This document shows, in pieces, positions 1-64,000 of a stretch of DNA of 64,000 bases. The stretch comes from Modestobacter sp. Leaf380 (GTDB lineage: Bacteria; Actinomycetota; Actinomycetes; Mycobacteriales; Geodermatophilaceae). How positions within the stretch are numbered: position 1 is the first letter of the stretch; each line of letters opens with the position of its first letter. The notes beneath the pieces were generated by a model. It had not been told where the DNA came from and searched no databases. It saw only the letters and a program-made list of their open reading frames with translations. The translations under genes and the position numbers were made by a program. The stretch spans positions 434,001-498,000 of the forward strand of contig NZ_LMQC01000020.1 of assembly GCF_001424485.1 (NCBI RefSeq), read 5' to 3'.

Positions 1-917
1 ACGACGGGACGCCGCCGACCCCGGCCGACACCGGCGGGTACTTCGACCTGTCGACGCACAACGTGGCGCACGACTTCCGCCGCGAGGCGGTCTTCGCGCT
101 GGAGGCGATGGGCATCTCGGTGGAGTTCAGCCACCACGAGGTCGCCCCCGGCCAGCAGGAGATCGACCTGCGCTACGCCGACGCCCTGTCGATGGCCGAC
201 AACATCATGACGTTGCGGCACGTCGTCCGGGAGGTGGCGCTGGCCCAGGGCGTGCACGCCACCTTCATGCCCAAGCCGTTCACCGACCTGGCCGGCTCGG
301 CCATGCACACGCACCTGTCGCTGTTCGAGGGCGACCGCAACGCCTTCCACGACGCCAACGACCCGATGCGGCTGTCGACCACGGGCAAGCAGTTCATCGC
401 CGGGCTGCTGCGGCACGCCCGCGAGGTCACCGCCGTCACCAACCAGACGGTGAACTCCTACCGGCGGCTGCTGGCCGGCACCGAGGCCCCGACCGCGGCG
501 ACCTGGGGCAAGGCCAACCGCTCCGCGCTGGTGCGGCTGCCCTCCTACAAGCCCTCCAAGGCCAACTCGGCCCGGGTCGAGGTCCGCTCCCCGGACAGCG
601 CCTGCAACCCCTACCTGACCTTCGCGGTGCTGCTGGCCGCCGGGCTCAAGGGGATCGAGGAGGGCTACGAGCTCCCGCCCGAGGCCGAGGACGACGTCTG
701 GTCGCTCACCGACACCGAGCGCCGGGCCGCCGGCTACGAGGACCTGCCGGTCAGCCTGGGCGAGGCGCTGACCGCGATGCAGGACAGCGAGCTGGTCGCC
801 GAGACCCTCGGGGAGCACGTGTTCGAGTTCTTCCTGCGCAACAAGTGGGAGGAGTTCAACTCCTACCGGCGCAACGTGACGCCCTTCGAGCTGCGGCGGT
901 ACCTGCCGGGCCTGTGA
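1..917 (+). CDS. glnA2: Glutamine synthetase, GlnA2-like (3' part, start outside window)
   Basis: This is the C-terminal part of a type I glutamine synthetase-fold ligase; the reading frame is open to the first base, so the start lies upstream. The fragment shows the catalytic-domain signatures SHHEVAPGQQEIDLR, the KPF segment of the ATP-binding region and ARVEVRSPDSACNPY. The C-terminal position that carries the adenylylated Tyr in GlnA1 ([10 protein letters not shown]) seems to align with DDVWSL here, so adenylylation is not expected; that alignment was made by eye. Synteny with glnE matches GlnA2 of mycobacteria. In Streptomyces, GlnA2 acts as a gamma-glutamylpolyamine synthetase, so the substrate may be a polyamine rather than ammonia. 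A long hairpin follows the stop. Confidence 0.9.
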   Translation, partial: DGTPPTPADTGGYFDLSTHNVAHDFRREAVFALEAMGISVEFSHHEVAPGQQEIDLRYADALSMADNIMTLRHVVREVALAQGVHATFMPKPFTDLAGSAMHTHLSLFEGDRNAFHDANDPMRLSTTGKQFIAGLLRHAREVTAVTNQTVNSYRRLLAGTEAPTAATWGKANRSALVRLPSYKPSKANSARVEVRSPDSACNPYLTFAVLLAAGLKGIEEGYELPPEAEDDVWSLTDTERRAAGYEDLPVSLGEALTAMQDSELVAETLGEHVFEFFLRNKWEEFNSYRRNVTPFELRRYLPGL

Positions 918-922
918 CGAAG

Positions 923-981
923 GGCCCCGGTGCAGGGTCCCGGCCCACGCTCCGCGCGGGCCGGGACCCTGCACCGGGGCC
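923..981 (+). terminator. Very strong hairpin terminator after glnA2
   Basis: Two perfectly complementary 24-base arms (923-946 and 958-981) surround an 11-base loop. The hairpin starts 5 bases after the glnA2 stop. It lacks a U-run, as is common in high-GC actinobacteria. Confidence 0.85.
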
Positions 982-1000
982 GTTCCATATGCTCACCCCC

Positions 1001-1753
1001 GTGACCCGTCTGCTCGTCGTCGTGCCCTCCGACACCGACCCGCCGGCCCGGCTGGGGCAGTGGCTGGCCGACGCCGGGCTCGAGCTCGACGCCCGGCACT
1101 GCGACCGGGGTGACGAGCTGCCCGCCGACCTGACCGGGCACGACGGGCTGCTCGTGCTGGGCGGCCCGCAGTCCTCCCTGGACGACGCCGAGACCAGCCC
1201 CGAGCTGGTCGGTGTGCGGCACCTGCTGGCCCAGGCGCTGGCCGCCGACGTGCCGACGCTGGCGGTCTGCCTGGGCGCCCAGCTGCTGGCGCAGGTCGGC
1301 GGCGGCAGCACCCGGGTGGGGGCGGACGGGCCCGAGGTGGGCGCCACGCTGGTCGCCAAGCGGGACGCCGCCGACGTCGACCCGGTCTTCACCGGCCTGC
1401 CGCTGAGCCCCGACGTGCTCGAGTGGCACCACGACGAGATCGACCGGCTGCCCGAGGGCGCCACCCTGCTGGCCAGCAACCCGGCGTACCCGAACCAGGC
1501 CTACCGGGTCGGCCGGAACGTCTACGGCCTGCAGTTCCACATCGAGACGACCCCCGAGATCGTCCGCCAGTGGGCCGAGGGCGACCCCACCGGCGTCGCC
1601 GCCAGCGGGCGGGACCTGGAGACGGTCTGCCTGGCCGCGGCCGACGTGCACCCCGACCTCGAGGCGGTGTGGGCACCGTTCGCCGGCCGGTTCGCCGCCG
1701 TCGTGCACGCCCACGCGCAGGCCCGGGCCGCGCACCACCCCGCGACGGACTGA
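1001..1753 (+). CDS. Class I glutamine amidotransferase (GATase1-like)
   Basis: A 250-residue stand-alone amidotransferase-fold protein. The triad of class I amidotransferases is visible: Cys90 in LAVCLGAQLLA, then His180 and Glu182 in GLQFHIETTPE. It has no synthase domain, like the GMP-synthase-related GATase1 proteins that hydrolyse glutamine or gamma-glutamyl compounds. The GTG at 1001 is chosen because TATGCT at 988-993 lies exactly 7 bases upstream with no Shine-Dalgarno, the leaderless layout repeated across this window; an ATG at 989 in the same frame is the alternative. It ends 4 bases before glnE, so the two are probably co-transcribed. A role in glutamine or gamma-glutamylamine metabolism fits the setting but is inferred. 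Confidence 0.85.
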   Translation: MTRLLVVVPSDTDPPARLGQWLADAGLELDARHCDRGDELPADLTGHDGLLVLGGPQSSLDDAETSPELVGVRHLLAQALAADVPTLAVCLGAQLLAQVGGGSTRVGADGPEVGATLVAKRDAADVDPVFTGLPLSPDVLEWHHDEIDRLPEGATLLASNPAYPNQAYRVGRNVYGLQFHIETTPEIVRQWAEGDPTGVAASGRDLETVCLAAADVHPDLEAVWAPFAGRFAAVVHAHAQARAAHHPATD

Positions 1754-1757
1754 CCCG

Positions 1758-4700
1758 GTGGCGATGGTCGACCTGGCCGACGTCCCCCGCCGGGCCGTCG
1801 TCCGGCTGGTCCGGTTCGGCTTCGACGACGGCGCCCGCGCCGCCCGTCTGCTCAGCGACCCCGCGCTGGGCCTGTGGGACCTGGACAGCAACGAGCCCGC
1901 CGACCCCGAGGCCGCTCCCGTGGTGGCCGCGCTCGCCCGCGCCGGGGACCCCGACCTGGCGGCCCTGTCGCTGTGGCGCCTGGTCGAGGCCCTGGACGGC
2001 GCGGACCCCGCCGGCGGCTCGGCCGCCGCGCTGCTGGCCCGGCTGCGCGGGTCGGCGACGCTGCGTGGACGGCTGCTCGCCGTCCTCGGGGCGTCCTCGG
2101 GGCTCGCCGACCACCTGGTCGCGCACCCCGGTGACTGGACGGTGCTCGACGACGACGGCCGCGGCACCGCCCGGCCCACCCCGCACTTCCTGGAGCGCCA
2201 GCTGCTGGCCGCCGTCGGTGCGGACCCCGACGACCCGCCGTGGGGCGTCCGGCTGGGCTCCGCCGCCCCGGATGCCTCGCCCGAGCGGGTCCGGATGCTG
2301 CGCCGGGCCTACCACCGGGCGGTGCTGTCGCTGGCCGGCCGGGACCTCGGCGACGGCCTGCCCGCCGAGGACGTCGCCGGCGAGCTCGCCGACATCGCCG
2401 GTGCGGTGCTGTCGGCCGGGCTGGCCATCGCCGTGGCCGACCAGCCCGCCGACGCCACGCCCTGCCGGCTCGCCGTCATCGCGCTGGGCAAGACCGGTGG
2501 CCGGGAGCTCAACTACGTCAGCGACGTCGACGTCGTGTTCGTGGCCGAGCCGGTCACCGACGGGCCCGGCGAGCCCGACGAGCGGGCCGCCGTCGCCAGC
2601 GCGACCCGGGTCGCCGGCACCCTGATGCGGGTCTGCCGGGAGGCGGCCTGGGAGGTCGACGCGGCGCTGCGGCCCGAGGGCAAGGCCGGTGCGCTGGTGC
2701 GCACGGTGGCCTCCTTCGCCGCCTACTACGGGCAGTGGGCCAGCACCTGGGAGTTCCAGGCGCTGCTGAAGATGCGCCCGGTGGCCGGTGACCCCTCGCT
2801 GGGCCGGGAGTACGTCGACGCGCTGTGGCCGCTGGTCTGGAAGGCCGGCGACCGGCCCGGCTTCGTCGCCGAGGTGCAGGCCATGCGCCGTCGGGTCGAG
2901 TCGTTGATCCCGCCCGCGCAGGCCGACCGGGAGCTCAAGCTGGGGCGTGGCGGGCTGCGCGACGTGGAGTTCTCGGTCCAGCTGCTGCAGCTGGTGCACG
3001 GCCGGGTCGACGTCACGCTGCGCACCGGCGGCACCATCCCGGGGCTGCTCGCCCTGCAGGTGGGCGGGTACGTCGGCCGGGACGACGCCGCCACCCTGCT
3101 GGCCTCCTACCGGTTCCTGCGCACCGTGGAGCACCGGCTGCAGCTGCTGCGGCTGCGCCGCACCCACCTGCTGCCCACCGACGAGGTGCAGCTGCGCTGG
3201 CTGGCCCGCTCGCTGGGCTACAAGCCCGACCACCGCGGGGACGCCGTCGCGGTGCTGCGCGCGGAGCTGGCACTGCACACCCGTGAGGTGCGCCGGATCC
3301 ACGAGAAGCTCTTCTACCGGCCGCTGCTGTCCGCGGTGGCCCGGGTGCCCGGCGAGCAGCTCGCGCTGGGCTCCCAGGCCGCCGGCGCGTGGCTGCGGGC
3401 GCTGGGCTTCGCCGACCCCGACGGCGCGCTGCGCCACCTGGCGGCCCTGACCGGCGGGGTGTCCCGCTCGGCGTCGATGCAGCGGTACCTGCTCCCGGTG
3501 CTGCTGCAGACGCTGGCCTCCTGCGCCGACCCCGACGCCGGGCTGCTGGCCTACCGGCAGGTGTCGGAGGCCCTGGGCGGCAACCAGTGGTACCTGCGGC
3601 TGCTCCGGGACGAGGGCCAGGTCGCCGAGCGGCTGGCCATGCTGCTGGGCTCCAGCCAGTACGTCGCGGGGCTGCTCACCCGGACACCGGAGGCGCTGCG
3701 GCTGCTGGCCCGCGACGAGGAGCTCGAACCCCGCAGCGCCGCCACGCTGTCCTCGGCCTGGCGGCAGTCCGTGGCCCGCGCCGGGGACGCCGCCGAGGGC
3801 GTCAAGGTGCTGCGCGCGCTGCGCCGGACCGAGCTGCTGCGGGTGGCCTGCGCGGACCTGCTGGGCCGGCTGGACGTCGTCGCGGTCGGGGTGGCGCTGC
3901 GCGACGTCGCCGTCGCCACCCTGCAGGCCGGGCTGGACGCCGCCGTCCGCAGCTGGGCCGCGGACGCCAAGGTCACCGTCGACCAGGTCCCCGTGGACAT
4001 GGCCGTCATCGGGATGGGCCGGCTGGGCGGGCGGGAGATGAGCTACGGCTCGGACGCCGACGTGCTCTTCGTGCACCGGGTGCGCCCGGGCGCCGACGAG
4101 TCCAAGGCGGTCGGGGCGGCCAACGCGATCGCCCACGCCCTGCGCCGGCTGCTCGGGGAGCCCGCCCCGGACCCCGCGTTCGAGGTGGATGCCAACCTGC
4201 GCCCCGAGGGCCGGCAGGGCTCGATGTCGCGCAGCCTGTCCGCGTTCGGGGAGTACTACGCCCGCTGGGTCTCCGTCTGGGAGGTGCAGGCGCTGCTGCG
4301 GGCCGAGCCGGTGGCCGGGGACGAGGAGCTGGGCCGGCAGTTCTGCGACCTGGTCGACCCGATGCGCTGGCCGGCCGAGGGCCTCACCGACGCCCAGGTC
4401 GCCGAGATCCGGCGGATCAAGGCCCGGGTGGAGAGCGAGCGGCTGCCCCGCGGCGCCGACCCGGCCACGCACACCAAGCTGGGTCGCGGGGGGCTGGCCG
4501 ACGTCGAGTGGACGGTGCAGCTGCTGCAGCTGCAGCACGCCCACGACCACCCGGGCCTGCGGGTCACCCCGACCATCGCCGCGCTGGACGTGCTGGCCGC
4601 CGACGGGCTGCTGACCGGCGAGCAGGTGGCGGCGCTGCGCGAGGCGTGGGAGCGGGCCAGCCAGGCGCGCAACGCGGTCTTCCTGGTCCGCGGCCGCCCG

Positions 4701-4871
4701 GGGGACCAGCTGCCCCGCCCCGGCCTGGAGCTGTCCGGCGTCGCCCGGGCCAGCGGCTACGGCGCCGACGTCGACCCGGGGGAGTTCCTCGACGACTACC
4801 GCCGCGCGACCCGGCACGCCCGCACCGTCGTCGAGCAGGTCTTCTACGGCATGGAGCCCGACGGGTCCTGA
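1758..4871 (+). CDS. glnE: Bifunctional glutamine synthetase adenylyltransferase/adenylyl-removing enzyme
   Basis: GlnE adds AMP to, or removes it from, a Tyr of glutamine synthetase according to nitrogen state. The 1037-residue protein has the two nucleotidyltransferase domains of the family. The N-terminal one has GKTGGRELNYVSDVDVVFV near residues 244-262 and the C-terminal one has GMGRLGGREMSYGSDADVLF near residues 752-771. Both keep the paired Asp residues that bind metal. Each is followed by its helical GlnD/GlnE domain (RGGLRDVEF, RGGLADVEW). Length is normal for actinobacteria. The GTG start is 4 bases past the previous stop, suggesting translational coupling; an ATG lies two codons downstream. 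Its likely target is GlnA1, encoded at 19272-20708, which keeps the modified Tyr. Confidence 0.97.
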   Translation: MAMVDLADVPRRAVVRLVRFGFDDGARAARLLSDPALGLWDLDSNEPADPEAAPVVAALARAGDPDLAALSLWRLVEALDGADPAGGSAAALLARLRGSATLRGRLLAVLGASSGLADHLVAHPGDWTVLDDDGRGTARPTPHFLERQLLAAVGADPDDPPWGVRLGSAAPDASPERVRMLRRAYHRAVLSLAGRDLGDGLPAEDVAGELADIAGAVLSAGLAIAVADQPADATPCRLAVIALGKTGGRELNYVSDVDVVFVAEPVTDGPGEPDERAAVASATRVAGTLMRVCREAAWEVDAALRPEGKAGALVRTVASFAAYYGQWASTWEFQALLKMRPVAGDPSLGREYVDALWPLVWKAGDRPGFVAEVQAMRRRVESLIPPAQADRELKLGRGGLRDVEFSVQLLQLVHGRVDVTLRTGGTIPGLLALQVGGYVGRDDAATLLASYRFLRTVEHRLQLLRLRRTHLLPTDEVQLRWLARSLGYKPDHRGDAVAVLRAELALHTREVRRIHEKLFYRPLLSAVARVPGEQLALGSQAAGAWLRALGFADPDGALRHLAALTGGVSRSASMQRYLLPVLLQTLASCADPDAGLLAYRQVSEALGGNQWYLRLLRDEGQVAERLAMLLGSSQYVAGLLTRTPEALRLLARDEELEPRSAATLSSAWRQSVARAGDAAEGVKVLRALRRTELLRVACADLLGRLDVVAVGVALRDVAVATLQAGLDAAVRSWAADAKVTVDQVPVDMAVIGMGRLGGREMSYGSDADVLFVHRVRPGADESKAVGAANAIAHALRRLLGEPAPDPAFEVDANLRPEGRQGSMSRSLSAFGEYYARWVSVWEVQALLRAEPVAGDEELGRQFCDLVDPMRWPAEGLTDAQVAEIRRIKARVESERLPRGADPATHTKLGRGGLADVEWTVQLLQLQHAHDHPGLRVTPTIAALDVLAADGLLTGEQVAALREAWERASQARNAVFLVRGRPGDQLPRPGLELSGVARASGYGADVDPGEFLDDYRRATRHARTVVEQVFYGMEPDGS

Positions 4872-4945
4872 CCCGCCGGGACCGTCGGGACGCCGCGGCC
4901 GCCCGGGGGGGTTGGACCCCCGGGCCCGTGGGGAATGGCAGCACC

Positions 4946-5209
4946 GTGCCCGACGACCGTGAGCCCGCCACCATCACCCCCTACCGCGACGGCCCGCTGG
5001 TCGTCCGCGGTGACTTCCGGCTCGTCGACGCCGACGGCAACGAGTTCGACCCGGGCCGCGACGTCGTCGCGCTGTGCCGCTGCGGCAAGTCCGGGCTCAA
5101 GCCCTTCTGCGACGGCAGCCACAAGCGGTCCGGCTTCTCCGCGCCGTCGGCACCCCGCAAGGAACGACCGGCCACCCGGCTGGCCGCCCTGGAGGCCGAG
5201 GAGTCCTGA
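4946..5209 (+). CDS. CDGSH iron-sulfur domain protein
   Basis: A small (87-residue) CDGSH-type protein that should bind one 2Fe-2S cluster. The complete motif is present: Cys44, Cys46, Cys55 and His59 within CRCGKSGLKPFCDGSHKRSG. There is no membrane anchor, so it is expected to be cytosolic. Such proteins act as redox-active or cluster-transfer proteins; the partner here is unknown. It converges with the iron-containing redox enzyme downstream across a shared terminator. The GTG at 4946 gives a product with no spurious N-terminal extension. Confidence 0.9.
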   Translation: MPDDREPATITPYRDGPLVVRGDFRLVDADGNEFDPGRDVVALCRCGKSGLKPFCDGSHKRSGFSAPSAPRKERPATRLAALEAEES

Positions 5210-5215
5210 GACGCC

Positions 5216-5253
5216 ACGACGGCCCGCCTCCCACGTGGGGGGCGGGCCGTCGT
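5216..5253. terminator. Bidirectional terminator hairpin
   Basis: Arms of 17 bases (ACGACGGCCCGCC plus TCCC, and its complement with one T-G step) flank an ACGT loop. It lies between the convergent CDGSH gene and the iron-redox gene and can serve both. Confidence 0.8.
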
Positions 5254-5279
5254 CTGCGGCGGGTCAGGCGTCCACGTGG

Positions 5280-6377
5280 TCAGGCGTGCGCGGGGACCCC
5301 GGCGACGGTGCGCAGGGCGGTCCGGCCCGACGTCCACTCCTGCAGCACCCGGGCACCGGCCCGGGTCTCCAGCTCCAGCGCGACCGCGGCACCGAAGAGC
5401 ACGTCGCGGTGCACCTGCGGCTCGTCGCGCACCAGCGACCCGCACATGTCCACCGAGGCGACCTGCTCGTGCACCGCGTCGGCCTCGACGTGCTCGTCGT
5501 AGAACAGCGTGGCGTCGTCGCCCTTGGCCAGGCGGCGCAGCCCGGCGGCGTACCGGCGGCTGGGCTCGGTGGAGGTCATCTCCAGCAGCGCCAGGTGGCC
5601 GATCGTGGCCCCCCGCAGGCGTCGGTGCAGTCCGAAGAAGCTCATCGCGTTCAGCGTGGCCAGCTGCTCGGCGGGGGCCGCGTCCACGTAGGTGCCGTGG
5701 GTGTCGTCGAGGCCGAAGGTGCGCATCAGGCGCCCGAACAGGGCCGAGTGCATCCGGACGGCGGAGCCGCCGCCGTACTCGTCGGCCTGGATCTCCACCA
5801 GCGCGGCCTTGGCCCGGCCGGTCACCCGCGGGATCGCCCAGGTGTGCGGGTCGGCCTCCTTGAGGTGGTAGACCGACCGCAGGGTGAGGAACTCGGCCCA
5901 CTGGCGCTCGTCGGCCTGCTTGGCCATGAACGAGGACAGCGACGGCCCGTCGTCGGCGGACACCATGGCGGCCAGCTGCCGGTCCACCGTCTCCCCGGCC
6001 GGGGCGACGTCGTCGACCCAGCGGTCGGCCGCCTCGTGCAGGGCTGCCTCGAACCGGTCCTCGAGAACCGCACGCAGGCGCAGCAGGTCCGGGTCCCACT
6101 CCCAGCGCTCGTCGACCTCGGGGAAACCGCGGTAGTGCAGCTCGTAGCAGGTGTGCAGGGTGATCTGCAGGTCGTCGTCGGCCACCGGCACGGGGGTGGC
6201 GGCGGCCTGGTCGGCCAGCGCGAGGGTGGCGGGGGAGATCGACCGGCCACCGACGAGGTCGGCGAACAGCGCGGAGGAGAGGGGACCCCGGGGCTCAGGC
6301 AGCGGCATGCTCCTGGTCATGCCCAGCCCGGTGGGGGTCCTGAACACCCGCAGGTCAGGCCCGTGCGCGGTGTTCAC
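5280..6377 (-). CDS. Iron-containing redox enzyme family protein (heme oxygenase-like fold)
   Basis: A 365-residue protein resembling the 'iron-containing redox enzyme' (Haem_oxygenas_2) group, whose members hold a di-iron centre in a heme-oxygenase-like helical fold and modify small substrates. Possible metal-ligand segments include the helix with [14 protein letters not shown]-type helices, and [13 protein letters not shown] with closely spaced Glu/His near residues 290-305. The substrate cannot be read from sequence. Its convergent neighbour is a CDGSH Fe-S protein, a plausible electron donor, though that is inference. The N-terminal 20-25 residues are uncertain: GTG at 6377 is the longest start, with ATGs at 6320 and 6308 as alternatives. 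Confidence 0.8.
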
Positions 6378-6463
6378 GACCGGGAAACACGCCCGATCCG
6401 GGGACTTGGTGCCATGGCGCAGGACCGGGACCGACAGGTCCGGCCGTCGAGCCAGGAGCGCCC

Positions 6464-8641
<2,178 letters not shown>

Positions 8642-8646
8642 CCGCA

Positions 8647-8677
8647 GACCCGGCGCCCCGACACGGGGCGCCGGGTC
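8647..8677. terminator. Bidirectional terminator hairpin
   Basis: Perfect 14-base arms (GACCCGGCGCCCCG and its complement) with an ACA loop lie between the convergent GSIII and chemoreceptor-like genes. Confidence 0.8.
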
Positions 8678-8680
8678 GCC

Positions 8681-10225
8681 TCAGCCCTCGAAGGCCGCCG
8701 CCATCCGGGCCTGCTCCTCCAGCACGTCGCCCATCCGGGCCTGGACGGCGTCCAGCTGGCCGATCTGCTGGCTGGTCGCCAGGATCCCGGCGGACACCGA
8801 GCGGGTGGTGTCCTGGATGCCGGCGATCTGGTCGGCGACCCGCTGGGTGGCGCCGGCGGTCTCCCGGGCCAGCTCCTTGACCTCGTTGGCCACGACGGCG
8901 AACCCGCGGCCCAGCTCCCCGGCCCGGGCGGCCTCGATGGTGGCGTTGAGGGCCAGCAGGTTGGTCTGGTCGGCGATGCCGGAGATGATCCGGATGACCT
9001 CGCCGATGGCCGTGGACGCCTCGCCCAGCGCGTCGACCTCGGCGGTCATGGCGGCGGCCTGGCCGACGGCGGCCTCGGCCACCCGGCCGGCGTCGTCGGC
9101 GGCCTGACGGAGCCGGGCCACGGTGTCCAGCAGCGCGCGGGCGTTGGTCGCGTCGTTCTCGGTGCGGCGGACGACCTCCAAGCGCTGGGACACCAGCTGG
9201 GCCACGTTGCGCAGCGCCGAGGCGCGGGACTCGGACAGGTCGATGGTGGCGGTGGTGAAGAAGTCCATCGTGCCGATGACCTGACCGCCGATGGTGATCG
9301 GGAAGCACACCCCGGACCGGACGCCGGCCCGCTGAGCGGCGGGCGCCCGGACGCAGTCGGTGATCTCGGCGAGGTCGCGGACGAAGACCAGGTCGCGGGC
9401 CCGCCAGGCCCGCCCGGACAGCCCGACGCCCTCGGCGAAGCTGGCGCCCAGGGTGACCTCGCGGAACTCGGCACCGGCGGAACCGGACTCGGTCTCGAAG
9501 CGGAGCAGGCCGCTGACGGTGTCCAGCGCCCAGAACGACCCGTAGGCCCACCCGAAGGCGCTGCGGACGGTGTCCAGCGCGGTGCGCAGGGCGTCGGCCT
9601 GGGTGGTGGCGTTCCCGATCTCGGTGACGACGGAGGTGACGGCGAGGCGGTCGTCGACGGTCTCCTGGAGCAGCGCCTCGGCCAGTGCGCGGCGGCGGGC
9701 GTGTGCGGTGAGCCGGGCCAGGGCCTCCCACTTCTCCGCCCGGGCGCCGAAGAAGGGCAGTTCGGTGCGGGCGTAGAACTCCTGCAGGGCCACCACCTCG
9801 CCGTCCTCGAGGACCGGCAGGAAGCACCCCTGGCCCGCCCCGGCGGCCGAGGCCGTGGCCCAGCGGGTGCAGGTGGCGGCGTCCGTCGTGGGGCCGGCCA
9901 GGACCGGGGTGCGGCGGGCCAGTGCCTGGCCGCCCAGCCCGGACTCCCGGGTGAGCACCCGCGCCCGGTCCCAGGAGCGCTCCATGGTCGGGACCAGCGG
10001 CCCGGTCTCGTGGGCCAGCACCAGGCCACCGGGGCCCGGCAGCCAGACGGCGCCGTAGTCCAGGCCCAGGGCCCGCACCAGCGTGGCGACGACGACGCGG
10101 TGCGCCGAGGCCTCGTCGGAGACCCCGGAGTCCAGCGCGGCGATGACCTCCTCCAGCGCCTCGACGTCGCGGGGGACGTCGGCGGGGTGGGTCGTGGTCA
10201 CCCGGGTCTTGGGTCGTCCCAGCAC
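8681..10225 (-). CDS. Soluble GAF-domain methyl-accepting chemotaxis-type sensor
   Basis: A 514-residue protein with two GAF-like sensory segments (about residues 30-180 and 190-345) followed by a chemoreceptor signalling domain. The hairpin-tip hallmark [21 protein letters not shown] lies near residues 430-450 and is followed by [15 protein letters not shown]. There is no transmembrane segment, so it is a cytoplasmic receptor sensing a small ligand or redox/light state through GAF. The GTG at 10225 is preferred because GAGGAG sits 5 bases upstream; a longer frame to 10279 lacks such a site. No che or flagellar genes are in the window, so its output pathway is not visible. Confidence 0.88.
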
Positions 10226-10334
10226 GGTGGCTCCTCGGCGTGGTCGTGGCGGTGGTGCCGACGACCTCACTACGGACACATGCGGAACTAGTTGAGTCGA
10301 AAAACCGGGTCCCTCAGGGGAGCCGGCGGGTGGG

Positions 10335-10508
10335 TCAGGAGGCCAGGCGCAGGCGGGTCCGGCGGCGCGGGGCCCAGACGGCGAAGCGCTCGTCGGACAG
10401 TGCCGCGTCCAGGCAGGGACCGCTCATGGAGCAGCGGGCGCCTTCGCACGCGCAACCGCCGACCAGGGCCAGCTCGGGGCGGGGAGCGGCAGGGGTGGTG
10501 CGGGCCAT
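10335..10508 (-). CDS. Small Cys-rich protein, unknown function
   Basis: A 57-residue protein with four cysteines close together (Cys19, Cys21, Cys26, Cys32) and a basic C-terminal tail. The clustered cysteines suggest metal binding or a disulphide cluster. GAGGAG lies 6 bases before the ATG, a strong translation signal that supports it as a gene. It follows the chemoreceptor-like gene's promoter region on the same strand and is the last chromosomal gene before the integrated element. I do not recognise the family. Confidence 0.6.
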
Positions 10509-10684
10509 CGGTTGCTCCTCGTGGTCGGGTGTTGACTCGACGATAGTGCGGGGAGACATGTCGATTCGACGGCGAGGAGTGCCGAGACCGCCGGTCGGCT
10601 CGGGCAGGTCGCGCCCTGGTGGTGGACGCTTCCCGGCCGGGTCGTCCACCCGGCCGCCCCCCGACCCTCCGACGGGCAGACGCA

Positions 10685-10722
10685 CCGCGGCCCCCGACCT
10701 CGGGTGAGGTCGGGGGCCGCGG
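10685..10722 (-). terminator. Ancestral glnA1 terminator, stranded by the insertion
   Basis: A perfect 17-base stem (CCGCGGCCCCCGACCTC and its complement) with a GGGT loop lies 15 bases outside the left copy of the 29-bp repeat. Before integration it would have stood just after the glnA1 stop codon. It is now 8.5 kb from glnA1. Confidence 0.7.
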
Positions 10723-10737
10723 TCGCGTGCCGGTGGA

Positions 10738-10766
10738 TCAGATGTCGTAGTACATCGCGAACTCGT
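10738..10766. repeat. Attachment-site repeat, left copy (attL core)
   Basis: These 29 bases are identical to 19272-19300, the last 29 bases of glnA1 including its stop codon. Bases on both sides differ (10737 a versus 19271 c; 10767 t versus 19301 g), so the identity block is exactly 29 bp. This is the signature of site-specific integration into the 3' end of a gene. Confidence 0.92.
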
Positions 10767-10982
10767 TCCCGCTAGACGGTTGCGATGAGCTGGTGCTAGT
10801 TCTACCGTCTGAGCTGCGGGTAATCGCACCAGGAAAACGAGGTGTTGTCGAAGAGAGTTAGCTCTGTTGCGGACTTTTCGCGGACCTGCGGACTACCTGC
10901 GGACCAGAACAAAGCCGCCCCGCCGTCGGGTGCAACCGACGACAGGGCCTTGATCCCCACCCTGAGTAGAGGACGAGGACCC
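10767..10982. other. Left-end non-coding segment of the element with repeated GCGGAC sites
   Basis: No convincing gene lies in these 216 bases. An inverted repeat AGACGGT/ACCGTCT spans about 10773-10810. GCGGAC occurs four times at 10869, 10880, 10888 and 10899, the last two within the repeated string ACCTGCGGAC-like. The same hexamer recurs at the right end, so these are candidate arm-type binding sites for the integrase. Confidence 0.5.
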
Positions 10983-11518
10983 ATGATCGACACTACTGAC
11001 CCCACCCCGCCGGCAATCACCCTGCCGAGGGACAGCTCGCTCGGCCCGCGTGGGCCGTCAACACCCACCTGAACGTCGACAGCGTCGACCAGTCGGCGGT
11101 GGTGCTGCACACATGGGCAGCGCCCCCGGCGATGGTGCACGTGGGCGGCGACGAGCTGCCTACCGCCTGCTACGCCGAGGCCACCCTCGAGGTGCGCATC
11201 TCCGCCCCGGGCGGGGCCATGGCGATCGTCGGGAGCGACCCGCACATCTTCCTGTCTGCGCTGGACGCACGGTTCACCAGCACCGAGCAGGCCCGGGTGT
11301 TCGCGGCCAACCTGCTGGCGGCCTGCGACCGGCTCGACGGCGATGGGCCGCCACCGGTTGCGCTTGACGGGCCGGTGACGATCTCCGTGGTGCCCGGCCT
11401 GGGCGAGCCGTTCGCCTGGTGGGACGAGGACCGCCACCTGGCCATCCAGCAGGGCACCCCGACCGAGACAGCTGCCGCGCTGCGCGCCGCCGCTGACCGC
11501 CTGGACGGTGTCGCGTGA
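10983..11518 (+). pseudogene. Apparent frameshifted small gene (DUF6907-like product)
   Basis: An ATG at 10983 with AGGACGAGGA upstream opens a 29-codon frame (MIDTTDPTPPAITLPRDSS...) that stops at 11072. The frame offset by one base is open from 11000 to 11518, and its upstream part reads AWAVNTHLNVDSVDQSAVVLHTW before the first possible GTG start at 11099. Together they look like a single protein of about 175 residues broken by a one-base shift near 11000-11070. The WAV.H...D..A pattern followed by a beta-rich middle and an AR.FAANLLAACDRL helix recalls the DUF6907 proteins common in actinobacterial integrated elements; that match is by eye. The alternative is a genuine 139-residue gene from GTG 11099. 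Its stop overlaps the next start. Confidence 0.5.
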
Positions 11519-11691
11519 GCACCGATCGGGCGCCGGCCGGGCCGCTGCGGCTGACCCGCCGCGGTCGGATCGTGCGGGACATGGTGGCCGGCGGCATCGC
11601 GCTGGGCGCCGCAGTGTTCGCGCAGTCGATCTCGGTCGGGTTCTTCACCGCGGTGATGTGGGCCGGTCAGGTCACCGGGCTGGTTGCGTGA
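11515..11691 (+). CDS. Small single-pass membrane protein, unknown
   Basis: A 58-residue product starting at a GTG that overlaps the preceding stop (GTGA), typical of coupled translation. An Arg-rich N-terminal stretch (LRLTRRGRIVRDM) precedes one hydrophobic helix (about residues 22-55), predicting a cytoplasmic N-terminus. No family is recognised. Tight coupling to its neighbours is the main evidence that it is real. Confidence 0.5.
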   Translation: MSTDRAPAGPLRLTRRGRIVRDMVAGGIALGAAVFAQSISVGFFTAVMWAGQVTGLVA

Positions 11692-11708
11692 CGGCCACGA
11701 TCTGAGGC

Positions 11709-11987
11709 GTGACCCAGCACCAGCGCGCGCCCGGACTGCCCCTCCTCTACACCGTCGAGGAGGTGGCCCGGGCGCTGCGCTGCTCGGAGCACTACGTACG
11801 CACACAGGCCCGTGCCGGTCGGTGGCCGCACGTTCGGATGGCCCGCGAGGCCCCGCACTTCACCGTCGTGGACGTCGAGGCTGTGCTTGAGCTGCACCGC
11901 GCCCCGGCCCCAGCGTCGACGACTGGGCTGGTGCCTCGCTCGGCGACGTACCGCCGGCGCCGCGCTGGGCCCAACATCGGGGTGTGA
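11709..11987 (+). CDS. Excisionase-like helix-turn-helix protein 1
   Basis: A 92-residue protein with a MerR-type winged-helix DNA-binding domain of the HTH_17/excisionase kind: LYTVEEVARALRCSEHYVRTQARAGRWPHVR (residues about 13-43) followed by FTVVDVEAVLELH. The initial 'TVEEVA..L..S...V....RAG' pattern is diagnostic. In integrative elements, such proteins direct integrase toward excision or act as transcriptional switches. The GTG start lies 17 bases after the previous stop, and its own stop overlaps the next start (GTGA). The basic tail (ATYRRRRAG) may add DNA contact. Confidence 0.75.
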   Translation: MTQHQRAPGLPLLYTVEEVARALRCSEHYVRTQARAGRWPHVRMAREAPHFTVVDVEAVLELHRAPAPASTTGLVPRSATYRRRRAGPNIGV

Positions 11988-12274
11988 ACCCGCCAGCTAA
12001 CGTCGTCTGCCCGCTGGCCGCCCTCCTGGCGGCTCACATCCCCGCCCCGGCACCTCAGTTCCCCGTCGCGGAGCCGGGCGGTGAGCCACCACGACTGCTG
12101 TGGACCCTGGACAAGGCCGCCGAGCGGGTGTCGATCAGCAGGACCAAGCTCTACGGGCTGATGCGCGATGACCAGCTCCCGTCGGTCCTGATGGGCGGCC
12201 GTCGCTACGTGGCCGAGCAGGACCTCGTCGCCTTCGTCGAGAAGTTGCGGGCCGGGTGGCAACCCTGGGGCTGA
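11984..12274 (+). CDS. Excisionase-like helix-turn-helix protein 2
   Basis: A 96-residue protein starting at GTG 11984, overlapping the preceding stop by 4 bases. The C-terminal half is a HTH_17/excisionase domain: LWTLDKAAERVSISRTKLYGLMRDDQLPSVLMGGRRYVAEQDLVAFVEKL, with the typical 'GRRYVAEQDLVAFV' wing and closing helix. The N-terminal 35 residues are Ala/Pro-rich and probably flexible. Coupled translation with the first HTH gene suggests that the two act together. Either could be the true excisionase (Xis). Confidence 0.78.
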   Translation: MNPPANVVCPLAALLAAHIPAPAPQFPVAEPGGEPPRLLWTLDKAAERVSISRTKLYGLMRDDQLPSVLMGGRRYVAEQDLVAFVEKLRAGWQPWG

Positions 12275-12355
12275 CCGAATTCGCTCCGTGCGGCCGGTTC
12301 GAGTGAAGCGTCACGAGACGCACCACGTGACGCGTCACCCCGCCATGCTGGCCGA

Positions 12356-12856
12356 GTGGACGAACAGCACCAGGGTGGACCCCGGACGCGAGAGGAGTGC
12401 ATCGCTTCTGCCGGCCGCACGCTCGCCCAGGCCATCGCGAAGCAGAACGCGAGGACCCCTCGCGAGGCAGCGGAGGCCGCCCACCAGCGCGGTGGCCCGT
12501 CGGTTGCCGAGCTCGAGCGCCGCATCCGCACGCGCCGGGGGCTCCCGCCCAGCCCATCGGCACCCGTCGCGCGGCCGGTGTCAGAGCCGCTGCCTCCGGC
12601 GTCGACCGTCAACGTCCCGATGGTCGACACCCTGACGGCCTGCCCAGGGCCGCACCACCGCCTGGTCTACAGCGTCGACCAAGCCGCCGAGCAGCTGTCC
12701 ATTAGCACCACCGTGCTATGGGAGTTGATCCGCGCTGGCGACGTGCCCACCATCACCTATGCAGAAGGACGCCGACGTCGGGGCATCACTCACGTGGCCC
12801 TGCTGAGGTGGATCGCCGGGCGCGAGGCTGCTGCCGAGGTCAGCGCCGGCCGGTAG
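12356..12856 (+). CDS. Excisionase-like helix-turn-helix protein 3 with N-terminal extension
   Basis: A 166-residue protein whose C-terminal part (about residues 105-158) again has the MerR/excisionase layout: LVYSVDQAAEQLSISTTVLWELIRAGDVPTITYAEGRR...ITHVALLRWIAG. The N-terminal 95 residues are charged, with AEAAHQRGGPSVAELERRIRTR resembling a helical region and a Pro/Ala linker. It is unlike the first two by having this extension. The GTG start at 12356 is provisional. It overlaps the convergent membrane-protein gene by 17 bases at the 3' end. Confidence 0.65.
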   Translation: MDEQHQGGPRTREECIASAGRTLAQAIAKQNARTPREAAEAAHQRGGPSVAELERRIRTRRGLPPSPSAPVARPVSEPLPPASTVNVPMVDTLTACPGPHHRLVYSVDQAAEQLSISTTVLWELIRAGDVPTITYAEGRRRRGITHVALLRWIAGREAAAEVSAGR

Positions 12857-13385
12857 TGCTGGGCGTGGGGACGTTGTAGACCTCCACGTACACCCCCCAG
12901 GCCAGGCGCAGCACGGTGAGCATGGTGACGACCAGGTGGGTGCAGAGGTAGATCGACGCCACGGTGGTCGTCAGCGTGGACCAGCTGGGCGCGGTCCTCG
13001 GGAGAGCCGCGGCGACCACGATGACCACCGACACAAAGATGGCCACGCCAGCGGCGTAAAGCACGGTAATGGCCGTGTTATCGACCAGCGTTGGCACTCG
13101 CCGCAGGGACCGTAGACGCGGGTCGTTCTCCACCTGCAGGCGGACGCTGGACAGGTGGAAGAACAGGCCGATCAGCGCCCCAACGAGCAGCGAGGTGCCA
13201 CCGAGCAGCACGGACAGTTCGGGAAGCTTCCAGCCCCGCCAGACCGCGACGGCGGTCAGGACCGCGGGCAACCCGTACGAGATGGCGTAGGCGCGGCGGT
13301 CGGGCCGGTTGGTGTTCCGGTCGGTGAGGGTGCCCCAGTAGTCCACGAGCACCGGGGAGACGGAGAAGCGCTCGATCATGCTCAC
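12840..13385 (-). CDS. Four-TM membrane protein of unknown function (second gene of cassette)
   Basis: A 181-residue protein with four hydrophobic segments near residues 35-51, 58-78, 103-127 and 138-163. A polar, charged loop (HLSSVRLQVENDPRLRSLRRVPTLVDN) lies between TM2 and TM3. The start is GTG 13385 with GAGGGAG upstream. It begins 18 bases after the stop of the soluble protein gene at 13404-14348, so the two form an operon. A soluble protein of about 310 residues paired with a four-TM protein resembles in outline some antiphage pairs such as Kiwa (KwaA four-TM, KwaB), but I see no sequence match and the gene order is reversed. Function unknown. Confidence 0.7.
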   Translation of the reverse strand: MSMIERFSVSPVLVDYWGTLTDRNTNRPDRRAYAISYGLPAVLTAVAVWRGWKLPELSVLLGGTSLLVGALIGLFFHLSSVRLQVENDPRLRSLRRVPTLVDNTAITVLYAAGVAIFVSVVIVVAAALPRTAPSWSTLTTTVASIYLCTHLVVTMLTVLRLAWGVYVEVYNVPTPSTTGRR

Positions 13386-13403
13386 GGTGTCTCCCTCGGT
13401 GGT

Positions 13404-14348
13404 CTACGTGGTGCGCGGTCGGCCCGCCCAGTCGTCGGGCAGGTCGGCCATGTCGTCGATGTTGGGCGCCAGGCGCTCGACCGTGTCCTTGGCCTCCGCG
13501 AGGAAGGCGTCGTCGTCGGGTCGCTCGTCGGGCGGGTCGAACGGGTACACGAAAGCAGGCAGGTCTGACGAAACGACCAGAGATCGGGGGCGTCCGAACC
13601 CGTCGCTATAGAGGATGCGCTCTTCGTCGAACTCGTCTTCGTTGATGCCGTCGAGGTGCACCAGGCCGGAGAGGCTGAGCCGCTCACCACCCGAGCGTAG
13701 TTCCCGGAACGCACCGGACAAGCGCTCGGCGAGCTCGGAATTCTTCTCGACGGACACAGAGAGGTTGACCCGTCGCACGCCCTGTTCCCGAACGAACGGC
13801 GTCCCGTCTGCGGATCGGTGCTGGCTGCGCAGCTCGAAGCCCTTAACGCTGGAGTTGGCCAGCTCGTCGGCCCAGGCGCTGGCGTCCACGACATCTCGAT
13901 CGGTCCGTAGGTAGACCGGCAGCACGCCGTTCAGGTACTTGATCAAGCCGGGGAGGACCGTGCCTCGACCGCGAGCCTCGGCAACGATCATTCCGTAGGT
14001 CCCGAATTCCGGGACCACGAACAGGTTGCGGAGAGGACGCATGGTGGCGTCGCCCAACCCGATCGGGATGCGCTTGGTCGGGTCGTCCGCATCCTGCAGG
14101 TATCCCGCCTCCCCGAATACTCCGGAGGACACCTCGGCCAGCAGGCCGCGGCGGAGGTCGACGACGTCGTCGATAGCGGTCAGGCGCTGGTTGCGGTCGT
14201 CCCGACTGGCGTCGGCCGGCGAGAGGACCCGCCGAAGCAGCTGCAGAGCAGTGTCCCCGTCGTGGACGTTGCCGAAGTCCATGAAGTCCTCGGGTCGACC
14301 TCGAGGGGTCATTCGAAGGCCGAAGACCCGGTAGCCGAAGGTGGGCAC
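13404..14348 (-). CDS. Soluble protein of unknown function (first gene of cassette)
   Basis: A 314-residue soluble protein, neutral to acidic, with no TM segment or signal peptide. It begins VPTFGYRVFGLRM and contains LRRGLLAEVSSGVFGEAG, a core NLFVVPEFGTYGMIVAEARGRGT followed by LPGLIKYL, and an acidic C-terminus. The GTG at 14348 is chosen because GGGGAG lies 7 bases upstream. Extending the frame to 14477 adds 43 residues of low-complexity sequence without such a site. I cannot assign it to a family. Its location on an integrated element and its pairing with a membrane-protein gene make a defence or superinfection-exclusion role a hypothesis only. Confidence 0.75.
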   Translation of the reverse strand: MPTFGYRVFGLRMTPRGRPEDFMDFGNVHDGDTALQLLRRVLSPADASRDDRNQRLTAIDDVVDLRRGLLAEVSSGVFGEAGYLQDADDPTKRIPIGLGDATMRPLRNLFVVPEFGTYGMIVAEARGRGTVLPGLIKYLNGVLPVYLRTDRDVVDASAWADELANSSVKGFELRSQHRSADGTPFVREQGVRRVNLSVSVEKNSELAERLSGAFRELRSGGERLSLSGLVHLDGINEDEFDEERILYSDGFGRPRSLVVSSDLPAFVYPFDPPDERPDDDAFLAEAKDTVERLAPNIDDMADLPDDWAGRPRTT

Positions 14349-14446
14349 TCGCTGACTCCCCGCTCGCTGAACAGTGTGTGCAGCATTACACAGGGCGCGC
14401 TCAGGTACTGGTCCTCGACTCCAAGTGCCGCCGCTGGGCCGGCGGG

Positions 14447-14650
14447 TTACGTCCTGACCATGAGCACATCCCTGCACTCGACCGTCGTCCCGTCGTTGAA
14501 GTGGACGACCGTCAATGCTTGCGAGCCCTCGTAGCCGGCGACGTCCCGGAACAGTTCGGATGGGCCAAAGACGCTCCCGCCGAAGCCAGCACTGCCCTTG
14601 TAGGTCACCACGAGCGTTCCGTCGTCACTGGGCGGCTTGAGAAGTGTCAT
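14447..14650 (-). CDS. Small hypothetical protein
   Basis: A 67-residue frame beginning MTLLKPPSDDGTLVVTYKG and continuing with alternating hydrophobic residues (ALTVVHFNDGTTVECRDVLMV), which suggests a small beta-rich fold. A longer in-frame start at 14725 adds a low-complexity N-terminus and is less likely. No strong ribosome-binding site is visible. It lies upstream of the two-gene cassette on the same strand, with about 100 bases between. No family is recognised. Confidence 0.45.
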   Translation of the reverse strand: MTLLKPPSDDGTLVVTYKGSAGFGGSVFGPSELFRDVAGYEGSQALTVVHFNDGTTVECRDVLMVRT

Positions 14651-14745
14651 GACCGGAGGCTGCCACCCGTCCGGGCAGACTGCCCCCGCGCGACAATCAC
14701 GGCGCACCGGCACGTGCCGGTGCACCGCGACGGAAGGGACGGGCC

Positions 14746-14925
14746 ATGCCCGCCGAGGACGGCACCTACAGCACCAGCGAGCGCTCCACGTACAGCGACG
14801 GCCCCTGCCCGCAGTGCGGGGGACGAACGGTCACGACCTGGATCCCAGCGAACTCGATCGATCACCGCGACGACCGCTGGATCCCCGGTAGCTACCGGTG
14901 CGCCAACCCCGACAGGCACCAGTAG
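14746..14925 (+). CDS. Small zinc-ribbon-like protein
   Basis: A 59-residue product starting at ATG 14746 with GGAAGGGA 6 bases upstream. It contains CPQCGG near residues 21-26 and a second Cys in the segment YRCANPDRHQ near the C-terminus, so CxxC plus Cys/His could form a zinc ribbon. Short proteins of this kind are frequent on actinobacterial mobile elements. It is convergent with the polymer-forming protein gene 6 bases away. Function unknown. Confidence 0.6.
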   Translation: MPAEDGTYSTSERSTYSDGPCPQCGGRTVTTWIPANSIDHRDDRWIPGSYRCANPDRHQ

Positions 14926-14931
14926 CTGCCG

Positions 14932-15429
14932 TCAGTCCTCTCGGCGACGCGCCGGGTAGAACGTGTCGTCCTCGTCCCACTCGAGCCAGGTCTCGTTGCC
15001 GACGTTGATGCTGACGTTGCCGCCGTGGGGGTGGGCGACGAACGAGCCGTCCGCCTGCAGCACCTCGCCCGACTCACCCTGCGCGAACACGGTGCCGGCC
15101 GACACCAGGACCCGGCCGTCCCACTGGCGGACCTGCCCGCTCCAGACCCCGCTGATTCCAAGAGTTCCGCCGTCTTCTACCCAGAACGACCCTGCAGCAG
15201 CACCCTGGACAGCGATAACACCACCGTGCCGGATCGTGTAGTCGCCGGCAGCAGCGCCCTGCAGCACGAGGTTGCCGCCGGACTCGACGACGAACTCGCC
15301 AGCCGACGCACCCTGCACCATCAGCGAGCCCGAGACCGTCGCGCCAGCCTCCACCGACCCCTGCACCTTCAAGCTGCCACTCACCTCGAGGCGCTCGGTC
15401 ACGCGGTCCCGGATGGTTCTTGAGCTCAT
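14932..15429 (-). CDS. Polymer-forming (bactofilin-like) beta-repeat protein
   Basis: A 165-residue protein built from repeated short units of about 16-20 residues, each with a V-x-G/A-G turn: SGSLKVQGSVEAGATV, SGSLMVQGASAGEFV, GGNLVLQGAAAGDYT, GGVIAVQGAAAGSFW and GGTLGISGVWSGQV. This is the pattern of a right-handed beta-solenoid as in bactofilins and polymer-forming cytoskeletal proteins. The repeats span residues 15-110; an acidic tail ends DETWxEWDEDDTFYP-like. Bactofilins self-assemble without nucleotide. An accessory-element copy is unusual, and it could instead be a non-filamentous immunity or surface protein. ATG 15429 has AGGGA 8 bases upstream. Confidence 0.65.
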   Translation of the reverse strand: MSSRTIRDRVTERLEVSGSLKVQGSVEAGATVSGSLMVQGASAGEFVVESGGNLVLQGAAAGDYTIRHGGVIAVQGAAAGSFWVEDGGTLGISGVWSGQVRQWDGRVLVSAGTVFAQGESGEVLQADGSFVAHPHGGNVSINVGNETWLEWDEDDTFYPARRRED

Positions 15430-15538
15430 CGGTCGATCCCTCTCGTCGTTGTGTGGAACCTGTCGATGAGCAACGAGTCTGCTCCGGCTCGGATGCGCAC
15501 TTCTCGCTCGCCCGGGACCCGTCGACCCCGACGAAGGT

Positions 15539-15737
15539 TCACGGCCGATACTCGGTGATGCCGTCTGCCCGCTGAACGGACACCGCAGGGATGGCGGTGA
15601 CCTTGTGGTTGTCGCGAATGAAGACGAAGCCGTGCGCGAAGACGGCCTTGACGTCGGTCAGAGAGGGACTGACCGCCGTGCACAGCGACGAGCTGGCTGA
15701 TGACCACGACGGTGCCGAAACGCTTGAGGATGTCCAT
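15539..15737 (-). pseudogene. Possible frameshifted small gene
   Basis: From ATG 15737 the frame reads MDILKRFGTVVVISQLVAVHGGQSL, which looks like a normal N-terminus, then becomes Arg-rich and unlikely. From that point the frame offset by one reads LTDVKAVFAHGFVFIRDNHKVTAIPAVSVQRADGITEYRP and stops at 15539. The two together would be a protein of about 66 residues interrupted by one shift near 15655-15670. The alternative is that only one of the two frames (15539-15754 or 15426-15737) is real; neither is attractive over its full length. Confidence 0.35.
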
Positions 15738-15802
15738 GAGCCGGGATGGTGCACGGGGGCACCGACAGTTTCCTGGGGTCCGGGGGGTCGAGAAAAGTTG
15801 CT

Positions 15803-16291
15803 TCAGCGCCTGCCGAGGCCGAGCCGCTTGGTGCGCGGCGCCTCCTGCAGGTCATCCGACAGTCGCCAGGACACCTCTAGCCAGGTGCCGGTCTTGGTGT
15901 GGTGGCGGACGTCGATGCGCATCCCGCCTCCGGGGTAGACGGCTTGCGACATTGACCGCAGGCTGGGGACGGCGCTGCCGCCGTGCGGGCTGAGCACGAC
16001 CTCCACGTGGTGTGCCGTCTGGGCGCCCACGTTCTCCAGTAAGACAGTCGAGGTTCCCGGCCAGCTGATGAACCAGGTGACGGCGGCCTCCTCCTGGGCG
16101 CGTAGCTGGGCCTGTTCCCCGCGAATCGCGACATCTGCGTCGTCTCGGGCGGCGTCGGCGGCGTCTCGGGCGGCCACCGCCGATGCTTCTGCGGCTACAG
16201 CAGATTGCCTGGCCCACCGGAGAGCGACGATCGAGACCACCAGCGCGAGCGCGGCCACGACTGCGGCCGTCCAGGTCGCCGCATCACCCAT
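15803..16291 (-). CDS. Membrane-anchored coiled-coil protein, unknown
   Basis: A 162-residue protein with one N-terminal TM helix (about residues 8-26, VVAALALVVSIVALRWA). An Ala-rich helical stretch rich in AARDAADAARDDADVA follows (about 28-70), and then a beta-rich domain (VTWFISWPGTSTVLLENVGAQTAHHVEVVLSPHGG onward) that resembles a small C-terminal beta-sandwich. ATG 16291 is chosen because TACGGT lies 7 bases upstream, the leaderless layout seen elsewhere in this window; a GTG at 16309 is the alternative. It resembles many uncharacterised actinobacterial single-TM proteins. Confidence 0.6.
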   Translation of the reverse strand: MGDAATWTAAVVAALALVVSIVALRWARQSAVAAEASAVAARDAADAARDDADVAIRGEQAQLRAQEEAAVTWFISWPGTSTVLLENVGAQTAHHVEVVLSPHGGSAVPSLRSMSQAVYPGGGMRIDVRHHTKTGTWLEVSWRLSDDLQEAPRTKRLGLGRR

Positions 16292-16309
16292 GCCGAGGAC
16301 CGTAGTCAC

Positions 16310-16574
16310 CGCCCGCCACGGACGTAGGGCTCGATTTCAAAAGGGGGCCCGACACGTCGTGCAGATTTAGGCGACGCGTCGCGGGCGGCCGACGGCAACG
16401 CGTCCAACCGGTCCTGAGCGTCGCGTCGTCCTCGAGGACAGCACGACACATGTCGCTGGTGGCCAGCGGAGACGCGTCCACTAGGGTGCCGCCCGACGCG
16501 TCCACCTCGTTGTCGCGACCGGTCGCGGCGGCCGGCGGCCACGACACCTCTCCATCTGCCCGGCATACTTGGGC
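16310..16574. other. Intergenic stretch without a supportable gene
   Basis: I find no coding frame with plausible composition here. A CATACT hexamer at 16564-16569 lies 5 bases before the ATG of the following small gene and could be its -10 element. Confidence 0.4.
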
Positions 16575-16757
16575 ATGGTGATCAGGGTGGAGAGCAGCGA
16601 GCAAGACCCACGTCCTGGCCCCTTGGCTGCGGCCCGCGAGGCTGGTCGTCGTGCTGGACGCGAGGCACCGCCACTGTCGACGGCGCAGCAGAAACGGCTG
16701 CGTGTCCTCCTGCGTCACCCCAGGGCCGGTGGCCATCCCGGCACCGGCAGGTCGTAG
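16575..16757 (+). CDS. Small hypothetical protein
   Basis: A 60-residue frame containing PGPLAAAREAGRRAGREA and then PPLSTAQQKRLRVLLR. The latter resembles the 'PPLT.EQ...LR.LLR' segment of short proteins often found near integrases on actinobacterial elements; this is recognition by eye. A CATACT hexamer just upstream fits a leaderless start at ATG 16575 or GTG 16578. The C-terminal residues after LLRHP are low-complexity, and the gene runs 43 bases into the convergent gene, so it may be truncated or frameshifted. Confidence 0.4.
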   Translation: MVIRVESSEQDPRPGPLAAAREAGRRAGREAPPLSTAQQKRLRVLLRHPRAGGHPGTGRS

Positions 16758-17275
16758 CCGTAGCTGGCCACGATCCACGTGCCGCGGGAGCGGCGAGCGA
16801 GCAGCGGCCACCCGACGATCTGCTGACCTTCGTCTCGGTAAGCGAGGTCACGGCCACCGATGGTGCGGCGCCCGTGCGAGTTGTCGTCCAGGTCGATGAG
16901 CACGACCCGCTCGTGGTCGAGGTCGACGGGGCGAGGGCGACTCCCGGCGCCGAAGTTGATCCCGCGGAAGTGACTGAAGCTGTTGACCCTGTCGTGGGCG
17001 TAGGTGGGCCAGCACGGGTTGGTCTCATCGGGTGCGGCCAGCGCACGGGCTAGGTCATCTCGGTCCCATCCAGCCACGACCGAGACCCGCGCCCGCTGAG
17101 CAGCCAGCACCCAGTGCTGCGCACACGCGAGGCGCAGCTCCGGCGTGGACGCCCTCATGGCCGTGCTCCAGTCCCCCTCGTTTAGGACGACGTCGACCCA
17201 GGCCCAGACCATCTCCACGGCGCTACCTGGGCCGACCTGGGCGTCAAGCTCCTCGGGTGTCTGTTCGTCGACCAC
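16715..17275 (-). CDS. Hypothetical protein
   Basis: A 186-residue soluble protein. The N-terminal third is helical and acidic (EELDAQVGPGSAVEMVWAWVDVVLNEGDWSTAMRA), recalling proteins that begin with an NTF2-like or 'loss of function in growth' helix pair. The rest is mixed, with ERVVLIDLDDN and a C-terminal GTWIVASYGYDLPVPGWPP. I cannot assign it. The start is GTG 17275 without a clear ribosome-binding site. It is the next gene on the minus strand after the permuted tRNA, separated by a strong hairpin. Confidence 0.6.
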   Translation of the reverse strand: MVDEQTPEELDAQVGPGSAVEMVWAWVDVVLNEGDWSTAMRASTPELRLACAQHWVLAAQRARVSVVAGWDRDDLARALAAPDETNPCWPTYAHDRVNSFSHFRGINFGAGSRPRPVDLDHERVVLIDLDDNSHGRRTIGGRDLAYRDEGQQIVGWPLLARRSRGTWIVASYGYDLPVPGWPPALG

Positions 17276-17356
17276 CTAACACATCGTGCCCGATCGGAGG
17301 CGGCACGTCAGAAGCCGTCGCCCAGGTCGAACCCGCCAGCAGGGCCCTGAAGTGGC

Positions 17357-17390
17357 GAGGGGGCCATGACCGTTGGGTCATGGCCCCCTC
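17357..17390. terminator. Perfect 15-bp hairpin after the permuted tRNA
   Basis: Arms 17357-17371 and 17376-17390 are perfectly complementary with a GTTG loop. It starts 8 bases past the tRNA 5' half on the minus strand and probably ends that transcript. There is no U-run on either strand. Confidence 0.75.
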
Positions 17391-17398
17391 TATCGGAG

Positions 17399-17475
17399 AG
17401 TCGGGTGCTCTACCGCTGAGCTACAGCCCCACGAGTGGAGCCGACGGGGATCGAACCCGCGACCAACCGATTGCA
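17399..17475 (-). tRNA. Circularly permuted tRNA-Ala (UGC)
   Basis: On the minus strand the tRNA 3' half (17475-17436) comes first, then a 5-base spacer CTCGT, then the 5' half (17430-17399). Rejoined at the anticodon loop (after U33) they give a complete 72-nt tRNA. The acceptor GGGGCTG pairs with CGGCTCC over 7/7 positions, with G-U at pair 3 and a wobble at pair 6. The D-stem GCTC/GAGC encloses loop AGCGGTA. The anticodon stem CCCGA/TCGGT pairs 4 of 5, the loop CT-TGCAA gives anticodon UGC, and the T-arm is GCGGG-TTCGATC-CCCGT. Discriminator A73 is present and CCA is not encoded. T8, A14, G18, G19, A21, T33, TTC and C61 are all conserved. G3-U70 is the AlaRS identity pair. No complementary outer halves exist nearby. 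It could be a functional permuted gene or the remnant of a tandem duplication. Confidence 0.7.
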
Positions 17476-17479
17476 GACA

Positions 17480-17567
17480 GGATGCATCCACACGCTGACC
17501 CGTGGCAAGGAACCCACGCTGGGTCAACCCCATCGGGTGGCCCTCCTACGCCCCGACCCGTCGGGGC
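17480..17567 (-). other. Structured leader upstream of the permuted tRNA
   Basis: On the minus strand, three inverted repeats precede the tRNA 3' half. They are a 7-bp hairpin with arms GCCCCGA/TCGGGGC (17550-17567), a two-part hairpin with TGACCC/GGGTCA outer and GTGG/CCAC inner stems (17496-17526), and the palindrome GGATGCATCC (17480-17489), which ends 4 bases before the tRNA segment. Such density in non-coding DNA suggests a structured transcript. The function is not known. Confidence 0.4.
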
Positions 17568-17707
17568 TGGCCAGTCAGTAGGGCCGGAGCCGCTCTCCTT
17601 CGCTGAGGCGGTAGGAGCAGCTGATCGGATGTCGACATGAGTGCCCGCCTCTTCATCATGACAGGCGTTTTCCTGTCCCGACAATGAGTAGTACGCGCTA
17701 GGCGACA

Positions 17708-17735
17708 TTGACGCAAGCGTGTGTGGGATGATAGT
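17708..17735 (+). promoter_or_regulatory. Promoter of the XRE regulator
   Basis: TTGACG (17708-17713) and GATAGT (17730-17735) are separated by 16 bases, close to the sigma-70-type consensus. Transcription would begin near 17742-17745, almost at the GTG start codon, so the mRNA is likely leaderless. Confidence 0.55.
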
Positions 17736-17756
17736 CTTTGTCTTGTGGCGACAAAG
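17736..17756. promoter_or_regulatory. Inverted-repeat operator at the regulator start codon
   Basis: CTTTGTC and GACAAAG form a perfect 7-bp inverted repeat separated by 7 bases that include the GTG start. A related TGTC-CC-GACA palindrome lies at about 17674-17683. Position over the promoter and start fits autorepression by the XRE protein; this is inferred. Confidence 0.5.
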
Positions 17757-18191
17757 AATGGCAGCGATCTAGAGGGGCTTGTGGGGCGACACGTCCGGCA
17801 GCTGCGGGAGCAGCGCGGACTTACGCAGACCCAGCTCGGGGTGCTCGCCAACCTCGGCTCCGGCAACCAGTCGCTCATCGCCAAGCTGGAGGCCGGCCAG
17901 CGGCCGATCCGCGTGAACGAGGTCGACGCTCTCGCTGCGGCGCTCGGTGTACCCCTCGCCGTGCTGCTTGAGCGGTCTCCGACGCAGGAGGTAGCCCGAG
18001 CCGCGGCTGCCCTTGAGCGGGCTCAACTGGCACTGGAAGAGATCCTCATGCGGCAGATGGATCTCGACGACGAGATGAAGAAGCTGGCGCCCATGCGCGA
18101 GCGCTACATCGCTGAGATCACGCGGTGCGAAGCCCGACTCCAGGCGGCGAAGGAGAAGGAAGATCGTGGCGAGCCTCGCGAAGAGGCCTGA
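17745..18191 (+). CDS. XRE-family transcriptional regulator
   Basis: A 148-residue DNA-binding protein. Residues about 10-65 form a Cro/C1-type helix-turn-helix: VRQLREQRGLTQTQLGVLANLGSGNQSLIAKLEAGQRPIRVNEVDALAAALGVPLAVLL. The C-terminal half is a charged coiled coil (LERAQLALEEILMRQMDLDDEMKKLAPMRERYIAEITRCEARLQAAKEKE), probably for dimerisation. The GTG at 17745 is preferred because the promoter -10 element ends 9 bases upstream. It overlaps the integrase start by 26 bases, so the regulator and the integrase are likely co-expressed. Its probable role is to keep the element quiescent. Confidence 0.85.
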   Translation: MATKNGSDLEGLVGRHVRQLREQRGLTQTQLGVLANLGSGNQSLIAKLEAGQRPIRVNEVDALAAALGVPLAVLLERSPTQEVARAAAALERAQLALEEILMRQMDLDDEMKKLAPMRERYIAEITRCEARLQAAKEKEDRGEPREEA

Positions 18192-19271
18192 CGGTCGCTG
18201 GATGGCTCGGTACCGGGACCTCGCCGGCAAAGAGCACGCCCGCCACTTCGACCGGAAGATCGACGGCCAGCGCTGGCTTGACGAGGTCACCACGGCGGTC
18301 GTCACGGGCGCCTACATCGACCCGCGGACGGCCCGCACGACGGTGGGGGAGTGGGCCGAGACGTGGCTGGCCGGCTACGGCACCCGGCGGGCCAGCACGG
18401 TGCGCCAGGCCGAGGTGCACCTGGCGCACATCACTGCTGCGTTCGGGCCGCGCCGGCTCTCCTCGGTGAAGCCGTCCGACGTCCGGTCCTGGACGACTGG
18501 GCTGCGCGCCCAGGGCTTGGCCGACAGCTACGTCTACGCGCTCCACAGCCGGTTGTCCCAGGTCATGAGCGACGCCGTGCACGACGGGCTGATCCCGAGG
18601 AACCCGTGCTCGAGGCGGACCAGCCCGGGCGCCGGCAAGCAGCGGCCCTACGTCGCGACCACGGAGCAGGTCTGGGCGCTGCACGACGCCGTCCCCGAGC
18701 ACTTGCAGCCCGCCGTCCTGCTTGGCGCCTTCGTCGGCCTGTGCACGGCCGAGGTGGTGGGCCTGCGCGTCGACGACGTCGACTTCATGCGCGGCATCGT
18801 CCGGCCGGTGCAGCAGGGCGACGGACAGCCGCTGAAGACCGAGACGTCTCGCACGCCGCTGCCCATCCCGGACGAGCTCGCGCTGACCCTGGCGGCCGCG
18901 GTGAAGCGGTGGGGGAGTGACCGACTGGTGACCGACGGCATAGGGGGCCCGTCATCGACGTGGGCGATCGAGCGCGCCGTGCGGGCGGCCCGGCCGAAGG
19001 TGGCCGGCCTACCGGTGGGGTTCCGGTTCCACGACCTGCGGCACTACCTGGCGAGCCTGCTCATCGCGTCCGGGCTCGACGTCAAGGTCGTGCAGCACCG
19101 GCTCCGGCACGGGTCAGCCAGCACGACGCTGGACACCTACGGGCACCTGATGCCCGACAGAGACGAGTCCGCGCGAGCCGCCGTGGGTGCAGTGCTGGCG
19201 ACTCGCGCGGACTCTGTGCGGACTTCTGCCCCTGACCTGCGGAGAACCCGCAGGTCAGGGGCGAGTGTCAC

Positions 19272-19284
<13 letters not shown>
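18166..19284 (+). CDS. int: Tyrosine recombinase/integrase with a changed catalytic residue
   Basis: A 372-residue phage-type integrase with an AP2-like N-terminal arm-binding domain (residues about 1-55, [19 protein letters not shown]), a SAM-like core-binding domain (about 58-150) and a catalytic domain. Lys224 (LKTETSR), His289 and Arg292 (FHDLRH), His315 (RHGSAS) and nucleophile Tyr325 (LDTYGH) are present. The position of the first catalytic Arg (normally GLRxxE) reads GLCTAE, so it is Cys193; its TGC codon (18742-18744) is one transition from CGC. The GTG at 18166 has GGAGAAGGAAG upstream. The last codons and stop lie inside the attachment core, so its C-terminus is set by the target sequence. 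It directs integration into glnA1; activity is doubtful with Cys193. Confidence 0.93.
19207..19223. promoter_or_regulatory. Right-end GCGGAC sites (candidate integrase arm sites)
   Basis: GCGGACT occurs at 19207 and 19218 within the 3' end of the integrase gene, matching the four GCGGAC copies at 10869-10904. Repeats of one short word near both attachment cores are typical of arm-type integrase sites. Binding is inferred. Confidence 0.4.
19229..19261 (-). terminator. Element-supplied terminator for glnA1
   Basis: A perfect 14-bp stem (CCCCTGACCTGCGG and its complement) with a 5-base loop lies 11 bases beyond the glnA1 stop, inside the element. It replaces the chromosomal terminator now at 10685-10722. 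It also lies in the integrase coding sequence, and ACCTGCGG matches the left-end repeats. Confidence 0.7.
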
Positions 19285-20708
<1,424 letters not shown>

Positions 20709-20888
20709 CGATCCTCCGAGAGTGGGCGGACGGCCGACCCGGAAGCTACGAGCGGGGGGTTGCCCCCCGGTGTCTCGCGTGTTTCCGAGCCGTTACAAGC
20801 GCCCCGGCGTGTCGCCGGACTCCTGCAGGGTCCCGCCGCGGAGGTGCTCGTGGCGGGGGGCAGGGGGTCCGGTGCCTACGCTGGCCGC

Positions 20889-21308
20889 ATGGTCAGGGAC
20901 GAGACACCACCCTCTCAGGGGCGCATCCGGGGAGCCTCGCTGGGGCTGCCCGCACAGGGCCCGGGGTCCGTCGCCTCCTTCAGCACCCGCGCCGTCGCCT
21001 TCGTCGTCGACGCTGTCGTGGCCGCCCTGGTGGCGGCCCTGGTCGTACAGGGCATCCCGGAGAACTGGAGCCTGCTGGCCTTCGGTCTGATCACCGTGGT
21101 CTCGCTGGTGCTGGTCGGCCGGACGCCGGGCATGGCGGCGCTGGGCCTGCAGCTGGCCCACCCCCGGCAGGGGGAACGGGTCGCCGTGTGGCGGGCCGTC
21201 GTCCGGACGGCGCTGCTGATGCTGCTGGTGCCCGCCCTCGTCGTCGACGGTGACGCGCGCGGGCTGCACGACCGGCTGACCTCGACCGCGGTGATCCGCA
21301 CCCGCTGA
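20889..21308 (+). CDS. RDD family membrane protein
   Basis: A 139-residue protein with an RDD domain: STRAVAFVVDAVVAALVAALV starts TM1 with its Arg/Asp, TM2 spans about residues 57-75, and TM3 about 103-122, ending GLHDRLTSTAVIRTR. RDD proteins are small integral membrane proteins; some may be transporters or assembly factors. The same gene lies between DUF4191 and glnA1 in mycobacteria (Rv2219A). TACGCT lies 6 bases before the ATG without Shine-Dalgarno, so a leaderless mRNA is likely. Confidence 0.88.
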   Translation: MVRDETPPSQGRIRGASLGLPAQGPGSVASFSTRAVAFVVDAVVAALVAALVVQGIPENWSLLAFGLITVVSLVLVGRTPGMAALGLQLAHPRQGERVAVWRAVVRTALLMLLVPALVVDGDARGLHDRLTSTAVIRTR

Positions 21309-21323
21309 CACCGGCACGGACGA

Positions 21324-21359
21324 CGACGGGCCCCGCTCCAGCAGGAGCGGGGCCCGTCG
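21324..21359. terminator. Bidirectional terminator hairpin
   Basis: Perfect 16-bp arms (CGACGGGCCCCGCTCC and its complement) with an AGCA loop lie between the convergent RDD and DUF4191 genes. Confidence 0.85.
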
Positions 21360-21381
21360 ACGGTGCGGGGGAGGAGCCGGG

Positions 21382-22233
21382 TCAGCGGCGGCGCATCTGT
21401 CGCTGGCTGACCGACATCTGCTTGCCGCCCGGCATCGGCCCACCGGGGATCGGCATCCGGGCACCACCGAGGGCGTTCATCCGCTTGCCCAGGCTGTTGA
21501 CCTCCGCGCCGTCCAGGTTGCGCGGCAGCTTCATCACGTGCGAGCTGAGCTTCTTCAGCGGGACCTGGCCCTCGGCGTCACCGACGACGATGTCGTAGAT
21601 CGGGGTGTCACCGACGACCTTGGCGATCCGGCGCTTCTCCTGGGCGATGAGCGGGCGGACCCGCTGGGGCACGCCCTCGGCCACCAGGATGATCCCGGGG
21701 CGACCCAGGACGCGGTGCACGGCGTCCAGCTGCGGGGTGCCGGCGACACCGGAGCTGACCCGCCAGTCACCGCGCATGCCCTCCAGCACCCACGCGGCGG
21801 CGCCGGGCTGGCCCTCGACCTGCCGGTAGGCCGAACCCTGGGCGCGGCGCCCGAAGACGACGAGCGCGGCGAGCAGGCCCAGCAGCACGGCGATCGGGAT
21901 GAAGAGCAGCGGGGCGCCGAAGAGGACCGCGATCAGCTCGACCACGGCGGCGACCACCACGAAGGCGATCAGCATGATCCAGGGGAGCTTGGGGTCGTTC
22001 TTGTACGTGAGCTTGTAGGCCTGCTTGATCTGGCCGCCCTGGGTCTTCATCTTCGACCAGCGGCCGACCTTGGGCTTGCCGTCCTTGCCGAGCTTGGGGG
22101 CCTTGGAGGCCTTGGCGCCCTGGGCGCCCTTGCCGGCCTTGACGCCCTTGGCGTCGACCTTGGTGGACCCCGAGGCGCCCTTCCCGGCCTTCGTCGGCGG
22201 GGCGGGGGCGTCTGTGGGCTTGCTGCGTGCCAT
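21382..22233 (-). CDS. DUF4191 family membrane protein
   Basis: A 283-residue protein with a Lys/Ala/Gly-rich N-terminus (residues 1-60, repeated GKG/KAGK units), then two TM helices (about 85-125, LPWIMLIAFVVVAAVVELIAVLFGAPLLFIPIAVLLGLLAALVVF split by a short turn) and a cytosolic domain. The arrangement and position downstream of lipA match DUF4191 (mycobacterial Rv2219). Function is unknown. TATCCT lies 6 bases before the ATG, so it has its own probable leaderless start; a small hairpin separates it from lipA. Confidence 0.9.
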   Translation of the reverse strand: MARSKPTDAPAPPTKAGKGASGSTKVDAKGVKAGKGAQGAKASKAPKLGKDGKPKVGRWSKMKTQGGQIKQAYKLTYKNDPKLPWIMLIAFVVVAAVVELIAVLFGAPLLFIPIAVLLGLLAALVVFGRRAQGSAYRQVEGQPGAAAWVLEGMRGDWRVSSGVAGTPQLDAVHRVLGRPGIILVAEGVPQRVRPLIAQEKRRIAKVVGDTPIYDIVVGDAEGQVPLKKLSSHVMKLPRNLDGAEVNSLGKRMNALGGARMPIPGGPMPGGKQMSVSQRQMRRR

Positions 22234-22246
22234 GGGCTGAGGATAG

Positions 22247-22271
22247 GCCCCCGGGGTCGGACCCCGGGGGC
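22247..22271 (-). terminator. GC-rich palindrome between lipA and the DUF4191 gene
   Basis: Twelve-base arms (GCCCCCGGGGTC and its complement) around a single G; in RNA the loop would be a little larger. It follows the lipA stop and overlaps the promoter region of the next gene. Confidence 0.5.
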
Positions 22272-22278
22272 ACCTGCC

Positions 22279-23256
22279 TCAGACGGCGGGGGTGAGCCCG
22301 CGTGCCTCGACGGCCTGCTGGTACAGCCGGCCCGCCCGGTAAGAGCTGCGGACCAGCGGCCCGGCCAGCACGCCGGGGAAGCCGATCTCCTCGGCCTGGG
22401 CCGCGAAGTCGACGAACTCCTGCGGCTTGACCCAACGGACCACGGGGTGGTGCCGGGGGCTGGGGCGCAGGTACTGGGTGATGGTCAGCAGGTCGCAGCC
22501 GGCGTCGTGCAGGGCCTGCATGGTCTCGGTGACCTCGTGCGGCTCCTCGCCCATGCCCAGGATCAGGTTGGACTTGGTGACCAGGCCGGCCTCGCGGGCG
22601 GCCGTGATGACGGCGAGCGATCGCTCGAAGCGGAAGCCGGGTCGGATCCGCTTGAAGATGCGCGGCACCGTCTCGACGTTGTGCGCGAGCACCTCGGGGC
22701 GGGAGGAGAAGACCTCGGCCAGCTGGTCGGGGTCGGCGTTGAAGTCGGGGATCAGCAGCTCGACACCGCAGCCCTCGATGGAGGCGTGGATCTGCCGGAC
22801 GGTCTCGGCGTACAGCCATGCACCACCGTCGGGCAGGTCGTCGCGCGCGACACCGGTGATGGTGGCGTACTTCAGGTTCATCGTGGCGACGCTCTCGGCG
22901 ACCCGGCGGGGCTCGTCCCGGTCGTAGTCCGCGGGCTTGCCGGTGTCGATCTGGCAGAAGTCGCAGCGCCGGGTGCACTGGTCACCGCCGATGAGGAAGG
23001 TGGCCTCGCGGTCTTCCCAGCACTCGTAGATGTTCGGGCAGCCGGCCTCCTCGCACACCGTGTGCAGACCCTCGCGCTTCACCAGGGACTTGAGCTCGGT
23101 GTACTCGGGGCCGGTGCGCAGCTTGGTCTTGATCCAGTCGGGCTTGCGCTCGATCGGGGTCTGGGCGTTGCGGACCTCGAGGCGCAGCAGCTTGCGTCCG
23201 GCCGGGTCGATGCTCGCCGTGCTCGCCGGGGTGGCTGTCGTCGGCGCGTCGCTCAT
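22279..23256 (-). CDS. lipA: Lipoyl synthase
   Basis: A radical-SAM enzyme that inserts two sulfurs into protein-bound octanoate to form lipoate. The 325-residue protein has the LipA auxiliary-cluster motif [13 protein letters not shown] and the radical-SAM motif CTRRCDFC, plus the C-terminal RSSYRAG motif that supplies the serine ligand. ATG 23256 is preferred: TACCGT lies exactly 7 bases upstream (leaderless layout). It works with LipB (29978-30622) on the E2 protein encoded at 35636-37474. Confidence 0.97.
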
Positions 23257-23307
23257 GCCCGTCACGGTACTCCCGGGGCGGGGCGGGCGGTCGTGGCCCG
23301 CAGACGC

Positions 23308-23344
23308 GTCAGGGGGCGCACCGTGCTCCGGTGCGCCCCCTGAC
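23308..23344 (-). terminator. Terminator hairpin
   Basis: Perfect 16-bp arms (GTCAGGGGGCGCACCG and its complement) with a 5-base loop follow the amphipathic-repeat protein gene and precede the lipA promoter. Confidence 0.85.
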
Positions 23345-23376
23345 AGGGTCGTGCTCAGGCCCTGCTCGGGCGTCGC

Positions 23377-24840
23377 TCAGGCCTGGTGCTTGCCGCCCTC
23401 GGTGTCGTCGGCCTCGCGGCCGAGCGCCGGCTTGTCCAGGGTCTCCGCCGAGGGGACCGTGTTCACCGCGGTGTTCGGGTCGTTCTGCTTGTCGGTGGCG
23501 GCCTCGTGGTGCACGCCGTCCCGCCAGCCCAGGTCGGTGTCGGCCGGGGTGGCGTCGCCGGGGGCGTCCTCGGCGGTCGAGACCGCCGTGCCGCCGTCGG
23601 TGGGCTCGGTCGAGGTGTCGGCCGGGTCGTCGGCGGGGGTGCTGGGGCTGCTGGGCACGGGGTCCTCCCGGTAGGTGGGGACGGGACCGTCGCCGGTGGG
23701 GGCGGGGGTCCACGGGTCGTCGGCCTTCTGCCGGCGCACCAGGGAGAACACGACCCCGCCGACGGCGAGGGCCACCAGCACCCACGGCCAGCGGCGCGGC
23801 CTGCGCTCGATGCCGACGCGGTACTTCAGCTCGGTCGTCTGCGCGGAGACGTCCTTGCCGGCCTTCTTCGCGGCCTTGGCCAGCTCCTTGCGGCGCTTCT
23901 CGGCCTTCTTGGACAGCTTGTCGGCCTTCTTGCCCACGGCCTTGCGGTTGGCCTCGGCTGCCGAGCGCAGCTCGGCGACCCGGGCCGCGGCCTGGTCGCG
24001 GGCGGCCTCAGCGGCCGCAGCGGCGTCCGAGCGGGCCGAGGACGCCCGCTTGCCCGCGGTCTTCTTCAGCGACGCAGCGTCCTTCGCGGCCTGCTTGCGG
24101 GCCTTGGTCGCCTTCTTGCCGGTGTCGTGCGTGGCGGCGGCCACGGCACCACCGGCGGAGCTGGCGGCGGCGGTGAGCTCGGCGCGACGGGCCTCGAGCT
24201 CGCCGCGGGCGGTCTCCAGGCCGGCGCTCAACGTGCCGCGGGCGTTGTGCAGCGCCGGAGCGGCTGCGTCCCGGACGGCGGCGGCGCGGGGGGCCGCGTA
24301 GCCGACCGCGGTCTCCCGGGCGGCCTCGAGCCGGGGCTGGGCCGCGGCGACGGCGGCCTGGACGCGCGGGGTGACGTCCTTCTCCAGCGTCTTCTGCGCG
24401 GACTTGGCGGCCTGCTCGAGCTTGGGGGCGGCTGCCTCGCGCGCCTCGATCAGCTTGGGGCCGGCCGCGGCGACGGCGGTCGCGATGCCGGCGGCAGCCT
24501 GGGTGCGGGCGGCCTCCAGGCGCGGGACGACGTCCTTCTCGTAGACCTTCTGCGCGTTCGCCAGCTGGGGGGCCAGCGTCTTCTGAGCGGCCTCCAGGCG
24601 GGGCACGATGACCTCGCGCGCAGCGTCGAGCTGCGGGCCCACGGCGGCGACGGCGGCCTCGAAGCGCGGGGCGACGTCCTTCTCCAGGGTCTTCTGCGCG
24701 GACTTGGCAGCGGCCTCCACGCGCGGGCCGAGCTGTTCCGCCGTGGCCCGTCCGGCCTCGGTGACCGCCGAACCGATGTGGGCGAGGCCCTCCTGCAGTT
24801 CGGCCCCGATGACCTGGGCATGGCTCTTCTTGCGGAACAC
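23377..24840 (-). CDS. Amphipathic-repeat (apolipoprotein-like) membrane-associated protein
   Basis: A 487-residue, Ala/Lys/Glu-rich protein. Residues about 10-300 contain repeated 11-mer-type amphipathic helices (AAKSAQKTLEKDV, PRFEAAVAAV, PQLDAAREVIV, PRLEAAQKTLA), punctuated by Pro at regular spacing as in apolipoproteins. A Lys/Arg-rich coiled region follows (VGKKADKLSKKAEKRRKELAK). One TM helix after the RRPRRWP motif (about residues 355-372, WVLVALAVGGVVFSLV) leads to an acidic Pro/Ser/Thr-rich tail. The helices could lie on a membrane or lipid surface. GTG 24840 has GGAGG 7 bases upstream. The DNA repeats follow the protein repeats. Conserved in actinobacteria to my knowledge, but its function is unknown. 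Confidence 0.75.
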   Translation of the reverse strand: MFRKKSHAQVIGAELQEGLAHIGSAVTEAGRATAEQLGPRVEAAAKSAQKTLEKDVAPRFEAAVAAVGPQLDAAREVIVPRLEAAQKTLAPQLANAQKVYEKDVVPRLEAARTQAAAGIATAVAAAGPKLIEAREAAAPKLEQAAKSAQKTLEKDVTPRVQAAVAAAQPRLEAARETAVGYAAPRAAAVRDAAAPALHNARGTLSAGLETARGELEARRAELTAAASSAGGAVAAATHDTGKKATKARKQAAKDAASLKKTAGKRASSARSDAAAAAEAARDQAAARVAELRSAAEANRKAVGKKADKLSKKAEKRRKELAKAAKKAGKDVSAQTTELKYRVGIERRPRRWPWVLVALAVGGVVFSLVRRQKADDPWTPAPTGDGPVPTYREDPVPSSPSTPADDPADTSTEPTDGGTAVSTAEDAPGDATPADTDLGWRDGVHHEAATDKQNDPNTAVNTVPSAETLDKPALGREADDTEGGKHQA

Positions 24841-24946
24841 TGACGCACCTCCGAGTTGATCGTCTCGGGGGTCATCCTGCCCGGACCGGGGCCCTCCCAC
24901 ACCCCGGAGCACCAGGTGTGACCTGCGGCGCTCGCCCGGTCCCCGC

Positions 24947-26410
24947 TCAGCCCGGCGGCGCGAGCGGGGCGCGGACGACGTCCCCGTGCCGTCGGCGCTT
25001 GCGGCCGTACATCGCCTCGTCGGCCCGTCGCAGCACGTCGACGGCGGCGGGGAGCCGACCGGTGTCGTCCGGACCCGCCTCGGCCACGCCGATGGACACC
25101 CCCACGTGGACCACCCGGCCCGCCGTGGCGACCGGCGCCGACACCTGCTGCTCGAGGTCGGCCACCAGGTCGACCAGTCCCGCGGCGGTGCCGCCGGGCA
25201 CCAGGACGGCGAACTCGTCACCGCCGAGCCGGGCCGCCGTGGAGCCCGTCCCGGTCCGCTCGGCGAGCACCCGGGCGACGTGCCGGAGCACGTCGTCCCC
25301 GGCGGCGTGGCCGAGCTCGTCGTTGACCGCCTTGAACCCGTCCAGGTCCAGCAGCAGCAGTCCCAGGGGACGGCCCCGGTCGAGCAGTGCCTGGAGCCGG
25401 GAGACCAGGACGCGCCGGTTGGCCAGGCCGGTGAGCTCGTCGGTGTGCGCCTGCCGGTGCACCTCGCGCAGCCGGTCGACCTCCCGCACGCCCAGGGCCG
25501 AGCGGCCCAGGGCGGCGAGCAGGCACCCCAGGGCCAGGGCCTCGGCGACGCTGGCCCGTCCGTCGCCCCACAGGGTGCCCAGCACCCCCAGCCCGGCCGC
25601 GGTGCCCAGCAGCGGCGTGAGCGCCGCCCGGGTGGACGGGACGACGCCGACCGGGGTGGGGCGGGAGCCGGCGTGCTCCGCGGTGACCACGCCCAGCACC
25701 GTGGCGAGGACGAAGCACAGCTCGGCCAGCACCCCGGCCCCGGCCGGGCCCCCGGACTGCGAGGTGGCCAGGGCCAGGTCGCCGGCGGACTTGGTCAGCA
25801 GCACCGACGTCATCAGCACCACGACGTGGTCGGCCCGTCGGCCGGCGACCGCGACCAGCCCGACCGCCAGGCCCAGGACGACGACGTCGGCGATCGGGTA
25901 GGCGAGCGCCACCGCGGTCGCGGCGTCGGAGAGCCGGTCGCCGTGCTGGGGGGCCAGGGAGTAGAGGGCCACCCCCACCGCGGTGACCCCCAGACCGGCG
26001 GTCGCCGCGTCCAGCCAGGTGGTCAGCTCACCGGCCGCCACCCGGGAGCGGTAGAGACCCAGGATGCCGACGACCAGGAAGGGGTAGGCGGCCAGCCACC
26101 AGGCGTCGGCGACCGAGGGGAAGGGGTCCCTGCCCGTCTGCAGCGAGAGGGCGGCCGACCAGCCCGAACCGACCACGTTGACGGCGAAGGTCGCGGCGAC
26201 CGCCCACCAGACCAGTCGCTCGCCGGGTTCCCGCCGGGCGGCCACCAGGCACGAGCCGATGGCCAGCAGGTGCAACGCGGCGACGAGCGCCAGGCCGACC
26301 GGGGCCCAGGTGTCGGCGGGCACCGCGCAGCGACCCAAGGCGTACCCGGCGCCGAGCACCAGGGCCAGCCGGGTGCGTCCCCGAGTGTCCGTCCATCCAC
26401 TCGCCGCCAT
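24947..26410 (-). CDS. Membrane-bound diguanylate cyclase (GGDEF)
   Basis: A 487-residue protein with an N-terminal module of about eight to ten TM helices (residues 15-300) and a C-terminal GGDEF domain. The active-site motif LGGDEFAVLVPG lies near residue 395, after the start of the domain at HTDELTGLANRRVL. GGDEF proteins make cyclic di-GMP. An inhibitory-site RxxD just upstream of GGDEF is not obvious. The start ATG at 26410 begins a normal N-terminus; longer frames upstream are Arg/Pro-rich. It is divergent from leuS, with the leucine attenuator between. Confidence 0.85.
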   Translation of the reverse strand: MAASGWTDTRGRTRLALVLGAGYALGRCAVPADTWAPVGLALVAALHLLAIGSCLVAARREPGERLVWWAVAATFAVNVVGSGWSAALSLQTGRDPFPSVADAWWLAAYPFLVVGILGLYRSRVAAGELTTWLDAATAGLGVTAVGVALYSLAPQHGDRLSDAATAVALAYPIADVVVLGLAVGLVAVAGRRADHVVVLMTSVLLTKSAGDLALATSQSGGPAGAGVLAELCFVLATVLGVVTAEHAGSRPTPVGVVPSTRAALTPLLGTAAGLGVLGTLWGDGRASVAEALALGCLLAALGRSALGVREVDRLREVHRQAHTDELTGLANRRVLVSRLQALLDRGRPLGLLLLDLDGFKAVNDELGHAAGDDVLRHVARVLAERTGTGSTAARLGGDEFAVLVPGGTAAGLVDLVADLEQQVSAPVATAGRVVHVGVSIGVAEAGPDDTGRLPAAVDVLRRADEAMYGRKRRRHGDVVRAPLAPPG

Positions 26411-26552
26411 ACGGACCCCATCGGTCTCGCCGGGGCGCGCGTTCAGCGGGCGGACGCCGGCGTGCCCCTCCCGGGTGAGTGGCCCACCCGGGCACCCACG
26501 GCGACCGGCCACGTCGTACGGCGGCCCCGGGGGGCGGGGTAACCTCGCGGTC

Positions 26553-26588
26553 GTGTCCGGTGGACCGCTCCTCCTCAGGCCGTGCTGA
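26553..26588 (+). CDS. leuS leader peptide
   Basis: An 11-residue peptide, VSGGPLLLRPC, starting at GTG 26553 as a probable leaderless mRNA. Three consecutive CTC codons would stall the ribosome when charged tRNA-Leu is low. It has no function other than sensing, if the attenuation model is correct. Confidence 0.65.
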   Translation: MSGGPLLLRPC

Positions 26589-26615
26589 CCGCACCACCCC
26601 AGGTCACCACGGCTG

Positions 26616-26640
26616 CCCCTCCTGCGTGAGGGGTTTTTTT
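26616..26640 (+). terminator. Intrinsic terminator of the leuS attenuator
   Basis: CCCCTC and GAGGGG flank a 6-base loop and are followed by seven T residues. This is the only textbook U-run terminator I see in the window, and it lies before, not after, a gene. Confidence 0.85.
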
Positions 26641-26678
26641 CTGCCCACCCACCGGCACGACCTCCCCAGGAGCCCGCG

Positions 26679-29537
26679 ATGAGCCAGCCCAGCACCGACG
26701 CCGTCCCGCCGCACCGCTACACCCCGGCGCTGGCGCAGCAGATCGAGCTGTCCTGGCAGGACCGCTGGGAGGCCGAGGGCACCTTCCACACGCCCAACCC
26801 GACCGGCCGGCTGGCCGAGGGGTTCGAGCGCGTCGCCGACCGGCCCAAGGCCTTCCTGATGGACATGTTCCCGTACCCCTCCGGTGCCGGGCTGCACGTC
26901 GGGCACCCGCTGGGCTACCTGGGCACCGACGTCACCAGCCGCTTCCTGCGCATGGACGGGCACAACGTGCTGCACCCGATGGGCTACGACGCCTTCGGCC
27001 TGCCGGCGGAGCAGTTCGCCGTCCAGACCGGGCAGCACCCCCGGGTCACCACCGAGGCCAACATCGCCGCGATCTCCGCGCAGCTGCGCCGCCTGGGCGT
27101 CGACCACGACACCCGCCGCACCTTCGCCACGATCGACCCGGGCTACTACAAGTGGACCCAGTGGATCTTCACCCAGGTCTTCGGGGCCTGGTTCGACACG
27201 ACCGCCGACAAGGCCCGGCCGATCGCCGAGCTGGTCGCCGAGCTGGACGCCGGGACCCGGCAGCCCGACACCAACCCCTTCGACCGTCCGTGGGCCGAGC
27301 TGGACGAGGTCCAGCGCCGCCAGGTCGTCGACCTGCACCGGCTGGCCTACCTGAACCAGGCGCCGGTGAACTGGTGCCCGGGGCTGGGCACGGTGCTGTC
27401 CAACGAGGAGGTCACCGCCGACGGCCGCTCCGAGCGGGGCAACTTCCCGGTCTTCCGGCGTCCGCTGACCCAGTGGATGATGCGGATCACCGCCTACTCC
27501 GAGCGACTGCTGGCAGACCTGGACCGGTTGGACTGGTCGGACTCGCTCAAGCAGATGCAGCGCAACTGGATCGGCCGCTCCACCGGCGCCCGGGTCCGCT
27601 TCGGCGACGTCGAGGTCTTCACCACCCGCCCGGACACCCTCTTCGGCGCCACCTACCTGGTGCTGGCCCCCGAGCACCCACTGGTCTCCTCGCTCACCGC
27701 CGACACCTGGCCCGAGGGCGCCGACACGCGCTGGACCGCCGGTGCGCCGACGCCGGCCGAGGCGGTCGCGGCCTACCAGCTGCAGGCCTCCCGCCGCTCC
27801 GAGCTGGACCGGCAGGCCGAGGGCCGGGAGAAGACCGGCGTCTGGCTGGGGACGACGGCAGTCAACCCGCTGACCGGGGCCGACCTGCCCGTGTTCATCG
27901 CCGACTACGTGCTCACCGGCTACGGCACCGGCGCGATCATGGCCGTCCCCGGTGAGGACACCCGCGACTTCGAGTTCGCGCAGGTGTTCGGCCTGCCCGT
28001 GGTGCGCACCGTGCAGCCCCCGGAGGGCTTCGAGGGCGGCGCGTACACCGGCGCCGGCCCGATGATCAACAGCTCCAACGACCAGCTGTCGCTGGACGGC
28101 CTGGACAAGGCCACCGCGATCGCCACCGTGACCGACTGGCTGGTCGCGCACGGGCACGGCGAGGCGACGACGACCTACAAGCTGCGCGACTGGCTGTTCA
28201 GCCGGCAGCGCTACTGGGGCGAGCCGTTCCCGATCGTCTACGCCGTCGACGGTCCGGACGCCGGCCTGCCGGTCGCCGTGCCCGCCGACCAGCTGCCGGT
28301 GCTGCTCCCCGACGTCGACGACTACTCCCCGAAGACCTTCGCCGACGACGACGCCACCTCCGCGCCCGAGCCGCCGCTGTCCCGGGCCACCGAGTGGACG
28401 ACGGCGACCCTGGACCTGGGCGACGGTCCGCGGCAGTACCGCCGGGAGACCAACACGATGCCCAACTGGGCCGGGTCGTGCTGGTACTACCTGCGCTACC
28501 TGGACCCCTCCGACGACGAGCGCTTCGTCGACCCGTCGCTGGAGGCCTACTGGATGGGTCCGCGCTCCGAGGGCGACGTCGGGGGAGTGGACCTCTACGT
28601 CGGCGGTGTCGAGCACGCCGTGCTGCACCTGCTGTACGCCCGCTTCTGGCACAAGGTGCTCTTCGACCTGGGGCACGTCAGCTCCGAGGAGCCCTTCCGG
28701 CGGCTGGTCAACCAGGGCTACATCTCCGCGTACGCATACACCGACGCGCGCGGCTTCTACGTGCCGGCGGCCGACGTCGTCGAGCGGGACGGCGGCTTCT
28801 TCTACGAGGGGGAGCCGGTCGACCGCGAGTACGGGAAGATCGGCAAGAGCCTGAAGAACATGGTCACCCCCGACGACATGATCGGGGCCTACGGCGCCGA
28901 CACCTTCCGGGTGTACGAGATGTCCACCGGGCCGCTGGAGCAGTCCCGCCCCTGGGACACCAAGGCCGTCGTCGGGTCGCAGCGGCTGCTGCAGCGGGTC
29001 TGGCGGGTCGTCGTCGACGAGACGACCGGTGACGTCCGGGCCGGCGACGACGAGGTCACCGGGGACACCGCCAAGGCCCTGCACCGCGCGGTCGACGGCG
29101 TCCGCGACGGCATGGGCACGCTGCGGTTCAACGTGGCCATCGCCCGGGTCGCCGAGCTGACCAACCACCTGACCCAGGCCTACGGCCAGTCCGGTCCGGT
29201 GCCCCGTCAGGTGTGTGAGTGGCTGACCCTGCTGGTCGCACCCCTGGCCCCGCACCTGGCCGAGGAGCTGTGGTCCCGGCTGGGGCACACCGGGTCCTCG
29301 GCGTGGGCGCCGTTCCCGGTCGCGGACCCGGCGCTGCTGGTCGACGACGTCGTGCAGATCGTGGTCCAGGTCAACGGCAAGGTGCGGGCCCAGCTCGACG
29401 TGCCGGCCGACGCCGACGCCGCGGCCCTGGAGGCGGTGGCCCTGGCCGACCCGCGGATCACCGAGCTGCTGGCGGGCAAGACGGTCCGCAAGGTCATCGC
29501 GGTCCCCGGGCGACTGGTCAACGTCGTCGCCAGCTGA
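26679..29537 (+). CDS. leuS: Leucyl-tRNA synthetase
   Basis: Charges tRNA-Leu with leucine and edits mischarged products. The 952-residue class I synthetase has the HIGH-type motif HVGH (about residue 73), the CP1 editing domain starting at [21 protein letters not shown] (about residue 315) with [17 protein letters not shown], and the KMSKS-type motif GKIGKSLKN (about residue 720). A DALR-type anticodon-binding domain and C-terminal extension follow. AGGAG lies 6 bases before the ATG. Expression is likely controlled by the upstream leucine leader and terminator. Confidence 0.98.
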
Positions 29538-29579
29538 CCGACCCCGTCCCCGCTGCGGTCAGTGGGGACCGGGTCGGTC
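29536..29579. terminator. Bidirectional terminator hairpin
   Basis: Arms GACCGACCC-c-GTCCCC and the complementary GGGGAC-c-GGGTCGGTC (one C-C mismatch) overlap the leuS stop and the convergent oxidoreductase stop. Confidence 0.65.
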
Positions 29580-29981
29580 GGCCGGGGTGGGGTCCGGCCG
29601 GCGCGGGGCGATCTCGATGCCGATGCCGAGTGGGCCCTGCCGTCCCGCCCGGCGGGCGGCCAGTGACGACCCGAGCCGGGACAGCCGGTACTGCCAGCCG
29701 TACCGGGCCGAGAGCGCCGCGTCCAGGCGTGGCCAGGAGTCCCCGGGCAGCAGGGTCGCGGTGCCCGCGACGTGCGGTCCGCGGACCCGGCCTCGGGCGT
29801 CGCAGTCGGCCAGCAGCACGTCCGAGGTGTGCCGCAGGCGCTTGACCTTGCCGGCGTCGGGGTTGGTCCACACCAGCCGGACGTCGCCGTCCGGGGCGCA
29901 CCAGACGGGTGTGGTGACCGGGGTGCCGTTGCGCCGGTAGGTGGTCAGCGCGACGTAGCGGCCCGCCGGCAGACCGCTCAT
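29559..29981 (-). CDS. PPOX-class (F420/flavin-dependent) oxidoreductase
   Basis: A 140-residue split-barrel protein: [62 protein letters not shown] fits the N-terminal beta-barrel of PPOX-class F420-dependent or pyridoxamine-oxidase-like enzymes. The 'T..K..R.R....V....' phosphate-binding segment ([12 protein letters not shown]) is present. Whether the cofactor is F420 or FMN cannot be decided. ATG 29981 overlaps the lipB stop (ATGA), so it is translated together with lipB. Confidence 0.82.
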
Positions 29982-30622
29982 CCGACCAGGGTGGGAGTCA
30001 GCACCGACCGCATCGCGGACTCGACCGGGTCCAGCAGCTCGGCCACGGTGACGTCGCGACCCAGCTCGGCGGTCAGCGAGGTGACCCCGGCGTCGACGAT
30101 CCCGCACGGGATGATGCCGGCGAAGCCCGCGGAGAGGTCGGGGTCGCCGTTGAGGGCGAAGCCGTGCATGGTGACGCCCTTGGCCACCCGCACGCCGATC
30201 GCGGCGATCTTGCGGTCGGGCCCTCGGTCGTCGGCCCGGACCCAGACGCCGCTGCGGCCCTCCACCTGCTCGGTGACGACGCCGAGGTCACCGCAGACGG
30301 CCATCAGCGCGACCTCGAGCCGGCGGACGTGCGCCACGACGTCGACCGGGTCGGGCAGCGCCACGATCGGGTAGCCGACGAGCTGGCCGGGACCGTGCCA
30401 GGTGATCTTGCCGCCACGGTCGACGTCGACCACGGGCGTGCCGTCCTGCGGCTTCTCGTGGTCCAGGGTGCGGCGGCCGGCGGTGTAGACCGACGGGTGC
30501 TCCAGCAGCAACATCGTGTCGCGACCCGTCCCGGCGACGCGGGCCGCGTGCAGCTCGCGCTGGCGCGCCCAGGCCTCCTCGTAGTCGACGGTCCCCGCCC
30601 GCACCACCACCAGATCGGTCAC
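29978..30622 (-). CDS. lipB: Lipoyl(octanoyl) transferase
   Basis: LipB transfers octanoate from acyl carrier protein to lipoyl domains, the step before LipA. The 214-residue protein has [17 protein letters not shown], the catalytic Lys in KIAAIGVRV and the catalytic Cys in GIIPCGI. TAGGCT lies 6 bases before GTG 30622 (leaderless layout). lipA lies on the same strand about 7 kb further on, separated by leuS and other genes, an arrangement looser than the lipB-lipA operon of mycobacteria. Confidence 0.96.
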
Positions 30623-30662
30623 CGGCCCAGCCTAGGCCCCGCCGGCCGACCGGTGCCGGCCG

Positions 30663-31412
30663 TCACCGCAGCCGCCGGGGGGCGATGCGGGTCTCCTCGG
30701 CCTCGGTCCCGTCCGGGGCCTGCCCGGGCAGTCGACGGACGTGCCAGGCGGAGGTGCCCGGCCGGTCCGCGACGGCCTCGACCAGCTCGGTGCCCCGGTA
30801 GACCAGGCCGACGCCGTCCTCGGAGGCGTAGCCGGCGGGGAGCGTGCCGTCCCCGACCAGCCGGCGGTACAGCGGCCGGCGTCCGGGCTCGGAGTCGTGG
30901 TGCACCGAGTTCGAGTGCGGCAGCAGCGCCAGCCCGTTCGTCACCGGCCGCAGGTGCGGGCCGAAGCTGTCGGTGGTGCCGCCGACGTGCCAGCACAGCG
31001 ACCCGGCCGAGACACCCCCCAGCACCACCCCGGCGCGCCAGGCCTCGGCGAGGACCTCGTCCAGGCCGTGCACCCGCCAGACGGCGAGCAGGTTGGCGAC
31101 GCTGCCGCCGCCCACCCAGACGACGTCCTGGGCCAGCAGGTGCGCCCGCACGTCGGCCACCGTCGGCATCGTGAACAGGCTCAGGTGCGAGACGTCCACC
31201 GGGCGGCCGGCGAAGGCGGCGTAGAAGGCCCCGACCCGGGCTGGGTCGTCTCCCGTGGCCGTGGCGAGGTGGCAGATGCGGGGCCGCCCCGGCGCCCCGG
31301 CCAGGTCGAAGGCCAGGTCGAACACCGGACCCGGGGACCAGTCGTACGGGCCCCGGGCGCGGGAGTCGAACCCGATGCTGGTGGCCAGGACGGTCGGGGC
31401 GGAAGCGGTCAC
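30663..31412 (-). CDS. Peptidase E-like protein (family S51)
   Basis: A 249-residue hydrolase of the class I GATase-like S51 fold. The nucleophile Ser is in GVSAGSLCW and the segment VWVGGGSVANLLAVW precedes it, as in peptidase E/cyanophycinase-type proteins. Dipeptidase E cleaves Asp-X dipeptides; the substrate is unproven here. The GTG start at 31412 overlaps the stop of the FAD oxidoreductase (GTGA), so the two are coupled. Confidence 0.85.
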   Translation of the reverse strand: MTASAPTVLATSIGFDSRARGPYDWSPGPVFDLAFDLAGAPGRPRICHLATATGDDPARVGAFYAAFAGRPVDVSHLSLFTMPTVADVRAHLLAQDVVWVGGGSVANLLAVWRVHGLDEVLAEAWRAGVVLGGVSAGSLCWHVGGTTDSFGPHLRPVTNGLALLPHSNSVHHDSEPGRRPLYRRLVGDGTLPAGYASEDGVGLVYRGTELVEAVADRPGTSAWHVRRLPGQAPDGTEAEETRIAPRRLR

Positions 31413-32644
31413 CGGGCGACCTGCAGCCGGGCCAGCACGGCCCGCGCCGTCCGGGCCCCGCTGGCCATCGCGCCCTGGATCGAGGGGGTGTCCCGGTGGT
31501 CGCCGCACACGAAGAGCCCGCCGCCCAGGTCCACGGGCCGACGGTGCTGCAGCGGGACGGTGGCGGCCGGCTGGGCGCCGGTGACCGTGACGCTGGTCAG
31601 GTGCTCCAGGTCGGTGGTGGCCACGCCCTGCGCCCGCGCGACCTCCTCCCGTACCCCGGCCTCCGTGGTCGGCTGCAGGGTCGAGCTGGCCACCAGGGCC
31701 CGGCCGTCGGGGCTGTAGGCCGGCTGGGCGTCGCTGACGACGACGGAGTTGACCAGCCGGCCGCCCGGGCTGCCCAGCACGATGAGCGGTGCGTCCCAGG
31801 GCGAGGTGGGCAGCACGTGCAGGTGGGTGGTGACCTGCCGCGGGGCAGCGGCCTGGACGGTGGGCAGCAGCCGGGACGCCGTCCCGGGGTCGGTGGCGAC
31901 GACGACCGCATCGGCGCGGGTGGTGCCCTCCGCCGTCCGCACGCCGGTGCCCTCGACGGCGGTGACCTCGGTGCCCAGGTGCCGGGAGGCCGCGGGCAGC
32001 CGGTCGGCCAGCTGCTCGCCGACTGACTGCATGCCCCGCGCGGGCAGGCCGATCCGGCCGCGGACGAAGCTGCGCCACAGCAGGTCCAGGTAGCGGCTGG
32101 AGGTGGCGAGCTCGGACTCCAGCAGCACGCCGGACAGGAAGGGGCGGAAGAACCGCTCCAGGGCCACGTCGCCGACCCGTGCGGCCCGCAGGGCCTGCTC
32201 TGCCGTGCGCTCGGGGGCGGCGAGCAGCCGGTCGACGGGCAGGTAGCCGGCGCGGGCGGAGAACAGGCCGATCGCCGCCTCCCGCAGCAGGTTCCCGATG
32301 GGCGCCCGGACGGTGTCCAGCAGGGCCGTGGGGTGCTCCCGGGGGTCGACCACCCGGTGTGCCCGCCCGTCCACCCAGAGGACGGCGCCGGTCCAGAACC
32401 AGCCCAGGTCCAGGGCCTCGAGGTCGAGGTCGGCCGCCGCCCGTGGGTAGCCGGTGTTCAGCACCTGGAAGCCCCGGTCGACGGTGAAGCCGTCGAGCCG
32501 CTCGGTGGTCAACCGGCCGCCGACGTGGTCGGCGGCGTCGACGAGGTGGACGTCGCGGCCGGCCGCGGCCAACCGGGTGGCCACCGACAGCCCCGCCAGC
32601 CCGGCACCCACGACGACGACCTCGACCCGGTCCGGCAGCGACAT
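31409..32644 (-). CDS. NAD(P)/FAD-dependent oxidoreductase (amine oxidase/phytoene desaturase type)
   Basis: A 411-residue flavoprotein with an N-terminal Rossmann FAD motif VVVVGAGLAGLSVATRLAAAGRDVHLVDAADHVGGRL and the TERLDGFTVDRGFQVLNTGYP segment typical of protoporphyrinogen oxidase, amine oxidase and carotenoid desaturase-like proteins. The C-terminal FAD contact LFVCGDHRDTPSIQGAMASGARTA is intact. The substrate is unknown; no carotenoid genes adjoin it. TAGGTT lies 6 bases before the ATG (leaderless layout). It is divergent from the kinase gene. Confidence 0.88.
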   Translation of the reverse strand: MSLPDRVEVVVVGAGLAGLSVATRLAAAGRDVHLVDAADHVGGRLTTERLDGFTVDRGFQVLNTGYPRAAADLDLEALDLGWFWTGAVLWVDGRAHRVVDPREHPTALLDTVRAPIGNLLREAAIGLFSARAGYLPVDRLLAAPERTAEQALRAARVGDVALERFFRPFLSGVLLESELATSSRYLDLLWRSFVRGRIGLPARGMQSVGEQLADRLPAASRHLGTEVTAVEGTGVRTAEGTTRADAVVVATDPGTASRLLPTVQAAAPRQVTTHLHVLPTSPWDAPLIVLGSPGGRLVNSVVVSDAQPAYSPDGRALVASSTLQPTTEAGVREEVARAQGVATTDLEHLTSVTVTGAQPAATVPLQHRRPVDLGGGLFVCGDHRDTPSIQGAMASGARTARAVLARLQVAR

Positions 32645-32763
32645 GCCCTGAACCTAGGCGGGTGCACGCCGGCCGACCCCTCGGGTGCCACGGGCTGTGG
32701 ACGCGGCCCCGCCTGTGGACAGCGCCGCGCGTGCGGCGCCGCACCCGCCTACCGTCCCCGGCC

Positions 32764-34521
32764 ATGTCCGAGCCCCCGCCGTCCACCCCCGCGGCCCCAC
32801 CCGTCGTCCCGGGGTACGTGCTGGAGGAGCTGCTGGGACGCGGTGGCTCCGGTGAGGTGTGGCGGGCGCGTCCTCGCGGAGGCGGTGTCGGGGTCGCGGT
32901 GAAGGTGCTGCACGTCGGCGACCCCGCCCGTCAGGACCGGGAGGCCGCGCTGCTGGCGGAGCTCGACCACCCGCACCTGGTCCGGCTCGTCGAGGTCGTG
33001 CACCGGGGGCTGCGCGGCGGGGGCACCCAGGTGGCCCTGGTGCTGGACCTGCTGCCCGGCGGCAGCCTGGCCCGGCTGCTCGCCCGCCGGGGGCGACTGC
33101 GCCCGGGCGAGGTGGTCACCGCGATCGCGCCGGTCGCTGCCGCGCTGGCCCACGCGCACGAGCGCGGCATCGTGCACGGCGACCTCTCCCCGGGCAACGT
33201 GGTCTTCACCGCCGAGGGCCGTCCGGTGCTCACCGACCTGGGCGTGGGCCGGGTGCTCGGGCAGACCTCCGACGTCGAGGTCACCCCGGCCTACGTCGAC
33301 CCGGTGGTGGCGCGGGGCGGTGCGCCGGGGCCGGCCTCCGACGTCTTCGGCGTGGCGGCGGCGGCGTTCCACGCCCTCACCGGCGTCCCGCCGTGGAACG
33401 CCGCCGGTGCGGCCGCCACGCTGCGGGTCGCCGCCGAGGGGCAGGTGCCCGACCTCGGGCTGCTCGCCCCCGAGGCCCCCGAGGAGCTGGTGGCCGTGGT
33501 CGAGCGCGGGTTGTCCCCGCACCCGCACCTGCGCGGCACCGCCGCGGCCTTCGCCCTGGACCTGCGGCACGCCTGCCGCCCCGAGCGGATCGCGATGCCC
33601 CGCTCCGGGGTGGAGGACGCGCTGCTGGCCCGCACCGGTCAGGTGTCCCGCACCGAGCTGACCCACCAGGTGCGCCGCCCGCCGGGGGCGCACTCCGCTC
33701 CGGAGGACCGGGGCCGGTGGGCCACGCTGCGGTCACGGGTGCCACTCGGGTCCAGGGGAGTGGTCGCCGCCGCCCGCCGGACGGCGGCTGCCGTTGCCGT
33801 CCTCGCCGCCCTGGCCGCGGCGGTGTGGGTGGGGGTGCAGTGGGGCGGGACCGGTGCGGTCCCCGACGCCGCCGTCCCCGCTGCCGGGTCGGCGGAGCTG
33901 GCGACCGGGCCGGACGCGGGAGAGCCGAGGCCGCCGGAGTCCACGTCCCCGGCGACGACGTCCCCAGGCACGTCGTCGCCTGGACCCAGCACGACCGCGG
34001 GACCCAGCACGACAGCGGGACCCAGCACGACGGCAGGACCCAGGACGACGCCGGGATCGAACACGGCGCCCGGGCCCGGCCCCGTGCCGACCGCCGCCCC
34101 GGGGGCGCCGACGGCCCCCGCCGACGCCGCCGGCTGGCAGGCCCTGGTCAGCAGCCTGTACGAGGCCCGCGCCGACGCCTACGCAGCGGGGGCCGCCGGT
34201 CAGCTGAGCGGGGTCTACGCAGCTGACAGCCCGCTGCTGGCCGCGGACACGGCCGGGCTGACCGCGGTGACCGCAGCCGGCGGACGCTGGTCCGGGTTCG
34301 CCCCGGTGGTCGAGGAGGTCACCGCGACCACCGCGCCAGCACCGCAGGGCGACTCCGACCAGGTGGTCCTCACCCTGGTCGACCGGGTGCCGGCCTACGC
34401 GGTCGAGGACCGGGAGGGCAGACGCACCGAGCTGGCCGGCCGGGAGCCCGCCGAGGTCACGATGACCCTGGTCCGGACGCCGGCGGGCTGGCGGGTGCTG
34501 GACGCCCGTCGCGGCCCGTGA
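32764..34521 (+). CDS. Transmembrane Ser/Thr protein kinase
   Basis: A 585-residue PknB-type kinase. Gly-rich loop GRGGSGEVW (about residues 26-34), VAVK Lys, catalytic loop HGDLSPGNVVF (HGD rather than HRD, with catalytic Asp and Asn kept) and DLG in place of DFG are present. A TM helix spans about residues 340-360. A Pro/Ser/Thr-rich linker includes three exact repeats of PSTTAG encoded by an 18-bp DNA repeat (about 33985-34040). The extracellular C-terminal domain (about 460-585) has no PASTA pattern. It probably phosphorylates envelope proteins. TACCGT lies 8 bases before the ATG. HGD and DLG are unusual, but the key catalytic residues remain. Confidence 0.9.
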   Translation: MSEPPPSTPAAPPVVPGYVLEELLGRGGSGEVWRARPRGGGVGVAVKVLHVGDPARQDREAALLAELDHPHLVRLVEVVHRGLRGGGTQVALVLDLLPGGSLARLLARRGRLRPGEVVTAIAPVAAALAHAHERGIVHGDLSPGNVVFTAEGRPVLTDLGVGRVLGQTSDVEVTPAYVDPVVARGGAPGPASDVFGVAAAAFHALTGVPPWNAAGAAATLRVAAEGQVPDLGLLAPEAPEELVAVVERGLSPHPHLRGTAAAFALDLRHACRPERIAMPRSGVEDALLARTGQVSRTELTHQVRRPPGAHSAPEDRGRWATLRSRVPLGSRGVVAAARRTAAAVAVLAALAAAVWVGVQWGGTGAVPDAAVPAAGSAELATGPDAGEPRPPESTSPATTSPGTSSPGPSTTAGPSTTAGPSTTAGPRTTPGSNTAPGPGPVPTAAPGAPTAPADAAGWQALVSSLYEARADAYAAGAAGQLSGVYAADSPLLAADTAGLTAVTAAGGRWSGFAPVVEEVTATTAPAPQGDSDQVVLTLVDRVPAYAVEDREGRRTELAGREPAEVTMTLVRTPAGWRVLDARRGP

Positions 34522-34569
34522 GGACCGGGCCGGGTGCGCCCGTTGCCCGGGGCGACCGGGGTCGGTCCG

Positions 34570-35475
34570 TCAGTCCTGGGCGACGGCCCAGCGCAGCGCG
34601 GACTCCACGTCGCCGTGGGTGAAGCGGTACCCGGACTCCATGAGGACGCGGGGGAGGGCCCGCTGGCCGGCCAGCACCCCGGCGCCCGCGAACTCACCGA
34701 GCACCAGGGAGAGCGCGAAGCCGGGGACCGGGACCAGGGTGGGCCGGTGCAGCACCCGGCCCAGCGCCTCGGTGAAGGCCGCGTTGGTGACCGGCTCGGG
34801 ACCGGTCAGATCGACCGGTCCGGCGACGTCTGCGGTGAGCAGGAAGCGGATCGCGTCCACCTCGTCGCGCAGGCTGATCCAGGGCCACCACTGGTCCCCG
34901 GACCCGAGCTTGCCGCCCACACCCAGGGCGAACAACGGCTTGAGCTTGGCCATCATGCCGCCCTTGCCGAGGACCAGCCCGGTCCGCAGGTGCGCGACCC
35001 GGATGCCGTCCCGCTCGGCGGGTGCGGTGGCCGCCTCCCACTGCACGCACACGTCGGCCAGGAAGTCCGTGCCGCGAGGGCTCTGCTCGTCCAGCACGGT
35101 GTCCCCGCCGTCGCCGTAGTACCCGACGGCCGAGGCGGACAGCAGCACCCGCGGGCGGGAGGGGTCGGCCGCGGCGGCGTCGGCCAGGGCCTGGGCCACC
35201 GTGCGGGTGCTGTCGACCCGGCTCTGCACGACCTCCCGCTTGTAGGAGTCGGTCCAGCGCTTGTCGCCGATGCCCACACCGGCCAGGTTCACCACGGCGT
35301 CGACGTCGGCCAGCACCCCCGGGGCGAGCTCGCCGTGGGAGGGGTCCCAGCGGTGCTCGTCGGCCGTGCGGGGGGTGCGGCGGACCAGCCGGAGCACCTC
35401 GTGCCCTTCGGCGCGCAGGGTCCGCAGCAGTTCGGTGCCCACCAGACCGGACGAGCCGGTCACCGCGATCTTCAT
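34570..35475 (-). CDS. TIGR01777-family epimerase
   Basis: A 301-residue short-chain dehydrogenase-like protein with the N-terminal NAD(P) motif MKIAVTGSSGLVGTELLRTL and NLAGVGIGD of the TIGR01777/SulA-type epimerase family. The C-terminal DUF1731-like part (PTLVPVPGFALSLVLGEFAG, ESGYRFTHGDVESALR) is present. Substrate unknown. ATG 35475 has GGAGGTCATCGAGACC upstream. It follows sucB on the same strand, as in many actinobacteria, but a strong terminator separates them. Confidence 0.9.
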   Translation of the reverse strand: MKIAVTGSSGLVGTELLRTLRAEGHEVLRLVRRTPRTADEHRWDPSHGELAPGVLADVDAVVNLAGVGIGDKRWTDSYKREVVQSRVDSTRTVAQALADAAAADPSRPRVLLSASAVGYYGDGGDTVLDEQSPRGTDFLADVCVQWEAATAPAERDGIRVAHLRTGLVLGKGGMMAKLKPLFALGVGGKLGSGDQWWPWISLRDEVDAIRFLLTADVAGPVDLTGPEPVTNAAFTEALGRVLHRPTLVPVPGFALSLVLGEFAGAGVLAGQRALPRVLMESGYRFTHGDVESALRWAVAQD

Positions 35476-35581
35476 GGTCTCGATGACCTCCGGGTCGGTC
35501 GTGCGTGCGGGTCGTACGGACAGGAGAGGGCGGGTCGGTCCGGGCGGTCAGCCGTGCGGTGCCCGGGTCCGGCCCCACCGA

Positions 35582-35617
35582 CACCTCGGGCCCCGGCGAT
35601 CGCCGGGGCCCGAGGTG
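35582..35617 (-). terminator. Terminator after the sucB-type gene
   Basis: A perfect 16-bp palindrome (CACCTCGGGCCCCGGC and its complement, GATC loop) follows the E2 gene stop by 18 bases. Confidence 0.85.
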
Positions 35618-35635
35618 GTGGAGCGGTGTGTCAGC

Positions 35636-37474
35636 TCAGCTGAGGCCGAGCTCTCCGTGGAACTGGCCGGCCTCCAGCCGCTCCTTCACCGTGGTGAGGA
35701 AGCGGGCGGCGTCGGCGCCGTCGACGATCCGGTGGTCGTAGGACAGGGCCAGGTAGACCATCGAGCGGACCGCCACGACCTCGCCCAGCTCGGCGTCCTG
35801 CACGACGACCGGACGCTTCACGACCGAACCGGTGCCCAGGATGGCGACCTGGGGCTGGTTGATGATCGGTGTGTCGAACAGGGCACCGCGGCTGCCGGTG
35901 TTGGTCAGCGTGAAGGTGCCGCCGCCCAGCTCGTCCGGGGTGACCTTGTTGGTCCGGGTGCGCTCGGCCAGGTCGGCGATCTTGCGGGCGATCCCGGCGA
36001 TGCTCAGGTCGCCGGCACCCTGGATGACCGGCACCAGCAGGCCGCGCTCGGTGTCCACTGCGATGCCCAGGTTCTCGGCGTCGTGGTAGGTGACCGTGCC
36101 GGCCTCCATGTCCAGCGAGGAGTTCACCGTCGGGTGCGCCTTCAGTGCCTCGACCGCGGCCTTGGCGAAGAAGGGCAGGAACGACAGCTTGACGCCCTCG
36201 CGGGCGGCGAAGTCGTTCTTCACCTGGGTGCGGAGGTTCGCGATCCGGGTGACGTCGACCTCGACCACGGTGGTCAGCTGGGCGCTGACCTGCAGCGACT
36301 CGACCATCCGCTTGGCGATCACGCTGCGCAGCCGCGACATCTTCTCGGTGCGCCCGCGCAGGGCCGAGTCCGGCTTCGGCGCAGGAGCGGCCTTGGCCGG
36401 CGCGGCGGCTGCCGGAGTGGCCGCAGCAGCGGCGGCCGGGGCCTCCGCGGCGGGGGAGGCGGACTCGGCGGCCGCGAGCACGTCCTGCTTGCGGATGCGG
36501 CCACCGACACCGGTGCCCGACAGCGTCGACAGGTCGACACCGTGCTCGGCAGCCAGGCGGCGCACCAGGGGCGTCACGTAGGCACCCCCGCCGTCACCGC
36601 TGGGCGCAGCCGGGGCCGCCGCGGGCTTGGCGGTGGGGGCGACCTGCGGGGCCGGCTGGGACGTCGGGGACCCGGCCGGCAGCGAGCCGCTGGAGCCGTA
36701 GTCGGCGCCCGGGGTCGAGCTGGCGGGCTCGGCCTCGACCGGGGTCGGCTGGGCCTGGGCGCCGGAGGCCTGCTCGGGCTCGGGGGCCTCGTCGGGGGTC
36801 TGCTCCTGGGCCGGAGCGGCCGGGGCCGACTCGGCCGGTGCCGACTGGCCACCGGAGCCGCCGCCGATGACGGCCAGCTGGGCGCCGACGTCGACGGTCT
36901 CGTCCTCGCCCACGAGGATCTTGGTGAGCGTCCCCGCGACCGGGGAGGGGATCTCGGTGTCGACCTTGTCGGTCGAGACCTCCAGCAGCGGCTCGTCGAC
37001 CTCGACGGTGTCGCCCTCGGCCTTGAGCCAGCGGGTGACGGTGCCCTCGGTGACGGACTCGCCGAGCGCCGGCATGGTCACCGGGGTGCCCTCGCCGCCG
37101 TCGTCGGAGGAGCCCGCGGAGGGCGCGGGGGCAGCCTCCGGCTCCGGGGTCGGCTCGGGCTCGGGGGTCGGCTCCTGGGCGGGGGCCTCGGCCTGCGCGG
37201 GCGCCTCGGCCGGGGCGGACTCGCCACCGCCCTCGCCCTCGCCGCCGATGACGGCGAGCTCGGCACCGACGTCCACCGTCTCGTCCTCGGCGACGATGAT
37301 CTTGGTCAGCACACCGGCTGCCGGCGAGGGGATCTCGGTGTCGACCTTGTCGGTCGAGACCTCGAGGAGGGGCTCGTCGACCTCGACGGTGTCACCCTCC
37401 TGCTTGAGCCAGCGGGTGACGGTGCCCTCGGTGACGCTCTCGCCCAGGGCGGGCATGGTGACGGACGTCGGCAT
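35636..37474 (-). CDS. sucB: 2-oxoacid dehydrogenase E2 component (two lipoyl domains)
   Basis: A 612-residue dihydrolipoamide acyltransferase. Two N-terminal lipoyl domains (about residues 1-75 and 132-206) share almost identical text around the lipoylated Lys ([14 protein letters not shown]). Pro/Ala/Glu-rich linkers separate them, and a peripheral-subunit-binding domain follows ([33 protein letters not shown], about 295-330). The catalytic domain ends with [14 protein letters not shown]. The organisation matches actinobacterial SucB/AceF-type E2 shared by pyruvate and 2-oxoglutarate complexes. Nearby lpdA supplies E3, and lipA/lipB supply the cofactor. The two lipoyl coding segments (about 36860-37075 and 37240-37455) form a DNA repeat that could recombine. 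Confidence 0.95.
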
Positions 37475-37536
37475 CGAGTGCAGTTCTCCTCAGGTCTGGG
37501 GGGTGCTGGGTGGCGTGCGGTGGGTGGTCGAGCGGG

Positions 37537-38916
37537 TCAGCTGTGCGAGTGCAGCGGCTTGCCGGCCAAGGCCATGTGCGCCTCGCCGAGAGCCTCGCTC
37601 TGCGTCGGGTGCGGGTGGATGAGGGAGGCGACCTCGTCGGGCAGGGCCTCCCAGTTGTAGATGAGCTGGGCCTCGGCCACGAGCTCACCGACGCGGGAGC
37701 CGACCATGTGCACGCCGACGACCGGGCCGTCCTTGGCGCGGACCAGCTTCACCGCACCCTGGGTCTTGAGGATCTGGCTCTTGCCGTTGCCGCCCAGGTC
37801 GTAGGTCAGCACCTCGACCTCACCGTGCTTCTCCTTGGCCTGGGCCTCGGTGAGGCCGACCGAGGCCACCTCGGGCTCGGAGTAGGTGACCCGGGGGACG
37901 CCGGCGTAGTCGATCGGGACGACCGGGAGACCCGCCAGCCGCTCGGCCACCAGGATGCCCTCGCCGAAGCCCACGTGGGCCAGCTGCAGGGTGGGCACCA
38001 GGTCCCCGACCGCGCTGATCGTCGGGACGTTGGTCTGCATGTACTCGTCGACCATGACGAAGCCACGCTCCATCGTGAGACCGGCCTCCTCGTAGCCCAG
38101 GCCCTGGCTGACCGGCCCGCGGCCGACCGCGACGAGCACGATCTCGGCCTCGAAGGACTTGCCGTTCTCCAGCTCGACGGAGACCCCGTCCTCGGTCGTC
38201 GTGACCTTGGAGACCCGGCTGCCGAGGGAGAAGTCGATCTTGCGACGGCGGTAGGCGCGCTCGAGCAGCTTGGACGAGGACTCGTCCTCCAGCGGCACCA
38301 GGTGCGGCAGACCCTCGATGATGGTCACGTCGGCGCCGAAGGACTTCCAGACGCTGGCGAACTCGCAGCCGATGACGCCGCCACCCAGGATGATCACCGA
38401 GCTGGGCACCCGCTCGAGCTCGAGGGCCTGGTCGCTGGTGATGACCGAGGTCCCGTTGATCTCGATGCCGGGCAGGCTGCGGGCGTAGGAGCCGGTGGCG
38501 AGCAGGACGTGCTTGCCCTCGTAGGTGGTGTCACCGACGGCCACGGCGGTGGGGGAGACGAGCTTGCCCTCGCCCTCCACGTAGGTGATCTTGCGGCTCT
38601 TGATCAGGCCCTGCAGGCCCTTGTACAGCTTGGCGGTGACGCCGCCCTTGTAGTCGTTGACCCCGGCCATGTCGATGCCGGCCAGCGAGGTCTTGACGCC
38701 GAACTGCTCGCCCTCGCGGGCGGAGTCGGCGACCTCGGCGGCGTGCAGCAGCGCCTTGGTGGGGATGCAGCCGCGGTGCAGGCAGGTGCCGCCGACCTTG
38801 TCCTTCTCGATCAGGACGACGGACAGGCCGAGCTCGGCGCCGCGCAGAGCGGCGGCGTAGCCACCCGATCCACCACCGAGGATGACCAGGTCGGCGGGCT
38901 GGGTCGGTGCGCTCAC
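37537..38916 (-). CDS. lpdA: Dihydrolipoyl dehydrogenase (E3)
   Basis: A 459-residue flavoprotein disulfide reductase that reoxidises dihydrolipoamide with NAD. FAD motif LVILGGGSGGYAAALRGAELG at the N-terminus, redox-active cysteines in GGTCLHRGCIPTKALL, NAD-binding VIILGGGVIGCEFA and the C-terminal HPHPTQSEALGEAH with the catalytic His are all present. It is 62 bases upstream of the E2 gene on the same strand, so an lpdA-sucB operon is likely. The last residues (LHSHS) are ordinary for the family. Confidence 0.97.
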   Translation of the reverse strand: MSAPTQPADLVILGGGSGGYAAALRGAELGLSVVLIEKDKVGGTCLHRGCIPTKALLHAAEVADSAREGEQFGVKTSLAGIDMAGVNDYKGGVTAKLYKGLQGLIKSRKITYVEGEGKLVSPTAVAVGDTTYEGKHVLLATGSYARSLPGIEINGTSVITSDQALELERVPSSVIILGGGVIGCEFASVWKSFGADVTIIEGLPHLVPLEDESSSKLLERAYRRRKIDFSLGSRVSKVTTTEDGVSVELENGKSFEAEIVLVAVGRGPVSQGLGYEEAGLTMERGFVMVDEYMQTNVPTISAVGDLVPTLQLAHVGFGEGILVAERLAGLPVVPIDYAGVPRVTYSEPEVASVGLTEAQAKEKHGEVEVLTYDLGGNGKSQILKTQGAVKLVRAKDGPVVGVHMVGSRVGELVAEAQLIYNWEALPDEVASLIHPHPTQSEALGEAHMALAGKPLHSHS

Positions 38917-39113
38917 GGGATCTCCTCGGTGCTGACGTCCCGGTCGGCGGGCAGGTCGTGCTCGCCGCGACCGGTCTGGGGCCTGTGCCTCCCCATCCTG
39001 CCACTAGCGGGGAACGGGCGACCGGGCTGCTCCGTTGGCTCGCTGGGTGCCGTGTCGGTCACCCCCGCCAGCACTGCGGACGCCGTGCCGGCGGTGGAGG
39101 GAGGGAGCCGGAC

Positions 39114-39470
39114 ATGGGTCTGCTGGACAGGTTCCGGGGTCGGGGCCGCGGTGGCGCGGCCGGTGCGCGCGGCGGTCGCCCGGGCACGCTGGACCGGGCG
39201 TCGGGCAAGGGCGACCTGGCGCACCTGGAGGAGTTCGTGGCCACCCGGCGCGGGGTCGAGGGCTACGTGGAGCCCAGGACCGCGGTCACCGAGACCACCA
39301 TCCTGCTGGTCGCCGCCGACGGGGAGTGGACGCGTCGTCGCATCGACGGGCCCGACGTGGCCCGGCGGCTGTCCAAGGAGCTCGCCGTCCCGGTGTACGA
39401 CGCGCAGATCACCGGCTACCCGCAGCGGATGCGGGACTGGAGTGCGGCGCAGAAGCGCAAGCTGCAGTGA
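39114..39470 (+). CDS. Conserved hypothetical protein
   Basis: A 118-residue protein with a basic Gly/Arg-rich start (LLDRFRGRGRGG) and a folded part: HLEEFVATRRGVEGYVEPRTAVTETTILLVAADGEWTRRRIDG, then a C-terminal RMRDWSAAQKRK. It resembles short actinobacterial proteins annotated 'oxidoreductase-like' without evidence. GGAGGGAGG lies 7 bases before the ATG. Function unknown. It is divergent from lpdA and convergent with pepA. Confidence 0.72.
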   Translation: MGLLDRFRGRGRGGAAGARGGRPGTLDRASGKGDLAHLEEFVATRRGVEGYVEPRTAVTETTILLVAADGEWTRRRIDGPDVARRLSKELAVPVYDAQITGYPQRMRDWSAAQKRKLQ

Positions 39471-39473
39471 GCC

Positions 39474-39500
39474 GTCCCGCCCCGGTCGCCGGGGCGGGAC
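39474..39500. terminator. Bidirectional terminator hairpin
   Basis: Perfect 12-bp arms (GTCCCGCCCCGG and its complement) with a TCG loop between convergent genes. Confidence 0.8.
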
Positions 39501-39506
39501 GTCTGC

Positions 39507-41018
39507 TCACGAGCGCATGAGCTCCTCGATGGTGGCCAGCAGCGTGCGGACCGGGACCCCGGTCCCGCCCCTGGGCGTGTAGCCCCAGGGGGCGCGGGTG
39601 TTGTAGGCCGGTCCGGCGACGTCGATGTGCGCCCACGGCAGGCCCGCGGGCACGAACTCGGCGAGAAAGTGGCCGCCCACGAGCATCCCGCCCAGGCGGT
39701 CGGCGTTGGCGTTCACCATGTCGGCGACCGGGGAGTCCAGGCCGCGGCGCAGCTCGGGCGGCAGCGGCATGGCCCACATGGGCTCCCCGCTGCGCAGACT
39801 GGCGGCGACGACGAGGTCACGCAGCTCGTCGGAGCCCATGACCCCGGCGGTCCGGTCACCCAGGGCGACGGTCTGCGCGCCGGTCAGCGTCGAGGTCTCC
39901 AGGAGGAAGTCGGGGGAGTCCTCGGCGGCCCGGGCGATGGCGTCGGCGAGCACGACCCGGCCCTCGGCGTCGGTGTTGGTGATCTCGGCCTTCTTGCCGT
40001 TGCGGAAGGTCACCACGTCGGCGGGTCGGTAGGCCGAGCCCGAGGGCATGTTCTCCGCGATCGGGACGGTCGCGGTCACGTCCACGGGCAGGCCGAGCTC
40101 GGCGACCAGGCACACGGTGGCGATCACGGCGGCGGCGCCGGCCATGTCGCTCTTCATGTCCTCCATCTTCGCGGCCGGCTTGATCGAGATGCCGCCGGAG
40201 TCGAAGGTGATGCCCTTGCCGACCAGGGCGATGGAGCGGCTGGCCTTCTTGCCGCGGTAGGTGAGACGCAGCAGCCGCGGGCCACGGGTGGACCCGCCGC
40301 CGACGGCCAGGATGCCGCCGTAACCGCCGGCGGTCAGCCCGGCCTCGTCGAGCACCTCCACCGACAGACCGGCCTTCTTGCCGGCGGCAGCGCCGCGGGC
40401 GGCGAGCTCGGCCGGGTACAGGTCGTTGGGCGGGGTGTTGACCAGGTCGCGGGTCAGCGCCACGGCGTCGGCGACCGCGCGGACCCGGGCCAGGGCCGCC
40501 CTGGCCTCGCCCGCGTCGGGGACGACGAGCTCGACCGACGTCGGCGGGGCCGGTCGGTCGGCGGGCAGGGAGGACTTGTAGGCGGTGAACTCGTAGGCGC
40601 CCAGCAGGGCACCCTCGCCCACGGCGTGCAGGCGCTCGGCGTCCGGCGCCCCGCCCACGGCGGCCAGCAGCGTCACGACCGAGGCCCGCCCGGTCAGCGC
40701 CCGGCTGGCGGCACCGGAGGCCCGGCGCACGGCCTCGGCGGGGTAGCCGCCCTCTGGCAGCGGGCTGCCCAGACCGGCCACGGCGACGACCGGGAACGGG
40801 CCCTGGCCGAACGTGGCCAGGCGGGTGACCTCGTCCTCGCCACCGCGGGCACCCAGGTCGGCCAGCGCGGCGAGCAGGCGCCCGCCCAGCAGCCGGTCGA
40901 CCGCGTCGGCACCGGGGGTGGTCAGCAGCCCGTCGGGGCCCCTGCCGACCCCCACGACGACGGCGTCGGCGGAGAGCTTCTCGAGGGGGCGGTCGGTGGC
41001 GGAGATCGTCGGCGGCAC
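39507..41018 (-). CDS. pepA: Leucyl aminopeptidase (M17)
   Basis: A 503-residue zinc/manganese aminopeptidase removing N-terminal residues from peptides in the cytosol. The M17 signature NTDAEGRVVLADA and the metal-binding KGITFDSGGISIKPAAKMEDMKSDM segment are present, as is AHIDVAGPAYNTRAPWGYTPRGGTG at the C-terminus. TAGGAT lies 6 bases before the GTG (leaderless layout). It is divergent from gcvT by 74 bases. Confidence 0.96.
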   Translation of the reverse strand: MPPTISATDRPLEKLSADAVVVGVGRGPDGLLTTPGADAVDRLLGGRLLAALADLGARGGEDEVTRLATFGQGPFPVVAVAGLGSPLPEGGYPAEAVRRASGAASRALTGRASVVTLLAAVGGAPDAERLHAVGEGALLGAYEFTAYKSSLPADRPAPPTSVELVVPDAGEARAALARVRAVADAVALTRDLVNTPPNDLYPAELAARGAAAGKKAGLSVEVLDEAGLTAGGYGGILAVGGGSTRGPRLLRLTYRGKKASRSIALVGKGITFDSGGISIKPAAKMEDMKSDMAGAAAVIATVCLVAELGLPVDVTATVPIAENMPSGSAYRPADVVTFRNGKKAEITNTDAEGRVVLADAIARAAEDSPDFLLETSTLTGAQTVALGDRTAGVMGSDELRDLVVAASLRSGEPMWAMPLPPELRRGLDSPVADMVNANADRLGGMLVGGHFLAEFVPAGLPWAHIDVAGPAYNTRAPWGYTPRGGTGVPVRTLLATIEELMRS

Positions 41019-41092
41019 CAGGCGATCCTAGGAGCAGGTCGTGAGGGCGGCACAGGAGACGGCCGGGCCGCGGGCGCTAGCGTCTGCAGACC

Positions 41093-42220
41093 GTGAGCCT
41101 GCCGACCCCGCTGACCTCGCCCCTGCACGACCGCCACCTGGCTGCCGGCGCCAAGCTCGCCGACTTCGGTGGGTGGTCGATGCCCATCGAGTACGCCGGT
41201 GGCGGGGTCATCGCCGAGCACACCGCCGTCCGGGAGGGCGTGGGTCTCTTCGACGTCTCCCACCTGGGCACCGGCACGGTCCGCGGACCGGGCGCGGTGG
41301 CCTTCGTCGACAGCTGCCTCACCAACGACCTGTCGCGCATCGGGCCGGGGCAGGCGCAGTACACGCTGTGCTGCCGCCCTGACGGCGAGGAGCACGCCGG
41401 CGGGGTGGTCGACGACCTCATCGTCTACCTGCACGGCCCCGACGACGTGCTGCTGGTCCCGAACGCCGCCAACGCCGCCGAGGTGCTGGCCCGGCTCGCC
41501 GACGCAGCCCCCGCGGGGGTGACCGTCACCGACCGGCACACCGAGGTCGCGGTGCTCGCCCTGCAGGGCCCCCGCTCGGCGGAGGTGCTGGCCGCGGTCG
41601 GGCTCCCCGGCGCGCTGGACTACATGGCCTTCGCCGAGACGCCGGGGCACGACGGGGCCGAGGTGACCGTCTGCCGCACCGGTTACACCGGTGAGCACGG
41701 GTACGAGCTGCTGGTGGCCGCCGAGCGCGCCGGGGACCTCTGGGACGCGCTGCTGGCCGCCGGTGAGCTGGAGCAGATCAGGCCCTGCGGTCTGGGTTCC
41801 CGGGACACGCTGCGCACCGAGATGGGCTACCCGCTGCACGGCCACGAGCTGTCGGTGGAGATCACCCCGGTGCAGGCCCGGTCCGGCTGGGCGGTGGGTT
41901 GGCGCAAGGAGGCCTTCTGGGGTCGTGAGGCGCTCACCGCGGAGCGTGCTGCTGGCCCGGACCGGCAGCTGTGGGGCCTGCGCGCACCCGGCCGCGGCAT
42001 CCCGCGGCCGGGCATGGCCGTGCTGGACGCCGCCGGCGACCGGGTCGGGGAGGTCACCAGCGGGACCTTCTCGCCGTCCCTGCGCACCGGGATCGCGCTG
42101 GCCCTGCTGGACACCGCGGCGCAGCCCGAGCCGGGCCAGGAGCTGGCGGTCGACGTCCGGGGGCGCCCGCAGGCCGTGGAGGTCGTGAAGCCGCCGTTCG
42201 TGGAGTCCCACGTCCGCTGA
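41093..42220 (+). CDS. gcvT: Aminomethyltransferase (glycine cleavage T protein)
   Basis: Transfers the methylene group from the glycine-cleavage H protein to tetrahydrofolate and releases ammonia. The 375-residue protein has the folate-binding GCV_T domain ([35 protein letters not shown], about residues 24-58), [10 protein letters not shown], and the C-terminal barrel ([19 protein letters not shown]). The rest of the gcv system is not in the window. TAGCGT lies 9 bases before the GTG. A strong terminator follows. Confidence 0.96.
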
Positions 42221-42226
42221 GACGAC

Positions 42227-42259
42227 GACGGCCCGACCACCGGGGGTGGTCGGGCCGTC
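42227..42259. terminator. Bidirectional terminator hairpin
   Basis: Perfect 15-bp arms (GACGGCCCGACCACC and its complement) with a GGG loop between convergent genes. Confidence 0.85.
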
Positions 42260-42271
42260 CGCGTCGCGGGG

Positions 42272-43408
42272 TCAGGCGCTGGTCTTCTGCGCCTTGCTCG
42301 GGGTCGGCGGGTCGGGGAGCTCGTCGGCCATCGTGGCGTCGCGCTGGCCCATCGGGACCGGCGGCCCCTCGGTGGTGTCCTGCGCGGTCTGGTGCTCGGC
42401 CTCGCTGTTGATCTCGGCGCCCAGCAGCACCAGGAAGCAGGTCAGCTGCAACCACAGCATCAGCACGACGACGCCGGCGATGGCCCCGTAGGTGGCCGAG
42501 TAGTTGCCGAAGTTGCTCACGTAGAAGCTGAAGACCACCGAGACGAGCACCCAGGCCACCGTCACGACGCCGGACCCGAGGCTGACCCAACGGAACTTCG
42601 GGGCGTCGCGATCGGGGGCGAGGCGGTAGAGGACCGACAGCGCGCCGGCCATCAGCCCGAGCAGCAGGACCCAGCGGAGCACCTGGGCCAGGATCGTGCC
42701 GACGATGCCCAACGGGAGCGCGTCGAGGACGATCGGGGTGACGGCGACCAGGGTCAGCGTCAGCAGCACGAAGACGATCGCACCGAAGGTGAGCAGCAGC
42801 GCCAGGGCGCGCAGCTTGATCGCGCCGCGTGTCTCCACCTCGTCGTAGGCCAGGTTGACCGCGGTGATGAGGTTGTTCACCCCGCCCGAGGCGGAGAAGA
42901 GGGCGGCCAGGATCGAGATCACCAGGCTGACCGACAGCGCCCCGCTCCCGGCGTCGGCGACGCTGGTCAACTGCTCCTGGATGATCGACAGCACCTCGTC
43001 GGGCACTGTGCCCGTCAGGCCGTCGACCTGCTCCTGGACCGTGGCCGGTGACGCGACCAGGCCGTAGAGGGAGATGGCGGCGATCAGCGTCGGGAAGATC
43101 GCCAGGAAGCCGAAGAACGCGACCCCGCCGCCGATGATCGGCATGTTGTCGGCCTTGTTCTCCGCCCACGCCCGCTTGAGGATCTGCACCCACCCACGCG
43201 CCGGGATCTCGGTGGGCTTCTCGGCGTCCACCCCCGGGAGCCGGGCCGCCTGACCGCGCGCCTCGGGCGGCTCCGTCGCGGCGGGGGTGGAGCCGTGCGT
43301 CCCGGCCCGGTCCTCGGCCTCCCGGGCCGCGGCACGACGGGCGGCCTTCTCAGCCACCCGTTCACGGATGCGGTCCACGGCGCTGTCCGGCCGTCCGGTG
43401 TCGACCAT
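42272..43408 (-). CDS. YihY/BrkB-family membrane protein
   Basis: A 378-residue protein with a long charged N-terminus (residues 1-85) and six TM helices of the YihY/virulence factor BrkB family. MPIIGGGVAFFGFLAIFPTLIAAISLYGL begins TM1, and the polar insert TATxGxIAG-like YGAIAGVVVLMLWLQLTCFLVLLGAEINSE gives the characteristic last helices. ATG 43408 starts MVDTGRPDSAVDRI. The true function (possibly lipid transport or division) is unsettled for the family. The acidic tail ends in PTPSKAQKTSA. Confidence 0.9.
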   Translation of the reverse strand: MVDTGRPDSAVDRIRERVAEKAARRAAAREAEDRAGTHGSTPAATEPPEARGQAARLPGVDAEKPTEIPARGWVQILKRAWAENKADNMPIIGGGVAFFGFLAIFPTLIAAISLYGLVASPATVQEQVDGLTGTVPDEVLSIIQEQLTSVADAGSGALSVSLVISILAALFSASGGVNNLITAVNLAYDEVETRGAIKLRALALLLTFGAIVFVLLTLTLVAVTPIVLDALPLGIVGTILAQVLRWVLLLGLMAGALSVLYRLAPDRDAPKFRWVSLGSGVVTVAWVLVSVVFSFYVSNFGNYSATYGAIAGVVVLMLWLQLTCFLVLLGAEINSEAEHQTAQDTTEGPPVPMGQRDATMADELPDPPTPSKAQKTSA

Positions 43409-43458
43409 GTGTGGCTCCTCGAGGTGCTGCTCAAGTGGGTGGTGTGTGCGGGAGCGGG

Positions 43459-43731
43459 TCAGTCGCCGGGCCAGGAGCCGGTCAGCTTGGTGAAGCCACG
43501 CGCCCCCGCCCGGTTGATCGCGGCCTTGGTGACGGCGAAGATCGCGCCCTGGATCGCCGCGGCGAGCAGCACCTGCTTCATCGGGTACTCGCTCTGCATG
43601 GCGCTGGGGGCGTCGTCCTCCTTCGCGACCCGCTTCCACACCTGCCCGAAGACGGCGCTGGACACGGCACCGGCGGCGAGGCTGCCCAGCAGCCCGATGG
43701 GCCGGTAGGCCATCTTCGCACCGGCGCTCAC
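43459..43731 (-). CDS. DUF4235 family protein
   Basis: A 90-residue protein with two hydrophobic segments (about residues 10-28 and 53-72) and the KMAYRPIGLLGSLAAGAVSSAVFGQVWKRV start typical of DUF4235. It overlaps the previous DUF3618 gene stop (ATGA-type overlap at 43728-43731). Function unknown; it is grouped with two other envelope-associated genes. Confidence 0.85.
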   Translation of the reverse strand: MSAGAKMAYRPIGLLGSLAAGAVSSAVFGQVWKRVAKEDDAPSAMQSEYPMKQVLLAAAIQGAIFAVTKAAINRAGARGFTKLTGSWPGD

Positions 43732-44027
43732 CGCTTCCGCCGCCAGACGACGAGGGCGACGATGCCGGCGACCAGGGCGATCCCGACACCGATGACCACC
43801 GGCGGGTTCTCCCGGTAGGTCTCCACAGCGGTGTCCTTGGCCTGGGCGGCACCCTCCTTCGCCCGGGTGGGCACGTCCAGGCGGTGGCTGAGCTCGTCGA
43901 CGGTCGCGGCGAGCTGCTCACGGGTCGCCTCGATGTCGGCCTTGATCTCGTCGGGCTCGGTGGGGCCGGAGACGTCGGGCGCGCCGGGGCCGTCGGCGTC
44001 GTGCGGGCGGTACGTGGGCTCGCTCAT
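43728..44027 (-). CDS. DUF3618 family protein
   Basis: A 99-residue protein: EPDEIKADIEATREQLAATVDELSHRLDVPTRAKEGAAQAKD is the DUF3618 helix pair (residues about 24-68), followed by a C-terminal TM helix (VVIGVGIALVAGIVALVVW) and a basic tail. It overlaps both neighbours by 4 bases, so three genes form one translational unit. Function unknown. Confidence 0.88.
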   Translation of the reverse strand: MSEPTYRPHDADGPGAPDVSGPTEPDEIKADIEATREQLAATVDELSHRLDVPTRAKEGAAQAKDTAVETYRENPPVVIGVGIALVAGIVALVVWRRKR

Positions 44028-44467
44028 CGGGCGGCACCTTCCTTGACGGCGGCGACGTCGGCCTTGACGCTCTCGAGGGTGTCGGTGGGCAGCGGCGGCT
44101 TCGCCTTCTCGACGTCCTTCTTGCCGATCAGCGCGAGCACGCCGGCGATCAGCAGCAGGACCACGGCGATGATGATCGCGGCCAGGTAGCCGGGCAGCAC
44201 GTTCGCCAGGCCGAGGACGGCGGCTGTGATCAGCGCGTTGAGGGCCAGCAGGGCGACCAGTCCGGCGCCGCCGAAGAGCCCGGCACCGACGCCGAGCTTC
44301 TTGGCCTTGCCCTTGACCTCCGCCTGCGCGAGGCGGACCTCGTCGCGGACGAGGCGGGTGACCAGCTCGGGGAGCTCGCCGATCAACTGGCCGGTGGAGG
44401 CCTTGGCGGGGTCGAGGGGCGGGGTGGAGGCGCGGTGTGCGCCGTCAGCCGCGGGGGGCTGGCTCAT
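44024..44467 (-). CDS. Phage holin family / DUF1469 membrane protein
   Basis: A 147-residue protein with two TM helices (about residues 58-84 and 90-115) joined by a short turn, after an N-terminal amphipathic helix TGQLIGELPELVTRLVRDEVRLAQAEV. This is the actinobacterial 'phage holin family' (putative actinobacterial holin-X) architecture; despite the name it is chromosomal and not evidence of a prophage. CCGGAGGAACC precedes the ATG. It is the first gene of the holin-DUF3618-DUF4235 set with 4-base overlaps. Confidence 0.88.
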   Translation of the reverse strand: MSQPPAADGAHRASTPPLDPAKASTGQLIGELPELVTRLVRDEVRLAQAEVKGKAKKLGVGAGLFGGAGLVALLALNALITAAVLGLANVLPGYLAAIIIAVVLLLIAGVLALIGKKDVEKAKPPLPTDTLESVKADVAAVKEGAAR

Positions 44468-44632
44468 GGTTCCTCCGGGGCACGGTGGTGGGGCACGGTG
44501 GTTCGGGGCGTGGGATGCAGACGAGTCCGTCCCATGCCCGTTGCAGGCCAGGTGCAACCCCCGGTCGGGCGCGCCGCCTGCGCGCCCGTGCGCGGCGGGC
44601 CGGGCGGTCGGGCAGTCACTACGCTCCCCGGC

Positions 44633-44857
44633 ATGACCTCGCCCTCGTCCTGGACCTGGCGGCTGCACGACCCGGCGGGGGAGACCCTGGACCCTGCGGC
44701 GGTGGGGGTCGTCGTCCCCGTGGAGGACGCCCAGGCCGAGGCGGAGTCCTGGTTGGGCGAGCACTGGCGCGACCTGCTCGAGCGCGGCGTCGCCACGGTG
44801 AGCCTGCTCCGCGGCGACGCCGTGGTCTACGGCCCGATGGGCCTGGCCGCCGGCTGA
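44633..44857 (+). CDS. Small hypothetical protein
   Basis: A 74-residue acidic protein beginning MTSPSSWTWRLHD with AEAESWLGEHWRDLLERGVATVSLLRGDAVVYGPMGL, a helix followed by two strands. TACGCT lies exactly 7 bases before the ATG, the leaderless layout, which supports it as real. Similar short proteins are common in actinobacteria. Function unknown. Confidence 0.72.
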   Translation: MTSPSSWTWRLHDPAGETLDPAAVGVVVPVEDAQAEAESWLGEHWRDLLERGVATVSLLRGDAVVYGPMGLAAG

Positions 44858-44896
44858 CCCGTCCGGGGACGGACCGCCGGCGGCCAGGCCTCCCGG

Positions 44897-45880
44897 TCAG
44901 CCGCGGCTGGTCTTCGCCGGGTCGCGCTCGACGACGTCGCCGAGCACCTCGTCGATCCGGGTCATGACCTCGGCCGGCAGCTCGACGCCGGCGGCCTTGA
45001 CGTTGTCGTGCACCTGCTCGGGACGTGTCGCGCCGATGATCGCGGCCGCGACGTTCTGGTTCTGCAGCACCCAGGCCAACGAGAACTGGGCCATGGACAG
45101 ACCGAGCTCGTCGGCGATGGGCCGCAGCTGCTGCACGCGGGTCAGGATGTCGTCGGTGAGGTAGCCCTTCATCGACGCCCCGGCCTGCTCGTGGCCGCCG
45201 CGGCTGTCTGCCGGCGGGGCCTGACCGGGCAGGTACTTGCCGGTCAGCACCCCCTGGGCCAGCGGGGACCAGACGATCTGGGAGAGGCCCTCCTGCTCCG
45301 ACGTCGGGACGACCTCGCTCTCGATGACCCGCCACAGCATCGAGTACTGCGGCTGGTTGCTGATCAGCTGGATGCCCAGCTCGCGGGCCAGCGCCGCACC
45401 GGCGGCGATCTCCTCCGCGCGCCACTCGCTGACACCGATGTAGAGGACCTTGCCCGCACGCACCAGGTCGGCGAAGGCGGTCATCGTCTCCTCCAGCGGC
45501 ACCGTGGAGTCGTACCGGTGCGCCTGGTAGAGGTCGATGTGGTCGGTCTGCAGCCGGTCGAGGGAGGCGTGGCAGCTCTCGATGATGTGCTTGCGGGAGA
45601 GGCCGCGGTCGTTGGCACCGGGCCCGGTGGGCCAGTACACCTTGGTGAAGACCTCGAGGCCCTCACGGCGTTGGCCCTTGAGTGCGCGGCCGAGCACGGA
45701 CTCGGCCTTGGTGCCGGCGTAGACGTCGGCGGTGTCGAAGGTGGTGATGCCGGCGTCGAGGGCGGCGTGCACGCAGGCGTGCGCCGCGTCCTCCTCGACC
45801 TGGCTGCCGTGGGTGAGCCAGTTGCCGTACGCGAGCTGGGTGATGTTCAGGCCGGAGCGGCCCAGGCGACGTGTGTCCAC
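44897..45880 (-). CDS. Aldo/keto reductase
   Basis: A 327-residue NADPH-dependent reductase with a TIM-barrel. Catalytic tetrad: Asp and Tyr in TFDTADVYAGTKAE, Lys in VFTKVYWP and His in LYQAHRYD. The sequence resembles the Kv-beta/YccK-like AKR subgroup. Substrate unknown. TAGGTT lies 6 bases before the GTG (leaderless layout). It is convergent with the small hypothetical gene. Confidence 0.93.
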   Translation of the reverse strand: MDTRRLGRSGLNITQLAYGNWLTHGSQVEEDAAHACVHAALDAGITTFDTADVYAGTKAESVLGRALKGQRREGLEVFTKVYWPTGPGANDRGLSRKHIIESCHASLDRLQTDHIDLYQAHRYDSTVPLEETMTAFADLVRAGKVLYIGVSEWRAEEIAAGAALARELGIQLISNQPQYSMLWRVIESEVVPTSEQEGLSQIVWSPLAQGVLTGKYLPGQAPPADSRGGHEQAGASMKGYLTDDILTRVQQLRPIADELGLSMAQFSLAWVLQNQNVAAAIIGATRPEQVHDNVKAAGVELPAEVMTRIDEVLGDVVERDPAKTSRG

Positions 45881-45909
45881 GCCACGAACCTAGGCCGGTC
45901 GCGGCCGGT

Positions 45910-46515
45910 CTACACGTCGGCGCCGAGCTCCACCTGCGGCTTGGGGAACCGCCACTTGCGGATCATCGTCGCTCGGCTGACGCCGTACCAGATGAGCCCA
46001 CGCGTCTTGGTGACGGCGGGGAAGCGCTCCGCGATCTTCTTCTTGATCTTGCGACCCAGGACGACGGAGTCGGCGATGATCAGCAGGAAGAAGGCGAACC
46101 AGATGAAGACCGTGTACTGCTGCACGGCGGCGTTGGGGATGAAGTAGCCCACCAGCACCAGGGCGGCGACGATCAGGAAGAGGCTGCCGGCGTTGCGGCG
46201 GGCGTCGACGAGGTCGCGCACCAGGCGCTTCTCCGGGCCCCGGTCGCGGGCCGGGAGGGCGCTGTCGTCACCTCGGGCGGCGGCCTCGCGGGCCGACCCG
46301 CGGTTGGCGGCCTGCTGCTCGCGCTGCCGCTTGTAGGCCTCCTTGCGCGTGGTCGGCGGCGGCGGGGGCGGGCCCGGACGCCGACCCTGTGCCTCGGCGC
46401 GGCGCGGCGTGGGGCGGCCCTTGCCGACCGCGGCCAGCTGCTGGGCGGTCAGGTCGGTGGCGGTGTCCGACGTCGTCTCGTCGTCGCGGCGGCGGCCGGG
46501 CAGGCGGAGCTTCAC
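45910..46515 (-). CDS. DUF3043 family membrane protein
   Basis: A 201-residue protein. A charged N-terminal region containing TRKEAYKRQREQQAANRG and EKRLVRDLVDARRN precedes two TM helices (about 118-138 and 143-160), followed by RKIKKKIAERFP and ...TMIRKWRFPKP. The layout is characteristic of DUF3043 and the position next to an A-type Fe-S carrier is the actinobacterial norm. TAGACT lies exactly 7 bases before GTG 46515. Confidence 0.88.
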   Translation of the reverse strand: MKLRLPGRRRDDETTSDTATDLTAQQLAAVGKGRPTPRRAEAQGRRPGPPPPPPTTRKEAYKRQREQQAANRGSAREAAARGDDSALPARDRGPEKRLVRDLVDARRNAGSLFLIVAALVLVGYFIPNAAVQQYTVFIWFAFFLLIIADSVVLGRKIKKKIAERFPAVTKTRGLIWYGVSRATMIRKWRFPKPQVELGADV

Positions 46516-46690
46516 GTGGGGGAGTCTACGTGCCCCCAGGGGGTGTCCCCGTGCACGAGGAGACGCGGCTGACACGGTCCGGCCCGTTCCGCGCCGTACA
46601 GTGGGAAGCAGCTCCGCCACGGCGGTGTTGGTCGTGGCAACGGCTGCGACACCCGCGTACCGGACACCCTCGAATGTGGGAGGACAGACC

Positions 46691-47068
46691 ATGACCGTGC
46701 AGGACACCACTGTCGACACGACGGCCCCCGCGGCCCCCGCCGCCACCGGCGTGCTCCTCAGCGACACCGCCGCCCTCAAGGTCAAGACGCTGCTGGACCA
46801 GGAGGGTCGGGACGACCTGCGCCTGCGCATCGCCGTCCAGCCCGGTGGCTGCTCGGGCCTGCGGTACCAGCTCTTCTTCGACGAGCGCTACCTCGACGGC
46901 GACCAGACCCACGAGTTCGGTGGCGTCGAGGTCATCGTGGACAGGATGAGCGGCCCGTACCTCGGCGGCGCGACGATCGACTTCGTCGACACCATCGAGA
47001 AGCAGGGCTTCACGATCGACAACCCGAACGCGGGCAGCTCCTGCGCCTGCGGGGACTCGTTCTCCTGA
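46691..47068 (+). CDS. erpA: A-type Fe-S cluster carrier (ErpA/HesB)
   Basis: A 125-residue protein that delivers iron-sulfur clusters to apoproteins. The three conserved ligands are Cys54 (GGCSGLRYQ), Cys118 and Cys120 (SSCACGDSF). An N-terminal extension of about 20 residues precedes the domain. It is a candidate supplier of clusters for LipA and the Rieske protein encoded in the window. It is divergent from the DUF3043 gene with a 175-base gap. Confidence 0.95.
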   Translation: MTVQDTTVDTTAPAAPAATGVLLSDTAALKVKTLLDQEGRDDLRLRIAVQPGGCSGLRYQLFFDERYLDGDQTHEFGGVEVIVDRMSGPYLGGATIDFVDTIEKQGFTIDNPNAGSSCACGDSFS

Positions 47069-47082
47069 TCGCCTGAACGACC

Positions 47083-47124
47083 GACGAGGCCCGGTCTCCC
47101 CACGTGGGGGGACCGGGCCTCGTC
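47083..47124. terminator. Bidirectional terminator hairpin
   Basis: Perfect 14-bp outer arms (GACGAGGCCCGGTC and its complement) enclose a CCCC-ACGT-GGGG inner palindrome between convergent genes. Confidence 0.85.
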
Positions 47125-47139
47125 GTCTGTCCGGGCTGC

Positions 47140-49074
47140 CTACAGGCGGACCGGGTACACCGTCTCCGGGACGTCGACCACGATCCGCTCCTCGACGAAG
47201 ATGCCGTGCCAGACCATGAAGACGAGCACCTCCCACAACTGACGGGCGATCCGCTTGCTCGGGACCTCCGCCGTCCTCAGCGAGGTGAGCATGGCCGCGA
47301 CCCTAGCGCGGTCCAGCCACTCGTCGGTCTGGCTGTCCGCGATCACCTGGTGGGCCCACTCGTGCAGCGGGCCGGCGAGGAACTCGGCCGTCGGCACCGG
47401 GAAGCCCAGCTTGCGGCGGTGCAGGATGGCCGGCGGCACGATCTGCTCCATCGCCCGGCGCAGCGCGTACTTGGTCGCGTCGCCGCCGCGGGGGACCCGC
47501 TGGTCCAGCGGGATGGTGCGGGCCACCTCGAACACCTCGGCGTCCAGGAACGGGACCCGCAGCTCCAGGGAGTTGGCCATCGTCATCTTGTCGGCCTTGA
47601 CCAGGATGTCCCCGCGCAGCCAGGTGAACAGGTCGACGTACTGCATCGCGGTCACGTCGTCGTAGCCGGCGGTGCGGGCCTGTCGGTAGAGGTCCTCGGT
47701 GACCTGGACGTGCGAGACGTCGGCGTCGTGCCCGCGCAGCAGGGCCGCGAGCTCGGCGCCGGAGAAGTTGCGCGCGTTGCCGTAGTAGCGCTCCTCCAAC
47801 GGGATCGAGGCCCGGCGGAGCAGGTCCTTGCCGCGTACGCCGTCGGGCAGGCGGCTCGACAGTGCGGCCATCACCCTCTTGCCGACGGCGGGCACGCGCT
47901 GGGCCCAGGCCAGGCTGATCGGTTCGCGGTAGATCGTGTAGCCGCCGAAGAGCTCGTCGGCGCCCTCCCCGGAGAGCACCACCTTGACGTGCTCGCGGGC
48001 CTCGCGGGCCACGAAGTACAGCGGCACGAGCGCCGGGTCGGCGACCGGGTCGTCGAGGTACCAGACGACCTCGGGGATGGCGGCGGCGAACTGCTCGGCG
48101 GTGATGACGACGGGGACGTGGGCGACACCCAGCTCCGCGGCCGACTGCGCCGCGATGTCCACCTCGGAGGTCGACTCCCGCTCGAAGCCGACGGTGAAGG
48201 TCATCAGGTCCGGGTTGTACCGGTGCGCCAGGGCGGCGATCGCCGTGGAGTCGATGCCGCTGGACAGGAAGGACCCGACGGTGACGTCGGCGCGCATGTG
48301 CTTGGCGACGGACTCGTCCAGTGCTGCGGCGATCCGGTCGTAGAGCTGTTGCTCCCGGCCGGCGGGCACCGGCTGCGGGGTGAACGTGGGGTGGAACCAG
48401 CGCTCGGTGGTGAGCTCGCCGCCGGCGACGGTGAACCGGGTCCCGCTCTCGATCCGGCGGATGCCGCGGTGCAGGGTCGCGGGCTCGGGCACGTACTGCA
48501 GCGTCAGGTACTGCTGCAGCGACGCCGGGTCCACGCCGCCGGCGGCCTCGGACCCGCCCAGCAGCTCGAGCACGGCCTTCTTCTCGCTGCTGAAGACCAG
48601 TCCGCCGTCGGCGAGACGCGCGGTGAACAGCGGCTTGATGCCGAAGTGGTCCCGGGCGCCGAACGCCGTCCGGGTCTCGGTGTCCCAGATGACGAAGGCG
48701 AACATCCCGCGCAACCGGGTGACGACGTCGGGACCCCAGTGGTGGAAGCCGGCCACGATCGCCTCGGTGTCGCCCTCGGTGGCGAACTCCGCCCCCAGCC
48801 CCGCGAGCTCGGCCCGAAGCTCCAGGTAGTTGTAGATCTCGCCGTTGAACAGGATCCGGTAGCGGCCACCGGCGTAGGGCAGCGGCTGGGGACTCCCGTC
48901 GACGTCGATGATCGACAGCCGGTTGAACCCGAGGACGACGTTGCCGTCCGACCACACCGCGGTGTCGTCGGGGCCGCGGTGGTGCAGGCAGTGCAGCGCG
49001 TGCTGCACCCCGCTCACCCGGGGGTCGTCGACCCGCTCGGCGTCGGTGGACAGGTAGGCCAGCAGGCCACACAT
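47140..49074 (-). CDS. asnB: Asparagine synthase (glutamine-hydrolysing)
   Basis: Makes asparagine from aspartate, ATP and glutamine. The 644-residue class B enzyme has the N-terminal nucleophile Cys2 (MCGLLAYLS) with RLSIIDVDGSPQPL and NGEIYNYLELR of the glutaminase domain, and the synthase P-loop SFLSSGIDSTAIAALA (about residue 270). SGEGADELFGGY lies further on. AsnB consumes glutamine, and this window encodes several ways to make it. It begins MCGLL without an extension, so the start is secure. Confidence 0.95.
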   Translation of the reverse strand: MCGLLAYLSTDAERVDDPRVSGVQHALHCLHHRGPDDTAVWSDGNVVLGFNRLSIIDVDGSPQPLPYAGGRYRILFNGEIYNYLELRAELAGLGAEFATEGDTEAIVAGFHHWGPDVVTRLRGMFAFVIWDTETRTAFGARDHFGIKPLFTARLADGGLVFSSEKKAVLELLGGSEAAGGVDPASLQQYLTLQYVPEPATLHRGIRRIESGTRFTVAGGELTTERWFHPTFTPQPVPAGREQQLYDRIAAALDESVAKHMRADVTVGSFLSSGIDSTAIAALAHRYNPDLMTFTVGFERESTSEVDIAAQSAAELGVAHVPVVITAEQFAAAIPEVVWYLDDPVADPALVPLYFVAREAREHVKVVLSGEGADELFGGYTIYREPISLAWAQRVPAVGKRVMAALSSRLPDGVRGKDLLRRASIPLEERYYGNARNFSGAELAALLRGHDADVSHVQVTEDLYRQARTAGYDDVTAMQYVDLFTWLRGDILVKADKMTMANSLELRVPFLDAEVFEVARTIPLDQRVPRGGDATKYALRRAMEQIVPPAILHRRKLGFPVPTAEFLAGPLHEWAHQVIADSQTDEWLDRARVAAMLTSLRTAEVPSKRIARQLWEVLVFMVWHGIFVEERIVVDVPETVYPVRL

Positions 49075-49138
49075 CAGGCGCAGGTCTCCGGGGGTGTCGG
49101 CGGCTCGGCCCCGGACGGGACGAGCGGGTGGTGCGGGA

Positions 49139-49495
49139 TCAGACGGGCAGGCCCGCGCGCACGCGGCGGCTGACCCGGCGCTCGACCCAGAAGGACAGCA
49201 GGGGGACGACGCCGGCCAGCAGGACCAGAGCGGTGCCCTTGCCGGTGAACCTGGCCTTGAGGGCGAGGTCGAAGGCGGCGACGAGGTAGACGATGAAGAG
49301 GAAGCCGTGGATCGGGGAGACCACAGCGGAGACCTCCGGGACGCCGAACCCGTAGTTCAGCGGCACGCCCACGAAGACCAGGACCGCCAGCATCACGCCG
49401 ACCACGTAGGCCATGACCGAGTAGCGCCGCAGGCTGCCGGGGATCTTCGCCTCGTCCCGGCGGGGCGCGCGGGGGGCGGTGGTCTCAGCGGACAT
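49139..49495 (-). CDS. DUF3817 family membrane protein
   Basis: A 118-residue protein with three TM helices (about residues 22-42, 55-75, 85-102) matching DUF3817: YSVMAYVVGVMLAVLVFVGVPLNYGFG..VSPIHGFLFIVYLVAAFDLALKAR. Function unknown. The ATG overlaps the upstream gene's stop region by 11 bases. Confidence 0.85.
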   Translation of the reverse strand: MSAETTAPRAPRRDEAKIPGSLRRYSVMAYVVGVMLAVLVFVGVPLNYGFGVPEVSAVVSPIHGFLFIVYLVAAFDLALKARFTGKGTALVLLAGVVPLLSFWVERRVSRRVRAGLPV

Positions 49496-49844
49496 CTCGG
49501 CCTCGCAGTGCCTTCTCGTTGAGCTCGGCCAGGTAGGCGTTGTAGGCAGCCATCTCCGGGTCGCCCGTGGTGTCGATCCGCGGACGCTGGTACAGCACGA
49601 CCTCGTGGCCGGGCTCGTCGGCGTCGGGGTCCCGGGCCAGCTCGTCCCGGACCATCTTGGAGTAGAACCACAGGCCCATGAAGCCGTAGAGCGGCCACTG
49701 CAGCGCGTAGCTCCAGTTGACGGCGCCGCCGCCGTCCTCGGCCTTGGTCAACTGCCAGTAACCGAGGAAGAACGTGGCCACGAAGAGGGCCGCCACCAGC
49801 AGGTGGAGCAGCACCCACCTGGGGGTCAGCAGCCGGGGGAGCAC
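49485..49844 (-). CDS. Conserved membrane protein near the cytochrome oxidase genes
   Basis: A 119-residue protein beginning LPRLLTPRWVLLHLLVAALFVATFFLGYWQLTKAE, with TM1 at about residues 9-28 and TM2 at about 44-60, then a hydrophilic tail. The 'RWVLLHLLVAAL......GYWQL' start recalls the N-terminus of SURF1-type assembly factors, but the length and the rest do not match. It lies next to ctaC and DUF3817 in many actinobacteria. GTG 49844 is used. Function unknown. Confidence 0.75.
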   Translation of the reverse strand: MLPRLLTPRWVLLHLLVAALFVATFFLGYWQLTKAEDGGGAVNWSYALQWPLYGFMGLWFYSKMVRDELARDPDADEPGHEVVLYQRPRIDTTGDPEMAAYNAYLAELNEKALRGRDVR

Positions 49845-50210
49845 CCCTCGACTGTAACCGCCGGGTGGGGCGCGGCGGCAGGGCCGACCGACGTCACACC
49901 CGCGGGACGGGCCGGTGGGGGAGCGGCCGTGTCGTGTGCGCGGTTGCCCGACCGCGGTGGGCTGCCCCGTCCCCGGTGTCGCGGTGGTGAGCCCCGTCGC
50001 ACCCCGTCGGGGTCTCCTCGGCCGGGCCGCGGGTGGTCCCGACACCCGGTGCCCCGGCCACCCGGCCAGGGGTCGCCGCGTCGGTGCACTCGGCTACGCT
50101 CCAACCAGACTGTGGTCGGAGTGGGCAGGACCTGTCGGGACACCGAGAGGGCACCCACGAGCCAGACCGCGCGACACACGTCGCGCGGAGGAACAAGGAG
50201 GCAGCGGGCA
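49845..50210. other. Intergenic region upstream of ctaC
   Basis: No coding frame is convincing over these 366 bases. A TACGCT hexamer near 50093 is the best -10-like element for ctaC, which would give a leader of about 110 bases. AGGAACAAGGAGG just before 50211 is the ctaC ribosome-binding site. Confidence 0.45.
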
Positions 50211-51089
50211 GTGGCTCGACGGAGCAAGCTCGCGCGGGTCGCCGCGCTCGGCGTCCTGGCCGTGCTCACCCTCACGGGGTGCGACCTGAACAACGAGTTC
50301 TGGCGGTTCGGGTGGCCTGAGGGCATCACGGACCAGGCGCAGGACATGCGGCAGTTGTGGACCGGGTCGGTCATCGCGGCCCTGGTCGTCGGCATCGCCG
50401 TGTGGGCGCTGATCTTCTGGTCGGTCGTGCGGCACAAGAAGCGTGGCGAGGAACTGCCCAAGCAGACCGCCTACAACCTGCCGCTGGAGATCGTCTACAC
50501 GATCATCCCGTTCGTCATCATCGCGGTGCTCTTCTTCTACACCGTGGTCGTGCAGAACCGGGTCCAGGAGCGCAGTGACAACCCGGACGTGACGATCGCG
50601 GTCAACGCGTTCAAGTGGAACTGGCAGTTCGTCTACCCCGAGACGACCGACTCCAACGGCGGGACGCCGGTGAGCACCGTCGGGTCGAGCACCGAGATCC
50701 CGATCCTGGTGGTCCCGACCGACCAGACCGTCCGCTTCGAGGTCGCCTCCGCCGACGTCATCCACTCGTTCTGGGTGCCGGAGTTCCTCTTCAAGCTCGA
50801 CGTCATCCCGGGCAACGAGAACGGGCGCGACAACGTCTTCGAGGTGACCGTCCGCGAGGAGGGTGCCTTCGTGGGCCGCTGCGCCGAGCTGTGCGGGACC
50901 TACCACGCGAACATGAACTTCGAGGTCCGCGCCGTCTCCGGCGAGGACTACGACGCCTACCTCGCCGCGCGGGAAGACGGTCTGTCGACCTTCGACGCGC
51001 TGGAGAGCATCGGCCAGCCCGGCTCGGCCACCACGACGCGTCCCTTCAACATCAGCGAGCAGCAGCAGCTCGACGCTGCCGGCAACTGA
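50211..51089 (+). CDS. ctaC: Cytochrome c oxidase subunit II
   Basis: A 292-residue subunit of aa3 oxidase that carries the CuA centre. It starts with a lipoprotein signal (LTLTGCD; lipid-modified Cys24), then two TM helices (about 52-72 and 97-116) and a periplasmic cupredoxin domain. The CuA ligands His185, Cys224, Glu226, Cys228, His232 and Met235 are all present. GTG 50211 follows AAGGAGG by 8 bases. It receives electrons from the diheme QcrC of the bc1 complex encoded at 55725-56609. ctaD is not adjacent; ctaF follows. Confidence 0.97.
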   Translation: MARRSKLARVAALGVLAVLTLTGCDLNNEFWRFGWPEGITDQAQDMRQLWTGSVIAALVVGIAVWALIFWSVVRHKKRGEELPKQTAYNLPLEIVYTIIPFVIIAVLFFYTVVVQNRVQERSDNPDVTIAVNAFKWNWQFVYPETTDSNGGTPVSTVGSSTEIPILVVPTDQTVRFEVASADVIHSFWVPEFLFKLDVIPGNENGRDNVFEVTVREEGAFVGRCAELCGTYHANMNFEVRAVSGEDYDAYLAAREDGLSTFDALESIGQPGSATTTRPFNISEQQQLDAAGN

Positions 51090-51119
51090 CGTGACGACCC
51101 ACCAGCAGGAGGACCGGCC

Positions 51120-51521
51120 GTGAAGGTCGAAGCGCTCATCTTCAACGTCATCGCCGCGTTCTGCGTCGTGGCCGCCGTCGTCTACGGCGTGTGGTCGCGT
51201 GAGCCGATCGGCACCACGGCGCTGGCCCTGTCCGCCGGCCTCATGGGCCTCATCGGCGGTTTCTTCTGGTTCGTGGCGCGGCGCATCGACGCCCGCCCCG
51301 AGGACCGCAAGGACGCCGAGATCGCCGACGGCGCCGGCGAGCTGGGCTTCTTCTCCCCGGGCAGCTACTGGCCGTTCGGCCTGGCCCTCTCGGCCGCGCT
51401 GATGGGTCTGGCCCTGGCGTTCTTCTACCCCTGGTTGATCGTCACGGCGGGTGTCTTCCTGTTGATCACCATCGGTGGCCTGCTCTTCGAGTACTACACC
51501 GGGCAGAACGCGCACAGCTGA
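51120..51521 (+). CDS. ctaF: Cytochrome c oxidase subunit IV (CtaF)
   Basis: A 133-residue actinobacterial-specific oxidase subunit with four TM helices (about residues 5-24, 32-51, 82-100, 103-121). It starts 30 bases after ctaC with AGGAGG 6 bases before the GTG, so it is in the same operon. The second pair of helices is preceded by GELGFFSPGSYWPFG, typical of CtaF. Confidence 0.93.
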   Translation: MKVEALIFNVIAAFCVVAAVVYGVWSREPIGTTALALSAGLMGLIGGFFWFVARRIDARPEDRKDAEIADGAGELGFFSPGSYWPFGLALSAALMGLALAFFYPWLIVTAGVFLLITIGGLLFEYYTGQNAHS

Positions 51522-51541
51522 GCTCGAGCTCCGCGCTCTAC

Positions 51542-51574
51542 CGAAGGCCCCTCCCGCTGTGGGAGGGGCCTTCG
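51542..51574 (+). terminator. Terminator after ctaF
   Basis: Perfect 14-bp arms (CGAAGGCCCCTCCC and its complement) with a GCTGT loop lie 20 bases after the stop. Confidence 0.85.
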
Positions 51575-52634
51575 TGCGTTCCTGGGCCAGTTGGTGGTCG
51601 TGGACGCGTCGCCAGCATCTGTGGGCCCCTCCGCGCGTCGGGGTGGGCGAGGCTGATCGCGCCTGATCGCCGGACGTGTTGCGTCAGGCTCTCGCTTCGC
51701 GCTGCTCGGCGCCGCTCGTCGGGTGGACGCTGCACCGAGCTCGGCCCACTGCCCCGACGCGATGGACGTCAGCGGTTCCCGGACTGACCTCGCCCCGTCC
51801 TCGGCCGCTCGGTCGGGTGACAGCAGCGAGCGGCGGGGCCGGGTGGCCGGACGGGCGCCCGCAGACGGACGGGGTGGGCCGCTCGGGCCATGGAGGACCG
51901 CCACGTGCGGAGCCCCATGCCCAGACGGACTCCCCCAGCGACTGGACGGGCCTGGACCTCGCGGCTCCGACCGCGACCGTCGACGTCGCCCTCGTCGTCT
52001 GGACGGGGCGTCCTCAGGGAGTGCTGAGGACGCAGTCAGCCTGCGGAATGCGTCCCAGGCACGCCACGAGTCCTGGCCAGTGCACCTCTGGTGGCGCCGA
52101 CCAGCTCCCTGAGGGCTGACAGGCCGGTACCTCGCGAGGGGCGCACGGCGCGGTGGTGCGCCTGCCCGCCTTGCACGTCGATGCCCGCATCGCCCGGGGG
52201 GACGGTCAGTCGGTCACCGGAGACGGCCGCTGGTGGCTGTGGCGGCTCGACTGACACGGAACGACGCGACGTGGCGTCGAATCGCGGGGGAGTGAGTCGG
52301 CCAGCGCGAGCAGGACCACGGCGGGAACACAGCTGCGTGCCCACAGGGCCACGGCGGTGGGGGGATCTGACGTGGGGTGGGCCGGCGCCCCCGCGGACAG
52401 GGCAGCCGTGCCTGGTCAGGCTCGGTGCTGGCAGAGGGAGGGCGCGAGCAACGGCAGCGGCGTGAGCAGAGCAGGCGTGAGGCGGAGCTGCGGCTCGCGC
52501 AGAGGCTGTGGTGTGAGCGGAGTCCGGTCACGGGCGAGAGGCTGGAGCGTGAGCTCGCACGGGCGTGAGCAGAGGCGCGGCATGGGCCAGGGCGATGACG
52601 CGATCTGGACCCCGAGGCGACCGGGACCCCCGAC
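51575..52634. other. Gene-poor region between ctaF and the repeat array
   Basis: About 1.06 kb with several open frames on both strands but none with conserved motifs, credible composition or a supported start. It could hold a decayed gene. The last 200 bases already carry scattered GTGAGC/GCGAG words that become regular in the following array. Confidence 0.4.
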
Positions 52635-52885
52635 GTGAGCAGGGCGCGACGCGAGCCAGGCCCGATGTGGGCATGGCCCGACGCGTGCGAGCCTCACGCG
52701 AGCAGGACCCGACGCGAGCCAGCCCGTTGCGAGCAGGGGTCTCAGTGCGAGCAAGGGGGCTCAGCGCGAGCAAGGGGGCTCAGCGCGAGCAAGGTCCAAC
52801 CCGAGCAGGGCCGGACGCGAGCTGGGCCTCGATGCGAGCCTGGCCGGACGCGAGCTGGGCCCCGACGCGAGCAGGGCCCCGACGG
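52635..52885. repeat. Degenerate 15-18-bp tandem repeats ending in a terminator arm
   Basis: About fifteen tandem units of consensus GCGAGCAGGGCCCGAC lie end to end, with variants such as GCGAGCCAGG, GCGAGCAAGGGGGCTCA (twice) and GCGAGCTGGGCC. The last unit is the left arm of the qcrB terminator at 52871. The unit lacks dyad symmetry and there are no unique spacers, so it is not a CRISPR. Confidence 0.7.
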
Positions 52886-52905
52886 TCAGACCGTCGGGGC
52901 CCTGC
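52871..52905 (-). terminator. Terminator after qcrB
   Basis: A perfect 16-bp stem (GCAGGGCCCCGACGGT and its complement) with a CAG loop, 23 bases beyond the qcrB stop. Confidence 0.88.
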
Positions 52906-52927
52906 TGGTGGTGCGGGTCGTGCTCGA

Positions 52928-54613
52928 TCAGTCGCGCGGGTCCTGCGGTCGACCGCCGTCGGACGGGCGGCCGCCCTCGGAGGGACGACCCGAGCCGGTG
53001 AGCTGCTGCCGCTCGGCCTCGGCGGCCTCCAGGCCACGCTGCTCCTGGCGACTGCCGATGTGCACGTCGGAGATCCGCTCGACGGGCTTGAAGAAGCCCT
53101 TGACCGCCCGCCGCGCACCGCCGACCTGGTTCATCCGCTTCGGCACCGGAGCTCCGCCGTAGGTCAGCTGGCCGTGGCCGTGCTCGTCGACCGGGCCGAG
53201 GGGCTGGTGCACCTCGATGAACTCACCGCTGGGCAGCCGGCGGATGACACCGGTCTCGATGCCGTGCTCCAGGACCTCACGGTCGTGGCGCTGCAGACCC
53301 AGGCAGATCCGGTAGGTCGCCATGTAGGCGATCGGGGGCAGGACGATCATCCCGATCCGCCCGACCCAGGTCATGGCGTTGAGGCTGATGTCGAACTTGT
53401 CGGCGATCAGGTCGTTGCCACCGGACATCATGAGCACGCCGTAGAAGGTGAGTGCCATGACGCCGACCGAGGTGCGCACCGGGACGTCGCGGGGACGCTG
53501 CAGCAGGTGGTGCGACGCGGTGTCCTTGGTGAGCTTGCGCTCGATGTTCGGGTAGAGCGCCAGCACGGTGAACATCGCACCGGCGACGACGACCGTGGGC
53601 CAGAACAGCGCCGGGATCGTGTAGTCGCCGGGGAGGTTGATGTCCCAGGCCGGGAACAGACGCGTCGAGCCGTCCAGGAAGCCGATGTACCAGTCCGGCT
53701 GCGAACCGGCCGACACCTGCGCCGGGTTGTACGGACCCCACAGCCAGATCGGGTTGATCTGGACGAGGCCACCGAGGGCGGCGGTCAGGCCGAAGACGAT
53801 GAAGAACAGCGCCGTCGCCTTGCCCGCGAAGGCCGGGAAGAGACGGTTGCCGACCACGTTGTGCTCGGTCCGGCCCGGGCCGGGGAACTGGGTGTGCTTC
53901 TGCTTGATCAGCAGGAGCAGGTGGACGGCGATCAGCGCCAGGATGATCGCCGGCAGGATCAGCACGTGGACGATGTAGAAGCGTCCGATGATCGCGTCGC
54001 CGACGTAGTCACCGTCGAAGACCGCCCAGTGCGCCCAGGTGCCGATGACCGGGATGGACAGCAGGATCGCCGAGATGATACGCAGGCCGGTGCCCGACAG
54101 CAGGTCGTCGGGCATCGAGTAGCCCGTGACGCCCATGAGCAGCGCCAGCACCAGCAGGACGACACCGATGATCCAGTTCGTCTCACGCGGCTTGCGGAAC
54201 GCGCCGGTGAAGAAGATGCGCAGCAGGTGGACGACGATCGAGGCCACGAACAGCAGGGCCGCCCAGTGGTGGATCTGCCGGATCAGCAGACCGCCCCGGA
54301 CGTCGAAGCTCAGCGCCAGGGTCGACTCGTACGCCTGGGACATCTCGACGCCGCGCAGCGGGGCGTAAGCGCCCTCGTAGACGGTCTCCGCCATCGAGGC
54401 GTCGAAGAAGAACGTCAGGTACGTGCCCGAGAGCAGCAGGATGACGAAGGAGTAGAGGGCGATCTCCCCGAGCAGGAAGGACCAGTGGTCGGGGAAGACC
54501 TTGTTGAGGGTGCGGCGCAGTGGACCGGCGACGATGAGTCGCTCGTCGATCTCGCTGGCTGCCTTGCCGATCTTCGTGGTGGGTTGTCCCGGCGCGACCG
54601 CGGTTGTTGCCAT
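52928..54613 (-). CDS. qcrB: Cytochrome bc1 complex cytochrome b subunit
   Basis: A 561-residue membrane protein that carries both b hemes and the quinol sites of complex III. The N-terminal b-type helices include [28 protein letters not shown] with its heme-ligand His residues, [16 protein letters not shown], and the Qo-site motif PDWY in [11 protein letters not shown]. The C-terminal cytosolic extension (about residues 435-561) is longer than mitochondrial forms, as usual in actinobacteria. Its ATG shares one base with the qcrA stop (TGATG). It is the target family of imidazopyridine-type inhibitors in mycobacteria. Confidence 0.97.
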
Positions 54614-55728
54614 CAGATCCGCTCTCGGTTCCAGTAGGTGGGGCCGACCGCTTCAATGTAGTCGCTCCGCGCGACGAAGTACCCCTCGTCATCCAGCGTA
54701 ATCGGCAGTTCCGGCAGAGAGCGGGACGCGGGACCGAAGACCGGCTTGGCGCCCTGCGTGACGTCGAACTGCGACTGGTGGCACGGGCAGAGGATGCGGC
54801 TGGTCTCCTGTTCGTACAGCGACACCGGGCAACCGGCGTGCGTGCAGATCTTGGAGTAGGCGACGTAGTCGCCGTAGCCGAAGTCGGCCTGGCCCTCGCG
54901 GGGCTGCAGGTCGGCCATCTGCTCGGGGCGCAGGCGGATCAGCATGGTGGCGGCGTCGGCGGCGAAGTTGCCCCCCTCGACGGCCGGGAAGACCGTCTCC
55001 AGGGAGCCGGGCTCCTGGTCGCCGGGCCGGATCGGGGTGCCGTCGTCGCGGACCAGGCGGATGCCCTCGGCCCACGGGGTGGTGCCCAGCGGGTTGCCCT
55101 TGTTCGGGTTCTTGATCAGACCGCCCAGCGGGGCGATGAGCATGAGGCCCATGGCGCCGCCGGCGAAGCCCAGGCTGCGCCCGATCATCTTGCGGCGGGG
55201 GAAGCCGGTCTTGTCCAGCCCGCCCATCAGAGTCGCCGCCGTGGTCGAACGGTCGAACTGCGAGCCGTCGTGCTTGTCCTGCACGGCCGTCTCGTGGGGG
55301 AGGAGCTTCTTGACGAAGAGCACCAGGCCCACGCCGATGAAGACCAGCGCGCCGCCCATCGTCAGGCCCAGCAGCGGCGTGTAGAGCGCGCTCCAGCCGT
55401 TGTCGGTGGACGCCCACTGCCAGTTCGGCAGGAACCAGTCGGAGCCGAAGTACACGACCGCGAAGAGGACCGCGAACAGGCCGGCAGCGCCGAAGGCCAG
55501 GGAGACCTGGCGCTCGGCCTGCTTCTCCAGGCCGGAGCCCGGGGCCGGCGGCGGGTCGACGTGGAGGATCTCCACGCCGTCGTAGCGCGCCCCGAGCCGG
55601 TTGAGCTCTTCCGCGTCCATCCCCGCGAGCTGCTGGGGGGTGTAGTCGTCGTCCGGGCCGCCGTGCAGTGGGCCGGGGGTGTCGTCGCCGCCGTGCGAGC
55701 CGGGGCTGCGGTGGTCGGTGGTGCTCAC
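54613..55728 (-). CDS. qcrA: Cytochrome bc1 complex Rieske iron-sulfur subunit
   Basis: A 371-residue actinobacterial Rieske protein. Three N-terminal TM helices (about residues 70-185) are a lineage hallmark. The Rieske domain holds CTHAGC (about residue 295) and CPCHQS (about residue 311), giving the 2Cys/2His 2Fe-2S ligands, followed by the [12 protein letters not shown] loop. Its GTG start overlaps the qcrC stop (GTGA). Confidence 0.97.
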
Positions 55729-56609
55729 GCCTTGGTCCCCATCCAGAAGATCCCGAACAGCAGGGCGCCGATGCCGACGAGCCAGATGACCAGGCCCTCG
55801 GCGACCGGGCCGGCGCGGCCGATGCCCAGGCCACCCGGGTCGGCCTGCTCCTTGAGCGTCTGCACGTAGTCGATGATCGAGCGCTTCTCCTCGGGTGTGA
55901 GCTGGTTGTCCCCGAAGACCGGCATGTTCTCCGGCCCGGACAGCATCGCCGAGTAGATCTCGAGGTCGTTCGCGTCCTCGAGGCTGGGGGCGGCCTTGCC
56001 CGAGGACAGCGCCCCGCCCTCGCCGACGAAGTTGTGGCAGGAGGCGCAGTTGAGCCGGAACAGCTCGCCGCCCTCGGCGACGTCGCCCTCACGCAGGTCG
56101 CCCGAGGGCAGCGTGGGACCGCCGCCGTTGGCCTGCACGTAGGCCATCAGCTGGTCGATCTCCGCGTCGGAGAAGACAGCGGGCTTGCGGGCCGCGTCGG
56201 CTTCTTGACGGACGAGCGGCATGCGGCCGGTGTGCACCTGGAAGTAGACGGAGGCCTCGCCCACCCCGATCAGGGAGGGGCCGCGGTCGTCGACGCCCTG
56301 CAGGTTGCTGCCGTGGCAGGTGATGCAGGAACGCTCGTACAGGGCCTGACCGGCCTCTTCGGCGGAGGACTGGCTGGCGACCGCGTCGTCGGCGGCGTTG
56401 GCCGGCGCGACAGCGGAGTAGCCCACGCCGGTCAGCACCAGAGCGGCCATGAGGCCGGCGACGTTGGTCATCCGCCGACGCTGCTTGGAGCGCTTGCGGG
56501 CGCGGGCGGCATCGGCGGGGGCACCGGTGGAGCGGCGCAGGCGGGACAGCAGCCCGCCGGCGGGAGCCGACTCGGTGGGCACGTCGGGGGTGGGGTTCGT
56601 GGTGGACAC
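55725..56609 (-). CDS. qcrC: Cytochrome bc1 complex diheme cytochrome c subunit
   Basis: A 294-residue membrane protein with an N-terminal anchor (about residues 48-66), two c-type heme motifs CITCH (about residue 95) and CASCH (about residue 187), and a C-terminal TM helix. Two fused cytochrome c domains let it pass electrons directly to CtaC without a soluble cytochrome. A basic N-terminus (RKRSKQRRR) precedes the anchor. It follows ctaE by 7 bases. Confidence 0.97.
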
Positions 56610-56616
56610 CGGTTCC

Positions 56617-57231
56617 CTAGCGGATCAGGTAGATCGTGGCGAAGAGCCCGACCCACACGACGTCGACGAAGTGCCAGTAGTAGGAGACCACGATCGCCGA
56701 GGTCGCCTGTGCTGGCGTGAATCGGCCCATGGTGGACCGGATGAGCACGAACACGAAGGCCACGAGGCCGCCGATGACGTGCAGGGCGTGGAAGCCGGTG
56801 GTCAGGAAGAAGACCGAGCCGTAGGTCGACGAGGAGATCGTCGTGCCGTGCTCGGTCACGAGCACGCGGTACTCGTTGGCCTGGCCCAGGACGAAGACCA
56901 GGCCCATCACGAAGGTGACCGTGAACCAGCGGCGGAGCCCGTAGACGTTGCCGTTCTCCGCGGCGAAGACGCCCAGCTGGCAGGTCACCGAGGAGGCGAC
57001 CAGGATCAGCGTGAAGACCAGCGCGTAGGGCACGTCGAGCTCGGTCGGCGCCGGTGGCCAGGGGTCACCTGCCCGGGCGCGCGCGGTGAAGTACATGGCG
57101 AACAGTCCGGCGAAGAACATCAGCTCGCTGGCGAGCCAGATGATCGTGCCGACGCTGACCATGTTCGGTCGGGTCAGGGAGTGCACCCGCGAGGTGTCGA
57201 AGGTGCTGCTCGCCACGGGGGCCGTTGTCAC
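56617..57231 (-). CDS. ctaE: Cytochrome c oxidase subunit III
   Basis: A 204-residue subunit III with five TM helices, starting in [29 protein letters not shown] (Glu in helix 1 region as in the family) and ending [23 protein letters not shown] with the conserved YWHFVDxxW. It heads the ctaE-qcrC-qcrA-qcrB operon, the standard actinobacterial order. Its partner subunits ctaC and ctaF are 5 kb away on the opposite strand; ctaD is not in the window. Confidence 0.97.
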
Positions 57232-57447
57232 AGGCTCATCATGGCATCGGTGCAGCCGGTGGACGACCGGGGGTGCACCCGCGTGGCGAACCCGGGAGGT
57301 GCCTGTGGGTCCGCTGCCGACGAAGCCGCTGACCAGGCCGGTGCCGGTCGGGACGGGTGGTGCGCGAGGGGCCCCGGGAACCGGTCCTCACGCGCACGGG
57401 GGCGCGGGTGAGGAGTGGGTGTGGCCGAGGGCACTAGGGTCGCGGTC

Positions 57448-57861
57448 GTGAGTCCTGCCGCCGCACCGGCCACCGTGCTGGTCTTCAGCCAGCGCGCCGA
57501 CGTGCGTGACGCCGTCCGCACTGCCGTGGGCCGGTTCCCGGCCGTCGACGTCGGGCCCGTCGAGTACCTGGAGTGCACCACCGGCGCCGAGGTCGTCGCC
57601 GCGGTCGACTCGGGACGGGTGGACCTCTGCGTCCTCGACGGTGAGGCACAGCCCACCGGTGGCATGGGCATCGCGCGCCAGCTGAAGGACGAGGTCGCCG
57701 AGTGCCCACCGGTGGTCGTCCTCATCGCACGTCAGGCCGACCGGTGGCTCGCCCACTGGTCGATGGCCGAGGCCACGTTGGCCCACCCGGTCGACCCGCT
57801 CGTGGCTCCCGACGTCGTCGCCGGGCTGTTGCGTGCCCGTCGCCCGGCCGTCCACGGCTGA
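57448..57861 (+). CDS. Receiver-like protein (degenerate response-regulator fold)
   Basis: A 137-residue protein of alternating strands and helices: [76 protein letters not shown] and [16 protein letters not shown]. It looks like a CheY-type receiver with the phospho-acceptor Asp in [12 protein letters not shown]. The acidic pair after strand 1 is replaced (VFSQR) and the KP at strand 5 reads HPVDP, so canonical phosphorylation is doubtful. No output domain. TAGGGT lies exactly 7 bases before GTG 57448. It ends 4 bases before trpD. Confidence 0.72.
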
Positions 57862-57865
57862 ACCG

Positions 57866-58918
57866 GTGACCACACCCACCCCGACCTGGTCGGGGCTGCT
57901 GACGCGCCTGTTGCGGCGCGAGGACCTGGCCCAGGCCGACACCGCCTGGGCGATGGGCGAGATCATGGCCGGCGCCGCGACACCGGCGCAGGTGGCCGGC
58001 TTCGTGGTGGCCCTGCGCGCCAAGGGCGAGGCGCCCGACGAGGTCGCCGGGATGGCCGCCACGATGCTCGACCAGGCCGTGGCGGTGGACCTCCCCCTGG
58101 CGTGCGTCGACATCGTCGGCACCGGTGGCGACGGCATGCACACGGTGAACATCTCGACGATGGCCGCGCTCGTGACAGCCGCGGTGGGCGTGCCGGTCGC
58201 CAAGCACGGCAACCGGGCGGCGTCGTCGTCCTCGGGGTCGGCCGACGTGCTCGAGGCGCTCGGTGTCGCGATCGACCTGCCGGCGGCCGGGGTCGCGCGC
58301 TGCGTCACCGAGGCCGGCATCGGGTTCTTCTTCGCCTCGGTCTTCCACCAGGGGATGCGCCATGCCGCCGCTCCGCGCCGCGAGCTGGGCATCGGCACCG
58401 TCTTCAACTTCCTGGGTCCGCTCACCAACCCGGCCCGGCCGGTGGCCGCGGCGATCGGTTGCGCCGACGCCCGGATGGCCCCGGTCCTGGCCGCGGTGCT
58501 GGCGGGTCGGGGCAACCGTGCGCTCGTCTTCCGCGGGGACGACGGCCTCGACGAGCTCACCACCGCCACCACGTCGGCGGTCTGGGTCGTCCGGGACGGC
58601 GAGGTCGTGCCCGACCGGGTCGACCCGCTCGCCCTGGGCATCGCCGACCCCGGACCCAATGCCCTGCGCGGTGGCGACCCGGCCTACAACGCCGACGTCG
58701 TGCGCCGGTTGGTCGGCGGGGAGACCGGCCCGGTGCGGGACGCGGTCCTGCTCAACGCAGCGGCGGCGTTGACCGCCTTCGACGAGCGGGGTGGCCGCCT
58801 GCACGACCAGCTGGCCGAGGGGCTGGGACGGGCCGCCGCCGCCGTGGACGACGGGCGGGCCGCGGCGGTGCTCGAGCGGTGGTCCCGGGTCAGCCAGCAG
58901 GTACGCGCAGGCTCCTGA
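57866..58918 (+). CDS. trpD: Anthranilate phosphoribosyltransferase
   Basis: Joins anthranilate and PRPP in tryptophan synthesis. The 350-residue protein has the N-terminal helical domain and the diphosphate-binding [14 protein letters not shown]. It also has [21 protein letters not shown] and [15 protein letters not shown] 57866 (4 bases after the previous stop) gives a normal length; an in-frame GTG at 57833 overlaps the preceding gene. Other trp genes are absent from the window, and the location beside ctaE matches mycobacteria (Rv2192c-Rv2193). Confidence 0.95.
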
Positions 58919-58943
58919 GGCGCTGCCCCCGGCGGCGCCTCAG
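58915..58943. terminator. Bidirectional terminator overlapping two stop codons
   Basis: Nine-base arms (CTGAGGCGC and GCGCCTCAG) enclose an 11-base loop and include the ends of both trpD and the convergent Lrp-type gene. Confidence 0.6.
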
Positions 58944-59218
58944 TCCAGGCCGAGGGAGAACGCCGACTCCAGGTCGTGCTGGGAGTAGGCGCGGAAGGCG
59001 ATGTGGGTCGCGGTGTCGACGACGCCGGGGACCTTGTTGATCCGCCCGGCGACGACGTCGGCGATCTGGTCAAACTCGCGGACCCGGACCAGGGCGACCA
59101 GGTCGACGTCGCCGGCGACGGAGTAGACCTCGCTGACCCCGTCGAGGTCGGCGATGGCCTGGGCGACCTCGCCGATCGAGTCGGTCGCGGCGTCGATCAT
59201 GACGATGGCGGTGATCAC
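58940..59218 (-). CDS. Stand-alone Lrp/AsnC ligand-binding (RAM) domain protein
   Basis: A 92-residue protein consisting only of the RAM/AsnC_trans_reg domain: VITAIVMIDAATDSIGEVAQAIADLDGVSEVYSVAGDVDLVALVRVREFDQIADVVAGRINKVPGVVDTATHIAF. There is no HTH domain, so it cannot bind DNA alone; single-domain versions oligomerise and bind amino acids. TAGCCT lies 7 bases before GTG 59218 (leaderless layout). The start overlaps the stop of the nuclease gene (GTGA). Confidence 0.9.
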   Translation of the reverse strand: MITAIVMIDAATDSIGEVAQAIADLDGVSEVYSVAGDVDLVALVRVREFDQIADVVAGRINKVPGVVDTATHIAFRAYSQHDLESAFSLGLD

Positions 59219-61188
59219 ACCCGGGAGGCTAGCGCCGCCCGCGTCCGTCGGCCGTCCGCGCGTCCGCGGGTCGGGCGGACGCGGTCGGGCTGGGAGCTGG
59301 TGCGCAGGGACCGCGAGTCCCCGAAGGGGTCCCGGGCGTCCCGGCCGGCCTCCACGAGGTCCAGGAAGCCGCTGAACGCCCCCGTGCCGGGGACCGGGCT
59401 GGCCAGGGTGCCGGTGACGTCGACGAGCCGGGTGCCGGGCTTCTCCATCCAGCGCAGCACCAGCTCCGTCTCGTCCACGGTGGCGGCCAGCTCGTCCTCG
59501 GGCCCTGTCGGCGTCTCCGCGGTGGCCCGCAGCCCCTCCAGGTGGGCCCGCACGGAGGTGCCCCGCTCCGCGACCCCGGCGGCGACGAGGCGGCCCCGGC
59601 GGACCACCGACAGGGCCCAGCCGCCGGCCCCGTCGGGTCGGGCCAGGGTCAGCTCGGACACCGCGGCCAGCAGCTCCAGCCGCTGCCGGCGGCGGACGGC
59701 GCGGACCAGGACCGCGACCCGGTCGCGGAGCACGGCCGCGTCCTCGAACCGGCCCTCGGTGGCCAGCCGGTTGACGCGGGCCAGCAGCGGTGCGCACAGC
59801 TCCCGGGGGTCGGTGGAGACGGCCGCGGCGAAGACGGCGGCGACGGAGGCGTACTCCTCCCGGGACTGGGCGCCGGTGCACGGGGCCCCGCACCGGCCCA
59901 TGTCGGCCAGGGCGCACGCGGTGCCGGTCCCGCTGGGGGACAGTCGGCCGCTGCACTGGCGCAGCGGGAGGGACTCGTGCACCGCGGCCACCGCGGCGTC
60001 GGCCGCCCGCCGGTCGGGGAAGGGGCCCAGGAAGACCCCGGCGCCGGGCCGCACGCGACGGACCACCGAGAGGCGCGGGAACGGCTCCTGGGTCAACCGC
60101 ACCCACAGCGCCCGCTCGGGGAACCGGCTGCGCTTGTTGTACCGGGGCTTGTGCTCGGCGATCAGCCGCAGCTCGCGGACGGCGGCCTCCAGGTCGTGCG
60201 CGCAGGGCAGCGCCTCCACCCGCTGGGCAAGCGTCACCATCTCGGTCATCCGGCTGCGCTGCTCACCGGCGGAGAAGTAGCTGCGCACCCGGGACCGCAG
60301 GTCCGTCGACGTCCCCACGTAGAGGGGCTCGTCGCGGGGCCCGCGGAAGACGTAGACGCCGGGGCCGTGCGGCACGTGTGCCGCCAGGTGCCGCTTCTTG
60401 CGTCGGGCCGGGTCGACCTGCCGGGTCAGCCCGGTGAGCTCCTCCAGCGAGGTCACGCCGAGGGGGCCGAGGCGTTCGAAGAGGCCGTGCAGGACGTCGA
60501 CGGTGGCCCGGGCGTCGTCCAGGGCGCGGTGGGTCGGGGTCGTCCGGGCGGAGAAGAAGGGCGCCAGCGTGCCCAGCTTGCAGTTGGGCACCTCGTCGCG
60601 GGTGAGCAGCCGCCGGGCCAGCACCGCGGTGTCCACCGAGGCGAAGGCGGGCCAGGACAGCCCGGTCGACGCGCACGCGGCCGTCAGGAAGCCCAGGTCG
60701 AAGGGCGCGTTGTGCGCGACCAGGACGGTGCCGCGGGTGAACTCCAGGAAGTGCGGCAGCACCGAGTCGATGCGCGGTGCGGCGGCGACCATCATCGAGG
60801 TGATCCCGGTGAGCACGCTGATGTAGGGCGGGATCTCCACGCCCGGGTCGACCAGCGTCTGGAACTCCCCGACGACCTGGCCGGCCCGCACCTTGACCGC
60901 GCCGATCTCGGTGATCGCGCAGTCGGTCGGGGAGCCGCCGGTGGTCTCCAGGTCGACCACGACGAACGTGACGTCGGCCAGCGGGGTGCCCAGGTCGTCG
61001 ATGGTGACCTGCTCGTAGCGGCCCGCGGTGGGCGGCACACGCAGGTCCAGCGAGAGGCGGGGCGCAGGGGTGGCGGGCACGTCGCGGAAGGTAGGCAGGG
61101 GGTCCGACAGTCCTGCGGAGGACGCGCCGCGCGCACTCGAACACACGTGCGGGTGAGGGCTCCCCGGGCCGGCTGGCGTGGGCTGCAT
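59215..61188 (-). CDS. DEDDh 3'-5' exonuclease fused to a UvrC/Cho-like GIY-YIG nuclease
   Basis: A 657-residue two-nuclease protein. Residues about 60-245 form a DnaQ-type exonuclease: FVVVDLETTGG (ExoI), the AHNAPFDLGFL segment (ExoII) and HRALDDARATVDVLHGL (ExoIII-epsilon, with His). Residues about 270-360 hold a GIY-YIG domain (GPGVYVFRGPRDEPLYVGTSTDLRSRVRSYF, HKPRYNKRSR), and a UvrC-like helical part (C-rich CSGRLSPSGTGTACALADMGRCGAPC, then FEDAAVLRDRV) follows. This matches mycobacterial Rv2191. A DNA-repair role is likely. ATG 61188 is provisional; a GTG near 61084 (VPATPAPRL) may be the true start. Confidence 0.9.
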   Translation of the reverse strand: MQPTPAGPGSPHPHVCSSARGASSAGLSDPLPTFRDVPATPAPRLSLDLRVPPTAGRYEQVTIDDLGTPLADVTFVVVDLETTGGSPTDCAITEIGAVKVRAGQVVGEFQTLVDPGVEIPPYISVLTGITSMMVAAAPRIDSVLPHFLEFTRGTVLVAHNAPFDLGFLTAACASTGLSWPAFASVDTAVLARRLLTRDEVPNCKLGTLAPFFSARTTPTHRALDDARATVDVLHGLFERLGPLGVTSLEELTGLTRQVDPARRKKRHLAAHVPHGPGVYVFRGPRDEPLYVGTSTDLRSRVRSYFSAGEQRSRMTEMVTLAQRVEALPCAHDLEAAVRELRLIAEHKPRYNKRSRFPERALWVRLTQEPFPRLSVVRRVRPGAGVFLGPFPDRRAADAAVAAVHESLPLRQCSGRLSPSGTGTACALADMGRCGAPCTGAQSREEYASVAAVFAAAVSTDPRELCAPLLARVNRLATEGRFEDAAVLRDRVAVLVRAVRRRQRLELLAAVSELTLARPDGAGGWALSVVRRGRLVAAGVAERGTSVRAHLEGLRATAETPTGPEDELAATVDETELVLRWMEKPGTRLVDVTGTLASPVPGTGAFSGFLDLVEAGRDARDPFGDSRSLRTSSQPDRVRPTRGRADGRRTRAALASRV

Positions 61189-61261
61189 CACCGGGGCACC
61201 CTCTGCTCGTTGTGCAGTGCGCCCGACACCGACGTCGGGCGCTGGACGGGAGGTGGACCCG

Positions 61262-62992
61262 GTGCGACGGCGCTCGCTGGGCCCGGTGCTGGCCGCCCTC
61301 GTCGTCCCCGCCGTGCTGGTGGGCACGCTGTCCGCAGGGACCGTTCCGGCGGTCGCGGCCCCCAGCTCGCAGCCGGGCGGCACCACGGGGGTGCTGGACA
61401 GCGCTGAGCTGAGTGCCCTGCAGGAGCAGGCCGCGCAGGTGCAGACCGACCTCCAGGACCGGCAGGCCGCCGTCACCGCCGCACAGCAGCAGCTCGACGC
61501 CGCGCAGGCCGAGGCGGACGCCGCCACGCAGGCGGTGGCCGATGCCGCGGACGCGCTGGGCCGGGAGCGGCTGGCGGTGGGGGAGTACGCCTCGGCCGTC
61601 TACCGCGACGGGGGTGCCCCCACGCCGCTCGGGCTGCTCCTCGGCGGGGCCGACCCGGGCGACGTGGTGTCCGCGATGGGCTACCTGGACGTGGTGGACG
61701 CCCGTACCGCCGAGGTGCTCGCCGGTGCCGAGAGCCGGCGGCAGGGGGCGCTGGCCCGTCAGGCCGCTGCCGACCAGGCGTTGGCCGGCAGTCGGGCACA
61801 GGCGGACCTGGTGGCGGCGGAGAGCGGTCGGCTGGAGGCCGCCGCCGCGGCGGTGACCACGGAGCTGGACCGGGCGCTGGGGGTCGTGGACCGCCAGCTC
61901 GCGCAGCTGCAGGCCGAGCAGCTGGACGTCAACGCCGCCACCGCCGCGAACTGGCGCGCCTACGTGGACCAGCTCGCGGCAGCGGGCGTGGCACTGCCGC
62001 CGGCCACCGCGTTGCGTGACCCGGTCGCCGGGCTGCCCGCGGGGTTGGTCCCGGTCGGCGGGGTCACCGGGGCCGCCCAGGCCGGGGCGGCCCAGTTGCC
62101 GCGCCAGCCCAGCTCGCTGCTGGTGCTGCCCGCCGAGACGGTGGCCGCGGTCAGTGCCGCGATGGCCGACCTGGGGCTGCCCTACGTGCCGGGGACGGCG
62201 GGTCCGGAGTCCTTCGACTGCGGATCGCTGGTCCAGACGGCCTACGGCGCGGCCGGGGTGGTCCTGCCCGGCACCCAGGGCGAGCTGTTCGCGTCCACTG
62301 CCCCGGTCGAGCCGGCCGACGTGCTGCCCGGTGACCTGGTCTTCCTGGGGACGCCGGAGTCCGGGCTGGGCCACGTGGGCCTGGCCCTGGACCGCCAGAC
62401 GATGCTGGCCGCGGACGGCCGGGCGGGCGCGGTCGTCGTCCGCACGCTGCCGGCGGACCAGGTGCTGGGCATCGGGCGGCCCAGCCTGGCCACCCGGGAC
62501 GCCGTGGACGTGCCGGGACCCACGGCTGGTGCGCTCCCGGTCGAGTGCGGCAACCCGGTGTACCCGGCCAGCTACGACGGCAGCCGGTCCTGGGGCGGGT
62601 ACCCCAACGGGCTGATCCCGCCCTCGGCCATGTGCCCGCTCGGGGTGGGCGGCCACACGCTGCGGTGCGACGCCGCCGCGGCCTGGCGCGCGCTGTCGGC
62701 AGCCTTCGCCGGGCAGTTCGGCGCCCCCCTGTGCATCACCGACTCCTACCGCAGCTACGCCGGCCAGGTGACCCTCTACGGCCAGAAGCCCGCGCTGGCG
62801 GCGGTGCCCGGCACCAGCAACCACGGGTGGGGCCTGGCGGTGGACCTGTGCGGGGGCGTGGAGTCCTTCGGGACGACGCAGTACGTGTGGATGGCCGCCA
62901 ACGCCGGCCGCTTCGGCTTCGTGCACCCGACCTGGGCAGACCAGGGCAACGGGCGCGAGGAGCCGTGGCACTGGGAGTACGCGGCCACCTGA
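61262..62992 (+). CDS. Secreted wall hydrolase: NlpC/P60 endopeptidase plus VanY-type carboxypeptidase
   Basis: A 576-residue exported protein: Arg-rich signal peptide (about 1-33), a long coiled coil (40-225, QEQAAQVQTDLQDRQAAVTAAQQQLD...), an NlpC/P60 domain (about 285-400) with Cys320 in SFDCGSLVQTAYG and His371 in GLGHVGLALD, and a C-terminal D-Ala-D-Ala carboxypeptidase/peptidase M15-type domain. The M15 part has SYRSYAGQ, SNHGWGLAVD (His521, Asp528) and PWHWEY (His570). RipA-like proteins normally lack the second enzyme, so this is bifunctional. It is divergent from the nuclease, as in mycobacteria (Rv2190c region). Confidence 0.9.
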   Translation: MRRRSLGPVLAALVVPAVLVGTLSAGTVPAVAAPSSQPGGTTGVLDSAELSALQEQAAQVQTDLQDRQAAVTAAQQQLDAAQAEADAATQAVADAADALGRERLAVGEYASAVYRDGGAPTPLGLLLGGADPGDVVSAMGYLDVVDARTAEVLAGAESRRQGALARQAAADQALAGSRAQADLVAAESGRLEAAAAAVTTELDRALGVVDRQLAQLQAEQLDVNAATAANWRAYVDQLAAAGVALPPATALRDPVAGLPAGLVPVGGVTGAAQAGAAQLPRQPSSLLVLPAETVAAVSAAMADLGLPYVPGTAGPESFDCGSLVQTAYGAAGVVLPGTQGELFASTAPVEPADVLPGDLVFLGTPESGLGHVGLALDRQTMLAADGRAGAVVVRTLPADQVLGIGRPSLATRDAVDVPGPTAGALPVECGNPVYPASYDGSRSWGGYPNGLIPPSAMCPLGVGGHTLRCDAAAAWRALSAAFAGQFGAPLCITDSYRSYAGQVTLYGQKPALAAVPGTSNHGWGLAVDLCGGVESFGTTQYVWMAANAGRFGFVHPTWADQGNGREEPWHWEYAAT

Positions 62993-63081
62993 CCGTTCGC
63001 GCCACCGGAATTGTCGGTGGTGCGTCCTAGCGTCCGCGGCGACGGACCGACCGGTCCGGCGACCGTTGCCAGGAGGCTCCC

Positions 63082-63471
63082 GTGCTCATCGACTGCGACA
63101 CCTGCACCGTCCGCGGCCAGGGGTGTGACGACTGCGTCGTCACCGTCCTGCTCGGGGCCCCGCCGGGGTGGCGGGGGAGCGACCCGACCGTGGTCCCGAT
63201 GACGCGGCGGCCCACGCTGGCAGACCGCCTGGGCGACCGTCGGGGCGCTGTGGGGGCCGCGCCCGACGAGGTGGTCGCGGGGCTGGGCGCCGCGCTGGTC
63301 TCCGGTCCCGCCGGGAGCGGTCCCGACACGCCCGGGGTGCAGGGTGACCGGGCTCGCGGGGTGGTCGTCGAGCTGGACGACGTGGAGCGTCGGGCCGTCC
63401 GGGCGTTGGCAGAGGTTGGCCTGGTCCCGCCGCTGCGGCACCAACCCCCGACGAGCCGCGAGGTGGGCTGA
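63082..63471 (+). CDS. Conserved actinobacterial CxxC protein
   Basis: A 129-residue protein starting LIDCDTCTVRGQGCDDCVVTVLLG: Cys5, Cys8, Cys15 and Cys18 make a CxxC-x6-CxxC site, probably for zinc. The rest is low-complexity with a C-terminal helix (VVVELDDVERRAVRALAEVGLVPPLR). AGGAGG lies 6 bases before GTG 63082. The same N-terminal motif recurs in actinobacteria near this locus to my knowledge. Function unknown. Confidence 0.8.
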   Translation: MLIDCDTCTVRGQGCDDCVVTVLLGAPPGWRGSDPTVVPMTRRPTLADRLGDRRGAVGAAPDEVVAGLGAALVSGPAGSGPDTPGVQGDRARGVVVELDDVERRAVRALAEVGLVPPLRHQPPTSREVG

Positions 63472-63571
63472 GAGCCAGCCGGGGCCGCGTGCGTCGGATC
63501 TGGCAGGACCTGTCGACCGACGGGTGTCCCTCTTGGCACATGGTCGACCCGATCGGGCCCGATGTGACTCG

Positions 63572-63600
63572 TTGTCTCGGTCCGGTCACGCCCGTACGGT
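63572..63600 (+). promoter_or_regulatory. Promoter for the riboswitch transcript
   Basis: TTGTCT (63572-63577) and TACGGT (63595-63600) are separated by 17 bases. Transcription would begin near 63607, about 45 bases before the aptamer. Confidence 0.5.
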
Positions 63601-63652
63601 GTCCTTCGTCCGGTCGGGCACACGTCACCTCATCGGGTGACCTCGGCCGGTC

Positions 63653-63823
63653 ACCGCCGAACTGCTCGTCCCCCGGGGCGGGCGGACCGGGGACCCACCG
63701 CAGTCCTGGGGTGAGTTCTCGCGCGGGCCACCTCGGTGACCCGCACGCGCCGATCCCGGTCGGAGCGCAGAGATAGGGCGTCGTCTTCCACGCCCGAACC
63801 CGTCAGCTAACTCGGTAGGCGGT
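63653..63823 (+). promoter_or_regulatory. c-di-AMP riboswitch (ydaO-yuaA type)
   Basis: The segment matches the ydaO consensus in order: ACCGCCGAACTGCTCGTCC at the 5' side, GGGGACCCACCGC and GGGGTGAGTTCTC in the middle, then an AGGGCG turn and CCCGAACCCGTCAGCTAACT-type 3' core, ending GTAGGCGGT. The P1 arms ACCGCC (63653-63658) and GGCGGT (63818-63823) pair. This class turns expression off when c-di-AMP is bound and in actinobacteria typically precedes cell-wall hydrolase or resuscitation-factor genes, consistent with the exported protein that follows. I have not run a covariance model. Confidence 0.88.
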
Positions 63824-63852
63824 CAGACGTGGAAGAAGGAGCTCGCGCGCCC

Positions 63853-64000
63853 GTGGCGTCCCCCAGCCCTGCCCTCGGACGAGACCGGTCCACCCCCTCC
63901 CGCCACCTCGGCCGCGGGCTGCTGATCGGCGCGGCGGCGAGCCTGGTGCTCACCGCCCTCCCCGGCACCGCGACGGCCGCACCGGATGCGGCCCCGACCG
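63853..64000 (+). CDS. Exported protein under riboswitch control (5' part, cut by window end)
   Basis: The first 49 residues are visible. GTG 63853 opens VASPSPALGRDRSTPSRHLGRG followed by a hydrophobic helix LLIGAAASLVLTALPGTATAA, a typical signal peptide with predicted cleavage near the AxA. GAAGAAGGAG lies 11 bases upstream; an in-frame GTG at 63832 would overlap that site and is unlikely. In actinobacteria, proteins after a ydaO riboswitch are usually NlpC/P60 hydrolases or Rpf-like proteins, but the domain lies outside the window. Confidence 0.7.
   Translation, partial: MASPSPALGRDRSTPSRHLGRGLLIGAAASLVLTALPGTATAAPDAAPT

Follow-up and report, generated by a model that had tools for sequence, protein, structure and literature searches.

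A Y RNA-like module within an integrative element of Modestobacter sp. Leaf380, a probable Ro-less derivative of bacterial Y RNAs

The current view of Y RNAs is that they tether Ro60 to an enzyme that handles RNA. In bacteria, the YrlA type combines a stem to which the Ro homologue is bound with a domain that resembles a tRNA in its D, T and acceptor arms; this domain is a ligand of PNPase and a target of modification by DusA and TruB (PMC8394870, in excerpt). The bacterial Y RNA 6CU1 superposes on tRNAs by circular permutation (PMC11472068, in excerpt), and inhibition of an anticodon nuclease has been raised as a possible activity of the tRNA-like domain (PMC7790460, in excerpt). Two other described systems share part of this arrangement. 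In the permuted tRNA genes of archaea and algae the 3' half lies ahead of the 5' half, the product being cut and religated and having an open acceptor (PMC3978253, in excerpt); in the permuted two-piece tmRNA (RF04321) the acceptor 5' strand comes only after the T arm and the acceptor 3' strand. A literature search, with the main Y RNA papers outside its reach, returned no Ro-less Y RNA on a mobile element. The locus described here is in our assessment probably a noncoding RNA gene that stems from a bacterial Y RNA of the YrlA type, a Ro-less derivative that would act via tRNA mimicry and is carried as cargo by an 8.6-kb element.

The window, i.e. the whole 64,000-nucleotide stretch that was analysed (contig NZ_LMQC01000020.1, positions 434,001 to 498,000), harbors the tRNA-like (effector) module of this gene on its minus strand at 17400-17471. 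Read from 17471 to 17400, the module places the T arm and the acceptor 3' strand ahead of the acceptor 5' strand and the D arm, so that the initial annotation was right in describing a 3' half that precedes a 5' half with circularly permuted arms. The 5' strand of a short inner stem (17466-17470, equivalent to tRNA positions 39-43) is followed by the T arm (17444-17460), the tRNA 3' strand of the acceptor stem, here first (CGGCTCC, 17437-17443), the acceptor loop ACTCGT (17431-17436), the tRNA 5' strand of the acceptor stem, here second (GGGGCTG, 17424-17430), the D arm (17407-17421) and the inner-stem 3' strand CCCGA (17401-17405, equivalent to positions 27-31). The T and D arms were assigned from sequence and from the covariance model R2 described below, and the inner stem from stem counts and R2. 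A recount of the acceptor stem gave the same seven of seven pairs, G3.U70 among them, as originally reported, and four of five pairs can form in the anticodon-stem geometry. The intervening bases, first described as a 5-base spacer, are the 6-nt ACTCGT, and in the predicted fold its end bases pair, i.e. A73 with the final base, to give an 8-bp hairpin closing on a CUCG tetraloop; these bases thus act as a hairpin loop rather than as a spacer. The T, acceptor and D hairpins are present in the predicted fold of a 211-nt segment, in which the inner-stem 3' strand pairs instead with an upstream stretch; a 116-nt segment was predicted to adopt a different shape, with a stability no better than that of shuffled sequences (z = -0.56).

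Kinship with Y RNAs was assessed with two covariance models of our own. R1 was built from 8 sequences, including the window RNA and two Klenkia sequences, and R2 from 26 bacterial and 3 phage Y RNAs (29 in total), each taken from a Ro-bearing genome and none from the Geodermatophilaceae, the family to which the window belongs. In the R2 alignment 95.9% of cells are paired and covariation reaches 0.569, versus 0.173 after shuffling; its inner stem is 83.4% paired, with double changes at all five pairs. Searched against the window, R2 assigned the module 70.6 bits (E = 4e-18 over 64 kb), which is inside the interval covered by Ro-linked Y RNAs, and the second-best match 16.3 bits. Since the model is independent of the family, a difference of this size argues against a chance match, in agreement with the earlier claim that the two pieces belong together. 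As a control, 36 loci with ordinary neighboring tRNAs, where the match overlaps two called tRNAs (33 of 36) or one (3 of 36), scored at most 48.8 bits with the same model.

The only Rfam match in the window at curated thresholds was a distant riboswitch. When the threshold was relaxed, YrlA (RF02553) ranked first at the module, at 30.8 bits (E = 8e-5, 17400-17468), well below the gathering score of 69 bits and restricted to the inner model part, positions 23-88 of 114. This threshold is not diagnostic in the actinobacterial phylum, because Ro-linked loci fall below it as well: 11 of 12 such loci were matched, all 11 under 69 bits (best 50.8), and the remaining one, L123, had no match at E = 0.001. 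Actinobacterial Y RNAs can therefore score below the Rfam threshold (11 of 11 scored) and pass for permuted tRNA genes. Used as a genome search, the Rfam YrlA model also gave matches at E <= 0.001 in 7 of 14 control genomes; hence, a YrlA match was not counted as evidence by itself, and R1, R2 and an ARAGORN check were used. Coverage of the YrlA model spanned positions 1-114 in 10 of the 12 Ro-linked loci and the inner part only in L192. The inner part was likewise all that was matched in the window (23-88) and in two related family copies described below, G004 (27-81) and G099 (14-95); G061 gave no YrlA match in the same run as these two, and G003 gave none in one run and a full-length one (1-114, 33.3 bits) in another. 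The likeness to YrlA lies in the arm order, the T- and D-arm sequences, the closed acceptor, the inner stem and the R2 score, and the differences in the partial model match, in the lack of a detected outer pairing or Ro60 gene and in the location within an integrative element. RF04321 was also matched at the module, at 23.8 bits against a gathering score of 47. The permuted tmRNA was rejected as an identification, this Rfam match being weak and the window RNA having, in contrast to that tmRNA, a full, normal tRNA D arm.

The association of such RNAs with Ro60 was examined across increasingly broad phylogenetic levels. At the order level, 89 of 397 genomes matched R1 at E = 1e-7, and 25 new loci were examined, 13 of which overlap two called tRNAs and 12 of which do not. 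TROVE was found in 12/12 genomes of the latter group, with a Ro frame within the 3-kb stretch at all 12 loci. At the class level (44 of 394 genomes matching at E = 1e-9), 8 of the 28 new loci examined overlap two called tRNAs and are without Ro; among the other 20, a Ro frame lies in the 3-kb locus in 18, and for L103 and L128 TROVE is farther off, 3.2 kb away or on another contig. Hence, all 32 examined loci of order and class that are no tRNA pair come from genomes with Ro60/TROVE, which lies beside the RNA in 30; 25 of these loci overlap no called tRNA and 7 overlap one. DNA similar to the module was also detected on plasmids of Rhizobium, where it adjoins rtcR and is flanked by the genes of an RNA-binding protein and of RtcB (Rfam calls a full YrlA in Rhizobium CIAT894), in the Mycobacterium phages Myrna and Phabba, in the Microbacterium phage A3Wally and in a Miltoncostaea plasmid. 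A TROVE protein is encoded by each of these phages; that of A3Wally, which is annotated as Ro-like, lies at 2.6 kb from the RNA, and in Myrna and Phabba the distance is about 36 kb. The core and inner stem of the Ro-linked actinobacterial RNAs (L053-L060, L101-L128 and others) and of the phage RNAs can be aligned with the window RNA; the actinobacterial ones differ from it in having, for nearly all, Ro in the same locus. Pattern scans, which served for naming and leads only, added 123 examined loci among the matches listed, 100 of them overlapping two called tRNAs. Among the 23 others listed, six with one called tRNA and no Ro are tRNA pairs, most of them near a contig or stretch end, and the remaining 17 have Ro in the stretch in ten cases. 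The seven listed loci without it (L144, L147, L154, L168, L222, L232 and L254), two of which are the RNAs of G003 (L154) and G099 (L232), carry little weight in this respect, the stretches being short. An annotated tRNA-Asp of phage Myrna (NC_011273.1, 95152-95223; L002 1475-1546), which overlaps the Y RNA and is not called by ARAGORN, is probably a misannotated Y RNA. On the Miltoncostaea oceani plasmid (L005 3005-3307), two Y-like matches (R2 65.2 and 56.1 bits) lie inside a tRNA array, and no TROVE was found on the plasmid, which alone was covered.

Within the Geodermatophilaceae, R1 retrieved six loci above 50 bits from 112 genomes: the window (genome G000), the two Klenkia copies G003 and G004, and G099, G090 and G061. 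The best R1 scores of other family genomes, among the matches listed, did not exceed 44.6 bits, and 24 examined loci among these lower-scoring matches overlap two called tRNAs (21 loci) or one (3 loci). The tRNA-like module is thus kept in 6 of 112 genomes, and four of the copies lie between direct repeats at glnA or tRNA genes. R2 scored the other five copies at 58.5 (G099), 58.3 (G004), 55.3 (G090), 49.9 (G003) and 38.1 bits (G061), the window copy being the best preserved of the six. The score of G061 is within the range of tRNA pairs and that of G003 barely above it, the identity of both resting on the alignment and on the lack of called tRNAs at these loci. Similarity between loci is centered on the RNA: G003 and G004 have 239 bp in common at 74%, their differences including paired changes in the acceptor stem and in a downstream hairpin, and the similarity of G099 to G090 is limited to 261 bp (90%) surrounding the RNA. 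Relatives that keep both halves in the same order with compensatory changes in the acceptor stem, a check proposed in the initial annotation, were found in Klenkia, where position 73 is paired and a UUCG or UCCG tetraloop closes off the acceptor. An all-against-all comparison revealed no protein common to all six loci; integrases are shared by the window and G061, and one small protein by G004 and G061. A blastn search of the G004 RNA against phages and plasmids gave no match. TROVE (Pfam) was detected in 0 of 112 Geodermatophilaceae genomes, and a second Ro profile that includes Rhizobium and phage Ro, run without a positive control, was likewise negative in all 112; the protein next to the Y RNA of Rhizobium CIAT894 was overlooked by Pfam TROVE, so that a divergent Ro60 could go undetected.

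The locus had first been interpreted as a tRNA-Ala(UGC) gene that is truly circularly permuted, whose product would be cut, joined at the anticodon loop and opened at the acceptor loop. ARAGORN called no tRNA at 17400-17471 on the minus strand. The halves of 23 comparable RNAs were then joined in silico, with 72 joins each and the ARAGORN threshold lowered to 95%. The joined window halves read U33, a UGC anticodon and G3.U70, and 51 of their 72 joins were called as tRNA (G061, 3 of 72). The claim that the halves join into a tRNA therefore stands, but it is not specific, since calls were obtained for 23 of 23 RNAs, including all 17 from outside the family (27-63 of 72 joins each); many of these calls carry odd anticodons, and the procedure is to be read as a specificity test only. 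Stem counts lead to the same result: the acceptor is paired 7/7 in 20 of the 23 RNAs, and at least four of five inner-stem pairs, taken as the best of three variable-loop lengths, are present in 18 of 23, among them 11 of the 12 order-level Ro-linked Y RNAs. Conservation of the anticodon-loop sequence and of G3.U70, which had been taken as the alanine identity pair, was not seen among relatives: the loops differ, and G3.U70 occurs in 3 of 23 RNAs, namely the window, G099 and G090. No particular alanine identity could be confirmed. Joining the halves of the Miltoncostaea plasmid RNA that lies in the tRNA array gives a loop resembling that of Thr(UGU), which fits a permuted tRNA. The acceptor of the window RNA, in turn, closes on a short loop, in contrast to the open acceptor of permuted tRNAs, and we know of no bacterial splicing system for such a precursor. 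Given that the permutation is the known topology of bacterial Y RNAs, that a model trained on Ro-linked Y RNAs matches it strongly and that Ro-linked Y RNAs behave alike in joining and in stem counts, the permuted tRNA gene was rejected and appears very improbable.

The RNA was also thought to reside on a mobile element, and this proved correct. An 8.6-kb integrase-bearing element at the glnA 3' end is delimited, according to a repeat search, by 29-bp direct repeats of that gene end, the left att at 10738-10766 and the right att at 19272-19300, inside the 3' end of glnA (19272-20708, minus strand). Its GC content is 68.9%, versus 73.5% around it. On the plus strand the element encodes an XRE-type repressor (17721-18191; Pfam HTH_31/HTH_3), a tyrosine integrase (18166-19284; PF00589), two HTH_17-like, excisionase-like proteins (11709-12274), the first of them just under the Pfam cut-off, and a third HTH_17 protein (12356-12856). 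Many elements use tRNA genes as integration sites, and this, together with the integrase gene 0.7 kb from the RNA and the two family copies (G003 and G061) that lie between repeats at tRNA-Ala(GGC), is what one would expect of an att site, or of a truncated tandem tRNA that remained after an element had inserted at a tRNA gene. This explanation, whose degenerate-tandem form had been the main alternative from the outset, was rejected and is given next to no credence: the boundary repeats, at 10738 and 19272, map to glnA far from the RNA, which is not itself a direct repeat at the element boundary; no 13-base match to the RNA exists elsewhere in the window; neighboring-tRNA loci remain at or below 48.8 bits with R2; and the Klenkia acceptors close on a tetraloop with compensatory changes. 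The G004 copy lies in a 1.9-kb stretch between repeats at tRNA-Met, no flanking repeats were found for G099 and G090, and integrases were seen only in the window and G061. Among nine element proteins, PADLOC recognized only the product of the window's XRE gene (as control protein, capH, RmrA and others) and, in G061, PDC-S44. The G004 stretch (L013 8240-10136, about 1.9 kb) comprises 37-bp direct repeats at tRNA-Met that enclose fragments of a disrupted gene along with the Y-like RNA. The G061 homologue of this gene weakly matches GPP34, below the cut-off. No integrase was seen in the stretch, which is possibly a minimal mobile unit. The G061 island (L080 4285-17279), which lies between tRNA-Ala(GGC) repeats, carries two integrases and the protein matching PDC-S44, a candidate defence family, alongside the Y-like RNA.

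The outer stem of paired 5' and 3' ends, which binds Ro60 in Y RNAs, was not detected in the six family copies. Scored against shuffled sequences, the pairing between upstream and downstream flanks had a mean z of -2.1 in the 26 bacterial Ro-linked RNAs (z <= -1.8 in 17 of 26) versus -0.2 in the family copies, with +0.62 for the window duplex (Mann-Whitney P = 3e-4, or 9e-4 without G090, phage and Rhizobium rows being left out). The two Rhizobium Y RNAs gave -0.5 and -1.5, and the three phage Y RNAs 0.0, -0.3 and -0.8; since these come from Ro-bearing phages and fail too, as does the window RNA, the measure is crude and a missing stem is no proof of Ro independence. An exact GGTTAC occurs upstream of 17 of the 29 comparison RNAs (17 of the 26 bacterial ones) and of none of the six family copies. 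Predicted folds place hairpins close to the module on both sides on the minus strand, a downstream one of 15 bp at 17357-17390, without a T run and with no terminator match, and an upstream one at 17494-17528. Neither a promoter match on the minus strand nor a T-run terminator was found at the RNA.

These observations also bear on whether the RNA is a pseudogene in decay. In that case a Y RNA together with its Ro60 gene would once have been present on the element or on an ancestor of it, Ro60 and the stem for Ro would have been lost, and the tRNA-like part would now be eroding. Such decay would account for the lack of a detected Ro, of outer pairing and of a promoter match, for the five and six of seven acceptor pairs in G061 and G003, respectively, and for their R2 scores of 38.1 and 49.9 bits, low as in decaying copies. 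It is harder to reconcile with the window copy, which combines an intact acceptor with a score in the range of Ro-linked Y RNAs, with similarity that is centered on the RNA in both pairs of copies compared, with the paired changes in the acceptor stem and downstream hairpin of the Klenkia copies, and with the occurrence of copies at glnA, at tRNA-Ala (two) and at tRNA-Met. In view of the phage controls, and of the alignment of G003 to YrlA over the full model length, we weighed decay slightly higher, and a functional Ro-less derivative slightly lower, than before; decay is nonetheless considered unlikely.

Under the preferred reading of a Ro-less Y RNA derivative, the RNA most likely acts without Ro, given that no Ro60 was detected and no outer-stem pairing was seen. 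The gene would be transcribed, and its transcript would fold as a tRNA-like L, circularly permuted, from the T arm, the closed acceptor hairpin and the D arm, with the short inner stem standing in for the anticodon arm. In ordinary Y RNAs, the outer stem serves to bind Ro60, and the tRNA-like module binds the effector PNPase and undergoes modification by tRNA enzymes. The window RNA, by analogy, may serve as a cofactor or a decoy by binding PNPase, enzymes that modify tRNA or nucleases that cut it; the partner suggested by comparison with known Y RNAs would be PNPase or tRNA enzymes, and the notion of a decoy for a tRNA-cutting enzyme is an idea drawn from PMC7790460 (in excerpt). For the family as a whole, we tentatively propose that mobile elements carry a free-standing tRNA mimic, namely a Y RNA reduced to its effector half, with Ro60 and the stem that binds it lost and hairpins acquired on the flanks. 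Acting by itself, the mimic would benefit the element as a decoy for enzymes that cut or modify tRNA or as an RNA cofactor of PNPase. This is a generalization we hold with more doubt than confidence. If it is true, a mobile form devoid of Ro60 and of the Ro stem would show that the tRNA-like module is functional by itself, and would offer a small system in which to find that function.

Ro-less tRNA mimics may form a wider class, as suggested by comparison with a viral contig, L254. This contig encodes a Y-like module (1328-1400, 70.2 bits), shortly followed by a hairpin with a T run, and no Ro was found in the 5.1 kb examined of its 49.6 kb. In Nocardia jinanensis (L168 3068-3140), a Y-like RNA scores 76.9 bits, with no Ro frame in the surrounding 4.3 kb. 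Elsewhere in the window, ARAGORN called an 89-nt tRNA-Arg(CCG) on the minus strand at 34043-34131, which is not reported by the Rfam tRNA model at threshold and is possibly a false call, and a c-di-AMP riboswitch (RF00379, 55.6 bits) is located on the plus strand at 63645-63836.
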